Shown here in pieces: positions 1-64,000 of a stretch of DNA of 64,000 nt. Position 1 is the first letter of the stretch. Each line of letters starts with the position of its first letter. The notes beneath the pieces were generated by a model. The model saw only the letters and a list, made by a program, of their open reading frames with translations, was not told where the DNA came from and made no database searches. Position numbers and translations under genes: made by a program. The stretch is from an uncultured Spirochaetaceae bacterium (GTDB lineage: Bacteria > Spirochaetota > Spirochaetia > Sphaerochaetales > Sphaerochaetaceae). The stretch lies in assembly GCA_944388955.1 (NCBI GenBank), contig CALXKJ010000001.1, positions 62,001 to 126,000 on the forward strand, in the 5' to 3' direction.

Positions 1-1
1 G

Positions 2-49
2 TTCGGCTGGGGCGAGAAGAGAGGTTTCCCAAGGGAGGTCAGAGGATGA
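2..49 (+). CDS. 3' end of an unidentified upstream gene (partial)
   Basis: Frame 2 is open from the window edge and ends in TGA at 47-49, encoding a 15-residue tail ending PREVRG. The TGA overlaps the pyrF ATG (ATGA), the same coupling used between the downstream pyr genes. It is therefore probably the last codons of another gene of the same operon. Too little is visible to name it. Confidence 0.45.
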   Translation, partial: FGWGEKRGFPREVRG

Positions 50-927
50 GCTATATCGATACCTTGAGAAAGAGCGCGGCAGAGTGCGGGAATATCGTAT
101 GCATGGGACTTGATCCAGTTGTCTCAGTGCTTCCCGCGTCAGATAAAAGCCTTAGAGAGCGCTTGAGCTCATACTTCGGCACTATATTCTCAAAAATGAA
201 GGAAGAGGGAATAAGTCCTGCCGCTTTCAAGCCGAATCTTGGCTATTATTCAGTTCTTGATAAGCCTCGTGAGGGTTTGTTCGAGGGCTCTCTTGCTCTC
301 TCTGATATCCTCGCGCTTCTGGATGAGTATTTCCCATCGGTTCCTGTAATCCTCGACTCAAAGCGTGGTGACATCGCGCGCTCAAGCGGCAATTACGCCA
401 TGGAGGCTTTTGATTCATGGAATGCCGATGCAGTCACCGTCTCCCCATATATGGGTACAGATTCTGTAATGCCTTTCGCCTATGAGGATAAAGGCATGTA
501 TATTCTCAACAGAACATCGAATCCCGGGGCCGCGGATCTGCAGAACATACTTGTTGTCGATGCGGTTGATGAGAAAGAGCTTTACCCGCTTTATCTTGCT
601 GTTGCTCAGAAAATCGCACGCTGGAATGAAGCGCATAGCGGTATCGGAGCTGTTGTGGGCGCAACAAGCATGAAAGAGCTTCATGATATCGCTTCTTATT
701 ATTCAGACAGGGATGTACCTCTTCTCATACCAGGCGTGGGCTCACAGGGTGGAAGCGCAACAGAAGTGATGGCTGTGCTTGGTGACGCTGGATACCCAAG
801 AGAACTTGCTAGGATAAACTCATCATCCGGCCTGACACACCCATGGAAGAAGGGCTCAGCTCCAGATAATTGGCTTTCACTTGTCATCGATGCTCTGAAG
901 AGCCTTGTAAAGGAGGCTGCTCTCTGA
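46..927 (+). CDS. pyrF: Orotidine 5'-phosphate decarboxylase, type 2
   Basis: Decarboxylates OMP to UMP, the last step of de novo pyrimidine synthesis, in the cytoplasm. The 293 residues fit the longer type-2 OMPDC subfamily. The signature DSKRGDIARSSGNYA, near residue 105, carries the catalytic Lys/Asp set, and KPNLGYY near residue 62 is the substrate-binding strand. The start is chosen by the GGGAGGT ribosome site just upstream of ATG 46. The stop overlaps the start of pyrDK (TGATG), and the upstream frame ends over its ATG, so it is an internal cistron of a coupled pyr operon. Confidence 0.95.
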   Translation: MSYIDTLRKSAAECGNIVCMGLDPVVSVLPASDKSLRERLSSYFGTIFSKMKEEGISPAAFKPNLGYYSVLDKPREGLFEGSLALSDILALLDEYFPSVPVILDSKRGDIARSSGNYAMEAFDSWNADAVTVSPYMGTDSVMPFAYEDKGMYILNRTSNPGAADLQNILVVDAVDEKELYPLYLAVAQKIARWNEAHSGIGAVVGATSMKELHDIASYYSDRDVPLLIPGVGSQGGSATEVMAVLGDAGYPRELARINSSSGLTHPWKKGSAPDNWLSLVIDALKSLVKEAAL

Positions 928-2594
928 TGGATGCCGCGTCTTTCCTGAGGGGTAATCATAAGAAGGGACGTATCATACTCTCCACGGTTTCCGGTGTCGG
1001 AAGCACGAAAGATGAGCTCATTAAGCTCTTTGACGAGAAGATTCCTTCTGTTGATATCATAACGACAAAGAGCTTCCAGACTGTGCCTAATCCAGGAAAC
1101 AGGGAGCCTATTGTCTGTTCTCCGTCTCCTGGGGATTTCGGAAACTCTGTCGGGCTGAGGAATCCTGGGATGGAGAAGGCTTTGCCAGGGATAAAAGCTT
1201 TAAGGGAAGCTGGTCTGAGAGCGATTCTCAATGTCTCTCTTTCGGCATCTAATCCAGAGGATTTCATCACGCTTGTGAAAGCTTTCGATCCATATGCTGA
1301 TATGCTTGAGCTCAATTTCTCATGTCCTCATGCGGCAGCTGGCTTCGGAGCTTCCATCGGTAGTGATAAAGACATAGCCGCATCATATGTGGAAGCTATC
1401 GTCAAAGCTTATCCGGAAAGGAAGGCACTTCTTATCGTGAAGCTCACACCGAATGTCCCTGATATAGCTGAAATAGCGAAGGCTGTCATTGAGAAAGGTG
1501 CTGATGGCATTGCTACTATCAACACAGTTGGACCGAAGCTTTATATCGAGCCGCATTCAGGAGCTCCTATACTCAACAATAAGCTTGGCGGCAAGGGCGG
1601 TGCATCCGGTGAATGGGTTAGGGATGAAGCTCTCTTATGTGTCAGGAAAATCAGAGAAGCTATCGGGGACTATCCGATAATCCTTGGAATGGGTGGTGTG
1701 ACAAGACCGGCGGACGCGAAAGCCATGATTGAAGCAGGAGCGGACTCTGTAGGCATTGGCTCAGCTCTTGCAAGAGTCAATCCACAGCGTTGGGAGGAGT
1801 ATTTCCATTCGATGAAGAGCGGGGATGATGTCTCTTCCCTTCTTGCTGATGACCTCCCTCTGCATTACACGCCACATGAGATCATCTCAATGGAGATGCA
1901 TAAGGATGTCATGGTGATGACGCTCTCCGGGAATATGGATGCGAAGGCGGGTGAGTTTGTCTTCCTCTGGATTCCTGGAAAGGGAGAGAAGCCTTTCTCT
2001 GTCGCTGTAAATGATCCCCTCACATTCCTTATCAAGAAAAGAGGAGAGTTCACTTCAGCCTTGTTCGAGCTCAAAAACGGCGATACAGTTTACACAAGGG
2101 GTCTTTCTGGCAGTCCTATGGTATATAAGAAGACTGAAAGAGCTCTTCTTATCGGCGGAGGTACTGGCGCTGCTGTTCTTCCTCTTATCGGTGATATGCT
2201 CAGAAAAGATGGTACATTGATGGATATCAGGGTGGGAGTTGTAGAGAACGACACTGACAAAGAGCCTCTTGAGGATGTTCTATCGTCATATGGCAAGACG
2301 ATGTTTATCGCCGATGACGGCAAGCCAGGGCGCGTGCTTGATACGATAAAACCAGAGGATGTAGCTGGTGACACATCATGTTATATCGTTGGACCTGGAA
2401 AGATGATGCATAAAGCCGCAGAGCTTCTTGAATCGCTTGGAGTGAGCGACGATTCGATTTATCTCTCAATGGAGAAGAACACGATGTGCGGTATCGGCAT
2501 GTGCGGTGAATGTGTCTGTGGAGGTCACCTGCCATGCAAGGAAGGTACTTTCTTCACATGGAAGACACTCAAGGAGAATAAAGCGGAATTATGA
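927..2594 (+). CDS. pyrD: Fused dihydroorotate dehydrogenase catalytic and electron-transfer subunits (PyrD-PyrK)
   Basis: Oxidises dihydroorotate to orotate and passes electrons to NAD+ through FAD and a [2Fe-2S] cluster. Residues about 1-305 are a class-1 PyrD barrel with active-site Cys in NFSCPHAAAGF and FMN-loop GMGGVTRPADAKAMIEAGAD. Residues about 315-555 match PyrK: a flavin domain, the nucleotide loop GGGTGAAVLPL, and cluster cysteines C521-x4-C526-x2-C529-x7-C537. In most class-1B enzymes these are two separate genes. The start is ATG 927, overlapping the pyrF stop and preceded by AAAGGAGG at 909-916. An in-frame upstream ATG at 870 would extend into pyrF and is not preferred. Confidence 0.93.
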   Translation: MDAASFLRGNHKKGRIILSTVSGVGSTKDELIKLFDEKIPSVDIITTKSFQTVPNPGNREPIVCSPSPGDFGNSVGLRNPGMEKALPGIKALREAGLRAILNVSLSASNPEDFITLVKAFDPYADMLELNFSCPHAAAGFGASIGSDKDIAASYVEAIVKAYPERKALLIVKLTPNVPDIAEIAKAVIEKGADGIATINTVGPKLYIEPHSGAPILNNKLGGKGGASGEWVRDEALLCVRKIREAIGDYPIILGMGGVTRPADAKAMIEAGADSVGIGSALARVNPQRWEEYFHSMKSGDDVSSLLADDLPLHYTPHEIISMEMHKDVMVMTLSGNMDAKAGEFVFLWIPGKGEKPFSVAVNDPLTFLIKKRGEFTSALFELKNGDTVYTRGLSGSPMVYKKTERALLIGGGTGAAVLPLIGDMLRKDGTLMDIRVGVVENDTDKEPLEDVLSSYGKTMFIADDGKPGRVLDTIKPEDVAGDTSCYIVGPGKMMHKAAELLESLGVSDDSIYLSMEKNTMCGIGMCGECVCGGHLPCKEGTFFTWKTLKENKAEL

Positions 2595-3637
2595 TCGATC
2601 CACATGTTCATCTCAGGGATTGGAATCAGAAAGATAAGGAGACGGTGATTCATGGAATGAGAGTCGCCGCCTCTCTTGGTTTTACGCATCTTTTCGATAT
2701 GCCTAACACCGACCCGCAGTGCACGTCGCGCGATATTATCCTCGAGCGTTTAGCTCTGGGTGGGGAAGCTAGCGAAGAAACCGGCGTTTCGTATCATCTT
2801 TATGGCGGTCTTACCAATAACGATGAGCAGATTATAGAGATGGTAGACACGCATTCGGAGCTTTTCCCGCTTGTGATAGGTCTTAAGATGTTCCTTTCCC
2901 ACAGCACCGGGAATATGGGGATAACAGATATTGAGATGCAGAAGCATGTGATGGGTGTTCTTGCTTCCAGACATTACAAAGGTGTTCTTGCCCTCCATGC
3001 GGAAAAAGAAAGCCTGATGAAGCCGGATATGTATATTCCCGGTCATTTTGAGACTCACTCAGATGCAAGACCAGGAATCTCTGAGATTGAGAGTGTCCAC
3101 GATATCATAAATATAGCCGGAGATTGCGGTTTTGAAGGCACTCTCCACATAGCACATGTCTCTACACTCGGCACTATCGAGGAAGTGAAGAAAGCAAGGG
3201 CGTGTGGAATGCATATCACGATGGGGGCGACACCGCACCATTCTCTCCTTACTTCCAGCGATGCCAGGGTTCATGAGCGATACCTTAAGATGAATCCACC
3301 GCTCCGCACGGAAGAAGACAGAAGTGCTTTGTTCTCAGCTCTTCTTGATGGCACGATAGACTGGGTTGAATCAGATCATGCTCCGCATACGCTTCCTGAT
3401 AAAGAGAAAGGGGCTTCCGGTATCCCGGCTCTTCCTGCGATGCTTCTTCTTATGTATCAGCTGAAAAAACATGGGGCTGACGAGATGCGGCTGAAAAGTC
3501 TTTTCGGAAACCGTGCTATTGAGGTATTCGGACTCGATAAGGAAGATACCATCATCCCGTCCAATCCTCTTGAGCTGTATATGAAGACAAAAGATGAATA
3601 TGTGATTTCGCCATTTCCTGAAAGATTATCTGACTGA
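2591..3637 (+). CDS. pyrC: Dihydroorotase
   Basis: Cyclises carbamoyl-aspartate to dihydroorotate. This 348-residue amidohydrolase keeps the metal set: H5 and H7 in PHVHLRD, K99 in GLKMF (the carbamylated lysine position), H136, H189 in HIAHVS, and D262 in SDHAPH. DMPNT at residues 36-40 is the usual substrate loop. Its ATG overlaps the pyrDK stop (ATGA), so it is the third coupled cistron of the pyr operon. No clear terminator follows, so some readthrough toward corA is possible. Confidence 0.94.
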   Translation: MIDPHVHLRDWNQKDKETVIHGMRVAASLGFTHLFDMPNTDPQCTSRDIILERLALGGEASEETGVSYHLYGGLTNNDEQIIEMVDTHSELFPLVIGLKMFLSHSTGNMGITDIEMQKHVMGVLASRHYKGVLALHAEKESLMKPDMYIPGHFETHSDARPGISEIESVHDIINIAGDCGFEGTLHIAHVSTLGTIEEVKKARACGMHITMGATPHHSLLTSSDARVHERYLKMNPPLRTEEDRSALFSALLDGTIDWVESDHAPHTLPDKEKGASGIPALPAMLLLMYQLKKHGADEMRLKSLFGNRAIEVFGLDKEDTIIPSNPLELYMKTKDEYVISPFPERLSD

Positions 3638-3666
3638 TTCTGAGGTTTTCACTGGTCATCGTTTTG

Positions 3667-3675
3667 TGCTATCAT
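3667..3675 (+). promoter_or_regulatory. Extended -10 promoter of the corA leader
   Basis: TGCTATCAT is an extended -10 (TGn plus TATCAT). A weak -35-like TTCACT lies 16 nt further upstream. Transcription would begin near 3682, just ahead of the ribosome site of the 24-codon leader ORF, giving a leader of roughly 120 nt before corA. Confidence 0.5.
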
Positions 3676-3695
3676 CCTGCGAGAAGGAGAAAGTT

Positions 3696-3770
3696 ATGGA
3701 CGAAGGCAGTTCAGTACCGTTACCTGAAAAAACGAAAGAAACAACCATTGCCTTCGATTCCATTCTCTGA
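3696..3770 (+). CDS. Short leader ORF upstream of corA (24 aa)
   Basis: ATG 3696 is preceded by a good ribosome site (GAGAAGGAGA, 3681-3690) and ends at TGA 3768, 29 nt before corA. The peptide starts MDEGSSVPLPEKTKET: acidic residues at positions 2-3, then a PLP run. Leader peptides of enterobacterial Mg2+ transporter genes (MgtL, rich in acidic residues and proline; CorL of corA) sit in the same position and act in translation-coupled attenuation. A similar role here is inference. No homology is claimed, and the ORF could be fortuitous. Confidence 0.4.
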   Translation: MDEGSSVPLPEKTKETTIAFDSIL

Positions 3771-3799
3771 GATGCGGATCTGAAGGCTGGGGAGGCCGG

Positions 3800-4840
3800 A
3801 TGATTACAAAAAGAAACGATCTTATCCAGGATCAGAAATATACATGGATTGATGTCAGGGAAATCGATAAGGATGATATCGCCATCCTTACTGATGAGTA
3901 TATGATATCTGCAGAGCTCCTTGCGGATATCATGGATGCTGACGAGCAGAGCCGAATCGAGAAGGAGGATGACTATACTGTCATCATCTGCCGTCTGCCA
4001 TCTGCTGAAGAGGACGATGACAAACCGCTTGAGAGAACATCCATACCGCTTGGTATGATTCTCTATCCAGATAAAATCATCACGATATGCCGTGGCGACA
4101 GCGTCGTGATTGATGATTTTGCCCGCCGTCGTTTCAGACAATGTCCTGTAGAGACCATGGAAGGCTTCGTGATTTCCATTCTCGGAAGAGCTGCTCTTGT
4201 CTATATACGTTTTCTTAAATACATAAACAGACAGAAAGACCTTGTTGAGGAACAGCTGCAGAAGTCTATCATGAACTATGAGCTGATACAGCTATTGCAG
4301 ATTCAGAAGTCGCTTGTATATCTGACGACTGGACTTACGGATAATGAAGTGCTTCTCGAGAAATTGCAGAAAACACCGTATTTCCGACTTCATAATGACG
4401 AGGAGCTGGAATTCCTTGAGGATGCCATAACAGATAACAAACAGGCTATCGCGATGGCTAATATCTATTCAGATATCCTCACGGGCACGATGGATGCCTT
4501 CGCCTCTGTCATAGGAAACAACATGAATGTCATCATGAAGCGTCTCACCGTAATTTCACTTTCGCTTATGTTCCCGACATTCATAACAGGTTTCTTCGGC
4601 ATGAATGTCTCGATTCCAGGAATGGATGGGGCCTTTGCCTGGCTTTTCTGTCTTGGCTTATGCATTGTGGTTGCGGCAATCGGCTCATTCATTATTTCCG
4701 ACAGGAAGAACCGCTCCGTTATTACTGCAGGGCTTGGAGAGAAGCGCGGCAGGAAAAGACGCAGGGAGAAGCGTGAGCGTACTCCTTCCGAGATTAAATA
4801 TCTCAGAAGGAAAAAACATACGCTTGAAAGTGAGGATTGA
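3800..4840 (+). CDS. corA: CorA-type Mg2+/divalent cation channel
   Basis: Inner-membrane pentameric Mg2+ channel. The 346 residues show the CorA plan: an N-terminal cytoplasmic alpha/beta domain beginning near WIDVREI, a long helix, then two C-terminal TM segments (about 250-270 and 278-300). The selectivity motif GMN is at 267-269. The C-tail after TM2 is about 45 residues and very basic (RGRKRRREKRER), longer than in typical CorA. Start ATG 3800 has GGGGAGG at close spacing. The stop abuts the convergent rlmI stop with no gap. Confidence 0.92.
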   Translation: MITKRNDLIQDQKYTWIDVREIDKDDIAILTDEYMISAELLADIMDADEQSRIEKEDDYTVIICRLPSAEEDDDKPLERTSIPLGMILYPDKIITICRGDSVVIDDFARRRFRQCPVETMEGFVISILGRAALVYIRFLKYINRQKDLVEEQLQKSIMNYELIQLLQIQKSLVYLTTGLTDNEVLLEKLQKTPYFRLHNDEELEFLEDAITDNKQAIAMANIYSDILTGTMDAFASVIGNNMNVIMKRLTVISLSLMFPTFITGFFGMNVSIPGMDGAFAWLFCLGLCIVVAAIGSFIISDRKNRSVITAGLGEKRGRKRRREKRERTPSEIKYLRRKKHTLESED

Positions 4841-6058
4841 TTATCTCACACGGAGTATAAAGCCTTTGAGGTACTCGCTCTCCGGAAACGCCAGAGGAAT
4901 GGGATGATCCTCTCCCTGTGAGAGGACTTTGAGGATCTCCACATCCTTGTGAGCGTCAGCTGCGGCCCATGAAAGCACCTTCCTGAAATCTTCTCTTGTG
5001 AGTGCGCCAGAGCATGAGAATGTCGCGATGATTCCGCCTGATGCGATTTTCATCATCGCAATCCTATTGAGATCCTTGTATGCCTTCAAAGCGTTCTCAA
5101 GTCCGCTTTTTGTCTTCGCAAGCTTAGGAGGATCCAGAATCATCATCCCATATTTTCCCGTGTCGACAGTCCTGATGAACTCGAAGGCATTTGCTTCTGT
5201 TATCGTGACTTTGTCACGGCTCGATGGGGCTATGACGCCCTTGTCTTCATTGAGATGAATCTGGTAGAGAAGATGGCGCAGCGCTGATTCAGACGAGTCC
5301 ACGGCATCTACTGAGATTGCTCCGGCCCTGAGCGCATGAAGCGTGAAACCGCCTGTATACGAAAAGAGGTCAAGAACCTTTTTCCCTGCGACATATTTCT
5401 CAATTGCATTTCTATTGTCTCTCTGATCGCAATAGAATCCAGACTTCTGTCCTCTTCCAGGCGCGGCCTCAAACCATATACCGCTTTCAATGAAGCGTGC
5501 ATTCTCTCTTTCTTCTGATTCCTTCGTCTCTTTTCCGGCGCGGAAATGCCTTACGCGTTCGCTGATACCTTCAAGGGAAGCAAACTGTCTGTCAGTGACT
5601 GCCTCTATGATTGAAGGATGAAGCATCGCATCAAGCTCTGATGAGATGATTGGAAGATTATCATCGGCAAAGCGCGAGGAGACGATGATCCTTATCTCTT
5701 TGCCATATGCGTCCGCGGCAACGCCTGGAAGGTTATCGGCATCTCCATGAATCAGCCGGAATGCGGTGGTGTCAGGCAGGGAGAAGAAATCCTTTCTTCT
5801 TTTCACAGCCGCCCTTACGATTTTCCGAAGCAGCTCATCTCCAGCTTCATCCTTTTCATCCCATGAGAGAAGATGAAGCACAATATGGCTTTTGGAATCG
5901 TACCAGCCATAAGCGATGAATGAATCATCATAAGAGATTACGCGTGCCCAGCCTTTTGCAGCGGTATCAGAGACAGATTCGATAGCACCTGAGAAAACCC
6001 ATGGATGATGGCGTCTTGCAGCCTTATCCTTTCCTTCATTGAGACGAATCGTAAGCAT
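4841..6058 (-). CDS. rlmI: 23S rRNA (cytosine-C5) methyltransferase, RlmI-like
   Basis: SAM-dependent rRNA m5C methyltransferase, 405 aa. It opens with a PUA domain whose first residues (HHPWVFSGAI) are the family hallmark, then a Rossmann methyltransferase with SAM motif VLDLFSYTGGFTLHAL, LDPPKLAKTK, and the catalytic-loop cysteine in TFSCSG. Start ATG 6058 was chosen because family homology begins there. The open frame extends to 6289 but overlaps the divergent HAD gene. A hexamer TACGAT (minus strand, 6065-6070) ends 6 nt before this ATG, suggesting a leaderless mRNA. Only about 50 bp separate it from the divergent gene. Confidence 0.88.
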   Translation of the reverse strand: MLTIRLNEGKDKAARRHHPWVFSGAIESVSDTAAKGWARVISYDDSFIAYGWYDSKSHIVLHLLSWDEKDEAGDELLRKIVRAAVKRRKDFFSLPDTTAFRLIHGDADNLPGVAADAYGKEIRIIVSSRFADDNLPIISSELDAMLHPSIIEAVTDRQFASLEGISERVRHFRAGKETKESEERENARFIESGIWFEAAPGRGQKSGFYCDQRDNRNAIEKYVAGKKVLDLFSYTGGFTLHALRAGAISVDAVDSSESALRHLLYQIHLNEDKGVIAPSSRDKVTITEANAFEFIRTVDTGKYGMMILDPPKLAKTKSGLENALKAYKDLNRIAMMKIASGGIIATFSCSGALTREDFRKVLSWAAADAHKDVEILKVLSQGEDHPIPLAFPESEYLKGFILRVR

Positions 6059-6109
6059 ATGTGAATCGTACACTTCCCCTAGAAGGTGTGCAACAGCTAG
6101 AATGAAGCC

Positions 6110-6781
6110 ATGAAAGCTGTATTCTTCGATCTTGATGGGACTATATTCGACACTCTGGATGATATAAAAGCGGCTATCAATTACGCCATACATGTCTATG
6201 ATGGAGAAGAAGCTTCGAGGGAAGAGATAAGAAGCTATGTCGGCAGGGGACTGAGAAGGGCTCTTTCCCGCGCTGTAAGCGAAAAGCATCCGAAGGGTAT
6301 CGAGGATGAAGAGGAGTTCTCACTTCTTTTCACTCTTATGATGAATTACTACCTTCATCATAGCACAGACTATACGAAAGCATACGAAGGTATTCCTGAG
6401 ATGCTTGGAATGCTTAAAGCCAATGGGATAAAGCTTGGTATTGTCTCCAATAAGCGTGATGAGATTGTGCAATCCATTGTCTCAACGCTTCTTCCTGATA
6501 CATTCGATTTCGTCTCTGGAGAGACTATGGGATTCCCTCTCAAACCTGATCCCTCTTTGCTTCTTGAAGGTCTCAGGAAGGTTTCATCATCACCAGCAGA
6601 AGCTATATACGTCGGGGACAGCGAAGTGGATGCTGAAACAGGGCGTCGGGCTGGTATCACAACGTATATCGTCTCCTATGGATTCCGCACTGATGAGGAA
6701 TTGAGGAAGAACGGTGTGGAAAATCCTATTCATTGCGTTGAAACGCTTTCGGAAAAGCTGAAAATTGCTCTGAAGATATGA
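6110..6781 (+). CDS. HAD-superfamily phosphatase, phosphoglycolate-phosphatase-like
   Basis: HAD subfamily IA hydrolase of 223 aa. Motif I is FFDLDGTIFDT (nucleophile D7, acid D9), motif II lies around IVSNKRDE, and motif IV is VGDSEVDAETGRRAG. The helical cap sits between residues 15 and 85. Phosphoglycolate or another small phosphoester is the likely substrate, but the sequence does not fix it. There is no Shine-Dalgarno; the hexamer TAGAAT (6098-6103) lies exactly 6 nt before the ATG, so the message may be leaderless. Confidence 0.8.
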   Translation: MKAVFFDLDGTIFDTLDDIKAAINYAIHVYDGEEASREEIRSYVGRGLRRALSRAVSEKHPKGIEDEEEFSLLFTLMMNYYLHHSTDYTKAYEGIPEMLGMLKANGIKLGIVSNKRDEIVQSIVSTLLPDTFDFVSGETMGFPLKPDPSLLLEGLRKVSSSPAEAIYVGDSEVDAETGRRAGITTYIVSYGFRTDEELRKNGVENPIHCVETLSEKLKIALKI

Positions 6782-6809
6782 TAGAATCAATGAAAAGAAG
6801 GAGGAAACA

Positions 6810-8525
6810 ATGGAATTCACTGAGAAGATGAAGCAGGAGGTTCTTGCTTCTGCAAGAGAATATATTTCGTCTGAGACAGATGATGTTTTCCGCTCTGAAG
6901 TTGAAAATGCTGTAGGACTTGGAGACTGGGAAGGCCTTTATGATCGTTTCTATACATCACTCGCTTTCGGTACTGCCGGTATGCGCGGGGTTATCGGGGG
7001 AGGAACGAATAGAATCAACACATACATGGTAAGGAAGGTAACACAGGGGCTTGCGGATTACCTGAATGCGTCTGTTAAGAATCCATCAACGGTCATTGCT
7101 TATGATTCAAGACTCTTCTCAGATAAGTTCGCTCTTTCAGCGGCAAAGGTTCTCGCGGCAAATGGTGTCAGAGTCTACCTTTATGATACGCTGCACCCAG
7201 TGCCGATGCTCTCATTTGCTGTACGCTATCTCAAAGCTACATCAGGCATAGTCGTAACAGCATCTCATAACCCATCGAAATACAATGGCTATAAAGTCTA
7301 CTGGTCAGATGGCGGTCAGGTCACTCCACCTCATGATATAGAGATCGCAAAAAAAGCTAATGCTGTTAAAAGCGAGGATATTAAGGATGGAGATGAGAAT
7401 GAGCTCAGGGCTTCTGGCATTCTCTCATCTGTTCCCGCTTCTGTCGATGAAGCATATTACAGCATGGTACTCTCATCGCTTCGCCGTCCAGAGGTGATTA
7501 AAGACGCGAAGATCAAAGTCGCCTACACACCGCTTCACGGAACAGGTAATATCCCTGTACGTCATATGCTTTCAACTCTTGGGATTGATTGCTCTGTCGT
7601 AAGCGAGCAGGAGCTTCCTGACGGGAACTTCCCGACAGTCAAGCTTCCGAATCCAGAGAGCGCTGAAGCAATGCAGCGTGTCATAGCGCTTGCGAAGGAT
7701 ATCAAGGCAGATATCGTTATCGGTACGGATCCTGATGCTGACAGAATGGGTATTGCGATTCCGAAGAATCCAGAGAAGACTGATTACCTCCTTCTTACAG
7801 GCAATCAGATTGCGACGTTGCTTGTCGACTATCTCCTTACGACAGCACAGGAGAAAAAGAGAGAAGGTATTCCATTTGTCGCCAAGAGCCTTGTCACTAC
7901 CGACATAGTCCGCAAGATTGCGGAGAATCATGGAGGCGAGTGCAAGGATGTCCTTACTGGATTCAAGTACATCGCAGAGGAGATTGAGAGAATCGAGGTT
8001 GGAAAGAACCCCGGACGTTATTTCCTCTTCGGCTGCGAGGAAAGCTATGGCTTCCTTACAGTTACGGAAGTCCACGATAAGGATGCTGTATCCTCTGCAG
8101 TGGCCGCGGTAGAGATGATGTGTTATTACGCCTCGAAGGGCATCACGCTTCAGGAGCGTCTTGACGATATCTATAAGACATATGGCTATTCGACAGAAGT
8201 CGTGTTCTCCAATGAGTATGACGGTGCTGAAGGCAAGGAGAAGATGAAAGCGATTATGGCCTCTATGCGCTCTCTCAAAGCAGGTGACACGCTTGTATCA
8301 AGGAAGATTTCTTCCGTTGAGGATCTTCTTGGCGAGAATACAGGTTTCCCGAAAGCAGATGTCATTATCATCCGCTTCGAATCTGGCGAGAAGCTTGTCG
8401 TACGTCCTTCTGGCACAGAGCCTAAGATCAAATACTATCTCTTCCTCACAGAGGGAAAGGATGGCAGGAAGGCTCTTGAGGAAAAGGTTGGGGCTATCAA
8501 AGCTGAATTCATGTCAGCCCTCTGA
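6810..8525 (+). CDS. Phosphoglucomutase/phosphomannomutase (alpha-D-phosphohexomutase)
   Basis: Interconverts hexose 1- and 6-phosphates. The 571-residue length is typical of PgcA-type bacterial mutases. Landmarks are phosphoserine loop TASHNPSKYNGYKVYW, metal loop GTDPDADRMGI, sugar loop GCEESYGFL and phosphate-binding RPSGTEPKIKYY. The AAGGAGG ribosome site is at 6799-6805. A sequence TATGATAGAATC at 6777-6788 resembles a -10 region, so it may have its own promoter within the tail of the HAD gene. A strong terminator follows. Confidence 0.92.
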   Translation: MEFTEKMKQEVLASAREYISSETDDVFRSEVENAVGLGDWEGLYDRFYTSLAFGTAGMRGVIGGGTNRINTYMVRKVTQGLADYLNASVKNPSTVIAYDSRLFSDKFALSAAKVLAANGVRVYLYDTLHPVPMLSFAVRYLKATSGIVVTASHNPSKYNGYKVYWSDGGQVTPPHDIEIAKKANAVKSEDIKDGDENELRASGILSSVPASVDEAYYSMVLSSLRRPEVIKDAKIKVAYTPLHGTGNIPVRHMLSTLGIDCSVVSEQELPDGNFPTVKLPNPESAEAMQRVIALAKDIKADIVIGTDPDADRMGIAIPKNPEKTDYLLLTGNQIATLLVDYLLTTAQEKKREGIPFVAKSLVTTDIVRKIAENHGGECKDVLTGFKYIAEEIERIEVGKNPGRYFLFGCEESYGFLTVTEVHDKDAVSSAVAAVEMMCYYASKGITLQERLDDIYKTYGYSTEVVFSNEYDGAEGKEKMKAIMASMRSLKAGDTLVSRKISSVEDLLGENTGFPKADVIIIRFESGEKLVVRPSGTEPKIKYYLFLTEGKDGRKALEEKVGAIKAEFMSAL

Positions 8526-8546
8526 TAGACTTTATTATTCATTTTG

Positions 8547-8570
8547 GGAGGTAGCAATACCTCCTTTTTT
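8547..8570 (+). terminator. Rho-independent terminator after the phosphohexomutase gene
   Basis: A perfect 7-bp stem (GGAGGTA/TACCTCC) with a GCAA tetraloop is followed by six T residues. Confidence 0.92.
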
Positions 8571-8571
8571 G

Positions 8572-8602
8572 TTGACAATTATTTACTGGGGGGGGGTAGC
8601 AT
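8572..8602 (+). promoter_or_regulatory. Promoter with a 9-G homopolymer in its spacer
   Basis: A consensus -35 TTGACA (8572-8577) and a -10-like TAGCAT (8597-8602) are separated by 19 bp that include an uninterrupted run of nine G (8588-8596). Seven G would give the optimal 17-bp spacing. Slippage in this run would change promoter strength, the classic arrangement for transcriptional phase variation of surface proteins. Confidence 0.7.
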
Positions 8603-8622
8603 TATCCTCGATGGAGGATAAT

Positions 8623-9246
8623 ATGAGGAAGATCTTAATTGTTGCGATCATGCTGTTTGCTGTGATGATTCCTGTTTTCGCTGAAGGTCAGATTGGTGTA
8701 TCGCTTACACCGGAATGGTTCTGGCTTACAAGTATGGAAGGGCAGAAAGCTCCTGAAAGTACAGGTATGACACGCTTTATGCTTACTGCCGATGGCGCAA
8801 ACTATTTTGGTTCGAACGGTGGATTCGGAGTGGAATATGGTCTTGGTATGATATTTCCAGTGAACAAGTGGAGTGGAAACGTAACTACAAAATCGACCGA
8901 AACAAGTGTTGGCTTCGTATTTAGAGCTGGTGTAGGTTATCGCCATGAGTTTTCTAATTTAATAGGGCTTGTGGCTGGTGTTGGGCTAAATGGCTTCTAT
9001 CAGAAAGAGAATGTGGCCTCACCTGAAGGACAAGCTAGTGCTTCTGAATTTGATCTTGGCATGTATGGTAGAATTGCTGCCGATTTTACTTTCATTGATT
9101 GTGTACGTGTAAATGCAGGTATTGCATTAGGCGGCCCGATTTATAGTGTTGTGAAGGCGTCAGCCGCAGGCGAAAGCATGTCGATGAATATACATATGAG
9201 CGGGGTTTTCCTTGCGCCATTTGTCGGTGTTTCATATGTCTATTGA
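8623..9246 (+). CDS. Small outer-membrane beta-barrel protein, predicted phase-variable
   Basis: A 207-residue secreted protein with signal peptide MRKILIVAIMLFAVMIPVFA, cleaved after the AxA-like VFA before EG. The mature part is Gly/aromatic-rich with alternating strands (GFGVEYGLGMIF, FVFRAGVGYRHEF, VGVSYVY) and ends in an aromatic residue, as expected of a BamA-inserted barrel of about 8 strands. Start ATG 8623 follows GGAGG (8613-8617). The in-frame ATG 8611 overlaps the ribosome site. A specific family (OmpW-like or other) cannot be assigned by eye. The promoter carries a poly-G tract and a terminator follows. Confidence 0.75.
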   Translation: MRKILIVAIMLFAVMIPVFAEGQIGVSLTPEWFWLTSMEGQKAPESTGMTRFMLTADGANYFGSNGGFGVEYGLGMIFPVNKWSGNVTTKSTETSVGFVFRAGVGYRHEFSNLIGLVAGVGLNGFYQKENVASPEGQASASEFDLGMYGRIAADFTFIDCVRVNAGIALGGPIYSVVKASAAGESMSMNIHMSGVFLAPFVGVSYVY

Positions 9247-9269
9247 TGATTGATGCTTATTTTGCATAG

Positions 9270-9299
9270 CAGCTAGGCATTGTGTCCTAGCTGTTTTTT
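9270..9299 (+). terminator. Rho-independent terminator after the beta-barrel gene
   Basis: An 8-bp perfect stem CAGCTAGG/CCTAGCTG with an 8-nt loop is followed by six T. Confidence 0.9.
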
Positions 9300-9373
9300 C
9301 TTACAGATAATCCTGCTTAGAGCGTATATCTCTATATGAAGACTTTGGATTATGTTTCAGATAGAGGTATGCA

Positions 9374-10696
9374 GTGGGGTACATAGCAGTTCTGGCGGCA
9401 ATGTATCTTGCATGGTTTTACCCGGATTTCTTCTCTCGACCGCTTATTGTTGTCCCCGCGTTTTCCCTTCTTGCCATGCTAGGGCTGAAGAGGAAGAAAG
9501 AGGGGTTTGCTGTAATGATTCTTCTCATGTTCATCGTAACGATGTCTGCTCTTGCAGAAGCCTGTCCGTCATTCGCTGTCGATGAAGGAAAAATCTCTGC
9601 GCTTTATGGCTCTGTCATTCAGGACTCATCGCAGAAGAAATACAGAAGCACTGGACTGAGACTTCTTGTGTACGCCGCTGCAGACAAGAAGGGGAATCTC
9701 TATTCTGCAAATGGAAGTGTTTATGTCATTGCTGGTCAGTGTGATGTTATCTATGGAGATGAAGTGAAATGCATCGGGCGTTTCTCCGGTCCTGTCTTCT
9801 ATGCAGATTCATGCAATATTGTGGAAAGAGAGCTTGAGGCGGTTTTCAGGCAGAAAGCGATGTCGTGGATCAAGAACCGGCTGGACTCAGCAGGTGATGC
9901 CGGGGAACTTGGTATGAGGCTCCTTCTTGGATATGGCTACGATGGGGACTTTGGGCTGTCGGAGAATGCTAGGAAGGCAGGGCTTGCGCATGTTCTCGCC
10001 TTGTCTGGAATGCATCTCTCTATTATTGCATCGGTTATCACAAAGCCGCTTTCTATCGTGTTTGGGAAGAAAAGGGCAGGCCGCATTGTAAACATCGTGC
10101 TCCTCTTCTTCTCGTATCTTTCAGGTTGGCGACCTTCGCTTATGAGAGCATTCATTTTCCGCATGCTTCTCTCAAGACATATCGATATGGAGGAGGCATT
10201 CATGCTTTCATACATACTCCTCTTCATGCTCTTCCCGTATGCTGTGATAGATCTTGGGGCTGTTTATAGCTTCATTTCGCTTTCCGGTATATTCATTCTT
10301 TCAGATAAACTCGATGAGAACATAAGGAGCATCCTTCCCATTCCATATTCTCTTTCCGTGTCATGTGCAGCTTCAGCATCTGCTATTGCAGCTACTGTGC
10401 CGCTTACATTCATGGTCTTCTCTGGTTATCAGATAGGGGCTATCGTCACATCATTCCCATTTTCTTTTCTTATCTCGCTATATATGGGTGTTACGCTTAT
10501 CGTGCTTTTCATTCCATGTCTTTCGCCAATTCTTCAGCTTCTATATGGCATTATGGAGAAAGCTTTCAGCCTGTCGGCATCATTTCCGGAGGCTTTTGCT
10601 ATCACTCCATATATTTATCTCGTAATAACTATCATGACTGTCATGATTACAGGTTCTCTTATCCGCTGGGCAGTGGATAGAAAAACAAGGAAATAA
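9374..10696 (+). CDS. ComEC/Rec2-type DNA-uptake channel protein, short form
   Basis: Integral membrane protein of 440 aa matching the ComEC core. Three N-terminal TM segments are followed by an OB-like soluble domain (about 70-155), then the Competence domain, with the hallmark AGLAHVLALSGMHLSI and the segment WRPSLMRAFIF, and further TM helices to the end. The C-terminal metallo-beta-lactamase domain of full-length ComEC is absent: the frame ends right after the last TM and a basic tail. The start is GTG 9374 with AGAGG upstream. It probably transports ssDNA or is a remnant with another role; no other com genes are in view. Confidence 0.8.
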   Translation: MGYIAVLAAMYLAWFYPDFFSRPLIVVPAFSLLAMLGLKRKKEGFAVMILLMFIVTMSALAEACPSFAVDEGKISALYGSVIQDSSQKKYRSTGLRLLVYAAADKKGNLYSANGSVYVIAGQCDVIYGDEVKCIGRFSGPVFYADSCNIVERELEAVFRQKAMSWIKNRLDSAGDAGELGMRLLLGYGYDGDFGLSENARKAGLAHVLALSGMHLSIIASVITKPLSIVFGKKRAGRIVNIVLLFFSYLSGWRPSLMRAFIFRMLLSRHIDMEEAFMLSYILLFMLFPYAVIDLGAVYSFISLSGIFILSDKLDENIRSILPIPYSLSVSCAASASAIAATVPLTFMVFSGYQIGAIVTSFPFSFLISLYMGVTLIVLFIPCLSPILQLLYGIMEKAFSLSASFPEAFAITPYIYLVITIMTVMITGSLIRWAVDRKTRK

Positions 10697-10713
10697 GATG
10701 CTACCATCTTACT

Positions 10714-11568
10714 ATGTGGAATCTGAATTACAGCAGTATCTCCGAGATTTCCGGTGTTCTTGAGAAGCATGGACTCGCGATGACAAAGAAGTTCGGACAG
10801 AATTTTCTGATGTCACAGCAGGCGAGGGAGAGAATCGTATCTCTTCTTGATGTGAAAGCTGGTGATGAAGTCTGGGAAATCGGTCCCGGCCTTGGCGCTA
10901 TAACACACCTGATTCTCAAGGCGGGCTGTAGAATGAAGGCTTTTGAAATCGATCATGGATTTGCAGCAATTCTCAGAGATGAGGCTTTTTCAGATGAGGA
11001 TAACTTCACACTGCTCGAAGGCGATGCACTCGAAACTCTTTTCGAGATGCCCTTAACGGCCTCAAGGATTGCAGGGAATCTTCCATATAATGTCGGCTCT
11101 GTCATGATAGCCCGTCTTATTGAAAGAAACTATCTTCCATCGTTGATGGTCTTTACGCTGCAGAAGGAAGTTGCAGAAAGGATGAGCGCTCTTCCAGGCG
11201 ATGATGGCTATTCATCTTTTTCAGTCCTCACTCAGCTCGATTACGATAACTCAATAGCTTTCACGATACCTCGCTCTTCGTTTTATCCTATTCCAAATGT
11301 GGACAGTGCTGTTGTTGTGATGAAACGGAAAAAGGAAAGCCTCGTCAACGAGAATGAAAGACAGTCTTTCATGCAGATGATAAGAGCACTTTTTGCTCAG
11401 AGAAGGAAGACAATAAGGAATAATCTTCTCTCTTCTCCGCTCTTCTCATCGAGAGGAAAGGAGTATATCGAGAATGCATTTTCCTCTGTTTCCCTTACCG
11501 GGGGAGAGAGAGCGGAGTCGCTCTCCTTTGCCCAGCTTGTTGCTTTGTCGAGGGCACTTCAGTCTTGA
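10714..11568 (+). CDS. rsmA: 16S rRNA dimethyladenosine transferase
   Basis: KsgA/RsmA dimethylates two adjacent adenines in the 3' hairpin of 16S rRNA during 30S maturation. At 284 aa it carries KKFGQNFL, SAM motif WEIGPGLGAITHLIL and the target-adenine motif NLPYNVGS. No Shine-Dalgarno is present. The extended -10 TGCTACCAT (10699-10707) ends 6 nt before ATG 10714, indicating a leaderless transcript inside the gap after the ComEC gene. Confidence 0.95.
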   Translation: MWNLNYSSISEISGVLEKHGLAMTKKFGQNFLMSQQARERIVSLLDVKAGDEVWEIGPGLGAITHLILKAGCRMKAFEIDHGFAAILRDEAFSDEDNFTLLEGDALETLFEMPLTASRIAGNLPYNVGSVMIARLIERNYLPSLMVFTLQKEVAERMSALPGDDGYSSFSVLTQLDYDNSIAFTIPRSSFYPIPNVDSAVVVMKRKKESLVNENERQSFMQMIRALFAQRRKTIRNNLLSSPLFSSRGKEYIENAFSSVSLTGGERAESLSFAQLVALSRALQS

Positions 11569-11573
11569 AAGAA

Positions 11574-11599
11574 ATTGCCTCAGGTTTCCCCGAGGCAAT
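11574..11599 (-). terminator. Hairpin downstream of pta
   Basis: An 8-bp perfect stem ATTGCCTC/GAGGCAAT with a 10-nt loop. Read on the minus strand it is followed by TTCTTTC, so it is a plausible though weak terminator for pta. Confidence 0.5.
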
Positions 11600-11619
11600 C
11601 CATATGAGGATATGGTTTT
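11600..11619 (+). terminator. Terminator hairpin after rsmA
   Basis: CCATAT/ATATGG 6-bp stem with a GAGG loop, followed by TTTTA. It lies next to a second hairpin at 11574-11599. Confidence 0.55.
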
Positions 11620-11620
11620 A

Positions 11621-12625
11621 TCAGTTGAGGGCGCCAGCCTGTGCAAGTGTGATTGCTGATGTGACGACGATATCATCAACAGAGCAGCCTCTCGAAAGAT
11701 CTGATACAGGCTTTGCGAATCCCTGAAGGATAGGACCATAAGCTTCTGCTCCTGCAAGACGCTGAACAAGCTTATAGCCGATGTTTCCAGCCTGAAGGTC
11801 TGGGAAGATGAGTGTGTTTGCATGTCCCGCGACTGTAGAGCCTTTTGCCTTGAGTGCCGCAACTTCCGGAACGATGGCTGCATCGAGCTGAAGTTCTCCG
11901 TCAATCTGAAGATCTGGGCACTTCTCCTTTACCATAGCAAGAGCTGATGTCACTTTATCGATGAGCTCGCCCTTTGCAGAACCTTTTGTCGAATAAGAAA
12001 GAAGTGCGACTTTCGGCTCTGTCCCAAGGAATGTGCGACATGATGATGCTGATTCTTCTGCAATCTCAGCAAGCTGTTCCGCTGTCGGGTTGGGAATCGT
12101 TGCACAGTCCGCGAAGATGAACTCGCCATTGAAGCCATACTCCTTCTTGTCTGTTGCCATGACAAAGCATGATGACGCGCTCTTGATTCCTGGCTTGCAT
12201 TTGATAATCGTGAAAGCTGCGCGAAGAACGTTGGCTGTTGTTGACTCTGCACCTGCAACCATCGCATCTGCGTATCCGAGATGAACCATCATAGCACCCC
12301 ATCTCAGCTCATCGACGATGTCAATCGCTGCCTGCTCAGGTGTCATACCCTTGTGCTTTCTCATTTCATAGTATTCATTGGCGAATTCAGCTTTCTTGTC
12401 TGAGGAAGCTGGATCACTGATAAGAATACCATCAAGCGAAACTCCGAGAGACGCGGCGTTCTCCCTTACTTTCTTCTCGTCGCCTACAAGTGTGACAGAA
12501 GCGGCAAGACCCTCGTCTGCAATCTTCCTAGCGGCTTTTACTGTTCTAGGCTCGAGACCTTCTGCGAGCACGAGATTCTTATGAGCTGCTTTAGCAAGCC
12601 CTTTCATTTTCTCAGCAAATGTCAT
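11621..12625 (-). CDS. pta: Phosphate acetyltransferase
   Basis: Converts acetyl-CoA and phosphate to acetyl-phosphate in fermentative ATP production. At 334 aa it is the short, single-domain Pta. Recognisable blocks are VLAEGLEPRTVKAARKIADE, GAESTTANVLRAAFTIIK, and PDLQAGNIGYKLVQRLAGAE near the C-terminus. ATG 12625 is preferred because AAGGAG lies 7 nt upstream. An in-frame TTG at 12631 is too close to that site. No ackA is adjacent. Confidence 0.93.
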   Translation of the reverse strand: MTFAEKMKGLAKAAHKNLVLAEGLEPRTVKAARKIADEGLAASVTLVGDEKKVRENAASLGVSLDGILISDPASSDKKAEFANEYYEMRKHKGMTPEQAAIDIVDELRWGAMMVHLGYADAMVAGAESTTANVLRAAFTIIKCKPGIKSASSCFVMATDKKEYGFNGEFIFADCATIPNPTAEQLAEIAEESASSCRTFLGTEPKVALLSYSTKGSAKGELIDKVTSALAMVKEKCPDLQIDGELQLDAAIVPEVAALKAKGSTVAGHANTLIFPDLQAGNIGYKLVQRLAGAEAYGPILQGFAKPVSDLSRGCSVDDIVVTSAITLAQAGALN

Positions 12626-12655
12626 AGTCAATCTCCTTGGATTTCTCCATATCTG

Positions 12656-12683
12656 AATATATCGCCAAATGGAAGTATTTCAA
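12656..12683 (-). promoter_or_regulatory. Promoter of pta
   Basis: On the minus strand TTGAAA (12683-12678), 16-bp spacer, TATATT (12661-12656); the start codon lies about 30 nt downstream with a normal ribosome site. Confidence 0.65.
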
Positions 12684-12720
12684 AGAGCAAACAAAGAGGA
12701 TAATCATAATTCATGATTAC

Positions 12721-12750
12721 TTGTCACGGCTTTTTCAGCCATTGTATTAT
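12721..12750 (+). promoter_or_regulatory. Promoter of tyrA
   Basis: TTGTCA (12721-12726), 18-bp spacer, TATTAT (12745-12750). The start codon at 12760 is only 9 nt beyond the -10, leaving almost no untranslated leader. Confidence 0.6.
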
Positions 12751-12759
12751 CAGCAGAGT

Positions 12760-13494
12760 ATGGAAGCAGCAGTATATGGTCTTGGCAGATTCGGCTCATT
12801 CTGGGCTGAATGCCTTAGAAATGCGGGATTGGATGTAAAAGCATATTCCAGGTCGGAGCATCTTCTTCCCGAAGGAGTCTCCAGATGTACGGAAGATGAA
12901 GCGCTGAATGCCGATCTTCTCTTTTTTGCTGTCTCTATTTCCGCATTCGAAGACGTGCTGAAGCGTATCGGCAGGAAAATAGGGCAGAATACCATTGTCA
13001 TGGACACATGTTCTGTGAAGATATATCCCGCAAAGTGGATGAAGGAGAATATTCCTGAAGACAGATATAAGATCGCACTTCATCCAATGTTCGGCCCTGA
13101 TTCAGGAAGGAATGGCATAAAAGGACTTCCGATTGTGATGTGCCCCATATCTCAGCAAGACGATGAAAGATACAGGAAGATAAGGAATCTCTTCATTTCA
13201 ATGGATCTTGATGTTCTTGAGATGAGCGCTGAGAAACATGATGAGGAGGCTGCGTATTCGCAGGGCGTTACGCACTTTGTCGGGCGCACACTGCGGCAGA
13301 TGGGCATGAAACCGACTCCGATAGCCACTCAGGGCTATAAAAGCCTGATGACAATCGTCGACCAGACATGCAATGACCCACTGCAGCTTTTCTATGATTT
13401 GCAGCGCTATAATCCATACGCTAAAGAGATGAGGCTATCGCTGCAGGTCGCGATAGAGAAAGTCCTCAACGCTCTCAGGAGGGAAGAAGGGTGA
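12760..13494 (+). CDS. tyrA: Prephenate dehydrogenase-like protein
   Basis: NAD(P)-dependent prephenate/arogenate dehydrogenase of tyrosine synthesis, 244 aa. The N-terminal Rossmann motif is AVYGLGRFGSFWAE. The catalytic region holds DTCSVKIYP and HPMFGPDSG, then the helical dimerisation domain with SQGVTHFVGRTLRQMG. ATG 12760 is chosen because the Rossmann fold starts there and a promoter sits immediately upstream. The open frame reaches back to 12637. Downstream mtaB overlaps its stop (GTGA). Confidence 0.85.
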   Translation: MEAAVYGLGRFGSFWAECLRNAGLDVKAYSRSEHLLPEGVSRCTEDEALNADLLFFAVSISAFEDVLKRIGRKIGQNTIVMDTCSVKIYPAKWMKENIPEDRYKIALHPMFGPDSGRNGIKGLPIVMCPISQQDDERYRKIRNLFISMDLDVLEMSAEKHDEEAAYSQGVTHFVGRTLRQMGMKPTPIATQGYKSLMTIVDQTCNDPLQLFYDLQRYNPYAKEMRLSLQVAIEKVLNALRREEG

Positions 13495-14771
13495 ATGTTT
13501 ATATCTACACCCTGGGCTGCCGCCTGAACCAAGCGGAAAGCGAAGCTATCGCAGATAGTTTTGCCAGACAGGGTTTCACTCTTTCATCTTCCAGCGACGC
13601 GGATCTTGTCATCGTCAATTCATGCACTGTAACTACAAAAGCAGAGCAGAAGGCAAGGAGGATGATAAGGCTCTTTGCAAAGCATGCTGAAGTTATTGTC
13701 ACAGGATGCTATGCCGAGCTTGATCCAGATGAGGTCAGAGCTCTTTCAGGGCGTGTCACTGTATTCTCCCTTAAGGAGAAGGCATCGTTATTGTCACTTG
13801 CTTCGCATCTGGAGAGGTTGCTGGCTGAAGGCTATGAGCTTCACGATGCGATAAAGGCTTTCACGTATAGAGCAACCGATCCATTCGCGTTTGATGCATC
13901 TTCATTCCAGTATCATTCACGGGCTTATCTTAAGATACAGGATGGCTGTGATAACCATTGCGGATATTGCCGTACAACCATAGCAAGAGGAGCATCCGTA
14001 TCCCTTGATTCCGAAGAGGTCCTGAAAAGAGCGCTGAAACTCGAGGAGGAAGGATTTCATGAGATAATGCTCACAGGCGTCAATCTCACAATGTACGATC
14101 ATGAAGGAGAAGGACTGGGTGGTTTATGCGAAAAGCTTCTTTCCCACCTTGGAAATGGCATGAGGCTCCGGCTTTCCTCTATGGAGCCTGATCACGTTGA
14201 TGACCGTCTTCTTGATACGCTCGAAGATGAGAGAATGCAGCCGCATTTCCATATTCCGATACAGTCTGCTTCTGACAAAGTCCTTAGGCTGGCTTCAAGG
14301 CGCTATTCCATCTCCCATGTCGATTACATCATCTCCAGGATGAGAAAGGCTAAGGATGACCCGTTTATAGCATGCGATGTCATAGCAGGCCTTCCAGGGG
14401 AAGGGGATGATGAGTTCAGGGAGACTTATGATTTCCTATCCTCCCATGACTTTGCGGCAATGCATGTCTTTCCCTATTCTCCCCGTCCCGGCACTGCTCT
14501 TTATGGCGCGAAGGACAAGCCTGAAGAGAGAGTGCGCGATGAGAGGGCTGAGCTTCTGCGCTCTCTTTCCCAGGTTAAGAGCAGGGAGTATCTTTCACGG
14601 CAGATGGGCAAAAGGCTAGAGGTGCTTGCAGAGCGAGGAGCAGAAGGCACTACAGGCAACTATCTCAAGGCAAGAATAATCCTTCCTGAAGGAAGGATAC
14701 CGATAAGCCGGATGCTTTATAAAGGCATTGTGACTTCTATTGAGCCATTGGAAATCACAGTGGAGGTTTAG
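13491..14771 (+). CDS. mtaB: tRNA t6A37 methylthiotransferase MtaB-like
   Basis: Radical-SAM methylthiotransferase that adds a methylthio group to t6A37 in tRNA. The 426 aa contain an N-terminal UPF0004 domain with three cluster cysteines (TLGCRLNQ, NSCTV, TGCYAE) and the radical-SAM motif CDNHCGYC; a TRAM-like tail ends the protein. The TLGCRLNQAE signature favours MtaB over MiaB. Start GTG 13491 overlaps the tyrA stop. Its stop overlaps the convergent cysE stop by 4 nt. Confidence 0.9.
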   Translation: MNVYIYTLGCRLNQAESEAIADSFARQGFTLSSSSDADLVIVNSCTVTTKAEQKARRMIRLFAKHAEVIVTGCYAELDPDEVRALSGRVTVFSLKEKASLLSLASHLERLLAEGYELHDAIKAFTYRATDPFAFDASSFQYHSRAYLKIQDGCDNHCGYCRTTIARGASVSLDSEEVLKRALKLEEEGFHEIMLTGVNLTMYDHEGEGLGGLCEKLLSHLGNGMRLRLSSMEPDHVDDRLLDTLEDERMQPHFHIPIQSASDKVLRLASRRYSISHVDYIISRMRKAKDDPFIACDVIAGLPGEGDDEFRETYDFLSSHDFAAMHVFPYSPRPGTALYGAKDKPEERVRDERAELLRSLSQVKSREYLSRQMGKRLEVLAERGAEGTTGNYLKARIILPEGRIPISRMLYKGIVTSIEPLEITVEV

Positions 14772-15643
14772 GATTTCTTCGGTCGTACGTGGATGTCAGG
14801 GCGAGCCATCGATACGACAGAAGAAGGCGGTATGCTGTCCTTTATCCATGCGTTTGAGGCTATGACTGTGTCATGCCCGATTGTTATATCGCCGAGAATG
14901 GTTGCATTCGCATAGATCGTCACATTGTCTTCAATAGTAGGATGACGCTTTATTCCAGCCTTGCCGTGCTTCTCGACAGATAGCGCTCCTAGTGTGACGC
15001 CCTGATAAAGCTTCACGTTATTGCCTATAACCGTTGTCTCTCCGATTACAACGCCGGTTCCGTGGTCAATGAAGAAACTCTCCCCGATGGAAGCTCCGGG
15101 ATGAATGTCGATACCTGTTCTTGAATGTATCATCTCATTCATCATCCTTGGAACAAGAGGAACGCCATGCGTGAATAGAAAATGAGCTGTACGATGCATG
15201 ACCAGCGCTCTGAAGCCCGGGTAGCACAGTATAATCTCATGCACGCCCTTTGAAGCAGGATCCCCGTCAAAACCAGCTTCTGCATCTTTTTTCAGCAGCT
15301 TGCGTATGTCCGGAAGAGCAGAGGCGAGTGAATCAACATCGCTTTCGGCCTCTTTCTCACATTCCTCGATAGGGATTTCGGGATGCTCATAGTGACGGGC
15401 AAGGGAAATCGCGTCATATAAAAGCCTTGTGGCTTTCTCAAGGCTGTTTTCGACAGTGCTTCTTAGAGATCTCGCATCCTCTGCCACCTGGTTTCCCGGG
15501 AAGAAGAGCGTCATCAGCATCTCCTCGAGCTTTTCCATATCGCTCATCTTCGGAAGACGTGAGGAATTCTGGCCGAAAGACGCTCTATGCGTGCGTGAAA
15601 AAGAATCAAGGAATGAATCAACGAATCTTTCTGCTATATACAT
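14768..15643 (-). CDS. cysE: Serine O-acetyltransferase
   Basis: Makes O-acetylserine from serine and acetyl-CoA, the first step of cysteine synthesis. The 291-aa protein has an N-terminal helical domain and a C-terminal left-handed beta-helix with hexapeptide repeats (GIDIHPGASIGESFFIDHG, GVVIGETTVIGNNVKLYQG). H residues of IDHGTG and KHGKAGIKRHP are the usual catalytic and substrate positions. ATG 15643 is preferred: CATAAT (minus, 15655-15650) lies 6 nt upstream with TTGCAA 18 bp before it, implying a leaderless message. A TTG at 15679 would overlap that promoter. Confidence 0.88.
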   Translation of the reverse strand: MYIAERFVDSFLDSFSRTHRASFGQNSSRLPKMSDMEKLEEMLMTLFFPGNQVAEDARSLRSTVENSLEKATRLLYDAISLARHYEHPEIPIEECEKEAESDVDSLASALPDIRKLLKKDAEAGFDGDPASKGVHEIILCYPGFRALVMHRTAHFLFTHGVPLVPRMMNEMIHSRTGIDIHPGASIGESFFIDHGTGVVIGETTVIGNNVKLYQGVTLGALSVEKHGKAGIKRHPTIEDNVTIYANATILGDITIGHDTVIASNAWIKDSIPPSSVVSMARPDIHVRPKKS

Positions 15644-15698
15644 AGTGCGATTATGCTTCTTCTTCTCGGCATCTTGCAAGCTATGATAGAATCCTCAT

Positions 15699-15956
15699 AT
15701 GACGATAAAGGAAAGGATAATCAGAAGCCTGCAGAAAGGAGAGCATCCTACAGCCTCATCGCTTCACCTGCCTCTTGAGCAGTATGTGAAGATTGTCAGT
15801 GAAATGAAGGAGGAAGGGCTTATTGAGGGTGTATATATCTCATTCTGCGACAGCAGTGCTGGTGGCAGTCTTCTTGATGAAGCTTATCTTACAGAGAAAG
15901 GGCAAAGGCTCGTTCCGGAAAGGAAAGGGCTTTGGAATCTCTTCGGAAAGAGATAG
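15699..15956 (+). CDS. Small winged-helix protein, YjcQ-like
   Basis: An 85-residue protein with a helix-turn-helix-like start (KERIIRSLQKGEHPTASSLHLPLEQYVKIVSEMKEEGLIEG) followed by a beta-wing and an LTEKGQRLV tail, the layout of small YjcQ/winged-helix domains. DNA binding is probable; the target is unknown. No Shine-Dalgarno is visible. TAGAAT (15687-15692) ends 6 nt before the ATG, so it is probably leaderless and divergent from cysE. Confidence 0.6.
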   Translation: MTIKERIIRSLQKGEHPTASSLHLPLEQYVKIVSEMKEEGLIEGVYISFCDSSAGGSLLDEAYLTEKGQRLVPERKGLWNLFGKR

Positions 15957-15957
15957 C

Positions 15958-15986
15958 ATGACACTCTTTACCATATCATTCATAAT
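15958..15986 (+). promoter_or_regulatory. Leaderless promoter of birA
   Basis: ATGACA (15958-15963, one mismatch to consensus), 17-bp spacer, CATAAT (15981-15986), then six bases and the ATG. The start point would fall at or within 1-2 nt of the start codon. Confidence 0.75.
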
Positions 15987-15992
15987 GAGCTT

Positions 15993-16937
15993 ATGAATGT
16001 TAAGGATGAGCTGTTGTCGATTCTGCTTGATTCTGGGCAGAGCCTATCTGGATCGGAACTCGCGGAAAGAATCGGATGCTCGAGAATGGCAATATCCAAA
16101 GCCGCTGAGAAACTAGCTGAGGAAGGATATAGAATCGATGTCTCGAGGACATCAGGGTATAGCCTGCAGAGAACAGATGTGCTGTCAGAGTCTGTCCTCA
16201 GCCATGATTTTTCCATCCCTGTGTATTTCAAGGAAGTGTCGTCAAGCACTATGAGCGATGCCAAAGAGCTTATTGCGCGTGGAGTATCCGTCCCGTTTGC
16301 CGTTGTCGCAGCAAGGCAGGAAGGCGGAAGAGGACGCCTTGGACGCTCATTCTTCTCACCTGAAGGCGGTGTTTATCTTTCTGTTGTCATCTCGGGAAAG
16401 GATGTACAGTCTCCTGATATGATCACAACGGCCTCATCTCTTGCCGTGTCTCGCGCGATTGAAGCGCTTACAGAGGCAACGTGCTCAATAAAGTGGGTCA
16501 ATGATATCTACATAAATGGGCGTAAGGCTGTGGGGATACTGACAGAAGGCATCGTCAATATGGAGGAAGGCGGACTCGATAAAGCTATCATCGGTATAGG
16601 TGTCAATCTCCGTGGGAAGTATGAATCCTTGCCTGATGATATAAAGGAGAAGGCTGGATATATCTATTCCGATGGAGAAGGAAAAGTCACACGCTCCGAG
16701 CTGGCCTCCCGGATCAGTGAAGAAGTCATGAAGGCTTTAAACGAGGACTTCATAGATGAATATAGAAAACGCTGTTTTATCCTTGGACAGAAAGTCGGTG
16801 TAGTCAGAAACGGCATGGAGGAGGAAGCTCTCGCTCTTGACGTGGATGACAAGGCTCATCTTGTGGTAAGGTACAATGATGGAAGAACGGAGACCCTCTC
16901 GTCGGGAGAGGTGACTCTGAAAATAAACAGGAGTTGA
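15993..16937 (+). CDS. birA: Biotin-protein ligase with N-terminal HTH
   Basis: Activates biotin to biotinyl-AMP and attaches it to carboxylase carriers. The 314 aa include an N-terminal winged HTH (ELAERIGCSRMAISKAAEKL), the ligase domain with biotinyl-AMP loop GRGRLGRSFFSPEGGVYLS and KWVNDIYING, and a C-terminal SH3-like domain. The HTH suggests it also represses biotin genes, none of which are in view. The transcript appears leaderless. argS starts 1 nt after its stop. Confidence 0.93.
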   Translation: MNVKDELLSILLDSGQSLSGSELAERIGCSRMAISKAAEKLAEEGYRIDVSRTSGYSLQRTDVLSESVLSHDFSIPVYFKEVSSSTMSDAKELIARGVSVPFAVVAARQEGGRGRLGRSFFSPEGGVYLSVVISGKDVQSPDMITTASSLAVSRAIEALTEATCSIKWVNDIYINGRKAVGILTEGIVNMEEGGLDKAIIGIGVNLRGKYESLPDDIKEKAGYIYSDGEGKVTRSELASRISEEVMKALNEDFIDEYRKRCFILGQKVGVVRNGMEEEALALDVDDKAHLVVRYNDGRTETLSSGEVTLKINRS

Positions 16938-16938
16938 T

Positions 16939-18726
16939 ATGCTTGCTGAACTCAGGAATGAATGGAAGAGAATCATAACGGAAGAACTCAGATCTTATAT
17001 CGGCGTGGATGAAATCCCGGAGATTGCTGTCGGTCAGCCTCCCAAGAGTGATATGGGGGATATTGCTTTCCCTATGTTCCCTTTTGCGAAAAGCGCACAT
17101 AAGTCCCCGAATCAGATTGCCTCTGATATAAAGACAAGGCTTGAGGGCAAAGAGCATCCTTCTGGCGAGATGATAACAGCCGGTCCATATCTCAATATCC
17201 GCTTTGATATCCCATCGCTTGCTGGTGGCATACTCAGCGCTGCTGTGAATGCTGGTGACTGTTATGGACATTCAGCATGCAATAATGGCCGCCGTGTCAT
17301 GGTTGAGTTCTCCTGTCCGAACACGAATAAGCCGCTTCATCTTGGACATATGCGCAATGACTCTCTTGGTCAATCAGTATCAGAGCTTCTGAAAGCGACG
17401 GGAGCTGATGTCATGAAAGTGAATCTTATCAACAACCGTGGTGTCCATATATGCAAGTCGATGCTTGCGTATAAGATGTTCGGCAATGGCGAGACTCCTG
17501 AATCCACCGGAGAGAAAGGGGATCACTTCGTAGGCCGCTATTATGTCCGTTTCGCCCAGTGGGAGAAGGATGCGGAGAATGCGAAGAAGGAGAATCCGGA
17601 TATCGTCAATGATCCGTCATTCATTGATCCTGATACCGAGGCGCAGAAGATGCTCAAGGCCTGGGAGGATGGTGATAGCGATGTGAGAGCGCTCTGGGCG
17701 AAGATGAACAAGTGGACTCTTGACGGCCTTGATGAGAGCTATAGGAATATGGGCATTTCCTTCGATAAGCTCTATTACGAAAGCGATACATACAAGCTCG
17801 GGCGGAGCGAGGTCATGAAAGGATTGGAGATGGGAGTATTCAGGAAGGAGGAAGATGGCTCTGTTCAGGTCGATCTTTCGCCGATAGGCCTGGATAAAAA
17901 GGTACTTCTACGCCGCGATGGCACTACGCTTTACATGACTCAGGATCTCGGCACAGCTGTCAAAAGACATGAAGACTGGCCGTTTGATTCGCTGATTTAT
18001 GTTGTCGCGTCAGAGCAGAATTATCATTTCCGTGTCCTTTTCTATGTTCTCTCGCTTCTGGGTTACAAATGGGCTGATGAGCTTCATCATCTTTCATATG
18101 GAATGGTCAACCTTCCTGATGGCAAGATGAAGAGCAGGGAAGGTACAGTCGTTGATGCCGATGATCTTCTTTCTGAGCTCACGAGACTCGCGAGAAATGA
18201 GATTGTCGAGAAGAACAGGGAAGATGCAGTTGGTGATGTCGATGATACGGCGAGGAAGATTGCGCTTGGAGCGCTTAATTACTATCTCCTTGAAGTACAG
18301 CCTCAGCACGATATGGTTTTCAATCCTAAGGAATCGATTGCTTTCAGCGGCAATACAGGACCTTATCTGCAGTATACATGCGCACGTATTTCATCTATTC
18401 TCCGCAAAAGCAGTGAGTATGATTACTCTGGAGCAGTTGCGGATTGCACGCTGCTCACGCTCGAGGATGAGAAGATACTCATAAAGGCTATTGAGTCATT
18501 CCCTGAGATTGTGGAAAAAGCCGCTGCGGCCTATGACCCCTCGATAATCTGCGCTTTCCTTTATGAGGCCGCTAAGACATTCAGTCATTATTATCATGAC
18601 AATCAGATTCTCAAGGCAGAGACAAAGGAGCTTTCGCTTGCCCGTCTTTGCCTCATAAACGCTCTTCGCACAGTCATGAAGAATGGCTTTGCCCTTATCG
18701 GTGTGCCGTATCTTGAATCAATGTGA
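16939..18726 (+). CDS. argS: Arginyl-tRNA synthetase
   Basis: Class I synthetase, 595 aa. It has the N-terminal Add-1 tRNA-recognition domain, HIGH-type motif HLGHMRND, KMSKS-equivalent KMKSREG near residue 396, and the anticodon-binding DALR domain ending the protein with GVPYLESM. AGGAG lies just upstream of ATG 16939. It is probably cotranscribed with birA. The stop overlaps the convergent TetR gene by 9 nt. Confidence 0.95.
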   Translation: MLAELRNEWKRIITEELRSYIGVDEIPEIAVGQPPKSDMGDIAFPMFPFAKSAHKSPNQIASDIKTRLEGKEHPSGEMITAGPYLNIRFDIPSLAGGILSAAVNAGDCYGHSACNNGRRVMVEFSCPNTNKPLHLGHMRNDSLGQSVSELLKATGADVMKVNLINNRGVHICKSMLAYKMFGNGETPESTGEKGDHFVGRYYVRFAQWEKDAENAKKENPDIVNDPSFIDPDTEAQKMLKAWEDGDSDVRALWAKMNKWTLDGLDESYRNMGISFDKLYYESDTYKLGRSEVMKGLEMGVFRKEEDGSVQVDLSPIGLDKKVLLRRDGTTLYMTQDLGTAVKRHEDWPFDSLIYVVASEQNYHFRVLFYVLSLLGYKWADELHHLSYGMVNLPDGKMKSREGTVVDADDLLSELTRLARNEIVEKNREDAVGDVDDTARKIALGALNYYLLEVQPQHDMVFNPKESIAFSGNTGPYLQYTCARISSILRKSSEYDYSGAVADCTLLTLEDEKILIKAIESFPEIVEKAAAAYDPSIICAFLYEAAKTFSHYYHDNQILKAETKELSLARLCLINALRTVMKNGFALIGVPYLESM

Positions 18727-19269
18727 GCTGATTTTCTCAAGAAATGCGGCAAATGATGATGCATCCTCCGCGCATGATGCATCATCGCCGCTGAGGATTT
18801 TCTCCAGATGCTGAAGCAGCAATGATGAGAAAAGCGAGGAGAGAAATCTGTCGCTGTAGCCAAGTGCGGACATGATTACATCAATCTGGCTTTCAATCAT
18901 CAGCTCCAGCGCCCTCGCTTCCTCTTCGGCCCGTTCATCTGTGTATTTCAGAGAGAATACAGCCCTGAGATAGGGAAGCGTATCATCTGATGTGAATATG
19001 CCGCTCCATCTTTCCGCGGCGTTTTTAAGTACTTCTTCCGCGCTCCCTTCAAGCTCGAGACGAAAGCCTTTATGCATAAGGCTTCTGTGACCAGAAGAAA
19101 ATACATCTTCAAGTATTTCATCCTTTGAACTGTACCAATGATAGAGAGATGCCTTGTTGATGCCCAAAGCATCTGCAAGGCTTTGCATTGTCAGTTTGTC
19201 GAGACCAGAGAAAGCGATAATGACAGTTGCCTGGAAGATAATTGCTTCCTTATCCTTGATTTTAGCCAT
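18718..19269 (-). CDS. TetR-family transcriptional regulator
   Basis: A 183-aa repressor-like protein. The N-terminal HTH (LTMQSLADALGINKASLYHWY) is a textbook TetR helix-turn-helix; the C-terminal two thirds is a helical ligand domain with no recognisable specificity. ATG 19269 was chosen over an upstream codon at 19290 because the HTH spacing fits and TATTAT on the minus strand (19281-19276) ends 6 nt before it. A palindrome CAAACGTTTG lies just upstream of that -10, suggesting autorepression. Confidence 0.85.
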   Translation of the reverse strand: MAKIKDKEAIIFQATVIIAFSGLDKLTMQSLADALGINKASLYHWYSSKDEILEDVFSSGHRSLMHKGFRLELEGSAEEVLKNAAERWSGIFTSDDTLPYLRAVFSLKYTDERAEEEARALELMIESQIDVIMSALGYSDRFLSSLFSSLLLQHLEKILSGDDASCAEDASSFAAFLEKISSH

Positions 19270-19288
19270 ACCCAGATAATAAACTAAC

Positions 19289-19298
19289 AAACGTTTGG
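19289..19298. promoter_or_regulatory. Candidate TetR operator (CAAACGTTTG palindrome)
   Basis: A perfect 10-bp palindrome lies between the -35 and -10 positions of the tetR promoter, about 20 bp before the start codon. It is where a TetR autorepressor would bind; assignment is by position only. Confidence 0.45.
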
Positions 19299-19407
19299 AT
19301 GAAAATACTCTTTCTTTCCTCTTTGATTGAAAAATATGAATTATGATGTTGCATTAAAATCTGATTCGGAGTAGAAAGCTGGAAGACTAAAAGATAAAGG
19401 ACAGAAC

Positions 19408-19719
19408 ATGTACGCACTAGTTGAAATCCTTGGCAAGCAGTATAAGGCTGAAGAAGGCAAAGAGCTGGTTGTCGATAAGCTCTCTATGGAAGAAGGCTCT
19501 TCCTATGAGATTGAGAAGGTTCTGGCTGTTGTTGATGGTGATTCCGCTAAGTTTGGCACACCTTATGTAGAGGGTGCTAAGGTTACAGCAACTGTTGGCA
19601 GCGAGTTCAGAGGTGAGAAGGTAAAGGTCTACAAGTTCCACAGACGCAAGGGTTATAGAAGAACTCAGGGACACAGAGAGACCTACACAACAATCAAGGT
19701 CGAGAAGATCGTAGGCTGA
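19408..19719 (+). CDS. rplU: 50S ribosomal protein L21
   Basis: A 103-aa L21 with start [17 protein letters not shown] and the C-terminal [19 protein letters not shown], the conserved 23S rRNA-binding tail. AAGGAC precedes ATG 19408. It is the first gene of the rplU-rpmA-obg cluster. The Prp protease gene that sits between L21 and L27 in many Firmicutes is absent, matching an L27 without an N-terminal extension. Confidence 0.97.
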
Positions 19720-19732
19720 GGAGGGGAGAGAA

Positions 19733-19999
19733 ATGGCACATAAGAAAGGTGGCGGTTCATCCCGCAATGGACGTGATTCCAATGCACAGCGCCTTGGCGT
19801 TAAGAGATTCGGTGGTCAGCTCGTGAAAGCTGGTGAAGTTATCGTTCGCCAGAGAGGAACAAAGATTCATCCGGGTGCTAACTGCGGATGCGGTAAGGAT
19901 TACACCCTTTTCGCACTTGTAGAAGGCACTGTTAAGTTCCACGAGAGAAAGAACCGCAAATATTGCTCAATCGTAGCTGCAGAGGCAAAGGCTGAGTAA
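19733..19999 (+). CDS. rpmA: 50S ribosomal protein L27
   Basis: An 88-aa L27 starting [20 protein letters not shown]. The N-terminal arm reaches the peptidyl-transferase centre. There is no cleavable extension before AHKKG. GGAGGGGAG precedes the ATG. The stop TAA overlaps the obg ATG. Confidence 0.97.
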
Positions 20000-21042
20000 T
20001 GTTCGGTTTTTCCGACGAGACATATATTGATGTTGCTTCCGGCAATGGGGGACACGGCTGTGTTTCCTTCCGCCGGGAGAAATTCGTCCCTAAAGGTGGT
20101 CCAGACGGTGGTGACGGTGGACGCGGCGGGGACGTTGTCTTTGTCGTAAGGGACAACCTCAGAACACTCGGCCATCTGAAGCTCCAGAGATCATTCAAGG
20201 CTGAGAATGGACGTCCTGGGCAAGGTGCACGCTGTGCAGGCAGAAACGGACAGGATGTTGAAATCCCTGTGCCTCCTGGTACTGTAATCAGAAATGCCGA
20301 GACCGGAGAACTTATAAAGGATCTCACTGGTCTTGATAGATACGTCTTCCTGGAAGGCGGCAAAGGCGGACTTGGCAACTGGCACTTCAGAAGCGCTGTG
20401 CGCCAGACTCCGCGATTTGCGCAGCCGGGCAGCAAAGGCGTAAGCATGCGTGTTGGACTTGAGCTGCAGATTATCGCGGATATAGGGCTTGTCGGATTCC
20501 CGAACGCTGGAAAATCTTCACTGATAAATCTTTTCACGAATGCAAGGTCAAAAGTCGCTGGCTATCCCTTCACGACAAAGATTCCTGTGCTTGGAGTTCT
20601 CCGCGAGGGCGATCAGGATGTCGTGATAGCAGATATTCCTGGTATCATCGAAGGGGCTAGTGAAGGTGCTGGCATGGGTTATAAATTCCTGCGGCACATA
20701 TCGAGGACAAAAGGACTTTGCTATCTTGTGGATCTTTCCGATGATAATTATCTCGAAGCTTACGATATCCTTTCTTCCGAGCTTGGTGAGTATAGTGATG
20801 AGCTTGTGGCGAAGGAGCATATAATCGTAGGTACGAAGATTGATGAGGATGGCACGGAAGAGCGTTTCCAGGAGCTTAAGGAGAAGTATCACGATACTGT
20901 GGTCATTCCGCTTTCAATTTATCGTGATGATCTCATGCCAGAGCTTAAAAAGAATCTTCTAAGGCTCGCGGGAGAGAAGAAGGAAGATGGCGGCTTCACA
21001 TCCAGAATGGATACAGATGCCCACTACAGAGATGAAGCCTAA
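19999..21042 (+). CDS. obg: Obg/CgtA GTPase
   Basis: Ribosome-assembly and stress GTPase, 347 aa. The Gly-rich Obg fold (GGHGCVSFRREKFVPKGGPDGG) is followed by the G domain with G1 GFPNAGKSSLIN, G3 ADIPGIIEGA and G4 GTKID. It has no long C-terminal OCT domain. The ATG overlaps the rpmA stop, as in many bacteria. Confidence 0.96.
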   Translation: MFGFSDETYIDVASGNGGHGCVSFRREKFVPKGGPDGGDGGRGGDVVFVVRDNLRTLGHLKLQRSFKAENGRPGQGARCAGRNGQDVEIPVPPGTVIRNAETGELIKDLTGLDRYVFLEGGKGGLGNWHFRSAVRQTPRFAQPGSKGVSMRVGLELQIIADIGLVGFPNAGKSSLINLFTNARSKVAGYPFTTKIPVLGVLREGDQDVVIADIPGIIEGASEGAGMGYKFLRHISRTKGLCYLVDLSDDNYLEAYDILSSELGEYSDELVAKEHIIVGTKIDEDGTEERFQELKEKYHDTVVIPLSIYRDDLMPELKKNLLRLAGEKKEDGGFTSRMDTDAHYRDEA

Positions 21043-21616
21043 GACCGCGCTTCTCGGGGGGACATTCAATCCTGTCCATAGCGGACATGTGCATCTCATG
21101 CATGAGATATATGCTAAGGCCGGGATTGGCAATCTGATTCTGATTCCAGCGTACCTGAGCAATTTCAAACGTCAGTCACATCCAGTGTCATTTGAAGAGC
21201 GGGTCGAGATGCTCTCCCTTGCAATCGAGGATTACAAGGATATCTATCCTGATGACATGATGGATGTCTCTATATCGCGTTTCGAGGGCGAGAAGAAGGG
21301 AATCAGCTACACATCCGAGACCGTGAAGGCTTTCTTTGACAGCTATAACGATAATGGGAAAATCAACTTCATCATCGGTGATGATATCCTGCCGACACTG
21401 GGAAACTGGCATGATTTCGATTATCTCAGAAGCCATGTGCGTTTTCTCTGTTTCTCTAGGTACGGAATGAAGGATACTGATGCTGATGCGGAAATCATTT
21501 TCATCAGAAGTGATGTCTATGACGCGTCCTCTTCAGAGGTTCGCGCTGGGGATTTCTCGATGCTTTCCAGAAGAGTGAGGGAGTATGTCAGGGATAATAA
21601 GCTATACAGAACTTGA
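21032..21616 (+). CDS. nadD: Nicotinate-mononucleotide adenylyltransferase
   Basis: Adenylates NaMN to deamido-NAD. The 194-aa protein has the nucleotidyltransferase signature ALLGGTFNPVHSGHVHL, and ISYTSETVKAFF matches the ISST-like C-terminal site in modified form. ATG 21032 is set at the start of family homology and overlaps the obg stop by 11 nt in another frame. The obg-nadD-yqeK-rsfS order is widely conserved. Confidence 0.92.
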   Translation: MKPKTALLGGTFNPVHSGHVHLMHEIYAKAGIGNLILIPAYLSNFKRQSHPVSFEERVEMLSLAIEDYKDIYPDDMMDVSISRFEGEKKGISYTSETVKAFFDSYNDNGKINFIIGDDILPTLGNWHDFDYLRSHVRFLCFSRYGMKDTDADAEIIFIRSDVYDASSSEVRAGDFSMLSRRVREYVRDNKLYRT

Positions 21617-22175
21617 AGACAAAGTGAAGTCCATGATAAAGCCTTCACGCTTTGAGCACTCGCTTGGAGTCGTGGAGATGTCGGCGTATCTGGCTTCGAA
21701 ATTCTCCCTTGATTCTGAAGTAGCCAGATATATCGGTATTTATCATGACGCATACCGTTATTCATGCGATGAGACGACACCGTCTTTCTGCATAGAGCAT
21801 GGTATCGTAGTATTTCCAGAGGAAAAAGAGAATCCGATGCTGTTGCATGGGGCTCTGGCTGCAATACATTTTCCAGAGGATGCAGAGGGCGATGTCCCTG
21901 ATTTCTACAGGATCGCAGTAAGACATCATACCCTTGGCTCTCGCGATATGGGCTTATATGGTGCTATTCTTTATATTGCCGACTATGCGGAAAAAGGCAG
22001 AAAGCATCTTAGTGAGAAGGAGCGTGGATTCATACTCTCGCAGAATTCCCTTGAGAAGATGATTATCGTTATAATGGATGCCCAGCGTGAGTATTTCAGA
22101 AAAGAAGGGATAGCGAATGCAGCTGTGTCTGACGAGCTTTACTCCTTCCTGAAGAATGGAGGCCGGCTTGCATAA
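21585..22175 (+). CDS. yqeK: HD-domain hydrolase, YqeK-like (Ap4A hydrolase family)
   Basis: A 196-aa HD phosphohydrolase with metal ligands in RFEHSLGVV, YHDAYR, LLHGALAA and AVRHHT, and the C-terminal YIADYAEKGR typical of YqeK. Characterised YqeK proteins split diadenosine tetraphosphate to ADP. It overlaps the nadD 3' end by 32 nt with GAGGGAG right before the ATG. Confidence 0.9.
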   Translation: MSGIISYTELEDKVKSMIKPSRFEHSLGVVEMSAYLASKFSLDSEVARYIGIYHDAYRYSCDETTPSFCIEHGIVVFPEEKENPMLLHGALAAIHFPEDAEGDVPDFYRIAVRHHTLGSRDMGLYGAILYIADYAEKGRKHLSEKERGFILSQNSLEKMIIVIMDAQREYFRKEGIANAAVSDELYSFLKNGGRLA

Positions 22176-22701
22176 GTTCCTCTCTCTCATTATCCTGCTG
22201 ATTGCTCTTGTTTCATGTTCAGATGGAAGCTCAATGCTGCTTTCCTCTGAAGATGGGGCTGAGATCTGGATTAAGGCCTCGGATGCTGTCATTGTCATAA
22301 CTTCCGATGCTGATATGCAGAATCGTCTTTCGGAGTTATCTGGCAGTTCACCGGACAAGGCGCTCTCAGAGCTCTTTGATATTTATGATGTGACACTCGT
22401 TGATAGCGCGTCATACAGGGAGCGTGAAGAGCTGCTTGCTCTTCTCTCTGACGGAGCAGGGAGAAGCTCTGGCTATGAGGCGCGCGTGCATTACGATGAT
22501 GCTCTGGAAGGCTCAGAGTTTTTAGCACGCATCTCTGAGCTTTCGTCGTCGTTTGATGAACGGTTATCTGAGAAGATAATCAGAAAACATGATATATGCA
22601 GGGAATACCGGATGAAGAATGTCTTTCCTTCTTTTTCCACATGGGATGAGGCCCGGGTATTTGCAGAGCGTTGGAAAGAATCGATACTTGAAAGGAATTG
22701 A
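22156..22701 (+). CDS. Predicted lipoprotein of unknown function
   Basis: A 181-aa protein starting with a short hydrophobic helix ending in lipobox LIALVSC (Cys at about residue 21), so it is probably anchored to a membrane. The mature part is charged and helical, with no recognised domain. It overlaps the yqeK 3' end by 20 nt. Many genomes have a LytR-CpsA-Psr gene at this place between yqeK and rsfS; this protein does not resemble one. Confidence 0.65.
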   Translation: MEAGLHKFLSLIILLIALVSCSDGSSMLLSSEDGAEIWIKASDAVIVITSDADMQNRLSELSGSSPDKALSELFDIYDVTLVDSASYREREELLALLSDGAGRSSGYEARVHYDDALEGSEFLARISELSSSFDERLSEKIIRKHDICREYRMKNVFPSFSTWDEARVFAERWKESILERN

Positions 22702-22706
22702 AGAAT

Positions 22707-23051
22707 ATGAAGGAAACATCAAGAGAAGCTGCAGAGAAGCTGAAAACCTATCTTGTGGACCATAAGTGCACAGATGTCGTTGCAATAGATGTATCAGAGG
22801 AATGCTCATGGACAGATTGCTTTGTCATAGCAACTGTATCATCGGTGGGACACCTGAGAGGTGTAGTGCATCAGATCTGGGATGAGATAAATGAGCTTGG
22901 ACTCACAGTAAGCAACAGGCACAAGTCGCCAGAGACCAGTGGCTGGGAGCTCATTGATTGCGGTGATATCGTCATTCACCTCATGAGCGCGGAACTTAGG
23001 GAGTTCTATAACCTCGAGAAGCTCTGGAAAGCAGTGGAGCATACTGTCTGA
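22707..23051 (+). CDS. rsfS: Ribosomal silencing factor RsfS
   Basis: A 114-aa RsfS/Iojap protein that binds L14 and blocks subunit joining when nutrients are scarce. Landmarks are TDCFVIATVSSVGHLRG, GWELIDCGDIVIHLM and FYNLEKLW. ATG 22707 has AAAGGA at 22692-22697. The in-frame TTG at 22698 lies too close to that site. Confidence 0.95.
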   Translation: MKETSREAAEKLKTYLVDHKCTDVVAIDVSEECSWTDCFVIATVSSVGHLRGVVHQIWDEINELGLTVSNRHKSPETSGWELIDCGDIVIHLMSAELREFYNLEKLWKAVEHTV

Positions 23052-23052
23052 T

Positions 23053-23442
23053 ATGTCCGACAAGCGTGCAGAGAGAGTTATTGCCGAAATCGATAAACAG
23101 ATTGAGGAAAGAGGCTATACTGCCGTTCCTGATGTGCTTATCGGAATAGGCATGCTGAGTGAGGAAAAATTCTCGGAGTGGAAGAAAGGCGATCTACGCT
23201 GTCTTGAGGATGTCTGCTCCGCGGATCTTTCAAAGCTCCATTCCGTGCTCAAGTCCATAAAAGCCTATGCGGAGGAGACGGGTCTCAAGCCTTCAATCGT
23301 CCGCTATAGCACTGACGGCAGGAATCAGATTCCTCTTCGTTTCACGATGAGCGGCAATCCTGTGCTAGAGAGACTCTATTCGACCCAGTATCTTGATCCA
23401 TGGCGCGCTCAGGAAATAAGGCGCGGACGAAAAGGACGCTGA
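23053..23442 (+). CDS. Conserved-looking small protein of unknown function
   Basis: A 129-aa soluble protein starting 1 nt after the rsfS stop. It has a helical first half, then FSEWKKGDLRCLEDVC, a Leu-heptad-like stretch, and a C-terminal block RFTMSGNPVLERLYSTQYLDPW. The W-x-G-x-x-x-LE and SGNPxLERxYxTxY patterns look like a widespread uncharacterised family, but this is from memory of pattern only. Coupling to rsfS hints at a translation-related role (inference). A terminator follows, so it ends the obg cluster. Confidence 0.6.
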   Translation: MSDKRAERVIAEIDKQIEERGYTAVPDVLIGIGMLSEEKFSEWKKGDLRCLEDVCSADLSKLHSVLKSIKAYAEETGLKPSIVRYSTDGRNQIPLRFTMSGNPVLERLYSTQYLDPWRAQEIRRGRKGR

Positions 23443-23448
23443 TATAAT

Positions 23449-23476
23449 GCACGCTCTTGATAGGGTGTGCTTTTTT
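23449..23476 (+). terminator. Terminator of the rplU-rsfS cluster
   Basis: GCACGCTC pairs with GGGTGTGC (8 bp including G-T pairs), followed by six T. Confidence 0.8.
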
Positions 23477-23511
23477 CATGCTGATGAAAAATTCTTTCAG
23501 CTATTTTCAGT

Positions 23512-23541
23512 TTGACAGCATTGCATCCAGTGATTGAAAAT
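23512..23541 (+). promoter_or_regulatory. Promoter of the first sugar-binding protein gene
   Basis: TTGACA (23512-23517), 18-bp spacer, GAAAAT (23536-23541), followed by AAAATTACA-type sequence also present before the second copy. A TTTTCAG element just upstream is the complement of the CTGAAAA motif seen at the other two promoters of this locus. Confidence 0.6.
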
Positions 23542-23586
23542 TACATCAAGAAACAACTTCTGTGTTTTACAAAAGGAGGTTAAGGC

Positions 23587-24591
23587 ATGAAGAAGTTCAT
23601 TTCCATTCTTCTGGTTGCTGCTATATGCGGTGGTCTCTGTTTTGCGAGTGCCGCAGGTGAAACAACTGGCAAGGTATACGGCTACATCACACCTGGTCCT
23701 GACACCTGGTACCAGAGAAACGTCGAAGGCTTCCAGATGGGAGCTGAGAAAGACGGCAATCAGGTTGTGGTTCTCAATTCCGATTATGATGTCAGCAAGG
23801 AAATCGCGAATATAGATTCCATGATCAATCAGGGAGTAGACGGGCTGTGCATCTTCTCCTTCAACGAGAACGGAGCGAAGATGGCAGCAGAGAAGTGCGC
23901 AGCGGCAGGAATCCCGCTTGTAGCGACAGACAGCTGTGCAACAGTACTTGAGGCAGAGGCTGATGTAGTAGCGGCTATCGACTTCGACTGGGTAGCGATG
24001 GGTGAGAACTATGCAGAGTGGATGGCAGAGAACCATCCTGGCGAGAACTTCGTCATCATCACAGGCAACTTCGAGTCAGTACCATGCCAGATCATCAATG
24101 AAACGATAACATCAAAGGCAGAGGAACTTGGCCAGAACAAGTGCATAGAGATCCGCGAAGGCGAGTATAACCCAAGCGTAGCAGCAAGCGTTGCACAGGA
24201 CCTCGTATCTTCAGGTAAGGATTTCTCGATCATCTACGTCATGAACGAAGATATGGCAGCTGCGGTAATCAGAGCACTCGATGCAATGGGTGAGCTTGAG
24301 AACTACACAATCATAGCTCAGAATGGCTCTCCTGCAGGACTTCCTCTTATCAAGGAAGGCAAGCTTGATTACACAATCTCATCATCTCCAGGATGGGAAG
24401 GCCTTGTTTCCTACTATGTCCTTAGGAATTACGTAGAAGGAAAGAATACTGAAGTCGAGCAGGCTGTAATGCTTCCTGTCATGCCAGTCAACAGTGAGAA
24501 TATCGATGACCCATCACAGGTTGTACCTTGGGAATGCGACGATATCTACTGGGAACTCACAGAGGAATATTTCCCAGGACTCATGGACTGA
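23587..24591 (+). CDS. Periplasmic sugar-binding protein, copy 1 (RbsB-like)
   Basis: A 334-aa ABC substrate-binding protein of the ribose/galactose class. The signal peptide ends near CFASAAGE. The body (GPDTWYQRNVEGFQMGAEK, NIDSMINQGVDGLCIFS) is a type-I periplasmic fold. Ribosome site AAAGGAGG. It is nearly identical to the next gene over residues about 20-275, with divergent signal peptides and C-terminal ends. The ligand is unknown; neighbours suggest a sugar or polyol processed by epimerase and dehydrogenase. A terminator separates it from copy 2. Confidence 0.9.
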   Translation: MKKFISILLVAAICGGLCFASAAGETTGKVYGYITPGPDTWYQRNVEGFQMGAEKDGNQVVVLNSDYDVSKEIANIDSMINQGVDGLCIFSFNENGAKMAAEKCAAAGIPLVATDSCATVLEAEADVVAAIDFDWVAMGENYAEWMAENHPGENFVIITGNFESVPCQIINETITSKAEELGQNKCIEIREGEYNPSVAASVAQDLVSSGKDFSIIYVMNEDMAAAVIRALDAMGELENYTIIAQNGSPAGLPLIKEGKLDYTISSSPGWEGLVSYYVLRNYVEGKNTEVEQAVMLPVMPVNSENIDDPSQVVPWECDDIYWELTEEYFPGLMD

Positions 24592-24613
24592 TAGCATAGA
24601 CTGTCAATTTTCC

Positions 24614-24644
24614 ATCCCATGCGGGTTTCCTGCATGGGATTTTA
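24614..24644 (+). terminator. Terminator after binding-protein copy 1
   Basis: Perfect 9-bp stem ATCCCATGC/GCATGGGAT with a 9-nt loop and a TTTTA tail. Confidence 0.85.
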
Positions 24645-24719
24645 TGTCTTTAATCAAGACCTTTTAGCCATAATCCTGTTAACTCATTTTAGTGTAAAGA
24701 ATTTTCATAAACTTTCACT

Positions 24720-24750
24720 TTGACAGTTTCCTGAAAACATGAAGTAAAAT
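24720..24750 (+). promoter_or_regulatory. Promoter of the second sugar-binding protein gene
   Basis: TTGACA (24720-24725), 19-bp spacer, TAAAAT (24745-24750). CTGAAAA lies within the spacer and AAAATTACA covers the -10, matching the copy 1 promoter in layout though the flanking sequence has diverged. Confidence 0.6.
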
Positions 24751-24795
24751 TACAGTAACAATTTACATCATCAATCAGCAAAAGGAGGCAGAGCG

Positions 24796-25797
24796 ATGAA
24801 AAGATTTGCAGTAGTGTTAACAATTCTTTCAGTATGTTCATGTTTGTGCTTCGCAAGCGCAGCGGGGGAAACAGCTGGCAAGGTCTATGGCTACATCACA
24901 CCAGGTCCTGACACATGGTACCAGAGAAACGTCGAAGGCTTCCAGATGGGAGCTGAGAAAGACGGCAATCAGGTCGTAGTTCTCAATTCCGATTATGATG
25001 TCAGCAAGGAAATCGCGAATATAGATTCCATGATCAATCAGGGAGTAGACGGGCTGTGCATCTTCTCCTTCAACGAGAACGGAGCGAAGATGGCAGCAGA
25101 GAAGTGCGCAGCGGCAGGAATCCCGCTTGTAGCGACAGACAGCTGTGCAACAGTACTCGAGGCAGAGGCTGATGTAGTAGCGGCTATCGACTTCGACTGG
25201 GTAGCGATGGGTGAGAATTATGCAGAATGGATGGCAGAGAACCATCCTGGTGAGAACTTCGTCATCATCACAGGCAACTTCGAGTCAGTACCATGCCAGA
25301 TTATCAATGAGACGATAACATCAAAGGCAGAGGAACTTGGCCAGAACAAGTGTATAGAGATCCGTGAAGGCGAGTATAATCCAAGTGTGGCTGCGAACGT
25401 AGCACAGGATCTTGTATCTTCAGGGAAGGATTTCTCGATAATATTCGTAATGGATGAGGATATGGCAGCTGCGGTAATCAGAGCACTCGATGCGATGGGC
25501 GAGCTTGAGAACTACACAATCATAGCCCAGAATGGCTCTCCTGCAGGACTTCCTCTTATCAAGGAAGGCAAGCTTGATTACACAATCTCATCATCTCCAG
25601 GATGGGAAGGTCTTGTTTCATATCTTGTGCTTCGCAATTTTGTTGAAGGAAAGAGCACTGATACGGAACAGGAAATCATGCTTCCTGTTATGCCAGTCAA
25701 CAGTGAGAATATCGATGATCCATCACAGGTTGTGCCTTGGGAAGTTGATGATATCTACTGGGAACTTACTGAGAAGTATTATCCTGGATTAATCTGA
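24796..25797 (+). CDS. Periplasmic sugar-binding protein, copy 2 (RbsB-like)
   Basis: A 333-aa paralogue lying 1209 bp downstream of copy 1. The central region matches copy 1 at almost every nucleotide including third positions. The signal peptide (MKRFAVVLTILSVC) and the last 60 residues differ (LRNFVEGKSTDTEQEIML against LRNYVEGKNTEVEQAVML). That mosaic indicates recent duplication or gene conversion. It has its own promoter and terminator, so binding proteins can be made in excess over the membrane parts encoded downstream. Confidence 0.9.
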   Translation: MKRFAVVLTILSVCSCLCFASAAGETAGKVYGYITPGPDTWYQRNVEGFQMGAEKDGNQVVVLNSDYDVSKEIANIDSMINQGVDGLCIFSFNENGAKMAAEKCAAAGIPLVATDSCATVLEAEADVVAAIDFDWVAMGENYAEWMAENHPGENFVIITGNFESVPCQIINETITSKAEELGQNKCIEIREGEYNPSVAANVAQDLVSSGKDFSIIFVMDEDMAAAVIRALDAMGELENYTIIAQNGSPAGLPLIKEGKLDYTISSSPGWEGLVSYLVLRNFVEGKSTDTEQEIMLPVMPVNSENIDDPSQVVPWEVDDIYWELTEKYYPGLI

Positions 25798-25807
25798 GTT
25801 TTCTTCG

Positions 25808-25837
25808 GCATCGCTCATATAATGGGCGATGCATTTT
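25808..25837 (+). terminator. Terminator after binding-protein copy 2
   Basis: GCATCGC/GCGATGC 7-bp stem with an 11-nt loop, followed by ATTTTT. Confidence 0.75.
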
Positions 25838-25853
25838 TCTTGAAAAAATACAT

Positions 25854-25881
25854 TTGATTTTCTGAAAATCAGAATTAAAAT
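25854..25881 (+). promoter_or_regulatory. Promoter and candidate operator of the sugar catabolic operon
   Basis: TTGATT (25854-25859), 16-bp spacer, TAAAAT (25876-25881). A perfect inverted repeat TTCTGA-AAA-TCAGAA (25860-25874) fills the spacer, an ideal position for repression by the LacI-type regulator encoded in the operon. The assignment to that regulator is inference. Confidence 0.6.
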
Positions 25882-25900
25882 TTTAGAAAAGGAGGCGGTT

Positions 25901-26749
25901 ATGGAATATGGAATAAGCAGCTATGTATGGGTATCACCATTCAGAAATTCTGATGAAGCTATTCTGCAGAAAGCGAAGGATTTTGGATTCGACATGTTCG
26001 AGGCAGCCGTTGAAACTGTTGGAAGCTTTGACCCTCATGTTGTCAAAGATATAGCAGATAAAATAGGAATCAAAGTATATATCTGCGGTTGTTTCGGAGC
26101 CACCAGAGATCCTGGATCAGAGAATCCTGAAATAAGAAAAGAAGCTATCGCATACCTCAAGACATGTATTGATTATGCAGTTGTCACAGGGTCTCCATAT
26201 GTTTCCGGCCCGATGTACGCAACATCAGGTGTCGCAATGCTGAGAACTCCTGACGAGAAAGAAGCGATGATGAAACGCATTGTGGAAAGTCTCAAAGATG
26301 TCGGTGAATATGCGGAGAAGAGGGGTGTCAAGCTCGCAATCGAGCCCCTTAACAGATATGAGACAGACGTTGTTAATACTGTTGATGACGGTCTTGCTCT
26401 CATTGAGAGGATAGGTGGCGGTCCTTTCGGATTCCTTCTTGATATGTTCCATATGAGCATTGAGGAGAAGAGCTTTGTCAAGGCAATAGAGAAAGCTGGG
26501 GACAGGCTCTATGATTTCCATGCCTGTGCAAATGATAGAGGCACTCCTGGTGAGGATCATTTTGACTGGGTTTCAGTTGCAGGTGCGCTTAAGAAAATCG
26601 GATATAAGGGACCTGTTGTGATCGAATCATTCACGTCAGGCATAAAGGAAATAGCAAAATCAGCAAGTCTCTGGCACCCAGTAGCACCCAGCATGGATTA
26701 TCTTGCATCGAATGGACTTAAATTCCTGAAAGGTATTCTGGAGAAGTGA
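25901..26749 (+). CDS. Sugar 3-epimerase, D-tagatose/D-psicose 3-epimerase-like
   Basis: A 282-aa TIM-barrel enzyme of the xylose-isomerase-like superfamily. The metal and catalytic glutamates are in LAIEPLNRYETD and VVIESF, with Asp in LLDMFHM and His in FHACANDRGTPGEDHFDW. This set matches ketose 3-epimerases closely. It probably epimerises the imported sugar or its keto form. Strong AAAGGAGG ribosome site; the ABC ATPase starts 1 nt after its stop. Confidence 0.82.
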   Translation: MEYGISSYVWVSPFRNSDEAILQKAKDFGFDMFEAAVETVGSFDPHVVKDIADKIGIKVYICGCFGATRDPGSENPEIRKEAIAYLKTCIDYAVVTGSPYVSGPMYATSGVAMLRTPDEKEAMMKRIVESLKDVGEYAEKRGVKLAIEPLNRYETDVVNTVDDGLALIERIGGGPFGFLLDMFHMSIEEKSFVKAIEKAGDRLYDFHACANDRGTPGEDHFDWVSVAGALKKIGYKGPVVIESFTSGIKEIAKSASLWHPVAPSMDYLASNGLKFLKGILEK

Positions 26750-26750
26750 A

Positions 26751-28253
26751 ATGGAAGAAATCCTCAGACTTGAGAACATAAACAAATCCTATTCAGGTGT
26801 TAAGGTTCTCTATGATGTAAACCTCTCTCTTTCAAAGGGAGAGGTCTTATGCCTTGCGGGCGAGAATGGCGCTGGGAAATCCACGCTTATAAAGATACTT
26901 TCTGGTGCAGAGACTCCTGATTCTGGAAAGCTGACGATAAAGGGTCATGAGTATCAGAAGATGCAGCCGGCAGAGGCTATAAATCTCGGTATTGTCACTA
27001 TCTATCAGGATGTCGACCTTGTAGATACGCTGACTGTTGCTGATAACATCTTCCTCAATAACGAAATCATGAAACACGGATTTATTGTTGATAAGGATGA
27101 GGAGATAAAAGAAGCTCAGCGTCTTTTGGATAGCCTTAATATGAAAATAAAGGCAGACAGCCTGGTCTCGGATTTATCGCCAGGTCAGAAACAGAATCTG
27201 CAGATAGCAAAGGCAATGCATAAGAAAGCTGAAATCCTTATTCTCGATGAGCCTACAGCCTCCCTTGGAGAGGAAGAGACAGAAGCTCTGATAAGGCTTG
27301 TGGAGAAGCTGAGGAATGATGGCCTCGGGATAATCTACATATCGCATTATCTTGATGAGATATTCACACTCGGTGATACAGTCCTTGTACTCAAGGATGG
27401 CCATCATGTTGTTACAAGGAAGATTTCCGAGACAACAGAAGACCAGCTTATCCATGATATGGTTGGACGTGATACATCTGCGATGTATAAGCGAAAGGCA
27501 TACTATTCCCGCGGAGATAACGCTCTCAAGGTTTCCCACCTTTCCCGTGGAAAGCGTGTTCATGATATCACACTCTCAGTCTCCAGAGGTGAGATTCTTG
27601 GAATAGGCGGTCTTGTTGGTGCTGGAAGAACGGAGTTCGTCAGGCTTATAGCTGGTGCTGATAAAGCTGAAAGCGGCACTGTCGAGCTTGATGGACGCGA
27701 TATAACGCCATCAGATCCCAAAGATGGAATCAGAAACGGAATCTCATATATTTCTGAAGACAGGAAAGGCGAGGGGCTATTCCTTCTCCGTTCTGCAAAG
27801 GAGAATATAGGGATAATCAAGAACAATAGGAAGAAGATTGCGCTCAATCTCCCTGAGGAAGACAAGGATGTCAGAGAGCAGATTGAGAAGCTGTCTATAA
27901 AAGTATTCAGCCCGGAGCAGGAAGTAAGTACTCTCAGCGGTGGCAATCAGCAGAAAGTCGCTGTCTCCCGATGGCTTCTTGCCAATGGCGATATCTTCAT
28001 TTTCGATGAGCCGTCAAAAGGTGTTGATATCGGGGCTAGAGAGGAAATCTATCAGATAATGGAAAACCTCGCAGAGCAGGGAAAGATCATCCTGATGGTA
28101 AGCTCGACTATGACTGAGCTGATTTCAATGTCAGACCGGATTGCAGTCATGAGAGAAGGAGAGCTTGTCACGGTTGTTGACAGGAAGGATTTTTCCGAAG
28201 ATTACCTGCTTAAGCTTTATATCCAGTCAAACAAGGAGGAAGAAAGGAAATGA
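26751..28253 (+). CDS. Sugar ABC transporter ATPase, RbsA-type tandem ATPase
   Basis: Energises sugar import. The 500 aa hold two ABC modules. Module 1 has Walker A GENGAGKST, signature LSPGQKQ and Walker B ILILDEPTASL. Module 2 has the degenerate P-loop GGLVGAGRTE typical of RbsA/MglA, signature LSGGNQQK and IFDEPSKGVD. The stop overlaps the permease ATG (ATGA), so ATPase and permease are coupled. Confidence 0.94.
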   Translation: MEEILRLENINKSYSGVKVLYDVNLSLSKGEVLCLAGENGAGKSTLIKILSGAETPDSGKLTIKGHEYQKMQPAEAINLGIVTIYQDVDLVDTLTVADNIFLNNEIMKHGFIVDKDEEIKEAQRLLDSLNMKIKADSLVSDLSPGQKQNLQIAKAMHKKAEILILDEPTASLGEEETEALIRLVEKLRNDGLGIIYISHYLDEIFTLGDTVLVLKDGHHVVTRKISETTEDQLIHDMVGRDTSAMYKRKAYYSRGDNALKVSHLSRGKRVHDITLSVSRGEILGIGGLVGAGRTEFVRLIAGADKAESGTVELDGRDITPSDPKDGIRNGISYISEDRKGEGLFLLRSAKENIGIIKNNRKKIALNLPEEDKDVREQIEKLSIKVFSPEQEVSTLSGGNQQKVAVSRWLLANGDIFIFDEPSKGVDIGAREEIYQIMENLAEQGKIILMVSSTMTELISMSDRIAVMREGELVTVVDRKDFSEDYLLKLYIQSNKEEERK

Positions 28254-29197
28254 GCTTACCTCAGAAGAAGGAATTCAGAATCCCACAGTGGCTGATGCTG
28301 CTGATTGTAATACTTGCTATCTCGGTTATCACAGCGATAATCAATCCGAGATTTCTCAGAATCAACAATATAATGAATATATTCGAGCAGATTTCTGTTC
28401 TCGGACTTGTAGCGGTTGGAGCCACTATAATCATCATCTCCGGTAATTTCGATATCTCAGTCGGAGCGATTATCGGACTAAGTGCCTGTGTAATGGCAAT
28501 ATGCATAAATGCTGGAATGAATTCATTCCTGGCTTCGCTTGTCTGCATTCTGATAAGCATGTCATGCACGACACTCAATGGTGTGCTTTCAATACTATTC
28601 AAAGCACCGTCATTCATCATTTCGCTTGCCACAACAAGCATCTTCACAGGTCTTGGGCTTTTCATAACCAAAGGTGTCATCAGGACAGTTTACGGACAAT
28701 TCGATTTCCTGAGTAAGACACGCCTTTTTGGTTTCATACCGCTTCTCTTCATAATCTGCCTTCTTGGCTTTGTTATGGTTCATCTGCTTCTCAAGTATAC
28801 GCAGGTTGGAAGACGTCTATTCGCTTTTGGCTGCAATACAAGAGCTGCATACCTCGCTGGTATCGATATCGTGAAGAACAAGCTTTTGTTCTTCGCTATG
28901 AATGGTTTCTTCGTAGGTCTTGCCGCTATTCTCCTTCTTTCAAGAGTCGGTGCAGCCCTCCCCAGCACAGGCTCTGGCTATGAGCTTGAAGCAATGGGTG
29001 CTGTTGTCATTGGTGGAGTTTCAATCAATGGCGGAAAGGGCGATGTCATAGGTCCATTCTTCGGAGTCCTTCTGATGGGTCTCATTTCGAATGTACTCAA
29101 TATCCTTGGCGTCAATCCATATCTTCAGGAGATTGCTTCAGGTATCATTATCATCCTTTCTCTTGGAATAAGCGTTCTCAGGACAAAGAAGGATTAA
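28250..29197 (+). CDS. Sugar ABC transporter permease, RbsC-type
   Basis: A 315-aa integral membrane permease with about nine to ten TM helices, containing the BPD_transp_2 signature GAVVIGGVSINGGKGDVIG and the N-terminal NIFEQISVLGLVAVGATIII. It pairs with the preceding ATPase and the two RbsB-like binding proteins. Translation is coupled to the ATPase stop. Confidence 0.93.
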   Translation: MSLPQKKEFRIPQWLMLLIVILAISVITAIINPRFLRINNIMNIFEQISVLGLVAVGATIIIISGNFDISVGAIIGLSACVMAICINAGMNSFLASLVCILISMSCTTLNGVLSILFKAPSFIISLATTSIFTGLGLFITKGVIRTVYGQFDFLSKTRLFGFIPLLFIICLLGFVMVHLLLKYTQVGRRLFAFGCNTRAAYLAGIDIVKNKLLFFAMNGFFVGLAAILLLSRVGAALPSTGSGYELEAMGAVVIGGVSINGGKGDVIGPFFGVLLMGLISNVLNILGVNPYLQEIASGIIIILSLGISVLRTKKD

Positions 29198-29207
29198 TGG
29201 AGGATAA

Positions 29208-30230
29208 GTGAGCTACAAGATTACGATTGCTGATATAGCCAAGCAGGCAAATGTATCAGTAGCGACGGTATCGAGGGTCTATAACCATAAGAGCATGGTG
29301 TCGGAAGAGACTAAAGCCAAAGTCCAGAAAGCCATGCTCGATCTTGGGCTGGAGCTTGATGATATCATAATGCGAGGCGCGGATGCTCCTTCGAAGAAGA
29401 TTCTCATCAATATCCCGACACTGTCCAATCCGTATTACAATGAGATTGTCAAAGGCGCTAGAGATGTAGGTGCAAAGAGAGGTTATTTTGTGCTGATAAA
29501 CTCACAGCACCTCAATACGAACTTCGAGTCTTTCATTTATATGGTCAAGCATATAGATATCGATGGAGTCGTGACGCTGAATGCTCTCTCAAACGAATCT
29601 GTCGATAAACTCAGCTCCGTGCTTCCTCTTGTGCAATGCTCTGAATTCTGTGAGGACAGGCCTGAGCTTTCATATGTCGGGATTGATAATCTTTCAGCAA
29701 CGCACAAGGTGATGGATCACCTGTTCTCAATGGGAAGAAAGCGTATCGCTCTCATTTCCGGACCAGGCCGTTATAAGTATTCGAAAGATCGCCGTACCGG
29801 TTATTTTGAGGCGTTGAAGGAGAATGGTCTCCGGATTAATGAAGACTGGATTCTGCAGATTCCTGATATTGATTACAAGCTTGCATATTCTGCATGCATC
29901 AGCCTCTTCAATTCCGATAACAGACCGGATGCTGTCTATGCGCTTTCTGATGTATTCGCGCTTGCTGCAATCAAAGCGGCAGAGACTGTCGGGTTGAATG
30001 TACCTGATGATGTCATAGTCTCTGGATTTGATGATATTGACTTCACCGGATATACAACACCTTCGATAACAACTGTACGCCAGCCTTCGTATCAGCTGGG
30101 CTACCTGTCGGCTGAAATACTGATAGACAAGATAGAGAAGAAGAATACATCTGTTCAGCACATTATCCTTGATACAGAGCTCATTGTCAGGGAGTCTACT
30201 TTCGTAAAGAAGCAGAAGGAGGAGATATGA
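29208..30230 (+). CDS. LacI-family transcriptional regulator
   Basis: A 340-aa repressor with N-terminal LacI HTH (ITIADIAKQANVSVATVSRVYN) and hinge, then a periplasmic-binding-protein-like sensor domain ending in VPDDVIVSGFDDIDFTGY. The start is GTG 29208 with GGAGG 4-5 nt upstream. It probably controls this operon from the inverted repeat at 25860 and senses the transported sugar or an intermediate. The stop overlaps the following ATG. Confidence 0.92.
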   Translation: MSYKITIADIAKQANVSVATVSRVYNHKSMVSEETKAKVQKAMLDLGLELDDIIMRGADAPSKKILINIPTLSNPYYNEIVKGARDVGAKRGYFVLINSQHLNTNFESFIYMVKHIDIDGVVTLNALSNESVDKLSSVLPLVQCSEFCEDRPELSYVGIDNLSATHKVMDHLFSMGRKRIALISGPGRYKYSKDRRTGYFEALKENGLRINEDWILQIPDIDYKLAYSACISLFNSDNRPDAVYALSDVFALAAIKAAETVGLNVPDDVIVSGFDDIDFTGYTTPSITTVRQPSYQLGYLSAEILIDKIEKKNTSVQHIILDTELIVRESTFVKKQKEEI

Positions 30231-31372
30231 GAAAGTTCACAGTTGGTGTAATCGGACTGGGATTTATCGGCATGGCTCATGTGGAAGCGCTTCGCCGGTT
30301 GGGGAACGTGGAAGTCGCAGCTGTCGCGGATCCTGATTCGTGTGAAGCTAAGGCCGCATCAATCGGAGTACAGCACGCATATAGCAGTTACAAAGAGCTC
30401 ATCGATAACGAAAAGCTCGATGCTGTGCATATATGCACTCCGAATTCGACTCATTTCGAGATTGCGATGTATGCGATGGAGCATGGGCTTGCTGTCATGC
30501 TTGAAAAGCCATTCACTGTATCAATCGATGAAGCAAAGGCGCTATGTGAATATGCAGAGAAGAATGGGATAATCGGAGGTGTTAATCATTCTCTCCGCAT
30601 GAATCCAATGGTCATGGAGATGAAGGCTCTGGTGCAGAAAGGGTTGCTAGGAGACAGAATCTATGCCATAAGCGGAGGCTATATTCAGGACTGGCTTCTT
30701 TATGATACCGACTGGTCATGGCGTCTTGATTCCAAGCTCAGCGGTAAGACGAGAGCTTTTTCTGATATCGGGACGCATTGGATTGATATGGTTGAGAATA
30801 TAACAGGTCTCAGAGCTGTTGAAGTCCTGGCTGAGTTCGAGATTGCTCACAAGATAAGGAAAAAGCCTGTTGGTACAGTACAGACATTCTCATCATCAAC
30901 GGGGATGAAGTACACAGACTTTCCTGTCGATACCGAGGACTGGTGTTCTGTCCTTTTCCGTTTTGACAATGGTGCGATAGGTTCTGCGAATATGAGCCAG
31001 ATAACAGCTGGAAGGAAGAATCAGCAGATTATCGACATAAGCGGCAGTGAGGCTTCTCTTCATTGGGATAATGAGCACAGTAATGAGCTGTGGATTGGAA
31101 GACGTGATGAATACAATCAGATTGTCGTGAAGGATCCAGGGCTTGTAGAACCGCTTGCTAAGCGCGTCATATCATATCCGGGAGGCCATAATGAGGGTTT
31201 CCCTGATACATTCAAGCAGCAGTTCAGGCTTTTCTACGATGCACTCGAGCATAATTCCACAGAAGGTGCTGAAATCTCTCTCTTCAGAGACGGTCTCCGG
31301 GAGATGATTGTAAATGATTGTGTTTACCGCTCAGCTATGGAGCGGAAATGGATAAGAATAGAGGAGGTATGA
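30227..31372 (+). CDS. Gfo/Idh/MocA-family oxidoreductase
   Basis: A 381-aa NAD(P)-dependent sugar or inositol dehydrogenase. The N-terminal Rossmann motif is VIGLGFIGMAHVEALRR; EKPFTVSIDEAK is the family lysine motif, and DIGTHWIDM is the C-domain motif with conserved H. It is expected to oxidise a sugar or polyol that the flanking epimerases then act on. Coupled to lacI by ATGA; the next gene follows after 1 nt. Confidence 0.9.
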   Translation: MRKFTVGVIGLGFIGMAHVEALRRLGNVEVAAVADPDSCEAKAASIGVQHAYSSYKELIDNEKLDAVHICTPNSTHFEIAMYAMEHGLAVMLEKPFTVSIDEAKALCEYAEKNGIIGGVNHSLRMNPMVMEMKALVQKGLLGDRIYAISGGYIQDWLLYDTDWSWRLDSKLSGKTRAFSDIGTHWIDMVENITGLRAVEVLAEFEIAHKIRKKPVGTVQTFSSSTGMKYTDFPVDTEDWCSVLFRFDNGAIGSANMSQITAGRKNQQIIDISGSEASLHWDNEHSNELWIGRRDEYNQIVVKDPGLVEPLAKRVISYPGGHNEGFPDTFKQQFRLFYDALEHNSTEGAEISLFRDGLREMIVNDCVYRSAMERKWIRIEEV

Positions 31373-31373
31373 A

Positions 31374-32282
31374 ATGATTAAACTTGGATTGCATTCCGCG
31401 ATATTAGGCTCTCTTCCTTTTGAGGAAGTTGTCGATTATATCTCATCCCTTGGGCTGGAGACACTTGAAGTCTGCTGCTGGCCAAAGGGAAAGGCAGAGA
31501 GGCGCTACGCTGGTGTCACGCATATTGATGTCGATGCCCTATCGAAGGAAGAGCTCATCAAATGCCGTGAATATGCGGAGAAGAAAGGCATTGAGATTGC
31601 TGTTTTAGGATATTATCCGAATCCATTATCAGCTGTTGAAGGTGAAGCTGATGTCGCTATAAGGCACTTGCATAAGGTAATCGATGCTTCTGCTGATATG
31701 GGTGTCAACAAAGTCTCCACATTCATTGGAAAAGATAAGAATCTTCCCGTTGATGCGAATATCGAGAAGATGAAGAAAGTCTGGCCTGCCATTCTTGAGC
31801 ATGCTGAGGAGAGAAACGTCAGAATCGCTATCGAGAACTGTCATATGCTATATACGCTGAATGAGTGGCCTGGTGGCAATAATCTCGCTTGCTCACCGCA
31901 TGTGTGGAGGGAGATGTTCAAGATGTCTCCGAATATAGGGCTTGCCTATGATCCTTCTCATCCGATTGTTCTCGGTATGGATATGGAGCATCATCTCAGG
32001 GAGTTCGGAGATAGGATATTCCATGTACACTTCAAGGATTGCAGGATAGAGAAGGATATGGCGACTGAGTATGGTCGTTTTGATCTTCCAAGTCTCTGGC
32101 ATACACCGAAGCTTCCAGGACTCGGTGATGTTCCTTTCGCTTCTTTTATCAGTACGCTCAATAGCATCGGATACAGGGGAGCTGGAGTCATTGAAGTCGA
32201 GGATAAGTCATTCGAGGGCTCACTTGATGATACTAAGAGAGGAATCGAGCAGAGTGTAAGGTATCTCCGTCAGTTTATCTGA
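31374..32282 (+). CDS. Sugar phosphate isomerase/epimerase family protein (TIM barrel)
   Basis: A 302-aa xylose-isomerase-like TIM barrel with putative metal ligands in AIENCHM, AYDPSHP, FHVHFKD and VIEVEDK. It differs from the 25901 enzyme and is closer to IolE/IolI-type or unassigned Gfo/Idh partners. Such enzymes are often paired with Gfo/Idh/MocA dehydrogenases in keto-sugar pathways. It is the last gene of the operon. Confidence 0.85.
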   Translation: MIKLGLHSAILGSLPFEEVVDYISSLGLETLEVCCWPKGKAERRYAGVTHIDVDALSKEELIKCREYAEKKGIEIAVLGYYPNPLSAVEGEADVAIRHLHKVIDASADMGVNKVSTFIGKDKNLPVDANIEKMKKVWPAILEHAEERNVRIAIENCHMLYTLNEWPGGNNLACSPHVWREMFKMSPNIGLAYDPSHPIVLGMDMEHHLREFGDRIFHVHFKDCRIEKDMATEYGRFDLPSLWHTPKLPGLGDVPFASFISTLNSIGYRGAGVIEVEDKSFEGSLDDTKRGIEQSVRYLRQFI

Positions 32283-32304
32283 AAAGGAAAATTGGTTTAT
32301 CTTA

Positions 32305-32330
32305 AATGCCGGTCAATCCAGACCGGCATT
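32305..32330. terminator. Hairpin between the sugar operon and the convergent MATE gene
   Basis: A perfect 10-bp stem AATGCCGGTC/GACCGGCATT with a 6-nt loop. There is no T-run on either side, so termination efficiency is uncertain. Confidence 0.55.
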
Positions 32331-32375
32331 CCTTCGCTGAAAAAGATATCAGAATGATGATTGAAGCTTCATTTC

Positions 32376-33731
32376 CTATATGACAGCTTTCTTCTTCCAT
32401 GCCCCACGCTTGAATCTGATAGCGAAGCATATTCCTCTGCAATACCAGTCAAGGAATACACCCCAGCATACGCCCATGAAGCCCATACCAAGATAGACTC
32501 CAAGGATTTTCGAGAAGATGACACGGAATATCCACATTGAGACAATCGATACAAACATTGTGTATCTCGCGTCTCCTGCAGCCCTGAGGTAGTTTGGGAT
32601 CATGAAAGCCGGAGGCCAGAAAAGGAATGTCTGGAACATGTTGAGCCTGATTGTCTTAACCGCAAGACCATAAGCTTCATCTGAAAGACTGTAAAGCAAT
32701 GCAAGCTCTGGTGTCAGAATGAACATCACAAGGCATGTGACGCCATTCATCATGTATGTCAATTTCATGAGCTTCTTGCCATAGAATGATGCCGCGCTGT
32801 AATCCCGGGCTCCACAGCATTGTCCTATGACTGTGACAGCGGCCATACCGACTGCAGTCCCTGGGATATTGGCGAATGTGGACAATCCATTGAATACCGC
32901 ATTTGCGGCTATGGATGCTGTACCGAATGATGCGACAGTGCTGCTGACAAGGACTTTTCCGATATGGAAAATCGAGTTCTCTATTCCAGATGGAAGAGCA
33001 ATATGCATTATCTTTCTCATCATGGGAAAATCAGGCTGAAAGCTTAGAGGTTTCTCAATATGGATTTCCTCTTTCTGCCGTGTGATTCTGTAAATCATGA
33101 AAAGACATGCTATAGCTCTGGAAAGAAGGGATGCGATACCAGCTCCCATAGCACCAAGCCCTACGACATTTATGAGAATAGCGTTGCCGGTGACATTGAT
33201 AAGGTTCATGATGATTGAAACTGTCATCGTGATACTGCTTTTCCCCATTGAGCGGAAAAGAGCGTTCGCGCTGTTCAGTACAGCAAGGAATGGAAATGAG
33301 AGCACGATAGGAGTGAAATAAGCCAGAGCTGATGACATCACGCTCTCTTCGACAGAGCCATAGACCATCCGCATGAAAGGCTCCTGGAACAGCAGCAGAA
33401 GAAGCGATACAGCTATGGAGAATGATGATGAGAGATACATCAGCTGTTTTGCGGAAAAGCAGGCAGATTGCCTGTCTTTCCGTCCCAGATACTGAGAAGC
33501 GACTACCGCTCCTCCTGTAGCAAATGCAGAGAAGAGGAAAATGAATAGATTCGCAACTGCATCAACGAGGGAAACACCAGAGACTGCATGCTCACCAACA
33601 GTGGAGACCATGATGGTGTCCATCATTCCAATCGTTACAGACAGGAGTGTCTCAATCATCAGCGGCACAATAAGCTTTCTGAGATATCTGTTATCAAATA
33701 GGAGGGATTTCCCGTCAGTTTCTTCAGCCAT
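32376..33731 (-). CDS. MATE-family multidrug exporter, copy A
   Basis: A 451-aa membrane protein with 12 predicted TM helices in two repeats (DTIMVSTVGEHAVSGVSLVD, AFATGGAVVASQYLGRK). MATE proteins use Na+ or H+ gradients to expel cationic compounds. It is paralogous to the next gene upstream. No Shine-Dalgarno; TAGATT (minus strand, 33743-33738) ends 6 nt before the ATG, suggesting its own leaderless transcript. Confidence 0.9.
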   Translation of the reverse strand: MAEETDGKSLLFDNRYLRKLIVPLMIETLLSVTIGMMDTIMVSTVGEHAVSGVSLVDAVANLFIFLFSAFATGGAVVASQYLGRKDRQSACFSAKQLMYLSSSFSIAVSLLLLLFQEPFMRMVYGSVEESVMSSALAYFTPIVLSFPFLAVLNSANALFRSMGKSSITMTVSIIMNLINVTGNAILINVVGLGAMGAGIASLLSRAIACLFMIYRITRQKEEIHIEKPLSFQPDFPMMRKIMHIALPSGIENSIFHIGKVLVSSTVASFGTASIAANAVFNGLSTFANIPGTAVGMAAVTVIGQCCGARDYSAASFYGKKLMKLTYMMNGVTCLVMFILTPELALLYSLSDEAYGLAVKTIRLNMFQTFLFWPPAFMIPNYLRAAGDARYTMFVSIVSMWIFRVIFSKILGVYLGMGFMGVCWGVFLDWYCRGICFAIRFKRGAWKKKAVI

Positions 33732-33775
33732 ATTGATAATCTAAGCCGCTCATAATGTGAATGCAATGAGTAATT

Positions 33776-35119
33776 TCAGATTACCCGTTTTTCCTGCCAT
33801 TTTCCTCTGGCTACACGGCAGATGTAGAGTATGCCTCGGAAAGCCCAGTCAAGATACATCGCGTACCATATGGCCTCAACGCCCATACCAAGTACACGCA
33901 CCATGAAATATGCACCTCCGACTCGGAATACCCACATCGATGTGAAGGAGGCGAGAAGTATGAAACGCACATCGCCTACAGCTTTCAGCATGTTTGGAAG
34001 AGAGAATGCAAATGGCCAGATTGTCGTGCACATGATCAGGCATAGTATGCAGATTGGAATGGCTGTATAGATGGAGTTTGCTTCCAGGCCATAGAATCTG
34101 ATTACATCAGGAGCAAAGACGAGCAGAGGGATGTTTATCATTACAGTTGTGATGAATACCAGTGACAGAAGAAGCTTCGTGTAGTATTTGACATCCCTTA
34201 TATTATTCTGGCCGCGGCATTGACCCACGATGGTTATCATTGCGAGGTTTATGCCATTTCCCGGTATATTAGAATACGCGTTGAAGTTGTTGCCTACAGC
34301 GTTTATGGCTATAGCTGAAGTCCCGAGACTTGCAGTCAATGACTGCACCATTATCTTGCCTATATGGAATGCGGCCCCTTCCAGTCCTGATGGGATTCCG
34401 ATCCTGAGTATTTTCGCGATAAGGCGGGGTGAGAACGGTCCTTTGAGAAGTCCCCTGAGATTAAGATCCTCCTTCGGATTCATCATGAGAATAAGCATCA
34501 CTATGCAACCTGCGATTCTTGAAGAGAGTGATGCGATTCCCGCGCCTCTTGGTCCCATGCCCTCGTGGTAAATCAGAAATGCATTACCTCCGATATTTAT
34601 AGCATTCATAAGGATTGAGACCATCATCGTTCTGAAGCTCTTTCTTTCAGAACGCGAGAGTGCTGTGAGGGATGAGTAGACGGCAAGGAAAGGATAGGAG
34701 AGGAGAATAGGCACGAAGTAAGCATCTGTATTGATTCTCACTTCCTCCGTGATGCTGCCGAAAAGGAAGCTTATCATGCTTTCACGTATAGGAAGGAGAA
34801 TTACTGTCATGATGACTGAGATGATTACAGCGATGTAGACAAGATTCCTTGCGCTTTCTCTTGCGTTCTCATTTTCCTTATGCCCAAGATACTGTGACAC
34901 AACGACAGCACCGCCGGTTGCGAAAGCATTGAAGACGTTTATCAGGAGATTGGAGACAGTATCGACAAGCGATACACCTGAGACTGCAGCTTCACCGCAT
35001 CTTGATACCATTATCGTGTCTGCCATACCGATTAGTATGGACAGGAATGAATCAGCTATGAGCGGTATTATAAGCGCCGCTAGATCTCTGGAGGTGAATT
35101 GATGCTTCAGCTTTTCCAT
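33776..35119 (-). CDS. MATE-family multidrug exporter, copy B
   Basis: A 447-aa MATE exporter with the same landmarks as copy A (ADTIMVSRCGEAAVSGVSLVD, AFATGGAVVVSQYLGHKENE) but clearly diverged, so the pair is an old tandem duplication. It lies 45 nt upstream of copy A. A terminator separates it from the preceding ABC operon; no clear own promoter or ribosome site could be defined. Confidence 0.9.
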   Translation of the reverse strand: MEKLKHQFTSRDLAALIIPLIADSFLSILIGMADTIMVSRCGEAAVSGVSLVDTVSNLLINVFNAFATGGAVVVSQYLGHKENENARESARNLVYIAVIISVIMTVILLPIRESMISFLFGSITEEVRINTDAYFVPILLSYPFLAVYSSLTALSRSERKSFRTMMVSILMNAINIGGNAFLIYHEGMGPRGAGIASLSSRIAGCIVMLILMMNPKEDLNLRGLLKGPFSPRLIAKILRIGIPSGLEGAAFHIGKIMVQSLTASLGTSAIAINAVGNNFNAYSNIPGNGINLAMITIVGQCRGQNNIRDVKYYTKLLLSLVFITTVMINIPLLVFAPDVIRFYGLEANSIYTAIPICILCLIMCTTIWPFAFSLPNMLKAVGDVRFILLASFTSMWVFRVGGAYFMVRVLGMGVEAIWYAMYLDWAFRGILYICRVARGKWQEKRVI

Positions 35120-35125
35120 AATCCA

Positions 35126-35148
35126 TAGAAAAGAGCTGCCGGAGCAGC
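35126..35148 (-). terminator. Terminator after the TrpXYZ-like ABC operon
   Basis: On the minus strand GAGCTGC/GCAGCTC forms a 7-bp stem with a TCCG loop followed by TTTTC, lying just after the ATPase stop. Confidence 0.7.
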
Positions 35149-35158
35149 TCTCAATCCT

Positions 35159-35947
35159 TTATTCAGTCAGAAGTCCTTCGTCGGATGTGTAATCCTTCTT
35201 GCGGATTTCCCTGAATTTATCAACAAGGGCGGGAACAGTGAGTTTTGATTTCTCTTCTCCGCTGATGTCGAGGATGATATGCCCTTCATCCATCATAATC
35301 AGCCTGTTGCCATAGTCAATAGCGAATTGCATGTTATGGGTGACCATCATAGCAGTAAGCTTTTCCTTCTCTATGTAATGCTTAGTAAGCTCCATGACGA
35401 CTTCGGCGTTTCTCGGATCGAGTGCCGCTGTATGCTCATCAAGAAGCATTAGAGATGGGTGGGAGAGGGTAGCCATCAGAAGTGTCAGAGCCTGCCTCTG
35501 TCCTCCAGAGAGAAGTCCTACATTGTCCTGCATTCTGTCTTCCAGCCCAATTGGCTCCAGAAGACGGCGGAATTCATTCCTTCTTTCATTCGTGAGACTG
35601 AATCTGATGCCTTTCATTCCCTTTGTGTATGCCAGATTCATATTATCCTCAATCGACATATTGGCACTGGTGCCTTTTGTCGGATCCTGGAATATACGGC
35701 CAATATAGAAAGCTCTCTTATACTCAGGTGCACTCGTGATATCCTTGCCGTTTATCGAGATTGTCCCGTTAGTTACTGGGAATGTTCCGGCAATCATATT
35801 GAAAAGAGTCGATTTGCCGGAGCCATTTGAGCCGATAACACATACGACATCACCTTCGTTTACGTGCAGGTTGATATCCTCAAGCGCAACTTTCTCATTC
35901 ACTGTCCCCGGGAAGAAGACTTTCGTAACGTGCTTAATGTCAAGCAT
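35159..35947 (-). CDS. ABC transporter ATPase of a TrpXYZ-like importer
   Basis: A 262-aa single ATPase with Walker A GSNGSGKST, Q-loop RIFQDP, signature LSGGQRQA, Walker B LMLLDEHTAALDP and H-switch VTHN. The glutamate after Walker B is present. Together with the overlapping permease gene it forms an importer resembling predicted tryptophan/tyrosine (ABC_sub_bind) systems. Actual substrate is not shown. Confidence 0.88.
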   Translation of the reverse strand: MLDIKHVTKVFFPGTVNEKVALEDINLHVNEGDVVCVIGSNGSGKSTLFNMIAGTFPVTNGTISINGKDITSAPEYKRAFYIGRIFQDPTKGTSANMSIEDNMNLAYTKGMKGIRFSLTNERRNEFRRLLEPIGLEDRMQDNVGLLSGGQRQALTLLMATLSHPSLMLLDEHTAALDPRNAEVVMELTKHYIEKEKLTAMMVTHNMQFAIDYGNRLIMMDEGHIILDISGEEKSKLTVPALVDKFREIRKKDYTSDEGLLTE

Positions 35948-36881
35948 TGTTATCCTCCTTCATATGAGCCATTGTACGCTCGATGGCTTTCTTTCTTGCA
36001 CCTTTGTCAGATGCGAGTGCTCTTGTTTTCGCAACGGTGAGCGAGATGATGACGAGGATGCCCGTGAGGAGCTTGAAGTCATTAGGCGTTATTCCGATAA
36101 GATATCCGTACTTTCTTCCCAGGAACATAAGACCTTTGTATATGATGCCTCCGAGAATACAGCGGAGCGTGATCAGGGATATCTTATTTGATGAGAAGAG
36201 GAACTCGCCGATCATAACAGCAGCAAGACCCTGAACGACCATTCCCTGTCCAAGATTCGCATCCGCAAATCCCTGATACTGGGCAAGAAGACCGCCAGAA
36301 AGGGCGATGAGTCCGTTCGAGAGACCAAGGCCGATCATCTTGAGCACCGATGGATTCATGCCCTGTGAGATGATTACCTGCTCATTTCCTCCAAGCGCTC
36401 CGATTGCCATACCGATATCAGAGCGGAAGAAGAGATCCATAAGCACTGTGACAACTACAACGAATATGAGAGTTCCCAATAACGCTGCCCAGTCAGATGG
36501 GATGAATGAGAACCACTTCGGGAAAAGGCGATAAAGCGTGTCTACCCTGACAAGAGAGACATTTGCTTTGTTTCCAAGGATTCTCAGGTTGACTGAATAA
36601 AGCATCGTCATTGTGAGAATGCCGGCAAGAAGAGCTGGTATTCTCAGCTTATTGTGTATGACAGCTGTCACCAGTCCGCAAAGCACTCCGGAAAGGAATG
36701 CCATCACAAGTCCGATTGTGATGCCAAGTCCGTTGACAATGCACATCGTTGCGACTGCGGCGCCTGTGGCCACAGAGCCATCGCATGTGAGATCCGCTAG
36801 GTCCAGAATCCTGTAGCTTATAAGGATGCCTAGAGCCATTATCGCGAAAATAAGACCTTCTACGAAAATTCCTTCAATCAT
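35940..36881 (-). CDS. ABC transporter permease of a TrpXYZ-like importer
   Basis: A 313-aa permease of the branched-chain/ribose type with about eight to nine TM helices. The N-terminus FAIMALGILISYRILDLADL is typical of permeases paired with ABC_sub_bind proteins. The ATPase start overlaps its 3' end by 8 nt, so they are coupled. It is preceded by a hairpin separating it from the binding-protein gene. Confidence 0.87.
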   Translation of the reverse strand: MIEGIFVEGLIFAIMALGILISYRILDLADLTCDGSVATGAAVATMCIVNGLGITIGLVMAFLSGVLCGLVTAVIHNKLRIPALLAGILTMTMLYSVNLRILGNKANVSLVRVDTLYRLFPKWFSFIPSDWAALLGTLIFVVVVTVLMDLFFRSDIGMAIGALGGNEQVIISQGMNPSVLKMIGLGLSNGLIALSGGLLAQYQGFADANLGQGMVVQGLAAVMIGEFLFSSNKISLITLRCILGGIIYKGLMFLGRKYGYLIGITPNDFKLLTGILVIISLTVAKTRALASDKGARKKAIERTMAHMKEDNNA

Positions 36882-36900
36882 TTCTATACCTCAGAGAGAA

Positions 36901-36921
36901 AGACCGCCAAGAAGGCGGTCT
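36901..36921 (-). terminator. Attenuating hairpin between binding-protein and permease genes
   Basis: A perfect 8-bp stem AGACCGCC/GGCGGTCT with a 5-nt loop; on the minus strand the tail reads TTCTCTCT. It probably lowers permease/ATPase expression relative to the binding protein. Confidence 0.6.
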
Positions 36922-36939
36922 CCTATGGGTCTATAAGAC

Positions 36940-37941
36940 TCAGCGTTCTGTCTTTACACCATTTTCGATGATTACAGCCGCTGTATCAAGATACTCCTGA
37001 GGAATTGTCATTCCGAGTTCAGCTGCTGTGTCGAGATTGAACCAGAGCTCGAAATCCGCAGGATCTGTGAGGAATACCGTTCCAAGCGTTCCCGGATTAG
37101 CTCCATTGACAATCTTTTCGATAAGCTTGCCCACTTCAACGCCGATTGAGTGGTAGTTGAAGCCCCATGCGATCATGCAGTTGAGACCGTCAATGCCTGA
37201 TGGGTCGCCAGCAAGGAGAGGAACACCTGCAGAAGTGCATACATCATCAACTGATGCGATAGCTGAGATGACATTGTTGTCAGTAGCGATATATACAGCA
37301 TCAACGCGGTCAATGATGGACTGTGTAGCCATTCTCACTTCGGAGGAATTTGAAACAGCGACAGGAACGAACTCGAGTCCGAGCTCTTCACATGCGGCTT
37401 TTGCCTGCTCCATGAGCACCACGCCATTCTGCTCGCCGGATGAATAGACATTGCCTATTACCTTAGCGCCTGTTATCTCGCTCAGGAGCCTGATCTGCTC
37501 TGTTACGGGATTCATATCGGAAACACCGCATACATTCGTATCCTCAGAGCCTTCATATGTCTCTACAAGACCTGCATCGACTGGGTCTGTTACAGCGGCG
37601 AAGATTACAGGTATGTCTGTGAACACATTGGCAAGAGCCTGTGCTGAAGCTGTTCCGATACCAAGTACGATATCACAGTTCTCACTGTCGAACTGCTGTG
37701 CAATCGAGGCCGCTGTCGAGATGTCACCGTTCGCGTTCTGGAAATCGTATCTTACCTTGATATCTGTACCGGAAAGGTAATCCTGCATTCCTGTCTCTAC
37801 AGCATCGAGCGCAGCGTGCGAAAGCAGTTTTGAAACACCAATCAGTATTGTACCATCATCTTCCTTCGCTTCAGCGCTACCTCCCGCGATGAGTGCAAAT
37901 GAAGCAAGAAGAACAATCATGAGAGCAAGATATTTTTTCAT
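36940..37941 (-). CDS. ABC_sub_bind-family substrate-binding protein, copy A
   Basis: A 333-aa exported protein with signal MKKYLALMIVLLASFALIAG, no lipobox cysteine, and the family hallmarks VSKLLSHAALDAVETG, QNANGDISTAASIAQQF and PVIFAAVTDPVDAGL. The family (PF04392-like) serves importers predicted to carry tryptophan or related compounds. Own promoter upstream; permease and ATPase follow. Confidence 0.88.
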   Translation of the reverse strand: MKKYLALMIVLLASFALIAGGSAEAKEDDGTILIGVSKLLSHAALDAVETGMQDYLSGTDIKVRYDFQNANGDISTAASIAQQFDSENCDIVLGIGTASAQALANVFTDIPVIFAAVTDPVDAGLVETYEGSEDTNVCGVSDMNPVTEQIRLLSEITGAKVIGNVYSSGEQNGVVLMEQAKAACEELGLEFVPVAVSNSSEVRMATQSIIDRVDAVYIATDNNVISAIASVDDVCTSAGVPLLAGDPSGIDGLNCMIAWGFNYHSIGVEVGKLIEKIVNGANPGTLGTVFLTDPADFELWFNLDTAAELGMTIPQEYLDTAAVIIENGVKTER

Positions 37942-37970
37942 TCAATCCTCCGAAAATCGTCTTTTACCTG

Positions 37971-37999
37971 ACTATACTTTAAGGCAAATTCATTTTCAA
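37971..37999 (-). promoter_or_regulatory. Promoter of binding protein copy A
   Basis: On the minus strand TTGAAA (37999-37994), 17-bp spacer, TATAGT (37976-37971), with a normal 5' leader and a GGAGG ribosome site before the ATG. Confidence 0.75.
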
Positions 38000-38041
38000 T
38001 GATTTGTATGCATGTTTCTGAATATTTATGCAAAATTTTTA

Positions 38042-39013
38042 TCAGAGTTCGTTTGTCTCACCGTTCTCGATTACATATCTTGCTCTCTGTATGATGTCAT
38101 CAGGTATCTGGATGCCTAATCTGGTGGCGACATCGAGATTGATGAGTATCTCCAGATCCTCAAGATAAAGTGTCCCTATATCCTTTGCTTCTTCACCGTT
38201 GAGCATTCTCCTGATGACTTCACCTGTGAGCTTTCCGGAAGCATAGTAATCAAAGCCTCCGGCAATAAGTACATCAGTGTCGAATGATGATGTGACATCG
38301 GCGGAGAAGAGAGGCACGCTGTTATCCATGCATACTTCGCTGACAGCCGCTATTGCAGATATGACTGTGTTGTCAGTTGCCTCATACATCGCATCCACTC
38401 TGTCTATTATCGACTCAGCAGCCATTTTCACTTCCGATGAGTTCGACACCGATGCTGTAATAAGCTCAACACCATTTTTCTCGCATGCCTCTTTCATCGC
38501 TTCCATCAGTGTGATTCCATTTGCTTCGCCAGAGGTATAGATCATTCCGATGCGTTCAGCTCCAGTCACTTCCTCGATTATCTTCAGATGCTCTTCAACT
38601 GGAACCATGTCGGATGTTCCTGCGACATTCTCCAGACCGGAAAGTCCTGCGCTCTCTGGATCCGTGACGGTGGCGAAGACCACAGGTATGTCTTCGAATG
38701 TATTTGCAAGTGCCTGCGCAGTCGGTGTCGCGATTCCAACCACAAGATCCTTTTTCTCCGTATCGAAGAGCTGTGCAATCGAGACAGCTGTTGAAATATC
38801 ACCATTGGCGTTCTGCGTCTCAACATCTGCATCGATGCCGTTTTCCAGAAGATAGTCTTTGATTCCCTTCTCAATTGAATCGAGGGCAGGGTGGGCCATA
38901 AGCTTGGAGATTCCTATCTTTACAGCCTCTGGTTTACTCTGGATATTCTTACCTATAAGCAATGCGGATGAAATCATTACGAATATGACGATGGAAATGA
39001 TGATTCTCTTCAT
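38042..39013 (-). CDS. ABC_sub_bind-family substrate-binding protein, copy B
   Basis: A 323-aa paralogue of copy A sharing QNANGDISTAVSIAQLF, PVVFATVTDPESAGL and IDRVDAMYEATDNTVISA. The N-terminus has a hydrophobic signal helix without a lipobox. ATG 39013 is chosen for the AAGGAG site; the open frame begins at 39067 but that would cover the promoter. It may feed the same transporter with a second specificity. Confidence 0.87.
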   Translation of the reverse strand: MKRIIISIVIFVMISSALLIGKNIQSKPEAVKIGISKLMAHPALDSIEKGIKDYLLENGIDADVETQNANGDISTAVSIAQLFDTEKKDLVVGIATPTAQALANTFEDIPVVFATVTDPESAGLSGLENVAGTSDMVPVEEHLKIIEEVTGAERIGMIYTSGEANGITLMEAMKEACEKNGVELITASVSNSSEVKMAAESIIDRVDAMYEATDNTVISAIAAVSEVCMDNSVPLFSADVTSSFDTDVLIAGGFDYYASGKLTGEVIRRMLNGEEAKDIGTLYLEDLEILINLDVATRLGIQIPDDIIQRARYVIENGETNEL

Positions 39014-39025
39014 ATTTCTCTCCTT

Positions 39026-39067
39026 AGTAACGCTTGTTACTATAGAAAAGAACAAGTACTCAGTCAA
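39026..39067 (-). promoter_or_regulatory. Promoter of binding protein copy B with overlapping operator palindrome
   Basis: On the minus strand TTGACT (39067-39062), 17-bp spacer, TATAGT (39044-39039). The perfect inverted repeat AGTAAC-AAGC-GTTACT (39041-39026) begins inside the -10, so a bound protein would block transcription start. It does not match the TrpR box by eye; regulator unknown. Confidence 0.75.
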
Positions 39068-39086
39068 GATACTTTCGATAGAAACA

Positions 39087-39287
39087 TCAGAAATCTATAT
39101 CGAATCGCTCATCATCGAGATCTTCGTACTGGCTCTCTTCATCTTCATCATCATCTGATGTATCGATTGCAGGGATTATCGAGAAAAGCTCCTCAATCTC
39201 ATCAAGTGAATCATCTTCGTAGTCATCACACATACTGGAAAGTTTAAAACCTTCACTCAATCGAGACAACGCTATGCGATTGTCCAT
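39087..39287 (-). CDS. Small, highly acidic protein (possible)
   Basis: A possible 66-aa ORF whose second half is almost entirely Asp/Glu (DTSDDDEDEESQYEDLDDER). Codon choice resembles genuine genes here. Its ATG 39287 lies 28 bp from the divergent lipoprotein start; no clear ribosome site is visible. The open frame extends to 39413 but overlaps that gene. It could be a charge-rich structural or chaperone-like peptide, or a chance ORF. Confidence 0.35.
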   Translation of the reverse strand: MDNRIALSRLSEGFKLSSMCDDYEDDSLDEIEELFSIIPAIDTSDDDEDEESQYEDLDDERFDIDF

Positions 39288-39315
39288 CAATACGGTAAAT
39301 GCTTTTTTCAGGGCT

Positions 39316-40350
39316 ATGAGAAAATTTCTTTTTTTCATTATTGCAGCAATCATATTTGTTTCATGTTCTGTACCAGATAATGATGGGGGGAGGGAGACTG
39401 TAAGCCCTCTCATTCCTGAGGAATATTATCTTCCGAGCGGCCCTCCCTCGGACATGATTGCTTCCAGAAGCATTGAGCTTTCAGGAGAAGTTGATAACGA
39501 TTACACTTTAAAAGATCCAAAGGATGAGGAGAAGGTCGTTCAGGCGATGTACATGTGGTACACGCCGATAATCGGTGATTTCCTTCCGCGCTCCATGGTC
39601 AACGGAAACAGCGGGAAATACACGCTATTTGGCGAGAAGGTGCCCTATAGAACATATGAAAGGGAAGATGGCATCAGAGTGACAGAAACAACAGGGGAGA
39701 ATCCTGATGTTTACTTCTACTTCGAATATGATCCTGAGGAAAGACTATTAAGCTTTAAGCAGGCTATTCTCTATGAACTGGCTTTTACAGGGCTCGAGCC
39801 TCGTATCAGGCTGAATGTCACATGGGCTGATGATCTTCATATCAATGAAGACAACAGCATGCATGGTGAGATTTTCTGGGCATATTATGAGGCCGGAATT
39901 TCAGAAGAAGGAAAGATTGATATCACATTCGGCAATGCAGACTTCTATTCCGATGATGACATTGTCGGCTCAGTAGCGCTGAATGCCTATGGAGATGAAT
40001 TTGATGTGTCTTCATACAAATACAATCTATCATCTGATAGTGGATGGCCTCCTGTAGCATCGATGGATATGCTCGATATGATCATCAGCATCGGAAAGAG
40101 CACTGAAGTTCAGGATAGAATCCATTCGATTGAAAATAAGGACTGGACTGAAAAAGATGATGGTTCTGTGGAAATGCAGTATTTCATCCTCGCGTATTGC
40201 GAGAAGAAGGGAAACAGCGGCAAAGCGAATAAGATATGCATAGGACAGGATCTCGTCTCATTTGTAAGTGCTCAGGGCTCCAAGGATGGATCCCAGTCTG
40301 CAATTGATAGCGTCACTGATAAATGGAAGATCCAGGAATACAGCAGCTGA
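39316..40350 (+). CDS. Predicted lipoprotein of unknown function
   Basis: A 344-aa exported protein starting MRKFLFFIIAAIIFVSC, with a clear lipobox (Cys about residue 17). The mature part is rich in aromatic and acidic residues and has no domain I recognise. ATG 39316 is chosen because the signal peptide starts there; an in-frame ATG at 39274 would add 14 residues. The gene stands alone between a divergent small ORF and the PdxA-like gene. Confidence 0.7.
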   Translation: MRKFLFFIIAAIIFVSCSVPDNDGGRETVSPLIPEEYYLPSGPPSDMIASRSIELSGEVDNDYTLKDPKDEEKVVQAMYMWYTPIIGDFLPRSMVNGNSGKYTLFGEKVPYRTYEREDGIRVTETTGENPDVYFYFEYDPEERLLSFKQAILYELAFTGLEPRIRLNVTWADDLHINEDNSMHGEIFWAYYEAGISEEGKIDITFGNADFYSDDDIVGSVALNAYGDEFDVSSYKYNLSSDSGWPPVASMDMLDMIISIGKSTEVQDRIHSIENKDWTEKDDGSVEMQYFILAYCEKKGNSGKANKICIGQDLVSFVSAQGSKDGSQSAIDSVTDKWKIQEYSS

Positions 40351-40420
40351 ATCATGATTGACTCTGGAGTGTAATCCATGCACTCTCCATCTCATCGCTC
40401 TTTTATACTCCTTCCCTGCA

Positions 40421-40429
40421 TGGTATAAT
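40421..40429 (+). promoter_or_regulatory. Extended -10, leaderless promoter of the PdxA-like gene
   Basis: TGGTATAAT is a perfect extended -10 (TGn plus TATAAT). Only five bases separate it from ATG 40435, so the transcript would start at or inside the start codon. No -35 or ribosome site is evident. Confidence 0.7.
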
Positions 40430-40434
40430 CGGGT

Positions 40435-41448
40435 ATGCTCAGATACGCAGTGCTATCGATGGGAGAGCCTTCGGGTATTTCTCCTGAAGTCATGCTTAAG
40501 GCGCTTCATGCTCTGTCAGATGAAGCGGGTGCCGGCATCATCGCTGTCGGTGATGAGAATGTTATCAGGAAAGCTTCAGCGGACCTTGATATAGAACTGC
40601 CGTTTTCCGCTTATGTTGATTCGATGGTTTCCCTTGAGAGAGCGGAAGAGCTGGGAAATAACTTCATATTCTACAGTGCAACGTCAATCAATATTTCATC
40701 ATTTTCATATGGCATTGTCTCTGCAGAGACCGGAAAGGCGGTTTTTGAATCGCTGAAAACCAGTATTGATATCATTCAGAATGGTCTTGGACATACGCTT
40801 GTAACATATCCCGTAAGCAGCAAGGCGCTGGAGATGGCGGGGTACAAGGAGCGCTCCGTGAATGACATGCTCAGGAGATTTGCTTCTTCCGATCGTCTGC
40901 ATCTGATGATAAAGTCAGGAGAGATGAATATATTCGGCCTCACGCATCGCAATTCACTCAGGAATGCCGTTGTAGCCGTTACAAGGGAGAATATCATCTC
41001 AGCTATTATCGATATCGACGCGCTTTTCGTTTCATCTTATTTCGATAGGACGAAGCCTATTGCTGTGTCATCGCTTAATCCGATGCTGCCAGGTGAGGGG
41101 TGGGCTGGTCCTGATGAGGAGAGTGTCATCAAGCCGGCTATCGAGATTGTCCGTAATCTCGGAATCAACGCAATTGGTCCAATCGCTCCTGAATTCCTGT
41201 TTGAGAAAGCTGTAAGGGGAGAGTACTCTACGATTCTTGTTATGATCGCAAATGAGGCGTTTGCCGCTGCCGCAGCTTCATCGCCTGGTGAATCTTATCT
41301 TCTGACTTGGGGGCTTCCGTTTATACGTATCGGCACGATTGCGGGACTTGGCCTTGAAATGGCTGGCAAGGGGATTGCTGATCCCTCAAGATATATCGCA
41401 GCAGTACGTGCGGGGCTTTTAGTGCGCGACACAGATGCACTCGCATAA
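40435..41448 (+). CDS. PdxA-like protein lacking metal-binding residues
   Basis: A 337-aa relative of 4-hydroxythreonine-4-phosphate dehydrogenase. Matching family blocks are MGEPSGISPEVMLKAL, SAETGKAVFESL, PVSSKALEMAG, GLTHRNSLRNAV and EMAGKGIADPS. The positions of the three zinc-binding histidines are changed: the HTEFL region reads SVNDMLRR, GLNPHAGE reads SLNPMLPGEGW (213-223) and the YHDQ segment reads MIANEAF (270-276). The final DHGTA is also lost. Either catalysis has changed or the protein has become a binding/regulatory homologue. Do not annotate as pdxA without test. Confidence 0.75.
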   Translation: MLRYAVLSMGEPSGISPEVMLKALHALSDEAGAGIIAVGDENVIRKASADLDIELPFSAYVDSMVSLERAEELGNNFIFYSATSINISSFSYGIVSAETGKAVFESLKTSIDIIQNGLGHTLVTYPVSSKALEMAGYKERSVNDMLRRFASSDRLHLMIKSGEMNIFGLTHRNSLRNAVVAVTRENIISAIIDIDALFVSSYFDRTKPIAVSSLNPMLPGEGWAGPDEESVIKPAIEIVRNLGINAIGPIAPEFLFEKAVRGEYSTILVMIANEAFAAAAASSPGESYLLTWGLPFIRIGTIAGLGLEMAGKGIADPSRYIAAVRAGLLVRDTDALA

Positions 41449-41460
41449 GGGGTTTTCCTG

Positions 41461-42564
41461 ATGAGACGTATAATTTTCCTTTGTATATTGATTCTTCTTC
41501 TGTTTGTTTCTTGCTCAACAATGGTGAGCATTCCTTATATTGAGCCTTCTGTGATTGATATGGGTGGATACAGAAACCTTGCTGTCGCTTCTGCTGTTCC
41601 GTATCATGGCATCATTCCATATACAAGCTGGGTTCCTTGGCGTGATACATTCTCGCCACGCTTCAGAATCAGGTCTGGCTTCTCGCCGTCTATCGCGGCC
41701 TCAGTTGCTGAATATGCCACCACTGAGCTTTATTCGACGCTCTCTGAAAGCGGGTTCTTCAACCTCCTTTCACCTGCCAGGACGGATGCAATCCTTGAGC
41801 GGGGCAGGCTCGGGTACAGCATCTCAGAAGAGCTGAAGGATCTTGGATACGATGCGGTGCTCATACCACGTATCGAGAACATGAATGTGGACGAGTACGT
41901 CTATGCTGAGCCGACTGAGGAATGGTGGACAGACTCGGATGGAAAGCGTCACAGGCACATTGAATATGAGTACTACTATAAGCAGACTGCTACGATAAGC
42001 TATTCTCTGACGCTTGTTGATACAGAAACCGGGGCTATCGTAACCAAGCGTACGTTCGCGGATTCACGCTATAGGGAAAGCACATTCGATCCTGTATGGG
42101 GAATCCTTGCAGATCCTGGGTATCTTTTCCGCAGGATGATTTCATCGTTTGATGAGGGGATACTCCGCCAGTTCGTGCCGCGTACACGTCTTTATGACAT
42201 CACGCTGATGAAGAATAAGCCGAAGAATGATGATGCGAAGATTGCTTATGACTATGCGAAGGATGGAAACCTCAGCGCCGCTCTCGATGGATTCCTTTCC
42301 GTCTGGGAGAATGATCGTCATCTCCCATCTGGCTACAACGCTGCGCTTCTCACAGCTGCGACAGGCGATTATGACAAGGCGCTTGAGCTTCTGCAGGATG
42401 TTCAGACAAGCTACAGCAATGATGATGTCCGCGCATTCTACCGCGATCTCCTTACTATACGCAGCAGGAATGCAGAGGGGGAGGGGCAGATTTCAGGCGA
42501 GACAAGCGCTGTTCCTGTAGCGGCTGCTGATGATAATGCTATCTATTTCGCGCTTCTGGATTAG
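41461..42564 (+). CDS. Predicted lipoprotein with TPR-like C-terminus
   Basis: A 367-aa exported protein starting MRRIIFLCILILLLFVSC, with lipobox LLFVSC (Cys 18). The middle has a beta-rich domain; the C-terminal part has two TPR-like helical pairs (AYDYAKDGNLSAALDGFLSV, GDYDKALELLQDVQ). Probably envelope-associated; function unknown. It starts 12 nt after the PdxA-like gene, so likely cotranscribed. Confidence 0.72.
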   Translation: MRRIIFLCILILLLFVSCSTMVSIPYIEPSVIDMGGYRNLAVASAVPYHGIIPYTSWVPWRDTFSPRFRIRSGFSPSIAASVAEYATTELYSTLSESGFFNLLSPARTDAILERGRLGYSISEELKDLGYDAVLIPRIENMNVDEYVYAEPTEEWWTDSDGKRHRHIEYEYYYKQTATISYSLTLVDTETGAIVTKRTFADSRYRESTFDPVWGILADPGYLFRRMISSFDEGILRQFVPRTRLYDITLMKNKPKNDDAKIAYDYAKDGNLSAALDGFLSVWENDRHLPSGYNAALLTAATGDYDKALELLQDVQTSYSNDDVRAFYRDLLTIRSRNAEGEGQISGETSAVPVAAADDNAIYFALLD

Positions 42565-42568
42565 TATT

Positions 42569-42603
42569 CTTAACAAATGTTAAGCAATATTTGATGTTTT
42601 TTT
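42569..42603 (+). terminator. Palindrome and T-run after the lipoprotein gene
   Basis: CTTAAC-AAAT-GTTAAG hairpin, then a run of seven T beginning 12 nt after it. Weak terminator or a protein-binding palindrome. Confidence 0.4.
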
Positions 42604-42643
42604 GCTTTTGATATCCTAACAAGAGGCAACGAAACAAAAGAAT

Positions 42644-42721
42644 TGCACTTTTCTGCGTTAGATTCCATCGTTTTATTGAAGGAAAATGCTTTAATCGGGC
42701 TATTGAACGGAGAAAAGTGCA
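42644..42721. repeat. 78-bp imperfect inverted repeat upstream of the RloAB-like unit
   Basis: Arms TGCACTTTTCT (42644-42654) and AGAAAAGTGCA (42711-42721) are perfect complements, and after one mismatch the pairing continues with CGTT/AACG. The interior of about 45 bp is AT-rich. It could be a MITE-like element, a structured RNA or a boundary of an acquired segment. No target-site duplication was obvious. Confidence 0.55.
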
Positions 42722-42736
42722 CATTTATGATATTTT

Positions 42737-42766
42737 TTGCAGAAATTGATTTCCATGCCATATAAT
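42737..42766 (+). promoter_or_regulatory. Promoter of the RloAB-like unit
   Basis: TTGCAG (42737-42742), 18-bp spacer, consensus TATAAT (42761-42766). A small hairpin AAACGG-ATAG-CCGTTT (42777-42792) lies in the leader directly before the GGGAGGAGG ribosome site, where it could influence translation. Confidence 0.7.
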
Positions 42767-42809
42767 CAGATGAAGTAAACGGATAGCCGTTTCAGGGAGG
42801 AGGTGGCTT

Positions 42810-44096
42810 ATGCTGCTAAACATGACTATTGCGAACTTCAAGTCCGTGAAGTCTCCACAGACAATCAGCTTCCAGGCTGTAAAGGATTCACGCCTTCCAG
42901 CTTCCAAGGTGATTGAAATCAACGAGCGTCTGAATGTTATCAAGACGAGTGCGATCATTGGCCCGAACGGGGCGGGTAAGAGCTCTTTTGTGCGTGCGCT
43001 TGAAGTGCTTAAGCGCATTGTCATGGCTGAAGATAATGCAGAGAACCCTCTTCAGGGTGCTTTGACAGGAACGACATTCGCATATGGCATCGACAAAGCA
43101 ACTCCCGCTACGATTTCTATTGAGGTGCTTCTCGATAAAGGCGAGCCTGGAAATGATGAGAAGCCGCTTACGATAGCTGTATACACTCTGAAAGCAAATA
43201 AAGAGAAAATCTATGAGGAATCTCTCTATTACATCCTGAATAACTCACGGAAGCTCATGTTCCAGCGTGTGCTGCAGGATGATGGGCAGTACGCATACCG
43301 CTTCGGTAAGAATTACCGCGGTGAGAAGAAGAGACAGGCTGCGAAGCTTCCTGAGAACAGGACATTCCTCGCGGGCTCTGCAAGGAAGGGCGGACATACA
43401 TCACTTGAGCTTTACACATGGTTCGAAAAGAATCTTCACATCCTTCCGATGGGTGTTTCCACGAAGGCTGAAGCGTATGCATGTGAAATGCTCAAAGCCC
43501 ATCCCGGCTGGGGTGAGCAGATCCTCAATTACCTCTGGGCTCTTGATATCACAGATATCAACAGAATTGAGGTCAGGACAAATGACAAGGGTGAGGATCA
43601 CCTTAGATTCACGCATATATATGTCAATGACAAGAAAGCAGAGGGCTACGCCAGCATGTTCGCCGGTGAAAGTCTTTCGCTCCGACGTCTTGTAGTGATG
43701 GGTTTTGCCTTCTTCGAGGCGTTCATCACCGGAAAGACGCTTGTTATTGATGATTTCGGTCAGCTTCTGCATCCAGACGTGCTCTGCCACCTTGTTGAGA
43801 TTTTCGAGAACTGCGACAAGGAGAGCCAGCTGCTTGTTGTTGACTGCAATCCATCGCTGCTCCGCGAAGGTCTTCTCCGCCGTGATGCAATCTGGTTTGC
43901 GCAGAAGGATCAGGAAAGCTCAACAGTCTACTATTCGCTTTCAGATTTCAAAGGTGCGCGTGGCCGCGTGACAACAGCTCAGCGTTATATCCAGGGCGCA
44001 TTCGGCTCACTCCCGATTATCAGTGAGTTCTGGTTCACCCATGATGGCACGCCTGTCGAGCCCGAGAAGGAGGAGGTAAGCAATGAAAACGCGTAA
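42810..44096 (+). CDS. RloA/AbiLi-type AAA15 ATPase, divergent
   Basis: A 428-aa P-loop ATPase of the AAA15/RloA group, the partner of RloB in two-gene anti-phage or abortive-infection systems (AbiL type). Walker A GPNGAGKSS is at 51-59. The Walker-B region reads LVIDDFGQLLHPDV (from 311) where relatives have a DE pair, and the usual TTHD switch histidine position reads VVDCNPSLL (from 343). C-terminal AIWFAQKDQESSTVYYSLSDF and YIQGAFGSLP fit the family. So nucleotide binding seems kept while hydrolysis residues have drifted. It overlaps the next gene by 14 nt. Confidence 0.8.
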   Translation: MLLNMTIANFKSVKSPQTISFQAVKDSRLPASKVIEINERLNVIKTSAIIGPNGAGKSSFVRALEVLKRIVMAEDNAENPLQGALTGTTFAYGIDKATPATISIEVLLDKGEPGNDEKPLTIAVYTLKANKEKIYEESLYYILNNSRKLMFQRVLQDDGQYAYRFGKNYRGEKKRQAAKLPENRTFLAGSARKGGHTSLELYTWFEKNLHILPMGVSTKAEAYACEMLKAHPGWGEQILNYLWALDITDINRIEVRTNDKGEDHLRFTHIYVNDKKAEGYASMFAGESLSLRRLVVMGFAFFEAFITGKTLVIDDFGQLLHPDVLCHLVEIFENCDKESQLLVVDCNPSLLREGLLRRDAIWFAQKDQESSTVYYSLSDFKGARGRVTTAQRYIQGAFGSLPIISEFWFTHDGTPVEPEKEEVSNENA

Positions 44097-44724
44097 GAAG
44101 AATATCACACAGCCGAAATCAACATTGCTGCTTGTCTGCAAGACTGAAGCCGAGGCTCTCTACTTCTCACAGATGAGGAAGGATTGCCGCTATGTGAATC
44201 TCACTGTAATGCAGGTTCCTGAGAGCAAAGGCAAGAATCTTCAGACTCTTATAGATTTCACCGGAAGGGAAAGAAGCAAAGGCCGCTTTGATTCAGCCTG
44301 GGCGCTTTTCGGATTCGATGATTTCGGCATCGGTGTTTCCGATGTGAAGGAGATGGAGGAATATGCGGAGAAGAAGAAGGTCAAGATGCTTTACTTCAAT
44401 CCTACATTCGAGCTCTGGTTCCTCCTGCATCTTGGTACGCCTGGCGCATTCATCGCAGACGCTTCAGCTATCAAGGAGAAGGTGAAGACCGGTGTGCTTG
44501 GCGGAAACGAATTCAGTGCGGCATACCTTCTCACGAGTGGACTTAATCTCCACATAAGGCTCTTCCCTCTGCATTCCAAGGCTGATCTCGGCGCGAGAAA
44601 TTACAACAGTACTGCAAAGCTTCAGACAGGTCTGGATGCGACGACAATGCCATTGTTTGATGAAGATATCGAGGCAATCTGCGGTAAGGCAGATATGTCC
44701 CATAACCAGAAGGCACGCCGCTAG
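44083..44724 (+). CDS. RloB/AbiLii-type Toprim-like protein, divergent
   Basis: A 213-aa partner of the preceding ATPase. The RloB hallmark NPTFELWFLLHL is at 106-117 and a Toprim-like beginning LLLVCKTEAEALYF is near residue 15. The usual acidic EG and DxDD positions are altered (CKTEAE at 19-24; FGFDDFG at 76-82, with G in place of the first Asp). It may therefore be weak, inactive or repurposed as a nuclease. It ends 2 nt before a membrane LuxR-type gene. Confidence 0.75.
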   Translation: MKTRKKNITQPKSTLLLVCKTEAEALYFSQMRKDCRYVNLTVMQVPESKGKNLQTLIDFTGRERSKGRFDSAWALFGFDDFGIGVSDVKEMEEYAEKKKVKMLYFNPTFELWFLLHLGTPGAFIADASAIKEKVKTGVLGGNEFSAAYLLTSGLNLHIRLFPLHSKADLGARNYNSTAKLQTGLDATTMPLFDEDIEAICGKADMSHNQKARR

Positions 44725-44726
44725 GA

Positions 44727-45623
44727 ATGGAGGCGTTACCACTTCTTCTGTCCCTCTTCTCCCTCGCCATCGTGAGCATGGATCTCGCGCTGGCGATTGT
44801 ATGGGTTCGCCGTACTAAGCCATCCTGGGCTTGGGCGTTATTGTCATTCATAGCTTCCTTGCTGGGGGCTGTGGTGCTTTTCGCCCTTGACCAGTATTCT
44901 TTTCTTGTCTTCACGGGAACGGCAAGACGTGTGCTCCACTATATCTGGGAAAGCATACTGATTGCAGACTCTGCTTTTATTCTCGTGCTGCTTTTTTTCT
45001 TCGCGAACTGGCTTATCGCGCGGCCAATGTCCATGGCTGAGAAGGTAGTAGCTTTCGCTTTGGGGGCTATCTACCTTGTCGTTTCAATTCTATGGATTAT
45101 CTTTGACTCATCGCTTTTCTCTGTCCTGCAGTATATTTCATGGACACTTGCGGTAATCTATTGCATGACTGTCATGCTCAGAGAGCGTAAGAATGTCGAG
45201 GAGAAAGCTGTCAGGACAGTATGCCTGACGCTTGCAATCGTGTCGCTTACGATGCTTCCTATAGTCATCACATCCATTCTTTTCCGTTATATGCGGATGA
45301 TTTCAATCCCGATTGTATGCAGCGCTTACACGATAGCTTTTCTTGTCTTTCTCTTCGTTGCTGTCGCCAGAACTGAATCCGATGGTACTGGCGATGAGAA
45401 GGGGAGTCTTACATTCGAGACCGTCAGCGAGCGCTATCATATAACGGAGCGTGAATTCGAGGTTATCAAGCTTATCAAAGCGGGGCTTACGAACAAGGAG
45501 ATAGCCTCGGAGCTTTCCATATCTGTCAATACAGTCAATAACCATATTCAGAATATTTTCTCGAAAACGGAAGTCAGAAGCCGCATCGATCTGCTGAATC
45601 TCTTGGAGGAAGCGTCATGGTGA
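44727..45623 (+). CDS. Seven-TM membrane protein with LuxR-type HTH
   Basis: A 298-aa protein with seven predicted TM segments over residues about 5-215 and a C-terminal LuxR/GerE HTH (ITEREFEVIKLIKAGLTNKE through the following helix to RIDLLNLL). This is a one-component membrane-bound regulator that could sense an envelope or small-molecule signal. It begins 2 nt after the RloB-like stop and its 3' end overlaps the esterase gene by 7 nt, so all four genes look cotranscribed and coupled. Confidence 0.85.
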   Translation: MEALPLLLSLFSLAIVSMDLALAIVWVRRTKPSWAWALLSFIASLLGAVVLFALDQYSFLVFTGTARRVLHYIWESILIADSAFILVLLFFFANWLIARPMSMAEKVVAFALGAIYLVVSILWIIFDSSLFSVLQYISWTLAVIYCMTVMLRERKNVEEKAVRTVCLTLAIVSLTMLPIVITSILFRYMRMISIPIVCSAYTIAFLVFLFVAVARTESDGTGDEKGSLTFETVSERYHITEREFEVIKLIKAGLTNKEIASELSISVNTVNNHIQNIFSKTEVRSRIDLLNLLEEASW

Positions 45624-46504
45624 AGCTGGAGTATACCGTTCCTGTAACCTGGTATAAGGGAGTTTATCAGGATGTTAAGGGAGCTGTAAGTGCTGCGCGT
45701 CCGTTTTCTCTTGTCCACACTGAAAAAGCGAAAAAAGCTATCCTTTGCCTCCATGGCTATGCCGGGTATCCGGGGGAGATGGTCCGTCCCGCTACTGATA
45801 TCAGTGAAAAAGGTTTTGATGTCTATGTCCCAAGGCTTCCGGGAATGGGCACCACAGGTGAGGACTTCATGCGCTCGAGGCGCAAAGACTGGCTCGGCGT
45901 CGCTGTAAATGCCGCAAGGGATCTGAAGGCAAAGTATGATGATGTCTTTATCGTTGGTCATTCAATGGGCTCAGCGCTTGCGATACTTGCCGCAGCAGAG
46001 TGCGGCATAAATCGTATCGTCACTGCTTGCCCTGCGATAAGCTATTCAGGCTGGAAACCTCCAAGACCGTTTCCAGTAATGCTTCTCTTCTCTCTTCTGA
46101 AGAAGCGGATTCCCACCGCATGGCATCATCAGAGCGAATATGTCCTTTATTATGAGAATGCGCCTTGCGATGATGATTATCTTGGCGGTGAGTACTGGTC
46201 ATGGGTGTATATAAGAGAAGTCTATGAGCTCATGAAGCTTATGAAAGAAGCTGATGACGCTCTTTCTTCTCTCGATGCTGATATCCTCACAATCTCCGGC
46301 GGAAAGGATCTCACTGTGGGTGATAAATCCTCCCTGGAAATCATGGAAAAAGGAAGAGGACAGAATAAGCATGTCCATATTCCTGAGTGCACACATTTTC
46401 TCTATTATGATATCGACAAAAGCGGTGAGGAAAAGGCTGTGAGCGCGACTCTTGACTGGCTTCTGAGGCAGTCATCTTCCTTCAAGCCATTCTATCCGTC
46501 TTGA
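45617..46504 (+). CDS. Alpha/beta hydrolase (carboxylesterase/monoacylglycerol lipase-like)
   Basis: A 295-aa alpha/beta hydrolase. Oxyanion region LCLHGYAGYPGEM, nucleophile elbow VGHSMGSALA, acid in ISGGKDLTV and His in CTHFLYYD form a standard catalytic triad. The GGAGG ribosome site lies inside the LuxR gene end. Likely a short-chain ester or monoglyceride hydrolase. The 3' end overlaps the convergent hydrolase gene by 33 nt. Confidence 0.85.
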   Translation: MVKLEYTVPVTWYKGVYQDVKGAVSAARPFSLVHTEKAKKAILCLHGYAGYPGEMVRPATDISEKGFDVYVPRLPGMGTTGEDFMRSRRKDWLGVAVNAARDLKAKYDDVFIVGHSMGSALAILAAAECGINRIVTACPAISYSGWKPPRPFPVMLLFSLLKKRIPTAWHHQSEYVLYYENAPCDDDYLGGEYWSWVYIREVYELMKLMKEADDALSSLDADILTISGGKDLTVGDKSSLEIMEKGRGQNKHVHIPECTHFLYYDIDKSGEEKAVSATLDWLLRQSSSFKPFYPS

Positions 46505-47281
46505 AATCATTTTCCTCACATACGGTTTCTTCCAGAGAAAGTCATAGCCATGCAGAGTGCCTTCTGTCTCTGAAAGAGCTGTATCAGTCCCCAGCGCTTT
46601 CAGCTCACTAGCGATGATTATCCCCTCGTCGTGAAGTGCGTCATATTCAGCTGTTTCCACAAATGCTTTTCTTATGCCTTGCAGATTTCTTTCAGGTGGA
46701 ATACAGGACGCAAGATAATGCTTAACCATCCATCTGTTGTTTTTAGCATTCCACATAGGTGTATTGATGTATTTCCTCATCGATTCGGTTTCATAGTCCA
46801 GCATCACGACAGGATAGATGAGCATCAGATCGGGTTTGCGTTTCAGCTTAGATACCGTATGGATAGCAAGGAAGCCTCCGGCACTGTCGCCCTCGATGAC
46901 AGAGAGATTATCGAGGCTCTCTGCTAGCTCGAGGATTTTCTCCAGTGCTTCAGGATGATGATGGAAAGGAAGGAGAGGATAGTCAGGCATTATGACTCTA
47001 TATCCACACGCCGCGTAGAGGGAAGCTGCCTTTCTGTGATGTGAGGCCGCTGGGAAGGCGAAGGCACCTCCGTGTATTGATAACAATGTCCCTTTCTCTG
47101 TAGACGATGATGTGAAGATTGAGCATTTCATTCCATTGAATACCATCCGCTCCTCTTTCACTCCGTTTACTGGTTTTGCGAGGTATGACAGAAGACGCAT
47201 TGAGTGTGAAAGGAAAGCAAGGAGACTGCTCATTCTGAAATGCATGATGGATAGCATCCTGATATCCTTTTCAATCTTCAT
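46472..47281 (-). CDS. Alpha/beta hydrolase fold-3 (HSL-type) esterase
   Basis: A 269-aa esterase of the hormone-sensitive-lipase class: oxyanion motif SIHGGAFAFPA, nucleophile IEGDSAGGF, acid in EYDALHDEG and His in TLHGYDF. It is unrelated in subfamily to the hydrolase on the other strand. ATG 47281 is preferred because TAGAAT on the minus strand lies 7 nt upstream and no ribosome site is seen; an in-frame ATG at 47290 is an alternative. Confidence 0.82.
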   Translation of the reverse strand: MKIEKDIRMLSIMHFRMSSLLAFLSHSMRLLSYLAKPVNGVKEERMVFNGMKCSIFTSSSTEKGTLLSIHGGAFAFPAASHHRKAASLYAACGYRVIMPDYPLLPFHHHPEALEKILELAESLDNLSVIEGDSAGGFLAIHTVSKLKRKPDLMLIYPVVMLDYETESMRKYINTPMWNAKNNRWMVKHYLASCIPPERNLQGIRKAFVETAEYDALHDEGIIIASELKALGTDTALSETEGTLHGYDFLWKKPYVRKMISRRIEWLEGR

Positions 47282-47369
47282 AGTTGTCATTCTACCGCTT
47301 TCAGAGAGAAGTGTGCCATTGATGTAAATACGTAAAGATAATAAACTCCGGATGTTTAGGAGCAGATTG

Positions 47370-48845
47370 ATGGAAGTTCGAGTTCGCTATGCCCCGTCTC
47401 CAACTGGGCTACAGCATATCGGCGGTATCCGTACAGCGCTGTTCAATTACTTCTTTGCCCGTGCAAATGGAGGTAAGTTCATACTCCGCGTTGAGGATAC
47501 GGATAGGGAAAGATACTCAGACGAGTCTCTTGAGGATCTTTATAGCACCCTTGACTGGCTAGGCATCAAATGGGATGAAGGTCCTGTTGTCGGTGGCCCA
47601 TATGGTCCATATATACAGTCAGAGCGTTTTGACTTGTACAAGAAGTACGCTGAGGAACTTGTTGAGAAAGGCAGGGCATATTATTGCTTCTGCACGCCTG
47701 AGCGTCTTGAGGAAGTCAGGAAAGCGCAAGCCGCATCCAAAAGTGAATATCAGGGGTATGACAGACATTGCGCACATCTTTCTGATAGTGAGATCAAAGA
47801 GTATCTGAGACAGGGTATAAAGCCTGTTATCAGATTCCGCGTCCCTACAGAAGGCAAGACGACTTTCCATGATATTATCATGGGCGATATAACACGTCGT
47901 AACCGTGATATCTCCCCAGATCCTATTCTTCTTAAAAGTGACGGATTCCCGACTTATCATCTGGCTAATGTCGTGGATGACCACCTGATGCACATAACCC
48001 ATATAATGCGCGCTCAGGAGTGGATTCCGTCAGGTCCTCTTCATGTGCTTCTCTATGAAGCGTTCGGCTGGGATGTTCCTCAGTATTGCCACCTTCCGAT
48101 GGTCATGGGAAAAGATGGACAGAAGCTTTCCAAGAGACATGGCTCGACAGCTGTGCGTGATTTCCGCCAGAAGGGGTATCTCCCGGAAGCTATCCTCAAT
48201 TATGTCACGCTCGTGGGCTGGTCGCTTGACGGCAACACTGAGTTCTTCTCCAAGGAGCAGCTTGAGAAGTGCTTCACAATGGAGGGAATACACAAGTCAC
48301 CTGCAGTCTTTGACTACAAGAAGCTTGATTGGTTCAATGGCCAGTATATAAGGCAGTGCGATAACGATAGACTTGCTTCTCTCATAGCGCCATATCTTGA
48401 GGAGGCGGGTTTTGTCTCATCTCCTCTTACAGATAATGACAAAGCCCTGATTGCCCGCATTGTTCCTCCTGTCAAGGAGCGCATGAAGGTGCTCTCTGAT
48501 GTGGTTCCTCTCACGTCATTCCTTTTCCGTGATGTACCAGTTGTGGATAAGAGCGTGTATGTGGCGAAGGGCTCTGATGAGGAGAAGACAGGTGAGGCTC
48601 TGAAAAAAGCTTCCGCCATACTTCTTTCAGGTCTCAAGGAAGGAAAGGATGAGGAAGTGATAGAAACAGAGCTTGCAGCCCTTGCTTCTGAGTTTGAGAT
48701 AAAGGTTAATGGGGTATTCCAACCCATAAGAGTCGCAATAACGAATTCTACAGTATCGCTTCCGCTCTTTGACTCGATCAGGCTTCTGGGGCTTGATGAG
48801 ACAGAGAAGAGACTGAAGCGCGCAATCAGTTTGTTTGAGGAGTAA
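47370..48845 (+). CDS. gltX: Glutamyl-tRNA synthetase
   Basis: Class I synthetase, 491 aa. HIGH-type motif in RYAPSPTGLQHIGGIRTALF, DPILLKSDGFPTYHLANVVD, and KLSKRHG as KMSKS. ATG 47370 has AGGAG 7 nt upstream and begins exactly where homology starts; the open frame starts 18 nt earlier. It heads a gltX-glyS-tyrS run. Whether it is discriminating or also charges tRNA-Gln cannot be told here. Confidence 0.95.
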   Translation: MEVRVRYAPSPTGLQHIGGIRTALFNYFFARANGGKFILRVEDTDRERYSDESLEDLYSTLDWLGIKWDEGPVVGGPYGPYIQSERFDLYKKYAEELVEKGRAYYCFCTPERLEEVRKAQAASKSEYQGYDRHCAHLSDSEIKEYLRQGIKPVIRFRVPTEGKTTFHDIIMGDITRRNRDISPDPILLKSDGFPTYHLANVVDDHLMHITHIMRAQEWIPSGPLHVLLYEAFGWDVPQYCHLPMVMGKDGQKLSKRHGSTAVRDFRQKGYLPEAILNYVTLVGWSLDGNTEFFSKEQLEKCFTMEGIHKSPAVFDYKKLDWFNGQYIRQCDNDRLASLIAPYLEEAGFVSSPLTDNDKALIARIVPPVKERMKVLSDVVPLTSFLFRDVPVVDKSVYVAKGSDEEKTGEALKKASAILLSGLKEGKDEEVIETELAALASEFEIKVNGVFQPIRVAITNSTVSLPLFDSIRLLGLDETEKRLKRAISLFEE

Positions 48846-48849
48846 TAGA

Positions 48850-50178
48850 ATGGCTGAAGTTACAATGGATAAAATAGTATCGCTTTGCCGCCGCCGCGGC
48901 TTCATATTCCAGTCCAGCGAGATCTATGGTGGTCTCAATGGCGCTTATGACTACGGTCCGATGGGCGTGAATCTGAAGAACAACATCCGTGATTTCTGGT
49001 GGAAGGAAATGACGCAGATGCACGATAATATCGTTGGGCTTGATGCTTCGATTCTCATGCATCCGCGTGTATGGGAGGCTTCAGGCCATGTCTCCAACTT
49101 CACAGACCCGATGGTCGATTGCAAATCATGCCATTCTCGCTTTAGAGCTGATCAGATTGATCTTACAGCTCCGTGCCCGGTATGTGGCAACAAAGGCACA
49201 TTCACGGAGCCAAGGAATTTCAATCTCATGTTCCAGACACATATCGGACCGACGTCCGATGCCGCATCGGTTGTCTATCTGAGGCCAGAGACTGCGCAGG
49301 GAATCTATGTCAATTTCAAGAATGTGCTTCAGTCTTCACGTGTCAAGCTTCCATTCGGTATCGCGCAGGTCGGAAAGTCTTTCCGCAATGAAATCACGAC
49401 AAAGAACTTCATCTTCCGCTCGTGCGAATTCGAGCAGATGGAGATGCAGTTCTTCTGCAAGCCAGGCACAGATGAGGAGTGGTTCCCGTACTGGAGAGAG
49501 CAGAGAATGAACTTCTATAAGAAGATGGGTATACATCCAGAGCATCTGAGATGGCATCAGCATGGGCCGGATGAACTGGCATTCTATGCTAAGGATGCTT
49601 ATGATATCCAGTTCCTCTTCCCGATGGGATGGCAGGAGCTTGAGGGTGTTCATTCCCGTACGGATTACGATCTCACACAGCACCAGAAGTTCTCCGGAAA
49701 GGATCTTACATATCTCGATCCTGAAACACAGGAGAGATATGTACCATATGTCGTCGAGACATCTGCAGGTCTTACGAGAAACGTGCTTATGGCGCTTTCA
49801 GATGCCTATGATGAGGAGCCGACACCAGAGGGCGATACAAGGACAGTCCTCCATTTCCATCCTCTTATCGCACCTGTCAAAGTTGCTGTGCTTCCGCTTG
49901 TCAAGAAAGACGGACTTGCTGAATACGCTACCAAGCTTGAGCATTCTCTCCGCTCGGATTTCTTCACATTCTATGATCAGAGCGGTGCTGTCGGCAGAAG
50001 ATACAGGAGAATGGATGAAATCGGTACGCCTTACTGCGTGACTGTAGATTATCAGACGCTGGAAGATCAGACAGTGACTGTCCGCTTCCGTGATTCTATG
50101 AAGCAGGAAAGAGTCAGCGTTGATAAGCTTGTACAGTTCATCAACGACGCGATGAAGAACTATCAGAGGGTACTTTGA
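48850..50178 (+). CDS. glyS: Glycyl-tRNA synthetase, alpha2 type
   Basis: Class II synthetase, 442 aa, of the single-chain (dimeric, non-alpha2-beta2) type. The N-terminal RRRGFIFQSSEIYGGLNGAY, an inserted zinc site CKSCHSRF and CPVCG, motif 2 FRNEITTKNFIFRSCEFEQME and the C-terminal anticodon domain are present. ATG 48850 follows GAGGAG. The stop overlaps the tyrS ATG. Confidence 0.95.
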   Translation: MAEVTMDKIVSLCRRRGFIFQSSEIYGGLNGAYDYGPMGVNLKNNIRDFWWKEMTQMHDNIVGLDASILMHPRVWEASGHVSNFTDPMVDCKSCHSRFRADQIDLTAPCPVCGNKGTFTEPRNFNLMFQTHIGPTSDAASVVYLRPETAQGIYVNFKNVLQSSRVKLPFGIAQVGKSFRNEITTKNFIFRSCEFEQMEMQFFCKPGTDEEWFPYWREQRMNFYKKMGIHPEHLRWHQHGPDELAFYAKDAYDIQFLFPMGWQELEGVHSRTDYDLTQHQKFSGKDLTYLDPETQERYVPYVVETSAGLTRNVLMALSDAYDEEPTPEGDTRTVLHFHPLIAPVKVAVLPLVKKDGLAEYATKLEHSLRSDFFTFYDQSGAVGRRYRRMDEIGTPYCVTVDYQTLEDQTVTVRFRDSMKQERVSVDKLVQFINDAMKNYQRVL

Positions 50179-51425
50179 TGAACAGTGCTATCCAGACACT
50201 TATCGATAGGGGCTTCGTGAAGGACTGCACGGATTATGAAGGTCTTTCCGAGCTGATGGATAAGAATCCTGTCACATTCTATTGTGGTGTCGATCCTACA
50301 GGTCCGTCCCTTCATGTCGGTCATATCGTGCCTTTCTTTGCTATGCACCATCTTCAGGAAGCCGGACACAATCCAATCTGTCTTGTAGGTGGTGGAACAG
50401 GATTAATCGGTGATCCATCTGGCAAGACTGAGATGAGAAAGATCCTTCCAGAGGAGACAATACGCGACAATGTGAAGAGAATCACAGGGCAGCTTGGCAA
50501 AATCGTGGATCTTTCAGACAATCCTCCAGCGGGGTGCGGCAAAGCAAGAATCATGAATAATGCGGACTGGCTTGTCGATCTTAATTACATTAAGTTCCTC
50601 AGGGATGTAGGTGTGTATTTCTCAGTGAATAGAATGCTTACTTTCGAAGGCGTGAAGCAGCGTCTTGAAAGGGGACTTTCATTCATAGAGTTCAATTACC
50701 AGCTTCTCCAATCATATGACTTCCATATTCTCAACGAGCGCGCTGGATGCCGCTTGCAGATTGGAGGCGCAGACCAGTGGGGAAATATTGTTGCAGGTAT
50801 CGATCTTATACAGCGCATGGGTGGTGAGGAGTGCTTCGGTCTGACATTCAATCTCATCATGCGCGCAGATGGAAAGAAGATGGGTAAAAGCGAGAAAGGC
50901 GCTGTATTCCTTTCTCCTGAGCTATATTCGCCATATGATTTCTATCAGTACTGGAGAAATGTCGCCGATGCCGATGCTGTCCGCTTCATGAAGCTTTTCA
51001 CATTCCTCTCTCTTGATGAGATAAAAGAGTACGAGGATCCGAAACGCAATATAAATGATGCGAAGGCCCGTCTTGCCTATGAGGTGACTAAGATCGTCCA
51101 TGGTGAGGAGGAAGCTGAGAAGGCGAAGAGCGCAGCAGCTGCTCTCTTCTCATCTTCAGCACCGGTTTCAAAGGAAGGTATGCCAAGCGCGAAGATAGCG
51201 GCAGCGGATTTCGAGAATGGTATCGGAGTGCTTGATTTGTTCACACGCTCAGGTCTTACTTCATCAAATGGTGATGCAAGGCGCCTTGTAACTCAGGGCG
51301 GAGCTGAAATCAACGGAAAGAAAATCTCCGATCCGAAAGCTGTGGTAACCACTGCCGATCTGGATGATGGAGAGCTTCTTCTCAAAGCTGGCAAGAAACG
51401 ATTCATGCGGGTTATTGCGGAATAA
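50178..51425 (+). CDS. tyrS: Tyrosyl-tRNA synthetase
   Basis: Class I synthetase, 415 aa, with HIGH-type SLHVGHIVP, Tyr-site FQLLQSYD-like NYQLLQSYDF, QIGGADQWGNI, and KMSKS as KMGKSEKGAVFL. The C-terminal S4 domain begins near GLTSSNGDARRLV. The ATG shares its A with the glyS stop (TGATG), so translation is coupled. A strong terminator follows. Confidence 0.95.
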   Translation: MNSAIQTLIDRGFVKDCTDYEGLSELMDKNPVTFYCGVDPTGPSLHVGHIVPFFAMHHLQEAGHNPICLVGGGTGLIGDPSGKTEMRKILPEETIRDNVKRITGQLGKIVDLSDNPPAGCGKARIMNNADWLVDLNYIKFLRDVGVYFSVNRMLTFEGVKQRLERGLSFIEFNYQLLQSYDFHILNERAGCRLQIGGADQWGNIVAGIDLIQRMGGEECFGLTFNLIMRADGKKMGKSEKGAVFLSPELYSPYDFYQYWRNVADADAVRFMKLFTFLSLDEIKEYEDPKRNINDAKARLAYEVTKIVHGEEEAEKAKSAAAALFSSSAPVSKEGMPSAKIAAADFENGIGVLDLFTRSGLTSSNGDARRLVTQGGAEINGKKISDPKAVVTTADLDDGELLLKAGKKRFMRVIAE

Positions 51426-51433
51426 GCAGCTGG

Positions 51434-51457
51434 GCACGGGGAGACCCGTGCTTTTTT
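51434..51457 (+). terminator. Terminator of the gltX-glyS-tyrS run
   Basis: Perfect 7-bp stem GCACGGG/CCCGTGC, GAGA tetraloop, six T. Confidence 0.93.
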
Positions 51458-51496
51458 CATGTTTCTGTTTTTTTTCATTTTCTTTTAATTTTCGCC

Positions 51497-51505
51497 TGCT
51501 ATATT
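51497..51505 (+). promoter_or_regulatory. Extended -10 promoter of the PepSY gene
   Basis: TGCTATATT is an extended -10 after a T-rich stretch; the ATG at 51526 has GGAGG between. Confidence 0.55.
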
Positions 51506-51525
51506 TCAGCCATGGAGGAAAGAAA

Positions 51526-52278
51526 ATGAAAAACAGAAGACTTATTGTATTATGTGTTATTGCACTTTCGGCGGGAATTCTCTTCGGCGCTGTCACTAGA
51601 GATGAGGCTATTGATATCGCGCTCAGCGATGCTGGCATCACCAAGGATGCAGCTGATACTCTCAGAATCCATCGTGACTATGATAATGGACGTGAAGAAT
51701 ATGAGATTGAGTTCCGCTCTGGCTCATCAGAATGGGACTATACGATTGACGTGGAGACTGGAAACATAACCGGTTATGATTATGAAGTGAAGAATGCACC
51801 GGCGCCTATAGCACCAGCAGTTTCCGCTCCCAGTCATCACCCAGAGCATTTGCTCGATAGAGCAGCGCTTGAGGAGATAGCGCTCTCTGATGCGGGTTTT
51901 GGACGCAGAGATGTGTCAGCGCTGAGAAGCGAGCGTGATTATGATGATGGAATGGAGATACTTGAAATCAGCTTCAATAATGGCGGCAGGAAATATGAAT
52001 ATGACGTTCTTGCGACAGGTGAGATTCTCAAGGCTGAGTGGGAGCTGAGAAGAGAGCCTAGAGGCAGAAGCGACGCGCGTCTTTCAGAGTCTGATGCTCA
52101 GCGTATCGCGCTGGAGGCAATCGGTGGAGATACAGATCGTATCGTAGTCTGGGAAGACAGGGATGACGGACGCTTTGTATATGAGTGCGAAGCTGATAAA
52201 GATAACTACCGCTATGAGATAGATATAGACGGAACCGGAGAAATCCTTTCTGTGAAACGCTCACTGAAGCTCAGGTGA
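51526..52278 (+). CDS. Secreted protein with three PepSY repeats
   Basis: A 250-aa exported protein. Signal peptide MKNRRLIVLCVIALSAGILFG, then three PepSY-type units near residues 22-90, 110-180 and 190-248. Each has the A-x-x-IAL-x-x-AG start and an E-Y-E/DY-x-IDV-x-TG-E-I end (DYTIDVETGNI, YEYDVLATGEI, YRYEIDIDGTGEI). PepSY domains are proposed to inhibit peptidases or act as envelope chaperones. A terminator follows. Confidence 0.85.
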   Translation: MKNRRLIVLCVIALSAGILFGAVTRDEAIDIALSDAGITKDAADTLRIHRDYDNGREEYEIEFRSGSSEWDYTIDVETGNITGYDYEVKNAPAPIAPAVSAPSHHPEHLLDRAALEEIALSDAGFGRRDVSALRSERDYDDGMEILEISFNNGGRKYEYDVLATGEILKAEWELRREPRGRSDARLSESDAQRIALEAIGGDTDRIVVWEDRDDGRFVYECEADKDNYRYEIDIDGTGEILSVKRSLKLR

Positions 52279-52284
52279 TGAATC

Positions 52285-52302
52285 GCCCCGGGAAGCCGGG
52301 GC
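52285..52302. terminator. Hairpin between the PepSY and MATE genes
   Basis: GCCCCGG/CCGGGGC 7-bp GC-only stem with a GAAG loop; the + side is followed by ATTATTC, without a long T-run. It may serve both convergent genes. Confidence 0.65.
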
Positions 52303-52307
52303 ATTAT

Positions 52308-53699
52308 TCATGATTTTGAAGCATTGAGAGCGGCTCTTGTCAGCTTTGCTCTCGCTCCTGTGCCATCTTTCCATCTTCTGAAGAAGACGGTGAAGCATAT
52401 CATGTGTGCTATGAATGTCACGGCCCAGGAGATAGGGTATGAGATATAAAGATTCACAAGTGTATGATCAATCTGGAATATCGTGTAAATCCATACAATC
52501 CGCAATAGGCATGCACCTGTAAGGGATACAAGAGTCGGAGCTATTGAGTAGCCTAGTCCCCTTATTGAGCCGCATGCAGTATCCATGAGCCCGCATATGA
52601 AATAGGGTAGGCAGACGTAGAGAAGACGCTGCATACCATATTGTATGACAGCCTCATCTGACGAGTAGATAGAAAGGAGCTGGTGAGAAAAGAGAGTCGC
52701 GAAACCACCCATGACAACTCCAATCACAGTGACGGAGAGAAGACAGCACCCAAGGATAGGTACAATCCTTTCAGTTTTCCTTGCCCCTACATTCTGGCTT
52801 GTGAAGCTTGTGGATGCCTGATACATCGAGTTCATTGATGTATATACAAACCCTTCGATATTCGATGCCGCTGTGTTGCCTGCGACAGCTACTGAGCCGA
52901 ATGAGTTGATTGATGCCTGTATGAGAACATTCGAGATACTGAATACCGCACCCTGTATTCCCGCAGGAAGTCCAATACGTACAATCTGCTTGAGCTTTGC
53001 AGGATGTATCCGCAGTCTTCTTAGTGAAAGATGGTATGAAGCATTGCTTCTGATCATCGAGATGACGACAAGGGACGCGGAGATGTATTGCGAGATTATC
53101 GTGGCTATAGCGACACCTGCGACACCTAAACCGAAGACAATGACGAAGAAGAGATTCAGAAAGACATTCACGATTCCGGATATGAAAAGAAACAGCAGCG
53201 GTCGTCTTGTGTCTCCTACAGCTCTCAGTATTCCAGCTCCGAAGTCATAAGTCATCAGTGCGGGCATGCCCAGAAAGACTATACGCATGTAAAGCACAGC
53301 CTGGTCGATGACGTCGGGAGGTGTTCCCATCACGGATAGCATTGGTCTTGCAAGAATCACTCCAAGGACAATGAGGACTGAGCCTGAGATAAGCGAAAGC
53401 AGGATTGATGTGTGCACAAGCTCGTCGATGTTCTTTTCTTCCTTCGCGCCATAGTAGCGGGCCATAAGTACGCTGCATCCAATTGATAGTCCTAGGAATA
53501 TGTTGACGATGAGGTTATTGAGAGCGCTTGTAGAGCCTACAGCCGCCATCGCTTCCTTGCCTGTGAACTGGCCGACAACTATGATATCCGCAGCGTTGAA
53601 GAGCAGCTGCAGTATTCCTGAGAGCATGAGAGGAACAGCGAATGCAATTACCTTTGGCAGGATGCGTCCTGTGCACATATCAATTTCATACGATGCCAT
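52308..53699 (-). CDS. MATE-family multidrug exporter, copy C
   Basis: A 463-aa, 12-TM MATE protein with NAADIIVVGQFTGKEAMAAVGS and LGLSIGCSVLMARYYGAKEE. It belongs to a different MATE branch from the tandem pair at 32-35 kb, so it is not a recent copy. GAGGT lies upstream of the ATG. It stands alone and ends at the shared hairpin. Confidence 0.9.
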   Translation of the reverse strand: MASYEIDMCTGRILPKVIAFAVPLMLSGILQLLFNAADIIVVGQFTGKEAMAAVGSTSALNNLIVNIFLGLSIGCSVLMARYYGAKEEKNIDELVHTSILLSLISGSVLIVLGVILARPMLSVMGTPPDVIDQAVLYMRIVFLGMPALMTYDFGAGILRAVGDTRRPLLFLFISGIVNVFLNLFFVIVFGLGVAGVAIATIISQYISASLVVISMIRSNASYHLSLRRLRIHPAKLKQIVRIGLPAGIQGAVFSISNVLIQASINSFGSVAVAGNTAASNIEGFVYTSMNSMYQASTSFTSQNVGARKTERIVPILGCCLLSVTVIGVVMGGFATLFSHQLLSIYSSDEAVIQYGMQRLLYVCLPYFICGLMDTACGSIRGLGYSIAPTLVSLTGACLLRIVWIYTIFQIDHTLVNLYISYPISWAVTFIAHMICFTVFFRRWKDGTGARAKLTRAALNASKS

Positions 53700-53832
53700 A
53701 GAGAAACCTCACCCAGAATGATATTCCTGTTTTCTATGGTTTCCAACTAAAAAAGCAGTAACTGCGCTCTGGATATGTCATTGCTCTTGACTGAGGCGCT
53801 ATTTCTGGCATAAGGTCTTATGGTAATTGATA

Positions 53833-53861
53833 TTGACGGGGATGCATACTTCTGTTAACAT
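53833..53861 (+). promoter_or_regulatory. Promoter of rpmF-acpP-rnc
   Basis: TTGACG (53833-53838), 17-bp spacer, TAACAT (53856-53861), 38 nt before the rpmF ATG. Confidence 0.7.
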
Positions 53862-53899
53862 TCACCAGTCGGTAACGAAACATATTTGTGAGGTAAGAA

Positions 53900-54085
53900 A
53901 TGGCAACTCCTAAGTATAAGACTTCGAAATCCAAGGCAGCATCAAGAAAGGCTGCAAATATGAAGCTTTCAGCACCGAATCTGTCACAGTGCCAGACATG
54001 CGGTAATCTGATTCCTTCTCATCGTGTATGCCCGAAGTGCGGCTATTATGCAGGTAAGCCTGTCATCGTAAAGGAAGAGGAGTGA
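53900..54085 (+). CDS. rpmF: 50S ribosomal protein L32
   Basis: A 61-aa L32 with the zinc ribbon CQTCG at about residue 33 and CPKCG at 46 (both CxxC pairs intact, so the zinc-binding form). GTGAGGT precedes the ATG. The DUF177 gene that normally precedes it is absent; acpP follows at once. Confidence 0.95.
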   Translation: MATPKYKTSKSKAASRKAANMKLSAPNLSQCQTCGNLIPSHRVCPKCGYYAGKPVIVKEEE

Positions 54086-54090
54086 TTGAT

Positions 54091-54333
54091 ATGACAGAAC
54101 AGGAAGTTTTCAGCAAAGTTAAGGCTCTTGTGGTTGAGAAGCTTGGGATTGAACCTGAGAAGGTGACAATGGAGGCAAGCTTCAGAAAGGATCTTGGCGC
54201 AGACAGCCTTGACACATATGAGCTTGTTTATGCTATTGAGGAAGAGACTGGAATCACTATCTCCGACGATATGGCAAATGAGTTCGAGACAGTCGGCGAT
54301 GCAGTTCGCTTTCTTGCTGGAGAGCTGAAGTAA
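54091..54333 (+). CDS. acpP: Acyl carrier protein
   Basis: An 80-aa acidic carrier with the phosphopantetheine serine in GADSLDTYELVYAIEEE. ATG 54091 sits 9 nt after AGGAGAGG-like purines; a GTG at 54082 overlapping the rpmF stop is less likely. The usual plsX/fab genes between rpmF and acpP are missing, giving a shortened rpmF-acpP-rnc order. Confidence 0.95.
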   Translation: MTEQEVFSKVKALVVEKLGIEPEKVTMEASFRKDLGADSLDTYELVYAIEEETGITISDDMANEFETVGDAVRFLAGELK

Positions 54334-54334
54334 A

Positions 54335-55078
54335 TTGCTTTCGTATCTCGAGAAGGCTCCCGCGTTATCTGAAGAGCGCACAAGGGAGCTTTTTTCTTTC
54401 ATAGAGGGGCTTGACCTCTCTTTTAATGAGTATCGTCTTCTGAATCTTGCTTTCACTCACACTTCTTATGCAAATGAGTGTAAGGGCAAGGTTGATAATA
54501 ACGAGCGTCTCGAATTTCTTGGAGACAGCATTCTTGGAATGGTGACCGCAGAATATCTTTTTTCTTCATTCACATGGTTCCATGAGGGAGAGTTCTCGAA
54601 GATAAAGTCCGTGGTCGTCTCTGAGGAAAGTCTTTCAGAGGTTGCGCTCTCTCTTCATTTTGATAAATACATCCTTGTCGGACGAGGTGAGAAGAGTCAG
54701 AATGGCATGATGAAGAAAGCAATCCTTGCAGATGCGATGGAGGCTGTGATTGCTGCTCTGTATCTTGATCAGGGGCTTGAGACAGCCAAGAAATTCATTC
54801 TCTCTTTCATTCCTCAGCAGATTGAGAAGATGCTCGCCAACAGGCTCAGTTACAAGGATTACAAGACTGAGCTTCAGGAGTATCTGCAGAAGCGCAGAGG
54901 CAAAGTACCTAAGTATATACTTGTAGGACAGAGCGGACCTGATCATGAGCAGGTTTTCTCAGTCAATGTCGAGCTGGGCACGAAGACATTCGGTCCGGGA
55001 GAGGGCAGGAACAAGAAAAGCGCTGAGCAGGCTGCTGCGAGAATCGCTCTTATCGCTCTTGGGATTGAGAAATCCTGA
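54335..55078 (+). CDS. rnc: Ribonuclease III with TTG start
   Basis: Cleaves double-stranded RNA in rRNA and mRNA processing, 247 aa. Signature NERLEFLGDSILGMV, second catalytic block DAMEAVIAALYLDQG, and C-terminal dsRBD (DYKTELQEYLQKRRGKVPKY). The only start that keeps the full N-terminal domain is TTG 54335, 1 nt after the acpP stop, with GGAG about 12 nt upstream. It overlaps the convergent cca 3' end by 29 nt. Confidence 0.93.
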   Translation: MLSYLEKAPALSEERTRELFSFIEGLDLSFNEYRLLNLAFTHTSYANECKGKVDNNERLEFLGDSILGMVTAEYLFSSFTWFHEGEFSKIKSVVVSEESLSEVALSLHFDKYILVGRGEKSQNGMMKKAILADAMEAVIAALYLDQGLETAKKFILSFIPQQIEKMLANRLSYKDYKTELQEYLQKRRGKVPKYILVGQSGPDHEQVFSVNVELGTKTFGPGEGRNKKSAEQAAARIALIALGIEKS

Positions 55079-56405
55079 GTGCTTCCTTCTCAAGATATTC
55101 TTCTGTATTTCTTGACGGGTCATCGATGACTTCGTCAAGAAGATTCTGCAGTATTCTGCCCATCTCCGGGCCTGGCTTTATGCCTATTTCCGTTAGTCTC
55201 TTGCCGTTTATCCTAAGATCCTTCATCGATAGCGCGTTGTTTTTATCGAGTTCCGCGTTTATACGCTCGCTGAGCGCGAGAATCATGGCAGGTGAGAAAC
55301 TATGACCTACTGTACTCTCTCCGTCACATATCCTGAGATAGAAGAGGTTGTTGATTTCATCAACGCCAATCCGGTTGATGAATCTTCTTACAGCGCTGTC
55401 TGACCAGTCTGGTGTGTAGGCGAACATGTGGTTCCTGATTAGATGCACTGTCCTCTCGCGTTCTTCATTCGAGGTTTTGAGCCTCCTGAAAATCTTATCA
55501 GTCATTTCCGCTGACACAGTGTCATGGCGGTAGAATGTATACTCCCTCCCGTCTCCTTTTTCCCTAGTGGGTACTTTCCCGATATCGTGAAAGAGCGAAG
55601 CAAGCTTGACTTCCATCGGATATCCATGCTTTCTCGCGCTATCAAGAGCGAGAAGAAGGTGCTCGTAGAGTGTTTCCCTGTGCATGCCGCCCTGCTCAAA
55701 GCCGACAGCAGCTGAAAGCTCAGGCAGAATCTCGTCCATGAGACCTGTAACCCTCATCGCCTCAAGACCTTTTACGGGGTTCTGCCCATTGATAAGTCTC
55801 CAGAGCTCTTCCTTGATTCGCTCTGCGGATACATGGATTATCGAATGGCTGTTGTTCTTGATTGCTTCAAGTGTTTTTTCCTCGATGGTGAAATCAAGCT
55901 GGGACGAGAATCGGCATGCCCTCATCATCCTCAGCGCGTCTTCATGAAAACGCTCATCTGGATTCCCTATAGCTCTGATAATGTGATGTTTGAGATCTTT
56001 CATTCCGTCATGAAGATCTATGATTTTTCCTTCTGGAAGGGAAGAGGCGAATGCATTTATCGTAAAGTCCCTTCGTGCAAGATCCTCATCAAGAGATTTG
56101 ATGAACCTGACACTATCAGGGTGCCGTGAGTCATGATAATCGCTTTCAGCGCGGAATGTGGTTATCTCATACTGTGCGCCTTTGAAGAGGACTGTGACAG
56201 TCCCGTGCTTTATCCCCGTATCGATGGTACGATGAAACATCGCCTTGATATCCTTGGGCTCCGCGTCGGTTGTGAAGTCATAGTCATTATTCTCCTTTTT
56301 AAGGAGAAAATCCCTGACAGCCCCACCGACAAGGTATAGTGAGAAGCCATTTTCCCTGAATATAGAGGCGAGGGCTTTGATGCCCTGATCGATCTTCATG
56401 CGCAT
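55050..56405 (-). CDS. cca: CCA tRNA nucleotidyltransferase / poly(A) polymerase family with HD domain
   Basis: Adds or repairs the CCA end of tRNA (or polyadenylates RNA). The 451 aa have the class II nucleotidyltransferase head (VGGAVRDFLL, NDYDFTT, RRDFTINA), a helical domain, and an HD domain LFHDIGKVPTREKGDG. ATG 56405 is chosen: the extended -10 TGCTATCCT on the minus strand (56420-56412) ends 6 nt before it, suggesting a leaderless message. A long in-frame extension to 56768 overlaps divergent ileS and is rejected. Confidence 0.88.
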   Translation of the reverse strand: MRMKIDQGIKALASIFRENGFSLYLVGGAVRDFLLKKENNDYDFTTDAEPKDIKAMFHRTIDTGIKHGTVTVLFKGAQYEITTFRAESDYHDSRHPDSVRFIKSLDEDLARRDFTINAFASSLPEGKIIDLHDGMKDLKHHIIRAIGNPDERFHEDALRMMRACRFSSQLDFTIEEKTLEAIKNNSHSIIHVSAERIKEELWRLINGQNPVKGLEAMRVTGLMDEILPELSAAVGFEQGGMHRETLYEHLLLALDSARKHGYPMEVKLASLFHDIGKVPTREKGDGREYTFYRHDTVSAEMTDKIFRRLKTSNEERERTVHLIRNHMFAYTPDWSDSAVRRFINRIGVDEINNLFYLRICDGESTVGHSFSPAMILALSERINAELDKNNALSMKDLRINGKRLTEIGIKPGPEMGRILQNLLDEVIDDPSRNTEEYLEKEALRISQSQER

Positions 56406-56453
56406 AGTGATAGGATAGCAGAAGAAAAGGATTTGTTCAGGCAGTATCCCTTC

Positions 56454-56483
56454 TTGCAGGCAGATGCCTCTTTTGGGTATATT
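56454..56483 (+). promoter_or_regulatory. Promoter of ileS
   Basis: TTGCAG (56454-56459), 18-bp spacer, TATATT (56478-56483); TAGGAG ribosome site at 56491-56496 before ATG 56505. Confidence 0.7.
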
Positions 56484-56504
56484 AGGCAGGTAGGAGTTTT
56501 GGTT

Positions 56505-59500
56505 ATGTTCAAGCCTGTTAACAGCAAAGCCGACTTCCCTAAGATGGAAGAGGCTGTTCTGAAATTCTGGGAAGATAATGATATCTGCAATAAGTCGATA
56601 CAGCAGCGTCCTGCTGATAACGAGTACGTCTTCTATGATGGGCCTCCGTTTGCGACGGGGCTTCCTCATTTCGGCCACTTTGTGCCAGGAACCATAAAAG
56701 ATGCGATTCCCCGCTATCAGGCGATGAAAGGCAAGAGAGTAATCCGCCGCTTTGGCTGGGATTGCCATGGACTTCCAGTTGAGGCTGAGGTTGAGAAGAC
56801 TCTTGGCATCAAAGGTTATTTCAATGTCATGAACTATGGTGTCGCCAAGTTCAACGAGGCGTGCCGCTCAATCGTTCTCAGATATACTGAGGAGTGGAAG
56901 CATACAATCACCCGCATGGGACGCTGGGTGGATTTTGACCACGGCTACCGCACCATGGATAAATCCTACATGGAATCTGTATGGTGGGTATTCAAGACCC
57001 TTTATGACAAGGGCCTTATCTATGAAGGGTACAATATTCTTCCATACTCGCCTCAGCTTGCATCTCCTCTTTCGAATATGGAGGTTTCTCTCGGCGGATA
57101 CAAGGATGTGACTGATCCAGCTGTCACTGTGCGCTTTAAAGCCGATGGTGAGGAAAACACATACTTCCTGGCGTGGACAACAACACCATGGACCCTTCCT
57201 TCAAACCTCGCGCTTGCTGTCGGCCCTGATATCGACTACGTGAAGGTGAAGGATACTGACTCCGGTGACTATTATTATCTGGCTGAGAAGCTCATCCATA
57301 AGTATTACAAGGATGGAAAGGGCTATGAGATTGTTTCGAGAGTGAAGGGCTCTGATCTCAAAGGCAGAACCTATGAGCCGCTTTTCCCGTATTTTGCTGA
57401 TCTCAAGAAGCAGGGTGCTTTCGTTGTCGTGTGCGGTGATTATGTCACGACTGAGGATGGCTGCGGTATCGTACATACAGCTCCAGGCTTCGGTGAGGAT
57501 GACTACAACGTTCTGAAGGGAACAGGAATTCCTGTAGTGTGCCCAATCGATGCAGAGTGCCGTTTCACTGATGAGGTTCCAGACTTCAAGGGGCTCTTTG
57601 TCAAAGATGCGGATAAAGGCGTCATAGAGTGGCTCAAGGCGCATGGAAAGCTCGTGAAGAGGGAGAACTATCTCCATTCCTATCCATTCTGCTATCGTAC
57701 GCATATGCCTCTTATCTACCGCGCGATGAGCTGCTGGTTCGTAGATATCCAGAAGATCAAGAAGACGATGCTCGAATGCAACGAGGAGATAAGATGGGTT
57801 CCTGAGCACATCAAGCACGGGCGCTTTGGCAAATGGCTGGAGGGCGCTCGTGACTGGGCTATCAGCCGCAACAGGTTCTGGGGCAATCCTATTCCTGTCT
57901 GGAAGTGCGATGGCTCAGATTATATTGAGGTTATCGGCTCTGTTGAGGAGCTTGAGAAGAAATGCGGACAGAAGGTCGAGGATCTTCACAAGCAGTATGT
58001 CGATGAGCTCACATGGCCATCTCCCGATGGAAAGGGAATGATGAGAAGGATTCCCGATGTTCTTGACTGCTGGTTCGAGTCAGGCTCAATGCCATATGCG
58101 GAAGAGCATTATCCTTTCGATTGCAAGGAAAGATTCCAGCACATATTCCCCGCAGATTTCATCAATGAAGGACTGGATCAGACACGTGGCTGGTTCTACT
58201 CCCTGACGATTCTTGCCGCTGCTCTCTTCGGAAAGCCTGCATTCAAGAACTGCATCGTCTCTGGCATCGTCCTTGCAGCTGATGGCCGCAAGATGAGCAA
58301 GAGTGAGCGTAACTTTACGGATCCGATGGAGATTATCAATAAGTATGGCGCTGATGCGCTCCGCTTCGCGCTTATTGATTCTCCGCTCGTGAGATCTGAT
58401 GACCTCAAGTTCTCGGATGAGATTGTAAAGGATGTGCTTAAGAGTCTTATCATTCCGCTCTGGAATGCATATTCATTCTTTGTCACATACGCGAATATCG
58501 ATGGATACGAGCCATCACAGACATCATATGATAAGCTTTCCAATCCTCTTGATAGATGGATTATCTCCGATCTGAACAAGCTTATTAAGGATGTGACTGA
58601 AGCTATGGACACTTATCAGGTGGATAACGCTTGCTCAGCGCTTGTCGCATTCATTGATGATCTCAATAACTGGTATATCCGCCGCTCAAGAAGAAGATTC
58701 TGGAAGTCTGAGAATGATGGGGATAAGAAGGCTGCGTATGACACGCTTTACAGAGTGCTTGTGACATTCGTGAAGACCGCAGCTCCGATGGTACCATTCA
58801 TCACAGAGGAGATTTATCTCAATCTCCGTACTGATGATATGCCGGAATCTGTGCATCTTGAGGATTATCCTGTCTATTCTGCTGCAGAAAGGGATGAGAG
58901 ACTCGAGAAGGAGATGTCACTCACGATGAAAGCCATCGCGATGGGAAGAGCACTCCGCTCGACATCTAATCTCAAGATCAGACAGCCTCTGAAGGAGTTC
59001 TTCATTGTTGATCGCTCTGATGAAGAGAGAAGCATTCTGAAGGACAACAGTGATATCATCAGCGAGGAGCTTAATGTCAAGCAGGTTTCAATCAGCAGCG
59101 ATGAAGGCGCGCTTGTGACATATTCAGCGAAGGCGAACTTCAAGGTCCTCGGTGCAAAGCTTGGCAAGAACATGAAGGAAGTTGCTGCGATGATTCAGTC
59201 GCTTTCCTCGGATGAGATTGCTTCGATTCTTGATGGCAAGAGCATTTCGATTAAATACTCAAGCGGTGAAATTGAGATTTCGGAAGGTGATCTTGTCGTG
59301 CAGCGCTCTGAGAAAGAGCATGTTAAGGTCCTTAATGAAGGAAGCCTCACTGTCGGATACGACACTGAAATCACAGAAGAGCTTCTTCTTGAAGGCATTG
59401 CCCGTGATCTTGTCCGCGCTGTGCAGACAGAGAGAAAAGAAAGCGGCTTAGAGGTTGCTGACCACATCAATCTGACAATCTATGGCTCTGAGAAGGTTTC

Positions 59501-59633
59501 TCAGGCTGTGAGCGCCTTCGGTGATTACATCAGTCAGGAGACTCTCGCATCCTCACTCGTGTTCGCTGAGAACGATGGTAAAGAGACGGAAGCTGGTGAC
59601 GAGAAAGCCTCTATAAAGGTCGTGAAGGCCTGA
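56505..59633 (+). CDS. ileS: Isoleucyl-tRNA synthetase, type 2 (eukaryote/archaeal-like)
   Basis: Class I synthetase, 1042 aa. HIGH-type LPHFGHFVPGTIKDAIPRY, editing-domain TTPWTLPSNLALAVG, and KMSKSERNF. The length, HFGH motif, and absence of the C-terminal zinc finger of E. coli-type enzymes mark the type-2 IleRS found in spirochaetes, chlamydiae and eukaryotes; such enzymes are typically insensitive to mupirocin (family knowledge, not tested here). ATG 56505 starts at the homologous MFKPV and has a ribosome site. The next gene overlaps its stop. Confidence 0.94.
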   Translation: MFKPVNSKADFPKMEEAVLKFWEDNDICNKSIQQRPADNEYVFYDGPPFATGLPHFGHFVPGTIKDAIPRYQAMKGKRVIRRFGWDCHGLPVEAEVEKTLGIKGYFNVMNYGVAKFNEACRSIVLRYTEEWKHTITRMGRWVDFDHGYRTMDKSYMESVWWVFKTLYDKGLIYEGYNILPYSPQLASPLSNMEVSLGGYKDVTDPAVTVRFKADGEENTYFLAWTTTPWTLPSNLALAVGPDIDYVKVKDTDSGDYYYLAEKLIHKYYKDGKGYEIVSRVKGSDLKGRTYEPLFPYFADLKKQGAFVVVCGDYVTTEDGCGIVHTAPGFGEDDYNVLKGTGIPVVCPIDAECRFTDEVPDFKGLFVKDADKGVIEWLKAHGKLVKRENYLHSYPFCYRTHMPLIYRAMSCWFVDIQKIKKTMLECNEEIRWVPEHIKHGRFGKWLEGARDWAISRNRFWGNPIPVWKCDGSDYIEVIGSVEELEKKCGQKVEDLHKQYVDELTWPSPDGKGMMRRIPDVLDCWFESGSMPYAEEHYPFDCKERFQHIFPADFINEGLDQTRGWFYSLTILAAALFGKPAFKNCIVSGIVLAADGRKMSKSERNFTDPMEIINKYGADALRFALIDSPLVRSDDLKFSDEIVKDVLKSLIIPLWNAYSFFVTYANIDGYEPSQTSYDKLSNPLDRWIISDLNKLIKDVTEAMDTYQVDNACSALVAFIDDLNNWYIRRSRRRFWKSENDGDKKAAYDTLYRVLVTFVKTAAPMVPFITEEIYLNLRTDDMPESVHLEDYPVYSAAERDERLEKEMSLTMKAIAMGRALRSTSNLKIRQPLKEFFIVDRSDEERSILKDNSDIISEELNVKQVSISSDEGALVTYSAKANFKVLGAKLGKNMKEVAAMIQSLSSDEIASILDGKSISIKYSSGEIEISEGDLVVQRSEKEHVKVLNEGSLTVGYDTEITEELLLEGIARDLVRAVQTERKESGLEVADHINLTIYGSEKVSQAVSAFGDYISQETLASSLVFAENDGKETEAGDEKASIKVVKA

Positions 59634-60460
59634 TGAGACGTCTTTTCCCCCTTCTTCTGGTATTTATTCTCTCATCCTGTGTTTATTTCGATGCAGGACG
59701 GGAGGATATTCTCCAGAGACTCGGGAATGATGGTGATACAGTCGTCTATGTGGACGCTTCCAGGCTGAGATCTTCCTCCCTTGCCCCAATTCTTCCCGAA
59801 GGCGATATATACGACAGAGTAACAAAGCTCTCTGTCGTCATCTCTGCAGGGGAGTTTTCTGCTGTCGCGCAGGGAAAGCTTTCGTCAACTGAGGTTGGAA
59901 CTGCTCTGATATGGTCACCTCAGTTTGTGAGGAGAAGCGAAGAGCCAAGATATTATCATTCGAAGGATCTGGGGTTATCTGCAGGCTCAATCGGAGAAGG
60001 TCTCATGCTGATCACCAGCGGGGACTATGAAGCGGAATATGCTTCAATCTTCTCCGGGAGAATGGGGGTTGTTGCTCCTTCTGATGCCGCTCTGATGATG
60101 GATGCGTTGATTGGCGTTTATGTATCAGAGCCATCCTCTCTCTCTTCCTTCGATACTGGTATTCCAGCAGAGAGTTTCCAGAAGATGGAATCTGTGCTGC
60201 TTCTCATCTCCGAAGGGGAAGAGAATGCGATTCTCGATGGCCGTATCATCATGAGCGATGAAGAGAGCGCGAGGGCACTGCAGATGATTCTTCGCAATAT
60301 GCTTGTGCAGGAGATAAGGAGAAAAGGCGAGCGACTTGACGTCAAAGCCATTTCGGATATTTTCACATATGAGGGGAGTGTGCTCAGGATCTCTGGCTAT
60401 TCCCTGAAGAGAGATGTTTTGGAGAGCTTCATCTCCAGGAGTGCTTATGCCGTTATATGA
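59633..60460 (+). CDS. Predicted lipoprotein of unknown function
   Basis: A 275-aa exported protein starting MRRLFPLLLVFILSSC, with Cys 16 as the lipobox cysteine. The mature part has alternating beta segments (DTVVYVDASRLR, KLSVVISAGEFSAVAQGKL) and resembles no family I can name. It overlaps the ileS stop and the FmdB-like gene, so belongs to an ileS-lipoprotein-fmdB-trpS run. Confidence 0.72.
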   Translation: MRRLFPLLLVFILSSCVYFDAGREDILQRLGNDGDTVVYVDASRLRSSSLAPILPEGDIYDRVTKLSVVISAGEFSAVAQGKLSSTEVGTALIWSPQFVRRSEEPRYYHSKDLGLSAGSIGEGLMLITSGDYEAEYASIFSGRMGVVAPSDAALMMDALIGVYVSEPSSLSSFDTGIPAESFQKMESVLLLISEGEENAILDGRIIMSDEESARALQMILRNMLVQEIRRKGERLDVKAISDIFTYEGSVLRISGYSLKRDVLESFISRSAYAVI

Positions 60461-60659
60461 ATACAGATGCCCAAAGTGCGGAAATGATTATGAGGTTATA
60501 AAGGGTTTTTCAGAGGATGCCGATCACGATACATGCCCAAAATGCCATGCAGATGCTGATCGCGTATTCTCAGGTGCACCAGAGGTGGTATATCATGGGT
60601 CGGGGTACTATTGCACCGATCATAAATCTGGGTGTTCCGGGTGCCCGCATAAGGAATGA
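60447..60659 (+). CDS. FmdB-family zinc-ribbon protein
   Basis: A 70-aa protein beginning MPLYEYRCPKCGNDYEVI with a second CxxC in DTCPKCHADADRVFSGAP, the FmdB putative regulatory zinc ribbon. The tail adds an extra Cys-rich stretch (YYCTDHKSGCSGCPHKE) that could bind a second metal. AGGAG lies 6 nt before ATG 60447, inside the lipoprotein 3' end. Confidence 0.85.
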   Translation: MPLYEYRCPKCGNDYEVIKGFSEDADHDTCPKCHADADRVFSGAPEVVYHGSGYYCTDHKSGCSGCPHKE

Positions 60660-60661
60660 TT

Positions 60662-61648
60662 ATGAAGAAAAGAATTCTCACAGGTGATAGAACTACCGGA
60701 AAACTCCATCTTGGACACTACGCAGGCTCGCTGATGCAGCGTGTGGAGCTTCAGGATGATTACGAGGAATTCATCCTCCTTGCCGATGTTCAGGCTTTGA
60801 CGACACATTTCAATAATCCTGAGCTTATAAACAGCTCAATCTACGATGTCGCTATAGACAACCTCTCTGTTGGTCTTGACCCAGAGAAAGTCACATTCAT
60901 ACAGCAGTCGATGATCCCATCGATTGCGGAGCTCACGATTTTCTATTCAATGATAGTCACTGTAAACCAGCTTCGCCATAACCCGACTATCAAGACGGAA
61001 GCGAAGAATTACGGATACTCTGAGCTTACGTATGGATTCCTTGGCTATCCAGTATCTCAGACTGCGGATATAACATTCTGCAACGCGGATCTCGTACCTG
61101 TAGGAGAGGATCAGATTCCTCATATCGAGCTCTCGAGAAAGATTGTCAGGAAGTTCAATGACCTTTATGGGACAACCATCACAGAGCCATCATACAAGCT
61201 TTCAACAGTCTCTCGTCTGCCAGGTCTTGATGGTAACGCGAAGATGGGCAAAAGCCTTGGGAATGCTGTTTATCTTTCAGATAGCGAGGAAGTGCTCAAC
61301 GAGAAGATTCGCAACGCTGTTACCGATACGAATAGAATCGCTGTGAAGATTCCCGGAAATCCCGATGTATGCACTGTCTATACTTATCATAAGGCTTTCA
61401 ATCCAGAGGAAGCTGGAAATGTATGCTCAATGTGCCGCAACGCCGAAATGGGCTGTGTCGCCTGCAAGAAGATGCTCATGAAGAAGATGAATGAGATTCT
61501 CGCCCCGATACGCGAGAGACGTCATTATTACGAAGAGCACATGGATGAGGTAAGGGATATAATACACAGCGGAACAGATAAGGCCAATGCCATCGGAAAC
61601 GCTAATATAAAGGAAATCAAGGAGAAGATGCACATCGTTCTCTCATGA
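60662..61648 (+). CDS. trpS: Tryptophanyl-tRNA synthetase with predicted [4Fe-4S] site
   Basis: Class I synthetase, 328 aa, with HIGH-type GKLHLGHYAGS, QTADITFCNADLVPVGEDQ and KMSKS as AKMGKSLGN. The C-terminal anticodon domain holds C-x20-C-x6-C-x2-C (DVC ... CSMC ... GCVAC), close to the C-x22-C-x6-C-x2-C pattern of the Thermotoga iron-sulfur TrpRS. ATG 60662 is 6 nt after AAGGA; an ATG at 60656 lies on that site. Confidence 0.94.
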   Translation: MKKRILTGDRTTGKLHLGHYAGSLMQRVELQDDYEEFILLADVQALTTHFNNPELINSSIYDVAIDNLSVGLDPEKVTFIQQSMIPSIAELTIFYSMIVTVNQLRHNPTIKTEAKNYGYSELTYGFLGYPVSQTADITFCNADLVPVGEDQIPHIELSRKIVRKFNDLYGTTITEPSYKLSTVSRLPGLDGNAKMGKSLGNAVYLSDSEEVLNEKIRNAVTDTNRIAVKIPGNPDVCTVYTYHKAFNPEEAGNVCSMCRNAEMGCVACKKMLMKKMNEILAPIRERRHYYEEHMDEVRDIIHSGTDKANAIGNANIKEIKEKMHIVLS

Positions 61649-61676
61649 TTTCCCCTGGAATCCATATCATTGCAGG

Positions 61677-61707
61677 AAAGCTCACGATTCTTCAGTGAGC
61701 TTTTCTT
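61677..61707 (+). terminator. Terminator after trpS, overlapping the convergent gene end
   Basis: AAAGCTCAC/GTGAGCTTT 9-bp perfect stem with a 9-nt loop and a T-rich tail. It includes the stop codon of the minus-strand gene, so one structure may serve both directions. Confidence 0.7.
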
Positions 61708-62938
61708 TTGCCACGGCTAGCATGAGCTTAATCCTGTTCTCCTGATTGACTTTAGTTGCTGAAGGGTCGTAGTCAATCGGGACGATATTCGAGTCAGGAT
61801 ACGCTTCCTTGAGAGGTCTTATCATGCCTTTTCCGCATATATGGTTAGGTAGGCAGCCAAATGGCTGTGTGCACACTATATTATCGTAACCCTTCTCGAT
61901 AAGCTCCACCATTTCAGCTGTCAGAAGCCAGCCTTCGCCCATCTTGCATCCTCTGTCGATGAATCTCTCGCCGTATTTTTCCAGCTCCTTGAATGAAGCC
62001 GCCGGATGGAATTCACTGTGTCTTCTCACAGCATTGTCTGACCATTTTTCAGCAATGGAGAGAAGCGGCAATCCGAAGTGCTTCATCATGAAAGCATATT
62101 TTCCTCTTCCTCCATAGTACTCCTCATCCTTGATGCCATTGGAGAAGCAATAGAAGACGAAACCCATCATCGGAGGAAGCATTACCTCACAATCCTCTCC
62201 CTCTAAAAATCCCTGGAGATTGCTGTTGCCAAGGCGTGAATACTTCATGTATATCTCGCCGACGACACCGACTTTGACTTTGGGGATTCTCTTTACAGGC
62301 ACGGCCGCGAAATCATCGGATATCTTGTTGAGCTTCTTCTTCATGTTGCCCCAGAAGTAACCTCTGTTCTTCTCGTAGCAATCACCGAGCAATTTCGTCC
62401 ACTTGTCGATTACTTTATCTGTATCGCCTTTGTTTATCTCATACGGTCTTGTCTGATTTGAAAGAAGCATTATGAGATCGCCATATACAAGCGCTGTATA
62501 GGCTTGCACAAGCATTGATAGCGTGATTTTGAAGCCCGGATTTGAGTTCATGCCCTGCAGGTTCGCAGAGATAACCGGTATGTTGCCAAGGCCTGCTCTC
62601 TCCAATGCTTTCAGGAGCAGGAAATAGTAGTTTGAGGCTCTGCATCCGCCTCCGGTCTGCGAGATGATGAGCGCGCATCGATCTTTGTCGACAAGCCCTC
62701 TGTGTATTGCATCAATCATCTGACCGATGACAAGAAGGGCGGGGTAGCACATGTCATTATGCACATACTTCAGACCTTCCTGGATGACAGATGGTGAGGA
62801 GTTCTCCAAGAGCAATGCCTTGTATCCATGGTTTGTGAAGATTCTCTTCATGATGTTGAAATGGATAGGCGTCATATTAGGTACGACGATAGTGTATCCT
62901 TCTTTCTTCATCTCTTCGGTAAATGCCTTCTTCTCCAT
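61682..62938 (-). CDS. 2-hydroxyacyl-CoA dehydratase (HgdB-like) domain protein
   Basis: A 418-aa protein matching the C-terminal part of large acyl-CoA dehydratase activase proteins: PNMTPIHFNIMKRIF, KYVHNDMCYPALLVIGQM, ISQTGGGCRASNYYF, and Fe-S-type cysteines in CTQPFGCLPNHICGKGM. In many clostridia and spirochaetes this region is fused after BadF/DUF2229 domains; here it is a separate frame starting 4 nt after the upstream stop. ATG 62938 is favoured over 62965 (AGGA at proper spacing). Substrate unknown. Confidence 0.82.
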   Translation of the reverse strand: MEKKAFTEEMKKEGYTIVVPNMTPIHFNIMKRIFTNHGYKALLLENSSPSVIQEGLKYVHNDMCYPALLVIGQMIDAIHRGLVDKDRCALIISQTGGGCRASNYYFLLLKALERAGLGNIPVISANLQGMNSNPGFKITLSMLVQAYTALVYGDLIMLLSNQTRPYEINKGDTDKVIDKWTKLLGDCYEKNRGYFWGNMKKKLNKISDDFAAVPVKRIPKVKVGVVGEIYMKYSRLGNSNLQGFLEGEDCEVMLPPMMGFVFYCFSNGIKDEEYYGGRGKYAFMMKHFGLPLLSIAEKWSDNAVRRHSEFHPAASFKELEKYGERFIDRGCKMGEGWLLTAEMVELIEKGYDNIVCTQPFGCLPNHICGKGMIRPLKEAYPDSNIVPIDYDPSATKVNQENRIKLMLAVAKEKLTEES

Positions 62939-62942
62939 TTCC

Positions 62943-64000
62943 TTATTTCCTATCATCCATTTCAAGTGCCGCGAATAGCGAGCGCATCCTGATCTTCACA
63001 GCTCCAAGGTTTGTTATCTCATCAATCTTCAGCTGTGTGTAGATCTTATCCTTCTCTCTGAGTATAGCTTTGACTTCATCTGTCGTCACTGCATCTAGTC
63101 CGCAGCCGAATGAGACAAGCTGTACCAGGTTCATGTCCTTATGCTCAGAGACATAGCGTGCCGCGTCATACATTCTCGCGTGGTATGTCCACTGATTGAG
63201 AACCCCCACATCCCCCTTCTTCTCAAGCGGTGCGATTGAATCCTCTGAGATGACAGAAGCACCAAGCTGGACTATCATCCTGTCGATTCCGTGGTTTATC
63301 TCAGGATCTGTATGATAAGGTCTGCCTGCAAGCACGATGATCTCACGCTTCTCTTTCCGTGAGAGCTCAAGGATTTCCTGGCCTTTGGCTGTAATCTTAT
63401 CTCTGTACGAGTAGAGCTCTCTGAAGGCTTTCTCCACAGCCTTTTCCGCCTCTCTCTTCTTCACATCGAATAAAGCAGAGATTCTCTTGGCAAGGTGTTT
63501 CGGATGCTCGAGAGAAAGATATCCTAGCGTCAGAGGTATGCCACCAAGATCCTGATTGGCTTTTATGACTTCACCGTAATATGCGACAACAGGGCAGTTG
63601 AAGTGGTTGTTTCCTTTTTCTTCATTGATGTTATAGCTTGAGCAGGGGATAAAGATCCTGTCCACTTTCTGATCCACAAGATACTGTATATGCCCGTGCA
63701 TCAGCTTCGCAGGGAAGCATACTGTATCTGAAGGGATTGAAGCCTGTCCGTGTATGTAGAGCTCCCTTGTGGAGAATGGCGAGACGACTGTGTCGTAGCC
63801 AAGGGACTGGAATAGTGTCACATAGAATGGCAGAAGCTCATAGATTCCAAGCGCCAGAGGAAGACCAAGAGAGCCTCTTGTACCGCTTTTCCTTGCTCTG
63901 TACGATTCGAGGAGCGCTCTCTTGTACGCATAGATATTGTATTGGTCTTCTGAAACAGGTGCCTTGCCTGTAACAGGCTTTTCACAGCGATTGCCTGAGA
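62943..64000 (-). CDS. Acyl-CoA dehydratase activase-related protein (DUF2229), 5' end outside window
   Basis: The frame stays open from the TAA at 62943 to the window edge, so the start is not in view. At least 350 residues are visible. DUF2229 landmarks are SGNRCEKPVTGKAP, FQSLGYDTVVSPFSTRELY, IPSDTVCFPAKLMHGHI and VLAGRPYHTDPEINHG, with FGCGLDAVTTDEV near the C-terminus. The missing N-terminus is probably one or two BadF-type ATPase domains (inference). It is directly followed by the HgdB-like gene and translation is probably coupled. Confidence 0.85.
   Translation of the reverse strand, partial: SGNRCEKPVTGKAPVSEDQYNIYAYKRALLESYRARKSGTRGSLGLPLALGIYELLPFYVTLFQSLGYDTVVSPFSTRELYIHGQASIPSDTVCFPAKLMHGHIQYLVDQKVDRIFIPCSSYNINEEKGNNHFNCPVVAYYGEVIKANQDLGGIPLTLGYLSLEHPKHLAKRISALFDVKKREAEKAVEKAFRELYSYRDKITAKGQEILELSRKEKREIIVLAGRPYHTDPEINHGIDRMIVQLGASVISEDSIAPLEKKGDVGVLNQWTYHARMYDAARYVSEHKDMNLVQLVSFGCGLDAVTTDEVKAILREKDKIYTQLKIDEITNLGAVKIRMRSLFAALEMDDRK

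Follow-up and report, generated by a model that had tools for sequence, protein, structure and literature searches.

A poly-G tract in the promoter spacer of an exported-protein gene belongs to a genus-wide class of probably phase-variable promoters in uncultured Spirochaetaceae

We analysed a 64-kb stretch of DNA, referred to here as the window, in which the gene for a 207-aa exported protein (8623-9246) lies downstream of pgm (stop codon at 8523-8525); the features of this locus are all on the forward strand. An intrinsic-terminator-like hairpin with a T-run (8546-8570; hairpin 8546-8565), consisting of 8 pairs, a 4-nt loop and a T-rich tail, follows pgm and is predicted to insulate the next gene from it. 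The promoter of the 207-aa protein, as read from the sequence, begins with a perfect consensus -35 element, TTGACA (8572-8577), in a context shared with the genus-wide class described below. It continues with a fixed spacer portion of ten bases ending in AC-T (8578-8587), a tract of nine G (8588-8596) that we propose to be a slippage switch, and a -10 element, TAGCAT (8597-8602), that abuts the 3' end of the tract. The whole element (8572-8602) reads TTGACA-N10-G9-TAGCAT, which places a homopolymer of at least about 8 bases between -35 and -10; the first-pass annotation had claimed nine G at these positions and a spacing of 19 bp between TTGACA and TAGCAT, and all of its coordinates were exact. 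The end of the tract is 26 nt from the ATG (8623), which is preceded by a Shine-Dalgarno sequence, GGAGG (8613-8617), and a hairpin search identified a second terminator-like hairpin 3' of the gene (9268-9299). A perfect inverted repeat, TATCCTC-GATG-GAGGATA (8603-8620), spans the Shine-Dalgarno sequence; with transcription starting near 8609, as predicted, most of its left arm would not be transcribed.

The 207-aa protein is probably a small outer-membrane beta-barrel. It carries a signal peptide and ends in an aromatic residue, Y207, that is invariant among its homologues, which begin at the same start. Pfam OMP_b-brl (PF13505) was the only model listed up to E=1, with no match to OmpW; this match is weak (E 8e-5; 23.3 bits, with the cut-off at 28.7), and the same model was matched by 10 of the 19 members of the protein's family. 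A single-sequence structure model contained 8-9 strands at low confidence (mean pLDDT 41) and was too weak for a fold search. A profile of the 19 members found no sequence relative in the PDB, and a scan of viral contigs gave no usable relatives. The earlier description of a signal-peptide beta-barrel therefore stands for the signal peptide and goes no further than the weak PF13505 match for the barrel, for which there is no confident fold; membership of the OmpW family is not supported.

We found that the tract does not travel with the protein. The nearest orthologue (G007, 71% identical) has no tract and different neighbour genes, and runs of at least 7 G or C within 300 nt upstream occur in 0 of 23 relatives, two of which are paralogues in the same genome. 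Conservation of the tract with the 207-aa protein and with the barrel family was rejected, since the nearest orthologues lack it; a comparison of tract length at 8588-8596 found no relative that carries a tract at the barrel gene. The earlier suggestion of a mechanism shared with Treponema pallidum is at most a possibility as regards descent from a common ancestor. The pgm-comEC interval was likewise rejected as a conserved genomic site for the barrel gene, since in many relatives it holds a conserved membrane protein of ~245 aa, or nothing. In the window (8526-9373), the poly-G promoter and the barrel gene take the place of this membrane protein.

The tract is the sole run of at least 7 G in the window. 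Across the source genome (2.12 Mb), tracts of this kind are more frequent and longer than chance would give, with 21 runs of at least 9 G (16 G9, 3 G10 and 2 G11) against 2.6 expected, while the runs of 7-8 G number 4 (3 G7 and 1 G8) against about 56 expected for the two lengths together; expected counts were computed from the dinucleotide frequencies of the window and scaled to genome size. The distribution of G run lengths is bimodal, in that long runs generally fall below expectation, yet a special class peaks at nine.

This class is defined by a promoter. Within the source genome, 12 of 22 tracts of at least 8 G sit in the arrangement TTGAC[A/G]-N8-12-Gn, and most of these twelve promoters precede signal-peptide genes. 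We scanned 60 relatives and found TTGAC-N9-14-G8+ in 28 of the 36 genomes of the same genus; a genome has up to 26 matches to TTGAC-N9-14-G8, although matches overlap and the tracts are fewer. The same pattern read backwards was almost empty, and outside the genus its occurrence was sporadic (9/24 genomes). In an unselected collection of all tracts of at least 8 G from seven relatives, TTGAC lay at promoter distance from 87 of 137 tracts, compared to 1 of 128 runs of 5-7 G in the same DNA. Furthermore, the association is strand-specific, with TTGACA upstream on the G strand in 69 of 132 genus tracts and on the C strand in 1. The -10 element is positioned at a fixed offset from the tract end across the class, and its T, A and T at positions 1, 2 and 6 are found in 72, 74 and 76 of 81 promoters, respectively. 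The genomes of the genus are deposited as uncultured Spirochaetaceae, and the kinds of metagenome-assembled genomes (MAGs) among the relatives suggest that the genus lives in the gut. In the literature searched, we found no publication that describes poly-G promoters in Spirochaetaceae of the gut, which does not prove that none exists.

We found that the class promoters are linked to exported proteins, above all lipoproteins. Among 71 open reading frames (ORFs) downstream of class promoters, 58 have a lipobox and 63 a signal-peptide-like N-terminus, compared to a lipobox background of 3 of 61 ORFs in the window. The window's gene is exported as well, as its signal peptide and OMP_b-brl match indicate, but its barrel-type product is not itself a lipoprotein and is an exception in a mostly lipoprotein set. 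The few recognised domains encoded downstream are of surface type (GLUG, pectate-lyase-like adhesive, BspA-type LRR, Listeria-Bacteroides repeat, Big_3 and F5/8 type C). In several sets of genes the 5' end behaves as a cassette: in 13 of 17 pairs, a stretch of promoter, leader and signal peptide with 86-100% DNA identity is joined to mature proteins that share 12-31% identity. Overall, the genus holds a vlp-like repertoire of probably variable lipoproteins that have their own variable-tract promoters, conserved 5' ends and divergent mature parts. An exported protein starting AYQLSPLN(A/V)TYD was found in five genomes (L008, L202, L218, L263 and L283), with a tract of 8, 8, 10, 10 or 11 G located 72-79 nt before the ATG.

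Tract length differs between close relatives within the class. We compared tracts whose flanks on either side are at least 80% identical. Of the 31 such pairs, two of equal length were removed, as they came from a single place that had been read twice or from contig ends present in duplicate. The number of G differs in 21 of the remaining 29 pairs, which are not all independent and come from draft assemblies, where homopolymer counts can be wrong, with a range of 8-14 G. Orthologues in G019 and G033 have 8/11, 8/10, 8/10 and 9/10 G, copies within G025 have 8, 11, 12 and 14 G, and one pair with identical flanks of 149 bases has 9/8 G. These comparisons were made between copies elsewhere in the genus rather than at the window locus, and they indicate that the tract is fast-changing in the class. 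Contig ends at tracts were considered as a sign of population variants and rejected; a G10/G9 pair in G019 represents two loci that have a shared cassette and are divergent upstream.

The spacing between -35 and -10 ranges from 16 to 22 bp, and 19 bp is the commonest value (38/84 promoters). The non-G part of the spacer is ten bases in 52 of 84 class promoters, and nine G is the modal tract length. Compensation, in which a longer tract would accompany a shorter remainder, was rejected; the mean is about 9 G for non-G parts of 7-12 bases, and spacings therefore vary widely between genes. Forms of the promoter whose tract is exactly six or seven G long hardly occur (15 matches in total in 48 genomes, several of which are not of the class form). 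These data do not support the earlier proposal that 19 bp is suboptimal and that a loss of two G would give a better spacing of 17 bp. Either a spacing of 18-19 bp works in these organisms, or most loci stand in the off state, as contingency loci can.

Taken as one of this genus-wide set, the window element is most probably a phase-variable (contingency) promoter whose transcription would vary by slipped-strand events. The sigma-70-type promoter TTGACA-N10-G9-TAGCAT would drive the surface-protein gene, and replication slippage in the G run would shift the distance between -35 and -10 by one base per step. The altered spacing would in turn alter the transcription level of each surface gene independently. 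With a reusable promoter, leader and signal-peptide cassette placed mostly before lipoproteins, cells with changing combinations of surface proteins could result. Because the same arrangement precedes about a dozen mostly lipoprotein genes in the source genome and recurs across most of the genus, random up and down switching of surface proteins is probable, and phase variation is far likelier than it would be from a single locus. Slippage would be expected in living populations, certain tract lengths would be the ones that are on, and the benefit might lie in variation towards immunity, phage or niche. The first-pass annotation had predicted a phase-variable surface protein, and this holds for the slip-prone poly-G tract in the sigma-70-type spacer of a surface-protein gene, but not for the off/on model of 19 and 17 bp; its phrase, antigenic switching, may describe the outcome.

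The strongest competing explanation, which we regard as unlikely, is that the nine G are a fixed promoter feature held at that length by selection, either as a regulator site or as a stiff spacer marking a regulon of lipoproteins under common control. The sharp peak at nine and the scarcity of G6-G7 forms, the conserved flanks (ACY-Gn-TA) that are also found outside promoters, and the 19-bp spacing of 8 of the 11 complete promoters of the source genome would all fit such a feature. However, lengths of 8-15 G occur, and tract length differs between copies or orthologues whose flanks are 87-100% identical. The tprL tracts of T. pallidum, which vary in vivo (7-11 G), are likewise centred on nine (PMC7864442), and a mode of nine therefore does not imply that the tract is fixed.

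It is far less probable that the tract acts on translation, with changes in G number shifting an N-terminally extended protein in or out of frame. An open frame of 320 codons does run from a GTG at 8284 through the end of the barrel gene and contains the tract, and other tracts in the genus lie in 5' coding ends (e.g., L191 and L254), but the extension would run through the terminator-like hairpin and overlap pgm, which is read in a different frame. Furthermore, a good Shine-Dalgarno sequence precedes the ATG at 8623, which opens the signal peptide and is where homologues start, and the -35 and -10 elements around the tract are those of the genus class. Least credible of all is a chance homopolymer or assembly artefact beside an ordinary promoter: homopolymers are prone to error and the source assembly is a 33-contig draft, but the bimodal run-length distribution rejects chance, runs of at least 9 G far exceed expectation, and the independent assemblies of 28 genomes share the architecture with controls near zero, so that this reading is refuted for the promoter class as a whole.

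Tracts in the genus are not confined to the promoter class. We examined 60 non-promoter tracts of at least 8 G in eight genus genomes (e.g., L191, L229, L254 and L268), some of which are inside coding sequence. TA follows 40 of these 60 tracts and AC precedes 28 of them, compared to 9 and 11 of 132 runs of 5-7 G, respectively. Tracts that lie within the signal peptide or the early coding part of lipoprotein genes (L191, L254, L278 and L331) form a predicted second, translational switch class in the genus. A candidate phase-variable methylase was noted at L268 (G001 C18:71140-71148), where nine G lie within the 5' end of a coding sequence that has the DNA-methyltransferase motif DPPY. Three contig ends of the source genome (L015:1-76, L019:1-90 and L027:1501-1576) have in common a repeat of 65 bp or more with G9TA at its end, after which their sequences diverge; one copy precedes a lipoprotein gene and one seems to cut into an ORF. 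This repeat is possibly the edge of a mobile element, and together with the TA and AC flanks it hints that an element may carry tracts along as it spreads. Outside the genus, uncultured Clostridia MAGs (L076, L078, L079, L081, L146, L160, L161 and L165) contain TTGACA-N7-8-G8-10-TANAAT followed in several copies by a long hairpin, which looks like a repeated intergenic element.

A broader reading, which we offer tentatively, is that the uncultured genus has a modular system of surface diversity. The poly-G spacer promoter, leader and lipoprotein signal peptide, with the conserved flanks ACY-Gn-TA, might form a mobile or recombining cassette that is copied before unrelated surface proteins and switches each of them independently. 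The ACY-Gn-TA context, which is also found in coding sequences, would then mark a dedicated route for making and spreading poly-G switches.

Effects of comparable tracts have been measured for TP0126 and tprL of T. pallidum (PMC7864442), for vlp of Mycoplasma hyorhinis (PMC10502178) and for the fetA and porA promoters of Neisseria (PMC5320596). The precedent named by the first-pass annotation is real: the poly-G tract of TP0126 is located between -35 and -10 of a gene for a small exported outer-membrane-type (OmpW-like) protein, and transcription is optimal at 17 bp (PMC7864442). TP0126 and the poly-G promoters of tprE/G/J/L resemble the present case in belonging to a spirochaete and, for tprL, in having about nine G. 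They differ in that they come from another genus, that the protein described here has no OmpW match, that the modal spacing here is 19 bp against the reported optimum of 17, and that here twelve promoters of one architecture occur in a single genome, mostly before lipoproteins. The vlp genes of M. hyorhinis (PMC10502178) are similar in that a family of surface lipoproteins has one slippage-switched homopolymer promoter per gene, and vmm of M. mycoides, with a promoter-spacer repeat, is grouped with vlp as a similar lipoprotein switch. However, the vlp tracts are poly-A and the genes are clustered, whereas the tracts here are poly-G at loci dispersed over the genome, and the bacteria and proteins are unrelated. 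In Neisseria, a poly-G tract between the -35 and -10 elements of porA and a poly-C tract in the same place in fetA alter the spacing and the transcription level of outer-membrane proteins; PMC5320596 lists three transcriptional loci for one N. gonorrhoeae strain, compared to twelve here, and its accessible part does not describe a promoter/signal-peptide cassette. Our system differs from these known systems in scale and organisation, with dispersed poly-G spacer promoters across a genus and a signal-peptide cassette joined to unrelated lipoproteins. Among spirochaetes, switching by poly-G promoters is known from T. pallidum, an organism that is hard to study. If it applies to the whole lipoprotein repertoire of an uncultured genus from animal-gut samples, promoter slippage would be a broader spirochaete strategy that is not tied to T. 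pallidum, and the shared promoter/signal-peptide cassette would provide a concrete route by which switches reach new genes. A direct test in metagenomic reads would then be possible, since each genome offers about a dozen loci to score together.
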